A stretch of 22,075 nucleotides of DNA from a virus: IMG/VR virus record IMGVR_UViG_3300025430_001271, positions 1 to 22,075 of that record; one strand, given 5' to 3'. The notes under the pieces are model-generated. The model was not told the DNA's origin and searched no databases. It saw only the letters and a list, made by a program, of their open reading frames with translations. The translations under genes were made by a program, and so were the position numbers. Below are positions 1-22,075 of this stretch, piece by piece; within the stretch, counting starts at the first letter, position 1; each line of letters opens with the position of its first letter.

Positions 1-30
1 ATGTTATTGCACCTGCAGGTGCAATAACAT
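1..30. repeat. Perfect 30-base palindrome at the window edge
   Basis: Bases 1-15 (atgttattgcacctg) are the exact reverse complement of bases 16-30, with no spacer and CTGCAG at the centre. It lies inside the open frame of the hydrolase gene. It is either a fold-back artefact at a contig end or a genuine hairpin-forming site; its exact placement at base 1 favours the artefact. Confidence 0.9.
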
Positions 31-1187
31 CGGGCACAGGAACTCCAATTACAGATGGTAGTGGTAAACCCATCATGAGCGGGTCCGCAACCTCTAAAGA
101 TGTGGGTATTACCAATGCTGCGGGACAAACTATTGTGCAGCCAACTTGCCCTGCCGAGTATTTGGCAAAAACAACAACGTTTAATCCAAGCGGTAACTTC
201 AATTCAACAACTCCAAACTTGAGTCAACAGCAGGCCAAGGCCATGATGGCAGAGTTGGGCTACTTTGAAAGTCAATTCAACTACAGCTATACCTCCAGTG
301 ACGGAACACGCATAGGAAAATATGCAGTAGATGCACAGTACTTGGCCGATGCTGGTTATATCAAACCTGATGCTATCAAACAATACGGCACAGCCACACT
401 GAGCAAAACTGCCAGTTGGACTGGTAAAGATGGCATACAAAGTCAAGATGACTTTTTTACTAACCAAGTTGAACAAGACAACATACAATACAACGAATTT
501 ACCACCAACTATGCAGCGTTGATAGCCAGTGGCGGCATCATGGCCGACGATGATGTTTGTACCGCGGCAGGCATGATGTTTGTTGCACATCAGATGCGTA
601 GTGTGAAGACTGCAACTCTTTGGAGGAAAGACGGAGGAGTATTTGATTCACTGGCTCGTGATGGGGCAGTTTATTACAACCAAGGCCGTTATGCCATTGA
701 CGTATTGGCCGCTGGCGGCGCTGTAAGCAGTGTGGCACAAACAGCAGGACTAAGCGGCACAAATACCACTGGCATCAACCCTGACGATGTGTTTACTTTT
801 GCTGCAAGTGGAACTGGAACACGAGCCGGATTTGATCAGCTTGGCGGTGATTTTAAAGACGCTGTACTCAAAATGGCACAAGATTTCAAAGCCAAAACAG
901 GAGCCAAGATTGCTATTACTAGTGCTTATCGCAGCCCAGCAGATCAACAGGCACTGATTGACCGCTGGCATGCCGCAGGCGGCGGTCCCAACATGCCCAC
1001 AGCAGGTGGTATTACCACGCCTTCGCTCAAGAAGAGCGCACACAATGACGGTATGGCCATCGACAGTGGACAAATGTCGTTGGTGGCAAGAACTGTTGAG
1101 TTATCCACATACGGACTGCGTTGGGGCGGCACATTCAGTAAGTCTGACCCGGTTCACATACAGTTGAACAACTTCCCTCTACAATAA
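3..1187 (+). CDS. Baseplate-hub-type cell-wall hydrolase, 5' partial (transglycosylase-like + M15 metallopeptidase)
   Basis: The frame is open from base 3, so the gene is cut by the window start; the first in-frame ATG is at 75 (370 residues from there) and need not be the true start. Numbering from that Met, residues about 50-230 look like a phage lytic transglycosylase: a candidate catalytic Glu65 in GYFESQFNY, followed by GKY and an A-x-Y-L-x-D-A-G-Y helix, then a helical FFTNQVEQ segment. Residues about 240-370 match an M15 (VanY/M15_4-like) zinc peptidase: SAYRSPADQ, then SAHNDGMAID with ligands His323 and Asp330, then DPVHIQL with His361. M15 enzymes cut peptidoglycan stem peptides. Next to gp25 and gp6, this fits a tail-borne hub protein analogous to T4 gp5, which also carries a lysozyme. 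The peptidase call is firm. The transglycosylase call is by pattern, and the hub assignment is inferred from position. Confidence 0.8.
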   Translation, partial: VIAPAGAITSGTGTPITDGSGKPIMSGSATSKDVGITNAAGQTIVQPTCPAEYLAKTTTFNPSGNFNSTTPNLSQQQAKAMMAELGYFESQFNYSYTSSDGTRIGKYAVDAQYLADAGYIKPDAIKQYGTATLSKTASWTGKDGIQSQDDFFTNQVEQDNIQYNEFTTNYAALIASGGIMADDDVCTAAGMMFVAHQMRSVKTATLWRKDGGVFDSLARDGAVYYNQGRYAIDVLAAGGAVSSVAQTAGLSGTNTTGINPDDVFTFAASGTGTRAGFDQLGGDFKDAVLKMAQDFKAKTGAKIAITSAYRSPADQQALIDRWHAAGGGPNMPTAGGITTPSLKKSAHNDGMAIDSGQMSLVARTVELSTYGLRWGGTFSKSDPVHIQLNNFPLQ

Positions 1188-1190
1188 ATA
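1183..1190 (+). promoter_or_regulatory. AATAAATA box overlapping the hydrolase stop codon (possible late promoter)
   Basis: The box matches the T4-type late -10 element (TATAAATA) at 7 of 8 positions and contains the TAA stop of the upstream gene. Only four bases separate it from the gp25 ATG, so a T4-like start site would give an almost leaderless gp25 message. It may be a coincidental A/T-rich junction. Confidence 0.25.
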
Positions 1191-1194
1191 CATT

Positions 1195-1581
1195 ATGGCA
1201 ATACTATACAAAGGTTTTAGCACTATAAATCGCAGCAAAAAGTTTCGTGCTGTAGATATTGATTTGGTCAAGCAGGATCTGCTCAATCATTTTGGTATCC
1301 GCAAAGGCGAAAAACTCATGCAGCCAAACTTTGGCAGTATTATATGGAGCCTGTTGTTTGAACCGCTTACGGATCATGTCAACGATTTGATAGTCAATGA
1401 CGTCAAAAACATCGTGGGTTATGATCCACGACTGGGACTGAAAAATATCACTATAACTGGTCAAGAACACGGTATTCAAATTGAACTAGATCTTGTATTC
1501 ATACCCACCAACCAGTCAACCACACTCAGCCTGAACTTTGATGCCAACAGCAGCAAGCTGACCACTAGAGGCGCTTATTAA
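1195..1581 (+). CDS. gp25: Baseplate wedge protein, gp25 family
   Basis: This is a 128-residue protein, close to T4 gp25 (132). It carries the GPW/gp25 family signature at residues 38-57, running from GEKLMQPNFGS to LLFEP, with the Gly-Glu, Phe-Gly and Phe-Glu-Pro pattern seen in phage and type VI secretion wedge proteins. A helix rich in D/L/K (residues 21-34) precedes it, and the C-terminal half is beta-strand-like. In T4, gp25 sits in the inner wedge at the sheath-initiation interface together with gp6 and gp53. The ATG at 1195 follows the upstream stop by seven bases; the next in-frame Met (residue 42) would cut off the signature. No strong Shine-Dalgarno is visible. In T4 gene 25 lies away from gene 6, whereas here they are adjacent. 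Confidence 0.93.
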   Translation: MAILYKGFSTINRSKKFRAVDIDLVKQDLLNHFGIRKGEKLMQPNFGSIIWSLLFEPLTDHVNDLIVNDVKNIVGYDPRLGLKNITITGQEHGIQIELDLVFIPTNQSTTLSLNFDANSSKLTTRGAY

Positions 1582-1604
1582 TTAACTACGTAGATTTTGA
1601 TTGT

Positions 1605-1612
1605 AATAAATA
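1605..1612 (+). promoter_or_regulatory. Putative T4-type late promoter upstream of gp6
   Basis: AATAAATA lies in the 52-base gap between gp25 and gp6, 21 bases before the gp6 ATG. If transcription starts six or seven bases downstream, as in T4 late promoters, the leader would be about 15 bases. The same box and spacing occur before the genes at 17466 and 18484. Confidence 0.45.
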
Positions 1613-1633
1613 CACAATAACGGATGTATTTAG

Positions 1634-4600
1634 ATGTCAATCACTACTCGTCAGACCAACCTACTGGTAAACCAAGACTGGACACAGGTCTACCAAACTT
1701 TCAAACAAGCTGATTTCACCAGCTACGATTTTGAAACTCTACGCAAGACCATGATCGATTACTTGCGTAACTACTATCCTGAAGATTTTAATGACTTCAC
1801 TGAGTCAAGTGAATTTGTTGCCTTGATTGATCTTATCGCATTTTTGGGTCAAAGTTTGTCATTCCGTGCAGATATGAATGCCCGTGAAAACTTTTTTGAC
1901 ACAGCAGAACGTCGCGACAGTATCTTAAAATTAGCACGTCTAATCAGCTACAATCCCAAACGCAATATTGGTGCCAGTGGCTACTTGAAGATTGACAGCT
2001 TGAACACCACAGAAAACCTATTTGACAGCAACGGCTTAAACTTAAGCAATCTGTTAATTTCGTGGAACGACACTGCCAACCCTGACTGGCAAGAACAGTT
2101 TACCACCATCTTAAATGCTGCCTTGATCAGCAATCAAGTGATTGGCAAACCTGGAAATACCAACACAGTAAACGGTATAGAAACTGACGAGTACAGTATT
2201 AACTTGACACCGGGTGTTATCCCACGCAGAACATTCAGCGCCATTGTTGAAAACAGCAAAATTGACTTTGAGGCCGTGAGTGCATCCAGTGTGGGGCAAT
2301 CTTACATCTACGAACCTTCCCCAGTACCGGCTGGCAAATTCAATATCTTGTACCGAAATGATAATTTGGGCAACAACAGCATCAATACTGGATATTTTGT
2401 TTATTTCAAAGAGGGTACATTAAACACACAAGATTTTAACTTGAATCAAAGTTTGCCTAACCGTGTGGTCAGTGTCAATGTAAATAGCATCAATAACGAT
2501 GATATTTGGTTATACCAATTGGATGTTACTGGCGCAGCATCAACACGTTGGTACCAAGTGCCAGCAATTGCCGGTATCAATGTCATCTACAATCAAAGCA
2601 GCAATCGTAACTTATATCAAGTCAACAGCCGCAGCAATGACCAAATTGATCTAGTATTTGGTGACGGTGCATTTGCCAACATTCCACAAGGCATTTATAG
2701 ACTATACTATAGAACCAGCAACGGGTTAAGCTACAAAGTTACCCCTGATGAAATACAAAGTGTTACATTGAGCTTTCCTTATGTAAGTCGTAATAACAGT
2801 GTTGAAACATTAACCATGACTGTGAGTTTGAACTACACAGTATCAAACAGTCAGCCACGTGAGAGCATCGACGATATTCGTACCAAAGCACCTGCCAACT
2901 ACTATACGCAGAATCGTATGATCACAGGCGAAGACTACAGCCTGTTCCCGTATACCAACTTTAGTACAATTTTGAAAGTCAAAGCAGTGAACCGCCAAAG
3001 CAGCGGAACCAGTCGCTTTTTGGATGTGCTTGATGTAACAGGCAAGTATAGTAGCACGAACATTTTTGGATCAGATGGCATACTGTACAGTCAAGCTCCT
3101 ACCACCAGTACAACTTTTAGTTTTGTAACAGCAACAGACATTTACCAAGCCATTTACAACACAGTGGCTCCTTTGGTAACAACCAAGCCAGTGTTGCAAT
3201 ACTACTATGCCAATTTCCCACGCTATTCACCTCCAGCGCTGACCTCATGGAGTCGTACCACTGCTGCATCGGGTAGCAGTACTGGATATTTTGTAAATAG
3301 CAGCAACCAATTGTTGCAAATTGGACTTGGGGTAAGCAACAATTTACAATATATCACAACAGGTGCCATGGTGCGCTTCAATGCCGGCTCGGGCAAATAC
3401 TTTGATGCACAACATCAAATTCAAACGGGCACAGCAACTTATCCTGGCGAACACACCTATTTGTGGTCCAGCGTGGTGATTGCCAATGGTGGTTACAGTG
3501 TGCAACTGAGCCAAAATATTCCCACTGGTGCAGTACCTGACACAATTATTCCAGTGTTTAAGAACGCATTGCCCACAGGCACATTTACTACACAAGTGGT
3601 GCGTCTATTGCAAAGCTATCAAAACATTGGATTGAGCTACAACAACACCAAGCAAGCATGGCAAATTATATTGCCTCAAGATTTGAACTTGGGCGCTTTC
3701 AGTCTCACTAACCAGGGCGATACCACTGGTTCAGGACTGGACAGCAGTTGGCTAGTGGCATTTACCTACAACGGTATCAGTTACAATATTGCTCATCGCG
3801 GACTTGAGTATGTGTTTCAAAGTGCAGGTGAAACACGATTCTATTTTGATCCCGATGTCAAGACATTTGATAGTAAAACTGGATTGACAGTAAATGACCA
3901 AATTTCAGTACTGAAGACAAACAGTCAGCCCGACAGTGCCAATCCAATTGGATTGGATCAACAGTGGTACATCTATAACAACGTGATCAATCCTGACGGA
4001 TATGTGGACAATACACAGGTATTGGTAACTTTCCCAATGACCAATAATGATGGTATTCCTGACGATCCCGATCTGTTTACCAACATCATTGCACCCACAG
4101 TCAACTCAAACAAAAAATATGTATTCTTCCAACAGGTTACATCTGCAGATAATTTCTTAACTACTATTCCTGTTGACAATACAACCATTGTAACTGCCTA
4201 TACAACACAGAGTCAGATCAATGCCAACAGAACCAGTTACATTCCTGGGCAGATATTTTATGCCACCAGTGAAAACGTGTTCTATCAGTACAACGGCAAT
4301 TCAACCAATGTGTCAATGATCACCAACTACATTGCTGAAGTTGGACGCCAAGGCTTGCAGTTCCAATATCGCCACAGTAGCCCTAACGATCGTCGTATTG
4401 ATCCTGCGCCCAACAACATCATGGACTTGTATATCTTGACCACACAGTACAGTGCAGACTATCTGTCCTGGATTCAAGACACTACAGGCACTGTAAAAGA
4501 GCCCAGCTTACCAACCAATGACGAGTTAAAAACTGAATACGGTAGTGGTTCAACCAGCCTTGAAAACTTCAAAGCACTGAGCGATACTATTATTTACAAC

Positions 4601-5005
4601 CCTGGCAAGTACAAGCCGTTGTTTGGAGCCAAAGCAGATCCAAGCCTACAGGCAACTTTCAAAGTTGTTAAAAACCCCAATGTCAATGTAAGCGATAATG
4701 ACATCAAGAGTGGAGTTGTTGCTGCACTTAATGCGTATTTCAATACAGCAAATTGGAACTTTGGGGATGTATTTTACTTCAGTGAACTCAGTACCTATTT
4801 GCACAACCAGCTGGCACCCAATGTGGCCAGCATTATTATTGTACCCAGCAGTACTGATATTGCTTTTGGCAACTTGTTGCAAATCAACAGCAACCCAAAC
4901 GAGATCATGGTCAGCGCTGCCACAGCAGATAATGTACAGATTATCAGCGCAATCACAGCAGCACAAATTAATCAAACCCTAGCAGGATTGGGAATCGTAA
5001 TTTAA
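1634..5005 (+). CDS. gp6: Baseplate wedge protein, gp6-like, enlarged
   Basis: This protein has 1123 residues, against 660 for T4 gp6. The N-terminus (about 1-120) has the layout of gp6 from marine T4-like phages: a short lead, FETLRKTMIDYLRNYYPEDF, then helices ending ENFFDTAERRDSILKLARL, then a GYLKI strand. A Baseplate_J-like stretch at about 340-440 contains DLVFGDGAF and RESIDDIRTKAPANYYTQNR followed by ITGEDY. The region of about 520-800 is rich in S/T/N beta-strand sequence and probably accounts for the extra length. The C-terminus resumes a conserved-looking helical and strand section (SDNDIKSGVVAALNAYF, then NFGDVFYFSELSTYL). In T4, gp6 dimers link neighbouring wedges into the baseplate ring. 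The stop is one base before the next ATG, so the giant protein is probably translationally coupled to it. I noticed no cysteine. Confidence 0.88.
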   Translation: MSITTRQTNLLVNQDWTQVYQTFKQADFTSYDFETLRKTMIDYLRNYYPEDFNDFTESSEFVALIDLIAFLGQSLSFRADMNARENFFDTAERRDSILKLARLISYNPKRNIGASGYLKIDSLNTTENLFDSNGLNLSNLLISWNDTANPDWQEQFTTILNAALISNQVIGKPGNTNTVNGIETDEYSINLTPGVIPRRTFSAIVENSKIDFEAVSASSVGQSYIYEPSPVPAGKFNILYRNDNLGNNSINTGYFVYFKEGTLNTQDFNLNQSLPNRVVSVNVNSINNDDIWLYQLDVTGAASTRWYQVPAIAGINVIYNQSSNRNLYQVNSRSNDQIDLVFGDGAFANIPQGIYRLYYRTSNGLSYKVTPDEIQSVTLSFPYVSRNNSVETLTMTVSLNYTVSNSQPRESIDDIRTKAPANYYTQNRMITGEDYSLFPYTNFSTILKVKAVNRQSSGTSRFLDVLDVTGKYSSTNIFGSDGILYSQAPTTSTTFSFVTATDIYQAIYNTVAPLVTTKPVLQYYYANFPRYSPPALTSWSRTTAASGSSTGYFVNSSNQLLQIGLGVSNNLQYITTGAMVRFNAGSGKYFDAQHQIQTGTATYPGEHTYLWSSVVIANGGYSVQLSQNIPTGAVPDTIIPVFKNALPTGTFTTQVVRLLQSYQNIGLSYNNTKQAWQIILPQDLNLGAFSLTNQGDTTGSGLDSSWLVAFTYNGISYNIAHRGLEYVFQSAGETRFYFDPDVKTFDSKTGLTVNDQISVLKTNSQPDSANPIGLDQQWYIYNNVINPDGYVDNTQVLVTFPMTNNDGIPDDPDLFTNIIAPTVNSNKKYVFFQQVTSADNFLTTIPVDNTTIVTAYTTQSQINANRTSYIPGQIFYATSENVFYQYNGNSTNVSMITNYIAEVGRQGLQFQYRHSSPNDRRIDPAPNNIMDLYILTTQYSADYLSWIQDTTGTVKEPSLPTNDELKTEYGSGSTSLENFKALSDTIIYNPGKYKPLFGAKADPSLQATFKVVKNPNVNVSDNDIKSGVVAALNAYFNTANWNFGDVFYFSELSTYLHNQLAPNVASIIIVPSSTDIAFGNLLQINSNPNEIMVSAATADNVQIISAITAAQINQTLAGLGIVI

Positions 5006-5006
5006 T

Positions 5007-8000
5007 ATGGCACAAATAAAGACAAGCAATTTCTTACCCGAAGTATTTAAAACAGATACTAATCAAAAGTTTTTAAATGCCACTCTAGACCAGCTGGTTA
5101 CACAGCCTGATTTAAGAAACGTCAACGGCTATATTGGTCGTAAGTTTGCTCCTACTTTTAAAAGTACAGACAATTATCAACCTGAACCCAATGTGCTACG
5201 TCAAAATTATCAGCTGGAGCCCAGTGTTGTTGTAAAAAACAAAATCACAGGCGATACTGAATTCTTCAGCAGCTATATAGATCTATTGAATCAAGTGGGT
5301 CACTACGGTGGGTTAACAAACAATCAAACAAGACTATTCACTAGCGAAAGCTACAGTTTTGACGGCTTGTTTGACTTTGATAAATTCATTAACTTTAACC
5401 AGTACTACTGGTTAGAAAATGGTCCAGATGCTGTGCAAGTATACGGTAGCGCAGTGCCAACTACAGAGACGTTTACGGTTACTCGTAATACTGCAACTGG
5501 TACATACAGTTTCAGTAACGCACAAGGTGTAGAAAATCCCACTATACGTCTTGCCTACGGTGGAACATACAATTTCGTAGTTGACCAACCTGGATATCCT
5601 TTTTGGATACAGGCCAGTTCTGGCGTGAGCGGAATCAAAGACAATCAAACCAACTTGACCAGTCGCGATGTACTGGGTGTGACCAATAACGGAACAGATG
5701 TTGGTACAATCACGTTCCGAGTGCCGCAGCCCAACGCACAAGATTTTTATGTGCGTATGCCTCTAGCAGGCAGTGCCGATATCAGCACCATGTTGAGTTA
5801 TACTCAAATACAGGGAAAACGTTTGAGCAGTATTGTTTCGTTATTTGAAAATGGTATTGACGGCGTCGCTGCACCCAACCAACTCAATTTAAAATCATTG
5901 ATTTTTGTCAACAATGACTTAGACGACAGCAAATGGATTGAAGGTACCTATGGACTTATTCCAACTGCTCAAAGACGCAATGCTTGGCAAATCACACTCA
6001 GTTCAACTAACGGTGTAATTGATGCTGATCCTATTGTAAAATTAAATCCATTGGTGCAATCTTTTGCAATCTCTGCATTACAGAAAGTTTTTGTACGTGG
6101 CGGAAATTCGCGTGCAGAGTACACCTACTATTTGGCCAATGACTATTTGTCTTTGAATTTATTCAATTTGATGCCAGACATTACAGCACCTTTGTCCAAC
6201 TTGTATTATCAAGATGGAGTTGGTGCCAGTTTTGTTGGCGAAATAGATCTATTGGATCCCACATCGGTCACCATCAACGTTGATGCCAACATTGTTGGTA
6301 GTAAAAATTACAAGAGTCCCAATGGGGTTACATTCACAAACGGACTCAAAGTGACGTTTGATGACAGTGCTGTGCCCAACACCTATGCTGGCAATACCTA
6401 CTATGTTGAAGGTGTTGGCAGCGCAATACGTCTGCTGGATGTCAACAACTTTATAACTCCCGAATCTTATGCAGCAAATGGCCTTGCTGCACAAGACTAC
6501 ATCACTGTCAATCGCGGTAGCCAAGATTTAAACCCTTGGACACGCAGCAATCGTTGGTTCCATATTGATGTCATTAACACCACAGCTGCCTATAACAATG
6601 TCAATCCAATATTGTCTCAAAACCTACGTGCCAGCCGCCCAATTATTGAATTTGAAGCTGACCTACAGTTGTACAATTTTGGTCGTCAGGCCAAAACGCC
6701 AGTGGATCTATTGGATTTTACCATTGTTGACAGCCGCAATACTGTGGAATTACAGCCAGCTGGTTATACGCTGGGTGGTGTCACTCTGACACAGGGCATG
6801 CGAGTTGTTTTTGCCAACGACTTTGATCCAACTGTACGCAACAACATATTTGTAGTCAATATTGTTTATCTGCCAGGTCTTGGGGGAAATGTCATTAACT
6901 TGGTATCAGCCAGTGATGCCACAGTAGCCATCAATAATAATCTTGTGGTATTACGCGGTACCAACAAAGGTGTTGAGTACTGGTATAACGGTACTTGGAT
7001 TCAGGGACAACAAAAAACTGGTGTAAATCAATCACCTTTGTTTGATGTGATTGACAGTACAGGCACCAGTGTTGGCACATATACCGGTGCTTATTATGCA
7101 GGCACAACAACTCCTTTTGCTGGAACAAAAATTTTCAGTTACAGTGTTGGCACCGGCAACAACGATACTGTATTGGGGTTCCCGTTAAGTTATAGAAACT
7201 TTAATCAAATTGGTGATATTCAGTTTACAAACAACTTTGATACCGACACAATTGATTATGTTGACGGAGCCGGCACCGCACAGTCCAGTGTCAACATCAA
7301 TACATTGGGCACCCTACAACAAAATAAAAGTTTAACTGCCTACACATCACGCAACTCATGGACCACCAACACAGAACCAAGCAAACAGTTCCAAGTTATT
7401 GGCAACATCTATGACGGTAACAACGCATATTTTCAAATTGATATTGCACAAAATAGTGAGGTCACTGTACCCTACTTTCGAGTATACAAAAACGCAATAC
7501 AAATTACTGGTTGGGAGTTTGTCACTGTTGGCACAATCAAATATGTGCATGTCACTGACGCAACATTGAGCACGGGCGATCAAATTGACATCTTGGTGTA
7601 TAACAGCAGCAGCACCAGCAATTTGGGCTATTACGAAGTTCCCAAGAACTTGGACTTGAACAGTCAAAACTCTGAATTCAAAAGCCTTACACTGGGGCAA
7701 CTACGTAACCATGTCAGCACCATGGTGGCCAACAGTAATCAAATTACTGGCAGCTTTCCAGGCGCAAGTAATCTACGCGATACTTATATCAAGGCACAAG
7801 GCGGCAGCATCCTGCAACATGCAAGCCCAGTGTTGTACAGTGAATTGTTCTTGGTGGATGACAAAACCAATTTTATTGACTCATTGAATTTGGCACGACA
7901 CGAATACAGCAAAGTCAAAAATAAAATTATTGAATTAAGTGGTAGATTGTCTGGACTTGATTATACCAATATTCCAGTGTTGCTTGACACCTTGTTGAAA

Positions 8001-11000
8001 AATATCAATGCAGTCAAAAACAAATCGTTTGCTTGGTACTACAGCGACATGGTGCCATATGGAGATATCAAAAACACCATCACTTATACTGTATTGAGTG
8101 CAGAAATTGTTGACTACGAGATCAGCAGTATTTTCAGCGACACCACTCTCAGTAACCTTGCAGTATTAGTGTACAAAAACAATGTACAGTTGATTAAAGG
8201 TATTGACTATGTGTTTGACACCAATCGCGCTGGTATCACATTCTTGACTCCGTTAGCAATTGATGACGTGATCACCATTAACGAGTACAGTGACACTGAC
8301 GGGAACTATATTCCTGAAACTCCAACCAAGTTGGGCTTATATCCTAAATTTACCCCAAGCAAGTATTACGATACAACCTATGCCAGTCCCATATATGTGA
8401 TACAAGGGCATGATGGAAGTATCACTCCCGGCTTTGGTGACTACCGTGATGATTTGTTGTTGGAGTTTGAAAAACGCATCTACAACAACATCAAAGTTGA
8501 TTATGTTAAAAATGTATTTGACATATACAATTTCTTACCTGGTAAATTTAGATCAACTGAATACAGCAATACCGAGTTTACACAGTTATTGACCAACAGC
8601 TTTTTGACTTGGGTTGGCGGAAATCGTGTTGACTATATCTCCAACACAACTTTTGTTGCCAGCGAGCCGTTCAGCTGGAATTACAATCGTTTTGTTGATA
8701 CCGTTAACGGTGCCAAACTGCCTGGATACTGGCGTGCCATCTACAAGTATTTTTACGACACTGATCGTCCACATACCAATCCTTGGGAAATGGTTGGATT
8801 TACCGAACAGCCCACATGGTGGGAAACACGTTACGGCCCTGCACCCTATACCAGCGGTAACAAAGTGCTCTGGGGTGATATGGAAATTGGGTTGATTTGG
8901 AACAACGGAGATGTCTCTGTTGACAAACGTTTTGCACGTCCCGGATTAAGTTCAATTATTCCAGTAGACTATACCGGAGCACTATTGCCTCCAAGCAACT
9001 TCTTGGTCAAGAGTTTTAGCAGTAACAATGCCAGTGGCAATTTTAAAATTGGCGATCAAGGACCAGTGGAAACTGCATGGCGTCGCAGCAGTGATTTTCC
9101 TTACGCTATGCAACAAGCCTTGGCTCTAGCAAAACCAGCTTTCTACTTTGGTACACTGATGGACATTGGGCGTTACTATAAGAATATTGATCTAAATCAA
9201 TATGTTGTCAGCGACACACTACAACGTGTGACACCTGCAATAATCAATGTAAATGGTACCACCAATGGCAAAAACACCATACTACGTGCCGCAGGCTACA
9301 TAAACTGGATTGCTGAATACCTACGCAATCAAGGTATTGATCCTGGTACCAAACTGTATGAATATCTTGACAATGTCAATATTCAATTGGCCTATAAAAT
9401 GGCTGGTTTTACAGACCAAACTTTTATGCAGGTGATTGCAGAACAAAGCAGTCCCTCTAGCACCAACAGCGGAGTGGTTATCCCCAACGAGAGTTATGCC
9501 ATCAAGCTGTACAAGTCAACTCCTATCAAAACTGTAACCTACAGTGGTGTCATTGTTGAACGTACTGCTACAGGATACACAGTGAGCGGGTTTGATACAG
9601 ATGCACCTTACTTTACTATTATTCCAAGCCTGGCCAATAATAACAGTTACAGTTTGACAGTATTGAACGAAAAAGGTGTCATATATCAAGACTATCAACA
9701 GTACAAAGTAACTATACCTTATGGATTTGAATTTACAAATCGCCAACAGGTGGTGGACTTTTTGGTGAGCTACCAACGTTACTTGCGTGGCATTGGGTTC
9801 CGTTTCACTGATGTTGACCCCGATCTTGGCGTTCAACGTGACTGGTTACTGAGCGTACAAGAATTTTTGATGTGGGTGCAGCAGGGTTGGCAAGCCAGTA
9901 GCGTACTGGTATTGAGCCCGGTACTTAACCGAGTAACATTATTCAGTGCATCAGGTGTTGTTGACAAGATTCAAAATCATCCTGGGCAAAGTCGTGTACT
10001 TGACACCAACTACAACTTTGTCAAATACAGCCAATTGAGTGTAAACCGTACCAGCTTGGCTACAGGCAATACATTTGTATTGAATGCAAATAATGGACAA
10101 ACACTGGCTTTGGTAAAAGTAGATGTAGTTGAATACGAACATGTCATGATATTTGACAACGTGGATATTTTCAACGATGTCATCTATGTTCCCGAACTGG
10201 GCAATAGACAGTACAGATTGAAACTGGTTGGCAAGAAAACTGGCGCTTGGACAGGTGCAATGAATCCTCCAGGCTTTGTGTTCAACAATACCACAGTGGA
10301 TGCTTGGCAACAAGGCACAGACTACTTGATGGGCAGTTTGGTACAATACAAGAGCAACAACTATACAGCACTACAAGATGTTGTAGCATCGGGAACATTT
10401 GATACTACCAAATGGGCCTTGGTACCCGGCAACGGACTAAAAACAGGCCTGTTGCCTAATTTTAGCTACAATGCTGAGAAGTTCAATCGCTTTAATGATG
10501 TTGACAATCCCGAACTACTGGGCGACTTCCACTTGTACAGTGACAGTGCCATTGGCTTCCAGCCACGCGATTATTTGACAAACTTTGGTATTGACGAAGT
10601 CACACAGGCCAAGTTTTATCAAGGGTTTATTCGTGAAAAAGGCACATTAAATTCTATCTATGCGTTTACCGCAGCCGGTTTCAACGGCATTACCAGCGAC
10701 ATCAGTATCTACGAAGAATGGGGTATGCGTGTTGGCGAGTACGGTGCATTGGACAACAATCGCAGCGTTGAACTGATTCTAACTGAAGGCACCTTCAACG
10801 GTGATCCTGTCACATTCACGCTATTGCCCAACAACGGCTCTAGCATCAGCGGCATAATTGGTGTACAACCCTCAAAATTGTACAAGACCGAAGGCACATT
10901 CCAACCCAACATCTATTTAAATCGCAATGCCGGCAGCATCTACAGTAACGATATTCAAACAGCAGGCTATGTTGATATAAATGATGTTACTACCACAATC

Positions 11001-14000
11001 TTTAACATCAATAATCTAGCAGCATTGTCTTCCAATATTGGCAAAATTGGTATTGGATCTACAATTTGGACCGCTAATGATGTTAACTCAGATTGGAACG
11101 TGTATCGAGTCAGCGAAACTGATGTTACAGTACAAACAATATCATATGCAATTGACAACATTGGAACAGTCACAACAGACAAACCACACGGTTTGGCCTA
11201 TAACGATATCGTTGCAATTAAAGGATTTGATGTACGGGTTGATGGATTCTACCGAGTATACAACATTGTTGATGCCTTTAATTTTAGCATAGTATTTTAT
11301 GGGCAAAATGCAACACAAATCAAACAGGCCATTACCATTGTTGGCACCGGTCCGTTGTTCATGTTGCAATCTGTACGTATCAAATCTCCAACAGATCTAA
11401 ACAGTATTACTCCAGCACACGGTTGGATCAACAATGATAAACTTTGGGTGGACAATGACAATCTAACTAACGGTTGGGCTGTGTATAACAAAAGTACACC
11501 GTGGTCAGGTAACGTCAGCCCGCTAAACCCTAGCATGAAACTGAACGCAAACAGTTATGCAACGGGCACAGGATTTGGTACAGTCACCACAATCAATACA
11601 GCAGGAACTTTTGCAGCGGCAGGATTGCCTACGCTGAACATGGGTAATGTGATTGCATTTGTTGCCAACATCACCAACGGCAATGTGTTTACTGCGGTTG
11701 CAAACATTGGCGCACATCCAGGAAATAGTGTAAACAAGTTTGGTGCAAGCCTTACCACAGCAGGTAATCTGTTGTATATTGGCAACCCTGGCACAGGCAC
11801 ACAATACGGACGTGTACACATTCATCAGTTTAACGGCAATGCCAGCTTCCCTTGGATTCAAACACTAACAAGCCCATGGAGTAGCAACGCCAGCGATGCT
11901 TATGGCACCAGCATTGATGCCAGTGCAGATGGTACTTGGTTATATGTTGCTGCACCCAATGCGGGCAATGTGTATGTGTATCAGGCCAATGCCAATAGTT
12001 ATTACAGCTATGCCAATACTATTACAGTTGGTAGCAGCAGTGCAGCACAATTTGGTTACAATGTAAAAACCACCAGTGATGGCCGTCAAGTTGCGATTGG
12101 TGCTCCTTATCAAGCAGTCAACGGCGTAAGTGCAGCAGGTGCAGTCTATGTGTTTGATCGCAGCGTTGAAGCATTTATTGCTAACGGTGTCACATATACA
12201 ACACAGTACACAATTGGAACTACCAGCCGTGTGACAGTGAACGGTAATGTTGTGTCTACAGGTTATACCGGCACCGGCACTACCACATTGACATTTGCTA
12301 CTGCTCCTGTAGTTGGCAGTTTGATCACAGTTGAAACCAACAAGATACAGTTGCTTGAAACACTGACAGCACCCACACCCAAGAGCGGTGCAGCATTTGG
12401 TACAACAACTTACATTGCTGGTAACGATGCCGACGTGTATGTTGCAAGTCCTGGTTACAGTGTACCTGGCTACTACAGTGGTATCGTGTATCGCTTTGTG
12501 AACCAAGGCGCCAGCTATGGCACAATTACCAGCACAAACTACTCGCCTGTGATCAACACTGGAGATAACTTCCGCATCAACGGATTTGAAATTGTATCAC
12601 AAAGCAACACTGTAGCCAATCTTGCAGCCACAATCAACAGCGCAAATATTCCAGGTGTTACTGCGATTGCACAAGGATATGGCGCACTGACATTGACCAG
12701 CAATGTAACCACCCCGTATCAAAAGTTGGTAATTGGGTCTGGATCGGGAAACTTGTTGGCCAACTTGGGCATGATGGTATACAACAACGTACAGACACTG
12801 CAACATCCTGCACAGGACAGCGTGGCCGAATACGGTAGCCAAGTGTTGGCAAGCCCTGACAGCTCAAGTCTAGTGATTGCAGCCAATGGTGGTAGTACAC
12901 AAAACATCACAACTTTTGACACTGCAACAACCACTTTTGATACCAGCACTGGAATCTTTATTGACACAATTGAAGGTTCGGGCATGGTATACATTTACGG
13001 TCTAGTAAACGGAGCTTTTTCAAGCACTGCACAAGATCAATATGTATTAATTCAACGTCTGCAAAATAATCAATTGAGCAGCAATGACCAATTTGGTTAC
13101 AGTGTGGCAATGAATGCCAATGTCATGTTGGTTGGTGCTCCTGGCGACAGCAACACCATGACATTCAGCACCATCAATGGTGCATACACTCCTATTCCAA
13201 GTGCAGGTACATACTATACCTACAACAACTTTAGCGGCAATGTGGGCTGGGATGTTGTTGAACAACAAGTGGATAAAGTTGATATTGACAGCATTGGTAG
13301 AATGTACTTGTACAATGCAAATACCAATGTGATTGTGACTCAGCTGGATTATATTGATCCTGCTAAAGGCAAAATACTGGGCGCTGCACAACAAGATCTA
13401 GACTATATCACTGCATACGATCCTGCAAGCTACAATGCAGTCAGTGGTATTGATAATATCCCCAACCTTGCAAACAGTTTGGATTACCATTGGGGTCCAG
13501 ACCATGTTACTAAGACTTGGTGGAATACTGGAGTAATGCGCTACATTGATTATGAACGTGGCGATTTGATTTATAGTGCAAATAACTGGGGCAAGTTGTT
13601 CCCAGGCAGCACAATCCAAGTCTGCGAATGGGTTGAAAGTGACATGCCTCCCAGCGCTTATACAGGATTGGGAACTCCGCTATACTCCGACAACAGTGCT
13701 TACAGCATTGTGACCACAATCAACCCTGAAACCAAATTGGCTACCAGCAAGTACTACTACTGGGTTACAGGTAAAACCAGTGTTGAACCTGACAGTGTAC
13801 ACATCAACACAATCAGTACAATTCAAGATTTGATAACCAATCCACAGGCACAAAATATTCCTTATGCAGCAGTGGTACGCAGCGATACTATCAGTCTACA
13901 CGGTATCAGCAACTATCTAAGTGGAAATAGTACTGTGCTACATGTTGACTACGACACATTGAAAAATTCACATGTGATCCATAGCGAATACCAATTGGTG

Positions 14001-17000
14001 CAAGAAGGCAACCCCAATAGCCCAATTCCCAAACGCATCATCAACAAGTTGATTGACAGTTTGAGCGGTATTGACGCCAATGGCGTGGCAGTTCCTGAAT
14101 CAGTGTTGACTCCGCAGAGCAGTATTGGACTTGGGGTATACCCAAATCAAACACTGTTTGTAAATCGTTTGTCGGCACTGAAAAACTGGGTTGAGTATGT
14201 AAACGGCATACTGATACAGTATCCCATTGTTGAAGAATTCAACATCAGTGGCTTGTACCAATCTGCTGCTTTGCCTGACTTGTCAGCATACGATTTGCAA
14301 GTTGCAACACATGCCGAACTTGGCTATGTAGAAACCGACTACTTGACAGCAGGTTATGTGGCCTTGGTCACAACAGACGAGACACAGCAAGAACTATGGA
14401 CCACATACACATGGAATGGTACTGCTTGGGTTTTGACCACGGTACAAAGCTACTACACACCGTTCTATTGGAGCAAAACAGACTGGTACGACAGCACCTA
14501 TGACAGTACAGTATTGCCCACATACGTGGTCAACACCACATCGGATGTTGCTGCACTGACATTGGCTGTTGGTGACACAGTCAAAGTGTTAAACAACGGC
14601 AACAGTCAATTTGTTGTTTATCGTGTAAACAGTGACTCTACTACTAGCCTAGTGGGCATTCAACAGGGTACTATACAGTTAAACAGCAACTTGTATACTA
14701 CTGATGTTGCTGCCAACGAGATACGCATTATATTTGATGTATTGATGAACTATATTTTTATTGACACACTAAAAGTCAATTTTAATAACATGTTCTTCTT
14801 CTTGATCAACTATATTTTAACTGAACAACCAAACATTGATTGGGCATTTAAAACCAGCTTTATCAGTATCTTGCACAAGTTGCGTAAGTTGGACCAACCA
14901 GCTAACTATGTACCAGACAATCAAACCTATTACGAAAACTATATCAATGAAGTCAAACCTTACAGAACCAGTATTCGTAACTACCTGATTGACTATCAAG
15001 GCAACGACGAGTACTATGGCGATACCACAGACTTTGACATTCCTAGCACTTATATAAATGATTTTGGCGGTTATCGCAGCCCAAATAGCAGCAACGGACT
15101 GGATTATACATGGTTAAGCACACTACCTCAGTATAGCCAATGGTATAAAAACTACACTTACGGTATCACCAGTGTAACAGTGGCCAATATTGGCGCCAAC
15201 TACACACTTACACCCACTGTGACTGTTGTTGGCGGCGGAGGCAGCGGCGCAAATGTACGTGCCCTAGTAAACTTTGGAAACAACACCATTGAGGCGTTCC
15301 AAGTAATCAACCCTGGTTCAGGATATACCAGCCAGCCCACTATCTTTATTAACGGTACAGGTACTGGTGCTACAGGCTATGCAACATTAAAAAATCACTA
15401 CATGATTGAAAGTTTACCAACCACAGCATTGACTGCAAACAGCAATGTCACAGTGTATGTTGGCAATTTGATCACACAGCCCAATACTGGTGCATACGGT
15501 ACTGTGTACTCGGCCAGCACTGGTAATTTGATTACGTTGATTGATACCACAGGAACATTTAACACCACTGACTACATTTTTAGTGATGCTGCCAATTTAC
15601 ATACCAATGTAACCACTATCAGCAGTTATACACAGTTTGTAAATCAAAGTTACAATACAACACGCTCCATGGCAGTCACATTGAACTTTGATCGTGTCAG
15701 CTACAGCAGCAACGTGATTACTTGGCAACCCAATATCACAGTGGCCAACAGCACAGTTGTAAGCTATAACGGACAAGCGTATCAAGCAACCAGCAACGTA
15801 TACAGCACTGCTATTTTGACCTTGAGTGGAAACGTAAGTGCCAGCGTTGGCAACTATGTTACACAGGCCAACACCACAGCCAATGCTCAAGTTATTGCCA
15901 TCAGCAGCAATTTGCAGTTGATCACAGTGGCCAACTTGTCCAGCAACTTTGTGCGTCGTAGCGGAAATATTGCAGTCAACGGAACTCCAACCAATGTGCG
16001 CCCGGTTGTGGTCAACAACATATTTGACTATACCAAATACAACAAGATAACATCTACACAAGTTGGCACAGCAGCAGATCGCATCAACGCATACTACACA
16101 CCCACTGCCAGTATGCCCAGCAAAGATTTGGCGCAGTTGATGACTGGTGCAGAATATCCAGGCGTCACAGTGGCTGGAGTAACCTACGAGGCCAACAGCA
16201 GCATATTCAGTAGCAATTTGATTTACTCACAATCAAGTACCAGTGCAATTTATAGTGCCAACATCACTATCCCAACAGTGCAATTAACGATTGCAAATGT
16301 TGAAACACTATATACTGGCAACGTTATTACTCAAGCAGTGACTGGTGCGACCGGTAACGTATACAGCACCAGCACTGGTAATATAGTTACTTTAGTGAAT
16401 GTAGTGGGCAGTTTTGACAACACTCACTATATTTTCCGTGATTCATCAAACTTGGCCACCACAGTGGTCAGTAGTACATCGTTTAATCAAACAACTACTC
16501 AAAACTTGGTGGACTTTACCAAATTGAATTACACCGCTGGACAGCCTCTAGTGTTGGTAAACCGAGACAACAGCACTCAGTACAATTTGGTCATTAATGA
16601 AATTGATCCTTGGAGGATAATTGTTGGCGGTGCGTTACCAACTACCACAATTGGTGCCAATTTGTCTTTGAAATACTACGACTACAACAATCCGTTGTAC
16701 TTGGACAGTATCATTCAAAATACCTACACCAACAGCAACACAGCAATCAATATAGATGGCGGTGCCTATTATGACACCTACAGCGGACATGGCCCTGAAG
16801 AACTGGCACCTGGGGTCACATTTGACAATCTAAATATGTTGGTCACAACCAAGTTTAGAAATAATACAGCTATTGGAACTTATCGTATTGTACACAATAT
16901 GAATGCCAATGCAGCAAGTACCGATACCACAGTGTGGCCACAGTACTATGGGGTCAGCGCAAGTCATACCACTACATTAAGCGCCAATTTAAACATCACA

Positions 17001-17435
17001 GACAGCAATGTTCATGTTACCAATGCCAGAGCACTAACAACCCCAAATCCTGCAAGTTTGGTGCCCGGCGTGGTCTACATTAACGGTGAAAAGATTGTGT
17101 TCTGGGGCTTGGACACAGTCAACAACGTATTGTTTAATATTCGCCGCGCTGTTGATGGTACTGGCGCAGCCAACGTACACGCAGCTGGATCCACAGTGGT
17201 TGAATCTGGAATCAATCAGCTGATTCCGGGCGGAAACATTGTCCACACCACAACTTGGCTAGATCTACCAGTGGGTGCAGCGCAGAATATGACTGACAAT
17301 TTTGGCACACTGATTGTGGATAATTTTGGAAATATTCTTCAAACTACTGGTGCAAATCCAGGCGCAGTAACAGATGGACAGGGCTTGGAAAACTCAACTA
17401 CAGTTCAAGCACAATTTATCAGAAACTTGACCTAA
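5007..17435 (+). CDS. Giant virion structural protein in the gp7 position (4142 aa)
   Basis: This is an uninterrupted 12.4-kb gene starting one base after gp6. The N-terminus (SNFLPEVFKTDTNQKFLNAT, then DLRNVNGYIGRKFAPTFKS) looks like the large structural protein that follows gp6 in aquatic T4-like phages; I recall this style but cannot align it. Conserved-looking core stretches include about 1230-1330 (W/Y-rich: LPGYWRAIYKYFYDTDRPHT, WEMVGF), 1850-1890 (DYLTNFGIDEVTQAKFYQGF) and 2800-2890 (DYERGDLIYSANNWGKLFPG). Accessory segments include a carbohydrate-binding-like motif (1764-1810), a PHGL-containing beta domain (2051-2098), an FG-GAP propeller (2242-2771), a GSGY beta repeat (3387-3463) and three 60-residue repeats (3480-3824). 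Near the C-terminus, residues about 4025-4070 contain VYINGEKIVFW and an RRAVDGTGA turn. T4 gp7 has 1032 residues. Position suggests a wedge or baseplate-peripheral role, but homology to gp7 is not shown. I noticed only one Cys, residue 2873. Confidence 0.75.
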   Translation: MAQIKTSNFLPEVFKTDTNQKFLNATLDQLVTQPDLRNVNGYIGRKFAPTFKSTDNYQPEPNVLRQNYQLEPSVVVKNKITGDTEFFSSYIDLLNQVGHYGGLTNNQTRLFTSESYSFDGLFDFDKFINFNQYYWLENGPDAVQVYGSAVPTTETFTVTRNTATGTYSFSNAQGVENPTIRLAYGGTYNFVVDQPGYPFWIQASSGVSGIKDNQTNLTSRDVLGVTNNGTDVGTITFRVPQPNAQDFYVRMPLAGSADISTMLSYTQIQGKRLSSIVSLFENGIDGVAAPNQLNLKSLIFVNNDLDDSKWIEGTYGLIPTAQRRNAWQITLSSTNGVIDADPIVKLNPLVQSFAISALQKVFVRGGNSRAEYTYYLANDYLSLNLFNLMPDITAPLSNLYYQDGVGASFVGEIDLLDPTSVTINVDANIVGSKNYKSPNGVTFTNGLKVTFDDSAVPNTYAGNTYYVEGVGSAIRLLDVNNFITPESYAANGLAAQDYITVNRGSQDLNPWTRSNRWFHIDVINTTAAYNNVNPILSQNLRASRPIIEFEADLQLYNFGRQAKTPVDLLDFTIVDSRNTVELQPAGYTLGGVTLTQGMRVVFANDFDPTVRNNIFVVNIVYLPGLGGNVINLVSASDATVAINNNLVVLRGTNKGVEYWYNGTWIQGQQKTGVNQSPLFDVIDSTGTSVGTYTGAYYAGTTTPFAGTKIFSYSVGTGNNDTVLGFPLSYRNFNQIGDIQFTNNFDTDTIDYVDGAGTAQSSVNINTLGTLQQNKSLTAYTSRNSWTTNTEPSKQFQVIGNIYDGNNAYFQIDIAQNSEVTVPYFRVYKNAIQITGWEFVTVGTIKYVHVTDATLSTGDQIDILVYNSSSTSNLGYYEVPKNLDLNSQNSEFKSLTLGQLRNHVSTMVANSNQITGSFPGASNLRDTYIKAQGGSILQHASPVLYSELFLVDDKTNFIDSLNLARHEYSKVKNKIIELSGRLSGLDYTNIPVLLDTLLKNINAVKNKSFAWYYSDMVPYGDIKNTITYTVLSAEIVDYEISSIFSDTTLSNLAVLVYKNNVQLIKGIDYVFDTNRAGITFLTPLAIDDVITINEYSDTDGNYIPETPTKLGLYPKFTPSKYYDTTYASPIYVIQGHDGSITPGFGDYRDDLLLEFEKRIYNNIKVDYVKNVFDIYNFLPGKFRSTEYSNTEFTQLLTNSFLTWVGGNRVDYISNTTFVASEPFSWNYNRFVDTVNGAKLPGYWRAIYKYFYDTDRPHTNPWEMVGFTEQPTWWETRYGPAPYTSGNKVLWGDMEIGLIWNNGDVSVDKRFARPGLSSIIPVDYTGALLPPSNFLVKSFSSNNASGNFKIGDQGPVETAWRRSSDFPYAMQQALALAKPAFYFGTLMDIGRYYKNIDLNQYVVSDTLQRVTPAIINVNGTTNGKNTILRAAGYINWIAEYLRNQGIDPGTKLYEYLDNVNIQLAYKMAGFTDQTFMQVIAEQSSPSSTNSGVVIPNESYAIKLYKSTPIKTVTYSGVIVERTATGYTVSGFDTDAPYFTIIPSLANNNSYSLTVLNEKGVIYQDYQQYKVTIPYGFEFTNRQQVVDFLVSYQRYLRGIGFRFTDVDPDLGVQRDWLLSVQEFLMWVQQGWQASSVLVLSPVLNRVTLFSASGVVDKIQNHPGQSRVLDTNYNFVKYSQLSVNRTSLATGNTFVLNANNGQTLALVKVDVVEYEHVMIFDNVDIFNDVIYVPELGNRQYRLKLVGKKTGAWTGAMNPPGFVFNNTTVDAWQQGTDYLMGSLVQYKSNNYTALQDVVASGTFDTTKWALVPGNGLKTGLLPNFSYNAEKFNRFNDVDNPELLGDFHLYSDSAIGFQPRDYLTNFGIDEVTQAKFYQGFIREKGTLNSIYAFTAAGFNGITSDISIYEEWGMRVGEYGALDNNRSVELILTEGTFNGDPVTFTLLPNNGSSISGIIGVQPSKLYKTEGTFQPNIYLNRNAGSIYSNDIQTAGYVDINDVTTTIFNINNLAALSSNIGKIGIGSTIWTANDVNSDWNVYRVSETDVTVQTISYAIDNIGTVTTDKPHGLAYNDIVAIKGFDVRVDGFYRVYNIVDAFNFSIVFYGQNATQIKQAITIVGTGPLFMLQSVRIKSPTDLNSITPAHGWINNDKLWVDNDNLTNGWAVYNKSTPWSGNVSPLNPSMKLNANSYATGTGFGTVTTINTAGTFAAAGLPTLNMGNVIAFVANITNGNVFTAVANIGAHPGNSVNKFGASLTTAGNLLYIGNPGTGTQYGRVHIHQFNGNASFPWIQTLTSPWSSNASDAYGTSIDASADGTWLYVAAPNAGNVYVYQANANSYYSYANTITVGSSSAAQFGYNVKTTSDGRQVAIGAPYQAVNGVSAAGAVYVFDRSVEAFIANGVTYTTQYTIGTTSRVTVNGNVVSTGYTGTGTTTLTFATAPVVGSLITVETNKIQLLETLTAPTPKSGAAFGTTTYIAGNDADVYVASPGYSVPGYYSGIVYRFVNQGASYGTITSTNYSPVINTGDNFRINGFEIVSQSNTVANLAATINSANIPGVTAIAQGYGALTLTSNVTTPYQKLVIGSGSGNLLANLGMMVYNNVQTLQHPAQDSVAEYGSQVLASPDSSSLVIAANGGSTQNITTFDTATTTFDTSTGIFIDTIEGSGMVYIYGLVNGAFSSTAQDQYVLIQRLQNNQLSSNDQFGYSVAMNANVMLVGAPGDSNTMTFSTINGAYTPIPSAGTYYTYNNFSGNVGWDVVEQQVDKVDIDSIGRMYLYNANTNVIVTQLDYIDPAKGKILGAAQQDLDYITAYDPASYNAVSGIDNIPNLANSLDYHWGPDHVTKTWWNTGVMRYIDYERGDLIYSANNWGKLFPGSTIQVCEWVESDMPPSAYTGLGTPLYSDNSAYSIVTTINPETKLATSKYYYWVTGKTSVEPDSVHINTISTIQDLITNPQAQNIPYAAVVRSDTISLHGISNYLSGNSTVLHVDYDTLKNSHVIHSEYQLVQEGNPNSPIPKRIINKLIDSLSGIDANGVAVPESVLTPQSSIGLGVYPNQTLFVNRLSALKNWVEYVNGILIQYPIVEEFNISGLYQSAALPDLSAYDLQVATHAELGYVETDYLTAGYVALVTTDETQQELWTTYTWNGTAWVLTTVQSYYTPFYWSKTDWYDSTYDSTVLPTYVVNTTSDVAALTLAVGDTVKVLNNGNSQFVVYRVNSDSTTSLVGIQQGTIQLNSNLYTTDVAANEIRIIFDVLMNYIFIDTLKVNFNNMFFFLINYILTEQPNIDWAFKTSFISILHKLRKLDQPANYVPDNQTYYENYINEVKPYRTSIRNYLIDYQGNDEYYGDTTDFDIPSTYINDFGGYRSPNSSNGLDYTWLSTLPQYSQWYKNYTYGITSVTVANIGANYTLTPTVTVVGGGGSGANVRALVNFGNNTIEAFQVINPGSGYTSQPTIFINGTGTGATGYATLKNHYMIESLPTTALTANSNVTVYVGNLITQPNTGAYGTVYSASTGNLITLIDTTGTFNTTDYIFSDAANLHTNVTTISSYTQFVNQSYNTTRSMAVTLNFDRVSYSSNVITWQPNITVANSTVVSYNGQAYQATSNVYSTAILTLSGNVSASVGNYVTQANTTANAQVIAISSNLQLITVANLSSNFVRRSGNIAVNGTPTNVRPVVVNNIFDYTKYNKITSTQVGTAADRINAYYTPTASMPSKDLAQLMTGAEYPGVTVAGVTYEANSSIFSSNLIYSQSSTSAIYSANITIPTVQLTIANVETLYTGNVITQAVTGATGNVYSTSTGNIVTLVNVVGSFDNTHYIFRDSSNLATTVVSSTSFNQTTTQNLVDFTKLNYTAGQPLVLVNRDNSTQYNLVINEIDPWRIIVGGALPTTTIGANLSLKYYDYNNPLYLDSIIQNTYTNSNTAINIDGGAYYDTYSGHGPEELAPGVTFDNLNMLVTTKFRNNTAIGTYRIVHNMNANAASTDTTVWPQYYGVSASHTTTLSANLNITDSNVHVTNARALTTPNPASLVPGVVYINGEKIVFWGLDTVNNVLFNIRRAVDGTGAANVHAAGSTVVESGINQLIPGGNIVHTTTWLDLPVGAAQNMTDNFGTLIVDNFGNILQTTGANPGAVTDGQGLENSTTVQAQFIRNLT
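10296..10437 (+). other. CBM5/12-like carbohydrate-binding motif within the giant protein (residues 1764-1810)
   Basis: The segment has the aromatic pattern of a chitin-binding CBM5/12 fold: Trp1767, then a Tyr and Gly before LVQY, then NYTALQD, then a closing Trp1803 in TTKWALV. A shorter version of the pattern recurs at about 3571-3602 (TWQPNITVANSTVVSYNGQ followed by AYQA). Such modules bind polysaccharide in secreted enzymes. Here it could be a surface glycan contact or simply a small beta decoration. Confidence 0.45.
11730..13320 (+). other. FG-GAP / integrin-alpha-like beta-propeller region in the giant protein (residues 2242-2771)
   Basis: Six blade-like units share an [F/Y]G-x-S or similar start, a dg-x-x-[L/V]-x-[V/I]-[G/A]-x-P centre and a G-x-V-Y-[V/I]-[Y/F] end. 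Examples are KFGASL (2242), DAYGTSIDASADG (2295), QFGYNV with VAIGAP and GAVYVF (2347), AFGTTT with VYVASP (2461), EYGSQV with GMVYIYG (2606), and DQFGYSVAMNANVMLVGAP (2693), closed by GRMYLYN. Units 3, 4, 5 and 6 carry insertions. A seventh blade was not identified. Clear calcium loops of the DxDxDG type are weak or absent. Confidence 0.65.
12552..12747 (+). other. Flagellin-IN-like segment inserted in the propeller (residues 2516-2580)
   Basis: The stretch runs DNFRINGFEI, a polar turn, NTVANLAATINSANIPGVTA, then GALTLTS. This is the layout of the flagellin hook IN motif: strand with I-N-G, helix ending in A-x-I-N, GVTA strand, LTLTS strand. It sits between propeller units 4 and 5. The match is by eye only. 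Confidence 0.5.
15165..15395 (+). other. GSGY-type beta repeats in the giant protein (residues 3387-3463)
   Basis: Two similar units, SVTVANIGANYTLTPTVTVV then GGGGSGANV, and FQVINPGSGYTSQPTIFING then GTGATG, follow the pattern V-x-[V/I]-x-[N/x]-x-G-x-x-Y-x-x-x-P-T-[V/I]. Repeats of this kind are common in phage and bacterial surface proteins and usually form short beta arches. They follow a Y/W-rich stretch and precede the first copy of the 60-residue repeat. Confidence 0.6.
15444..15623 (+). repeat. Internal 60-residue repeat, copy A (residues 3480-3539)
   Basis: Copy A begins NVTVYVGNLITQPNTGAYG and continues with a TVYSASTGN turn, an LITLI strand and DYIFSDAANL. It aligns by eye with copy C almost along its whole length, and with copy B more loosely. 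Confidence 0.7.
15831..16010 (+). repeat. Internal 60-residue repeat, diverged copy B (residues 3609-3668)
   Basis: Copy B begins NVSASVGNYVTQANTTANAQ and keeps the V-G-N-x-[V/I]-T-Q opening and the S-x-N-L-x-L-I centre, but has lost the Y-I-F-x-D box found in copies A and C. Confidence 0.45.
16296..16478 (+). repeat. Internal 60-residue repeat, copy C (residues 3764-3824)
   Basis: Copy C begins NVETLYTGNVITQAVTGATG and continues with NVYSTSTGN, IVTLVNVVGSF and HYIFRDSSNL. Its match to copy A is visible at protein level and partly in the DNA, for example the shared agcactggtaat that ends the STGN turn. Confidence 0.7.
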
Positions 17436-17442
17436 ATAAATA
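17435..17442 (+). promoter_or_regulatory. Putative T4-type late promoter upstream of the fibre gene
   Basis: AATAAATA begins on the last base of the giant gene's TAA stop and lies 23 bases before the ATG at 17466. The leader holds AAAAGG and AGAGAT stretches that could act as weak ribosome-binding sequences. Confidence 0.45.
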
Positions 17443-17465
17443 TACAAAAGGCATAGAGATTTAAC

Positions 17466-18452
17466 ATGACAATTACAATTACAAACTTACCGTTACAAGG
17501 TACAGTTTATGACAATACACTGATTCCCGTTGAAACTTCGGGCACAACCGGACATATTGCAGCCAGTTCAATCAAGAGTTATGTAAGCTCGGCTACATTG
17601 ACTTCGGTCACTGCAACCTCGGGAACTTTTGGCAGCATGGGCGTTACTGGTGCAATCACCGCTGGAGGAGCAATCACCGCTGCAAGTCTTACCACTAGCG
17701 GAGATGTTCTAATTAACGGAAATTTGATCATAGTTGGACTTGAGAATGTCAGTGGAAATTTAACAGCCGCTAATATATTTGGTAATTTGTCAGGTAACCT
17801 GACCGGTAATGTGCAAAGCCCTTCTTCGGGTGGTAATGTTACTATTGGTAACTTGACAGCTTATGTCACATACCCAAATCAGCCCTATATCACTAACTTG
17901 GGCAATATCACCCTCAACAGACTAACAGCCAATGCCAACATTGCCGGTGGCAACTTGTCTATTTCGGGTATCAGTGTATACGGCGGTGCCATATTGCCCA
18001 CCAGCAACGCAGCAGCAGTCAATATTGGGTCCACTAGCAATTGGTTCAACAACATCTATGGTACCGCAGTTCACGCACTCTACGCTGACTTGGCTGAACG
18101 CTACACCAGTGACAGTCAATATCTTCCAGGCACTGTGGTGGTTTTTGGAACTGACACCGAGGTCACAGCCAGTTACCAGCCAGGCGATGTGCGTGTGGCA
18201 GGTGTAGTAAGTACCAATCCTGCTTACACAATGAATGCTGGCATTGACGGAGTTGATGTAGCACTGCAAGGACGTGTGCCCTGTCAAGTAACTGGCACTG
18301 TGAACCGCGGAGATATGATGGTGACAAGTGCAATCCCTGGGGTAGCAATGGCCAGCAGCGCACCTGCAACAGGTTCTGTAATTGGCAAGGCCCTGGGAAC
18401 ACATACTGGATCAAGTGTGGGCTTGATAGAAGTAGTTGTGGGCAGAATTTAA
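17466..18452 (+). CDS. Tail fibre / baseplate-attached structural protein with conserved C-terminal domain
   Basis: This is a 328-residue fibre-like protein. Residues 1-40 (MTITITNLPLQGTVYDNTLI) resemble the short attachment N-terminus of many phage fibres. Residues about 40-185 are low-complexity beta repeats rich in G, N, T and S (GAITAGGAITAASLTTSGDV; NLSGNLTGNV), typical of a trimeric shaft. From residue 186 (NIGSTSNWFNNIYG) a globular C-terminal domain starts: LYADLAERY, then LPGTVVVFG, then VRVAGVVSTNPAYTMN, VALQGRVPCQVTG, and GLIEVVVGRI at the end. I recall nearly the same domain ending structural proteins of T4-like cyanophages. Its layout also recalls the Peptidase_G2 self-cleaving chaperone domain, but I cannot identify a cleavage residue. 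The Cys in RVPCQVTG is the only one seen. The receptor is unknown. Confidence 0.8.
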   Translation: MTITITNLPLQGTVYDNTLIPVETSGTTGHIAASSIKSYVSSATLTSVTATSGTFGSMGVTGAITAGGAITAASLTTSGDVLINGNLIIVGLENVSGNLTAANIFGNLSGNLTGNVQSPSSGGNVTIGNLTAYVTYPNQPYITNLGNITLNRLTANANIAGGNLSISGISVYGGAILPTSNAAAVNIGSTSNWFNNIYGTAVHALYADLAERYTSDSQYLPGTVVVFGTDTEVTASYQPGDVRVAGVVSTNPAYTMNAGIDGVDVALQGRVPCQVTGTVNRGDMMVTSAIPGVAMASSAPATGSVIGKALGTHTGSSVGLIEVVVGRI

Positions 18453-18453
18453 C

Positions 18454-18461
18454 GATAAATA
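18454..18461 (+). promoter_or_regulatory. Putative T4-type late promoter upstream of the tail-collar-like gene
   Basis: GATAAATA starts two bases after the fibre stop and ends 22 bases before the ATG at 18484. This is the third box with nearly identical spacing. AGAGAACC, about eight bases before the ATG, is a possible weak ribosome-binding sequence. Confidence 0.45.
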
Positions 18462-18483
18462 TAAAATAACTAGAGAACCAAAC

Positions 18484-19131
18484 ATGAGCAAAGATACAGT
18501 ACGCCAACCAGACGATCTAAGTGGAATTTATGTAGCAGGCCACATCAAAATTTTCAACCCTGAGTCAGGCGAAGTGTTTGTCAACAAACGCAATGCTATT
18601 CACTACGAAAACATCAGTACAGCATTGGGTTACATGTTGGCCAACAAGGGTCAAAACTACATTTACGAAATGCACTTTGGCAATGGCGGTACCAGTGTTG
18701 ACCCAACCGGCGTTATCACTTACTTGCCACCCAACACCACAGGACAAAGCAGTAACCTGTACAGTGCAACCTACAGCAAAGTGGTAGACGATACTGCTGC
18801 GGCCAACGGAAATCCTGCACAAAACTACATACAGGTTCGTCACATTCCGGGACAAGTCTACACCGATATCTTGGTCAGTTGTTTGTTAGATTACGGCGAG
18901 CCTGCGGGACAAAGTGCGTTTGACAACAGTCAAACTTTGACAGATACTTATACTTTTGACGAACTGGGCTTGTTTGGACGCAGCACTGATGGTACTACAG
19001 GACTGACAACTACAGGCCCCATGCTTACACACGTGGTTTTTCACCCAGTACAAAAATCATTGAATAGACTTATTCAAGTGGATTACACAGTTCGTATTCA
19101 AACACTAACCAACTTGAGCGCGATTGGATAA
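18484..19131 (+). CDS. Tail-collar-like / baseplate-associated structural protein
   Basis: The start was set at the ATG at 18484 (215 residues): a longer reading from a TTG at 18436 would overlap the fibre gene and run through the promoter-like box. The protein opens with MSKDTVRQPDDLSGIYVAGH and a KIFNPESGEVF strand pair. It then has a helix (ENISTALGYMLANKG), the stretch IYEMHFGNGG, a polar loop with NLYSATYSKVVDD, and TYTFDELGLFGRSTDG, followed by LTHVVFHPVQKSLNR. The order helix, GNGG, LY-x-x-x-Y, x-E-L-G-L-F resembles the N-terminal tail-collar region of P2 gpH-type fibres, which joins fibres to the baseplate. That comparison is by pattern only. Homologous-looking unnamed proteins sit near fibre genes in aquatic T4-like phages. 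It is followed three bases later by the next gene, so coupling is likely. Confidence 0.7.
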   Translation: MSKDTVRQPDDLSGIYVAGHIKIFNPESGEVFVNKRNAIHYENISTALGYMLANKGQNYIYEMHFGNGGTSVDPTGVITYLPPNTTGQSSNLYSATYSKVVDDTAAANGNPAQNYIQVRHIPGQVYTDILVSCLLDYGEPAGQSAFDNSQTLTDTYTFDELGLFGRSTDGTTGLTTTGPMLTHVVFHPVQKSLNRLIQVDYTVRIQTLTNLSAIG

Positions 19132-19134
19132 TAA

Positions 19135-20310
19135 ATGTCATACTTAATTAATAAAACAACCGGTGAACTACTAGTTACGCTACTTGATGGTACTGCTGAT
19201 GGTCCGGACATAAACCCTGGCTTGAATGTAGCCGACATTGATTTGTTTGGTAAAAACTATCCCTTGTATGGTCTTTATCAAAATGAAAATTTTATCAAAT
19301 TATTGCAAAACTTTGCTGGAACTACTGCACCAGCTAAACCCTTGCAAGGTGAGTTATGGTATGATCTCACAACTGGCCTATTAAAAATCTACACTGGCAC
19401 ACAATTTATTCCAGTAAGCCCGGTAATTATTTCAAACTCAGCACCCACTACCACACTGGTGGGAGCGCAATGGTGGGATATTACCAACCAACAGTTGAGC
19501 ATGTGGAATGGTAGTTCTTTTACCTTGATCGGTCCAGCGTATAAAGCGCCCGAAGGCAAGAGTGGTGCAATCGTTGAAGATGTTCTCGACACTGTGGCAG
19601 TGACCCATACCATCATCAAGTTCTATCACAATAACAACGTGGTGGCAATTAGCAGTTTTGACCCAATATTTACACTCAGTGCAGCCAACCCCATAACAGG
19701 TTTTAGCACAATTGGCCCAGGATTTACCTTGGCAACAGGTGTGGCCAACAACTTGTTTTACGGAACAGCAGTCAACAGTCAACAGCTGGGCAATATTGCC
19801 GCTGTCAACTATGCCCGCAATGATATTGACAGCACATTCTATGGCAATGTCACAATTGGTGGCGGCAATCTTGTGATATCAACCAATGCCAGCATTGGTA
19901 CTGCTAAATTTCTCAACAACAACTTAAATGGCAACATCAGCTTCCATGCCAACATTGGCGGTGTAAGCACTCGTGTGTTGCACATCAATGCTGTCACCAG
20001 TGAAGTTGTGGTCAACACCAATCCTACTAGCTCTTTGGGTGTTGTCACCAAGCAGTACAGCGACAACAGTATTGCAACAGCAATCGCACCACTTGCTCCA
20101 AGCTATAGTCCAACATTCACTGGAGTACCCACAGTACCAAATTTGGTATTGGCCAGTGCAAATACTGCACAGGTTGCATCAATGGCATCTGTACAAAATG
20201 CCATCACCAACGGAAATACTGCACCTTGGCTGGGAAGTCAAAAGACAGTAAGCACAAGTTTACCCACTAACGGCTCAGGCAACCCCGGCGACTTCTGGTT
20301 TCAAATCTAA
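19135..20310 (+). CDS. Tail fibre protein with W-rich N-terminal repeats
   Basis: This is a 391-residue protein whose N-terminus (SYLINKTTGELLVTLLDGTA, then LFGKNYPLYG, LYQNENFIKLLQNFAG) is the standard opening of a fibre family in T4-like cyanophages. Two units of about 40 residues follow: PLQGELWYDLTTGLLKIYTG and LVGAQWWDITNQQLSMWNGS, each ending in an aromatic-rich strand. The middle (about 215-290) is beta-strand rich (NVTIGGGNLVISTNASIG). At about 300-335 there is VVTKQYSDNSIATAIAPLAP and then SPTFTGVPTVPNL, the usual switch between fibre segments. The protein ends with NPGDFWFQI, which looks like the first third of another W-rich unit. The start follows the previous stop by three bases and the stop precedes the next ATG by three. 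No cysteine was noticed. It is probably a host-contacting or linking fibre. Confidence 0.8.
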   Translation: MSYLINKTTGELLVTLLDGTADGPDINPGLNVADIDLFGKNYPLYGLYQNENFIKLLQNFAGTTAPAKPLQGELWYDLTTGLLKIYTGTQFIPVSPVIISNSAPTTTLVGAQWWDITNQQLSMWNGSSFTLIGPAYKAPEGKSGAIVEDVLDTVAVTHTIIKFYHNNNVVAISSFDPIFTLSAANPITGFSTIGPGFTLATGVANNLFYGTAVNSQQLGNIAAVNYARNDIDSTFYGNVTIGGGNLVISTNASIGTAKFLNNNLNGNISFHANIGGVSTRVLHINAVTSEVVVNTNPTSSLGVVTKQYSDNSIATAIAPLAPSYSPTFTGVPTVPNLVLASANTAQVASMASVQNAITNGNTAPWLGSQKTVSTSLPTNGSGNPGDFWFQI

Positions 20311-20313
20311 TAT

Positions 20314-22035
20314 ATGACTATACCTAATGCAGCAGCTAGATACGGCCTAGGAGTCACATACGTAGAAAACTCCGGGACTTGGAATCCACTTAAAGGTATG
20401 TGGATTAACAATGCAGACGGAACTTGGCATCCAGTTAAAACTGGCTGGGTAGCACACGAGGACGGAACTTGGGAGCGTATCTACCCAACCCCTAAAGGTA
20501 TTTTTACACCCAATGTGGCCAGTCTCAATGCCAGTCCCTATCAATATCATTACACAGGCAATCTAAAGTTTCAAGTTACCAATACTGGCGACTATACTTT
20601 GGTCATTAACAATGCTTCAGTCACTGACAACTTTGGAAATTACAATACATCAACTTTTACTTCATCAAACGCATTTCCAATCACACTAGAGACCAATGCA
20701 TCTACAACTTTTACTAGCATCATCTATGGCGGTATTAGTGGTGGCATTTTTACAGGCGGCAATATTGGCACTTTTACTGGCAATATCAATTTCACAAACT
20801 ACACAGGGTATCTAGGTTATGCAAACGTAAATTATCCAGTGGTGGTAAATGTGTTACCCGACTTCAACGGCATTGGGTCCAATGTAGCTGCATTGTCAAA
20901 TGTGTCTTATTATCAATACGAGACACCAACAGCACAAATTGTCACAATTACCAATACTGGCAATGGCGCCGACTTGCATATATCAAATATCACTAGTCAA
21001 CACGGTTATGTTATAGCATCCACAGCAAATTTGACAGCAAACGTTATTGGATATAATTTTAACACTTACACAGGAAACGTTGCTCAACTGGCAGTAACAC
21101 CAGTGGCAGGATTGTCCACTGGAACATACAAAGATACGGTAGTGATCACTAGCGATGCCCTAAATGCTCCAGTATATAAAATACCGGTCACTGTCAATGT
21201 AATTACACCAAATGGCAGGGATGTTCTTGAGACCGAGGGCAGCTATACTTGGACAGTTCCTGCCCATGTATATCGTATTCGTCTGTTCTCAGTTGGTAGC
21301 GGTGCTGGGGGTGGTGCCGGAGTGTCAAATTATTCTACACAGCAAGGCGGATCCGGGGGCGGCGGTGGATCAGGTGGATACCAATACAGTTCCAGCTTGA
21401 CTGTTGTTCCTGGAGAAACATTGACTATATCCATTGGTGTTCCGGGCGGAGCAGGTACTAAATCGGTTGGCATTTATAGCACTATTACAAACTATGGTGT
21501 TTGGAGTAGTTTTATGAACAACTATGCAGTTTGGGTAAGTGCCAATGGTATCGGGCCAGTCAATCGCTATGTGGGAACAAAACGTTTGGTCACATTCCCA
21601 GTTACTGGCAATTATACATTTTCTGCACAGGCTGATAACAGCGTTATCGTCGGTGTTGATGGTGTACAAAAATTAACTTCTAGTTCTTACAGTACATCAA
21701 CCACTGCCTCAGTCAGTATCACTCAAGGCAGTCATGTTATTGAGTTTTTATCGCTTAACACCGGTGGCATAGGCGGATTTGCATTGACCATAGCAGATCC
21801 CACTTCAAATATCATATGGACCACTAGAACACTATTGGATCCATCGTCTGGATTTGATGGCGGCCCTACCACAGTTACTGGTAGTTTTGGCACTATTACA
21901 GTTGCGGGCGGTGTTGCTGGTGGCGGCGCATACAATGACTATTCTCCTCCCGGATACTATGGCGACGGACAAGGTGGCGAACCTGGCGACGAAGACAGCA
22001 CCGACGGTGCTGGCGACGGCGGCGGTGGCTGTTAA
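20314..22035 (+). CDS. Gly-rich adhesin with Ig-like and PA14-like segments
   Basis: This is a 573-residue, multi-segment tail-tip or fibre-tip protein. Residues 21-58 hold tandem Trp units (GTWNPLKGMWINNADGTW, then GWVAHEDGTWERIYP). Residues about 62-190 and 195-300 look like two Ig-like domains of the Hydin/choice-of-anchor-D kind (VTNTGDYTLVINNASV; ITNTGNGADLHISNI; KIPVTVNV). Residues about 305-385 start a glycine-rich adhesin fold (YTWTVPAHVYRIRLFSVGSG, then a G-rich loop and GETLTISIGVPGGAGT). A PA14-like insert occupies 386-510. The glycine-rich fold resumes with TGSFGTITVAGG and ends in a run of Gly, Asp and Glu closing with GGGGC. The final Cys is the only one seen. Gly-rich tips of this sort bind host receptors in several T4-like phages (for example the S16 and T2 gp38 adhesins), but no receptor can be inferred here. 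There is no signal peptide, as expected for a virion protein. Confidence 0.75.
   Translation: MTIPNAAARYGLGVTYVENSGTWNPLKGMWINNADGTWHPVKTGWVAHEDGTWERIYPTPKGIFTPNVASLNASPYQYHYTGNLKFQVTNTGDYTLVINNASVTDNFGNYNTSTFTSSNAFPITLETNASTTFTSIIYGGISGGIFTGGNIGTFTGNINFTNYTGYLGYANVNYPVVVNVLPDFNGIGSNVAALSNVSYYQYETPTAQIVTITNTGNGADLHISNITSQHGYVIASTANLTANVIGYNFNTYTGNVAQLAVTPVAGLSTGTYKDTVVITSDALNAPVYKIPVTVNVITPNGRDVLETEGSYTWTVPAHVYRIRLFSVGSGAGGGAGVSNYSTQQGGSGGGGGSGGYQYSSSLTVVPGETLTISIGVPGGAGTKSVGIYSTITNYGVWSSFMNNYAVWVSANGIGPVNRYVGTKRLVTFPVTGNYTFSAQADNSVIVGVDGVQKLTSSSYSTSTTASVSITQGSHVIEFLSLNTGGIGGFALTIADPTSNIIWTTRTLLDPSSGFDGGPTTVTGSFGTITVAGGVAGGGAYNDYSPPGYYGDGQGGEPGDEDSTDGAGDGGGGC
21469..21843 (+). other. PA14-like beta-sandwich inserted in the glycine-rich adhesin (residues 386-510)
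   Basis: The segment contains YGVWSSFMNNYAVWVSANG, then LVTFPVTGNYTFSAQADNSV, IVGVDGVQKL, and QGSHVIEFLSLN followed by GGFALTIAD. This follows the PA14-type order: Tyr-x-Phe strand with A-D-N/D, V-x-V-D-G turn, then G-x-H-x-[I/L]-x-[F/L] strand. PA14 domains often bind glycans. The match is by pattern only. Confidence 0.5.
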
Positions 22036-22051
22036 TCAAATTTGACTTACT

Positions 22052-22075
22052 ATGAACTTTCAAACATTCAATGAC
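22052..22075 (+). CDS. Start of a downstream gene, 3' partial
   Basis: An ATG 16 bases after the adhesin stop opens a frame reading MNFQTFND up to the window end. Only eight codons are visible and no clear ribosome-binding site precedes them. The call rests on the tight packing of same-strand genes. The product cannot be named. Confidence 0.35.

Follow-up and report, generated by a model that had tools for sequence, protein, structure and literature searches.

Our analysis points to an integrin-type beta-propeller inside the baseplate of giant phages. In the window, which is the whole 22,075-nucleotide stretch of viral DNA that we analyzed, ORF 5007..17435 (plus strand) encodes a virion structural protein of 4,142 amino acids at a baseplate-wedge position, and residues 2164 to 2751 of this protein (11496..13259, plus strand) are predicted to form a calcium-free, seven-bladed FG-GAP beta-propeller of the integrin alpha type. 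The assignment draws on Pfam, a structural model, and both structural and profile matches. The propeller sits in an exchangeable slot and, by analogy with other phage tails, may be a surface platform for docking or display, a calcium-free accessory part; we put the chance of this reading at about one in two.

A giant protein at a baseplate-wedge position

The profile of phrog_10938 (virion structural protein) matched the giant protein with 1058 bits, at positions outside the slot, and the record of PA5oct annotates the homolog in that phage as detected in virions by ESI-MS/MS. The stretch begins with a hub-like protein (3-1187) that has an M15-type peptidase domain, followed by a gp25-like wedge subunit (1195..1581, plus strand; phrog_43), a gp6-like wedge subunit (1634..5005, plus strand; phrog_10646 at E = 7e-290, with a weak match to Pfam Gp6-like_1st) and, directly after that, ORF 5007-17435. 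The peptidase in the hub-position protein is C-terminal (VanY-like, with a phrog endolysin label), where T4 gp5 has a lysozyme. On the 3' side of the giant gene, ORF 20314-22035 encodes PA14 and glycine-rich domains.

Other regions of the giant protein gave matches as well. Upstream of the propeller, residues 1766 to 1794 (10302-10388) weakly match CBM5/12, which is of the chitin-binding type, and this match recurs below threshold in SCTP-2 and in P-HM2 gp7. Further along, residues 3385 to 3553 (15159-15665) hold G-x-G-Y repeats that match phrog_460, labeled "head closure," as well as the repeats of cyanophage gp7. We did not adopt head closure as the function of this region; it consists of G-x-G-Y, P-HM2 matches too, and the hit was taken as a repeat match. 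The labels attached to phrog_460 ("head closure") and phrog_10938 ("head and packaging") are probably misleading.

A predicted seven-bladed propeller of the integrin type

The FG-GAP repeats of the giant protein, located in residues 2242 to 2772, are not a product of chance. The Pfam family FG-GAP_2 (PF14312) matched the whole protein at E = 6.6e-10 and the segment at 1.4e-11, with 44.8 bits against a curated cutoff of 23, and 53 of the 54 relatives in the alignment also have it (best E = 3.3e-31). The pattern [FY]G...P...G occurred 6 times compared with 1.5 in shuffled sequences, a count of 6 being reached in 4 of 2,000 shuffles. Strand ends of the VYVF type were more extreme, with 5 occurrences against 0.09 in shuffles and no shuffle among 2,000 reaching 5.

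An AlphaFold2 model of residues 2060 to 2860, built from an alignment of 54 sequences (A1), had a mean pLDDT of 82.5, with most of the propeller core above 90. Combined with DSSP, the model predicts a closed propeller made of seven consecutive four-stranded blades. Its best structural match with VIA-align was 7usl_A (Z 35.8, rmsd 2.7, 348 residues, spanning model positions 105 to 690), and the best 50 PDB matches listed were all integrin alpha chains, with Z between 32 and 36. Independently of the model, the profile of A1 recovered integrin alpha-4 at 1.5e-7 when compared with all PDB sequences.

An earlier note, made from the sequence alone, had proposed an FG-GAP propeller built into a baseplate-type protein. 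Its proposal is borne out by the Pfam match above the cutoff, by the predicted integrin-type fold, and by the gp25-gp6 gene order. The structure prediction and blade count that it recommended returned a propeller with seven blades. The six units that it had recognized correspond to blades 2 to 7; what it missed was a degenerate first blade. Likewise, the limits that it gave (11730-13320) overlap the domain, but the true start lies about 230 bases earlier and the true end about 60 bases earlier.

The blades follow one another on the plus strand. Blade 1 (11583..11711, residues 2193 to 2235, from DSSP of the model) is the degenerate one, with the sequence FGTV..., and the model places blade 2 at 11748..11870 and blade 3, which has no insert here, at 11913..12023. 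Blades 4 (12063..12365) and 5 (12405..12803) each include an insert where strand 3 connects to strand 4, and blade 6 (12840..13058) has a 27-residue insert in its 2,3-loop at 12897-12977. Blade 7 (13104..13265), which is supported by Pfam as well as the model, contains the best single FG-GAP_2 match (residues 2685 to 2716).

No DxDxDG-like calcium motif occurs in the propeller of the window; the 20 rows scanned contained just three partial matches, each isolated. With no DxDxDG loops, the integrin calcium sites are missing here. The earlier description of these loops as degenerate did not go far enough.

Domains inserted in the propeller loops

The two large inserts in the window's propeller are predicted to occupy equivalent positions. 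The blade-4 insert (12180..12320, plus strand; model positions 333 to 379) lies in the 3,4-loop and appears from the model and from profile matches to be a small beta domain; the blade-5 insert (12504..12779, plus strand; model positions 441 to 532) lies in the 3,4-loop of the next blade. In many relatives, blade 3 also has 50 to 220 additional residues in its 3,4-loop, and a 66-residue stretch is nested in the blade-5 insert of some. The L078 clade has neither of the large inserts of blades 4 and 5. Clades differ in having no such insert, two, or three, and these inserts all lie in the corresponding 3,4-loop of neighboring blades. The calcium of integrins forms a bridge from the 1,2-loop to the 3,4-loop (PMC3192720); the phage protein has its insertion sites in the 3,4-loops, on the side where integrins hold calcium. 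From propeller topology, we infer that the inserts share one face.

The family assignment of the inserts is weak. Those of blade 3 look like tandem small beta domains, and the one in L062 matches Phage_T7_tail, the N-terminal domain of the T7 tail fiber, with 28.5 bits against a cutoff of 25.2. The resemblance of the window's blade-4 insert to this T7 domain is weak (E = 0.19). A search with a profile of this insert also picked up a stretch near residue 1050 (1046 to 1094) of the same protein, at 2.8e-5 in L001 and 0.023 in L029, which suggests that such small domains probably recur within the giant protein. For the blade-5 insert, Flagellin_IN was matched in one relative only, and the window's own copy, when compared alone with Pfam, gave no convincing match.

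A slot between conserved flanks

Relatives of the giant protein, which we gathered from viral contigs, phage records, and genome contigs, share the parts on either side of the propeller. Flank A (10554..11396, plus strand; residues 1850 to 2130), on the 5' side, occurs in all relatives, including RaK2, 121Q, and PA5oct. Flank B (13224..14006, plus strand; residues 2740 to 3000) overlaps the end of blade 7, and its conserved part proper begins at about residue 2755. Both are conserved across the whole family, and what lies between them varies. The distance from flank to flank is 610 residues here and 470 to 1,045 in other propeller-bearing relatives, compared with about 90 to 120 in RaK2, 121Q, and CBB. 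The earlier note had asked whether the segment is present or absent as a block; with conserved flanks and changing contents, it does behave as a block that some relatives have and others lack, and it is not uniform across homologs.

The other occupants are diverse. The slot of L042 holds a YHYH domain (PF14240, 1.5e-26), and those of Atu_ph07, Phosso, and L138 to L146 hold long stretches of G-x-G-Y repeats. In SCTP-2, the slot matches Laminin_G_3 at E = 0.025, which is below the cutoff, and it has no match to the PDB by sequence; we did not accept it as a lectin domain and keep it as a lead. Three contigs (L044, L072, and L121) have two ORFs in place of the giant gene, which is interrupted at the propeller joint. 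A stop codon, an AAGGA site resembling a ribosome-binding site, and a new ATG can be read at L044:16802-16830 and L072:16822-16850. We interpret these splits as natural gene fission of the baseplate protein. A propeller was not found in these three split-gene loci.

Searches of phage records with the propeller (tblastn) found none in the slot, and this absence applies to the eleven isolate slots examined, because tblastn is insensitive to such repeats and nearly missed the 16 of Phosso. The propeller-bearing phages known here are all represented by metagenomic contigs, among them L047, L065, and L048 with lengths of 261, 320, and 344 kb. The Phosso repeats belong to a separate giant hypothetical protein of this Sinorhizobium phage (L148:3977-8531, record 57900-68978), encoded outside the baseplate operon. 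The 16 FG-GAP_2 repeats fall in its first 1,518 residues (E = 7e-126) and probably make up at least two propellers, whereas FG-GAP_2 repeats are absent from the slot in the wedge-position protein of Phosso itself. We also considered a cellular origin of the domain. A scan of genome contigs returned three loci, all of them the phage protein with one or both flanks, in contigs binned to marine MAGs; this was a single scan with patterns specific to the phage family, so that cellular relatives could escape it.

History and rates of change

The distribution of the propeller among relatives is strongly clustered. In a tree of the two flanks (84 rows, with the root not inferred and some long branches uncertain), all 67 propeller-bearing rows belonged to a single clade with 69 members (SH-aLRT 100). 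Its two remaining rows, L042 with its YHYH domain and L044 with its split gene, are sisters nested inside it (support 99 and 100). The propeller label changed 2 times on the tree compared with 15.6 times in shuffles, which rules out frequent swapping of slot contents. Read most simply, the propeller was gained once and then lost once within the clade, and one of the two sister rows has since come to hold YHYH in the slot. The propeller thus comes across as an accessory domain that is for the most part inherited and not often exchanged, and other baseplates of relatives manage without one.

Within the query's clade, where identities were measured against the query, the propeller was 57 to 85% identical, compared with 59 to 83% for flank B and 64 to 88% for the gp6-like protein. 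The C-terminus (residues 3400 to 4142) reached 42 to 77% with partial coverage. In close relatives, no gene of the stretch changed faster than ORF 20314-22035, for which identities were often 32 to 55% or no match was found, some of the unmatched cases being contig ends. Variation in host range is more plausibly sought in this ORF than in the propeller. Across 1,275 pairs, the propeller core tracked the flanks (rho 0.85) at about 5 to 10 points less identity. The comparisons within the query's clade give no support to a hypervariable receptor module and do not look like those of a host-range determinant. At larger distances, outside the close clade, the propeller did diverge faster, with 31 to 35% identity for L013 and L024 against 47 to 52% for the flanks.

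Comparison with known propellers

The integrin alpha propeller belongs to a supercluster with VCBS and tachylectin (PMC8023676). The phage domain resembles it in having seven four-stranded blades and FG-GAP repeats, in superposition (Z 35.8), and in profile match (1.5e-7). Furthermore, both can have a domain inserted in the propeller, as in those integrins that carry alpha-I. The alpha-I domain sits between blades 2 and 3, whereas the phage inserts lie in the 3,4-loops of blades 3 to 5. In integrin alpha chains, DxDxDG calcium loops lie between strands 1 and 2 of blades 5 to 7 (PMC3192720), and the phage propeller has none. It also differs in what surrounds it, as there are no transmembrane or leg domains and no Pfam leg family; flank B of phrog_10938 follows instead. 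Although its fold is predicted to be integrin-like, the phage domain does not count as an integrin.

Bacterial FG-GAP repeats are likewise known to build a seven-bladed propeller, in a paper that mentions no phage (PMC3192720). The phage domain shares the repeats and the number of blades; here, however, they are inside a jumbo-phage protein and lack the calcium loops. Among phage tails, the nozzles of T7 and SU10 have a seven-bladed propeller in a tail protein, interrupted by inserted domains, that docks both a short tail fiber and a tail needle, but these are short-tailed phages, the gene is another one, and the SU10 inserts are between blades 2 and 3 (PMC9509320). For two baseplate propellers, that of phi11 Gp45, which is five-bladed, and that of phiKZ gp131C, a role in receptor binding has been suggested but not fully proven (PMC4901313). 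Like our domain, gp131C is seven-bladed and belongs to a jumbo myophage, where it lies at the baseplate periphery (PMC4901313); unlike it, gp131C and Gp45 are separate proteins and do not occupy a slot in a wedge protein. phiKZ gp131C was not among the structural matches listed.

Bacteria were already known to have FG-GAP propellers, and phage tails to have propellers of other kinds. The literature that we searched, which includes a minority of subscription papers, contains no account of a phage baseplate protein with a propeller of the integrin type. A fold familiar chiefly from adhesion receptors of animals and surface proteins of bacteria would thereby be placed in the contractile-tail baseplate of giant phages. 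The defined slot, with its alternative occupants and its gene split, offers natural presence/absence comparisons for the function of an accessory wedge domain. In addition, with small domains added at matching loops of neighboring blades, this would be a clear case of a propeller serving as a display scaffold. Finally, proteins now labeled only "virion structural protein" or "hypothetical protein" gain a domain annotation.

Possible functions of the propeller

We propose that the propeller could be a rigid body at the wedge surface, set between two conserved parts of the giant protein. It would present the small beta domains on one face, where integrins hold calcium, and might also dock other tail proteins, possibly the fiber-like proteins encoded just downstream. 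The nearest experimental analog for such docking is the T7 and SU10 nozzle, in which a seven-bladed propeller with inserted domains docks the tail fiber and needle (PMC9509320). Since the propeller is about as conserved as its flanks within the clade, and the C-terminus and ORF 20314 change faster, the comparisons make a platform for docking or display more likely than a determinant of host range. It is unlikely that the propeller is the main determinant of host range. Some observations run against a platform: the faster divergence of the propeller at distance could reflect change driven by a ligand, and the YHYH and subthreshold Laminin_G_3 occupants, of types that others have tied to carbohydrate binding, favor a receptor role.

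That role is the core of a somewhat unlikely alternative, in which the propeller and its inserts would be an adhesin for the host surface and the slot a socket filled with different adhesins in different phage lineages. The other slot occupants fit it, namely YHYH and the possible Laminin_G-like domain of SCTP-2 (E = 0.025, below the cutoff), as do the weak CBM5/12 match upstream in the same protein and the five-bladed propeller of phi11 Gp45, which has been modeled with GlcNAc (PMC4901313). We retain it as the leading rival, in part because work on pelagimyophages linked YHYH and concanavalin-type domains to host recognition (PMC7029224). Yet conservation within the clade is similar for the propeller and the structural flanks and much lower for ORF 20314 and the C-terminus, and inheritance within one large clade was vertical, with one gain and one loss rather than rapid swapping. 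These results so far give no support to the receptor contact that the earlier note had entertained; its other options, fiber docking and a purely structural domain, are still viable. In a bolder version, which we consider improbable, the wedge protein would have an adhesin socket, with a calcium-free propeller, or a YHYH or lectin-like module in relatives, plugged between its separable halves, and the propeller's calcium face would have become a rack for fiber-type domains, one per blade, in an integrin-like adhesive head of the contractile-tail baseplate. The propeller could also be a purely structural spacer or reinforcement in an overlong wedge protein, with no specific partner. The lack of calcium loops and of hypervariability is consistent with this, along with a slot that is nearly empty in RaK2/121Q/CBB-type phages and a gene that can be split there. 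We nevertheless find a spacer quite improbable: one clade has kept the propeller across very divergent members, with flanks down to about 30% identity, and domains have accreted at one equivalent loop of three adjacent blades, a combination that suggests a functional face.

Relationship to gp7

It is possible, if doubtful, that the giant protein is a homolog of T4 gp7 and the propeller a lineage-specific elaboration of it. The protein follows gp25 and gp6 as does the 4,454-amino-acid protein annotated as gp7 in P-HM2, and it follows gp6 as does T4 gp7. P-HM2 gp7 also has YHYH, a weak CBM5/12 match, and G-x-G-Y, modules of the kinds that occur in the slot of this family. At residues 1878 to 1880 (10638-10646) there is a conserved K-G-T, in the context FYQGFIREKGT, that resembles FYSSKGT of cyanophage gp7 and FYSTKGI of T4 gp7, and hhalign aligns this motif near residue 1878 with that of cyanophage gp7, at a level that is not significant. 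Against homology, hhalign comparisons of the conserved core (A2 and A3) with T4 and cyanophage gp7, single and aligned, gave nothing significant, and neither did hmmsearch. The conserved core has no detectable homology with P-HM2 gp7, in which we found no FG-GAP domain. The families PF21427, PF21456, and PF21428, which occur in T4 gp7, were absent from residues 1100 to 2060 and from a scan of the whole protein. A model of flank B (residues 2745 to 3400), the other model besides that of residues 2060 to 2860, had no PDB match at Z of at least 5 with Foldseek and VIA, and gp7 did not appear, although it could still be related. With membership in the T4 gp7 family unsupported by hhalign, hmmsearch, and Pfam, we do not file the giant protein as gp7. 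On reading the sequence of T4 gp7 itself (L147:6061-9159), we noted an Asp-box-like stretch, SNDKGQTW, from which we suspect that T4 gp7 may hold a propeller too.
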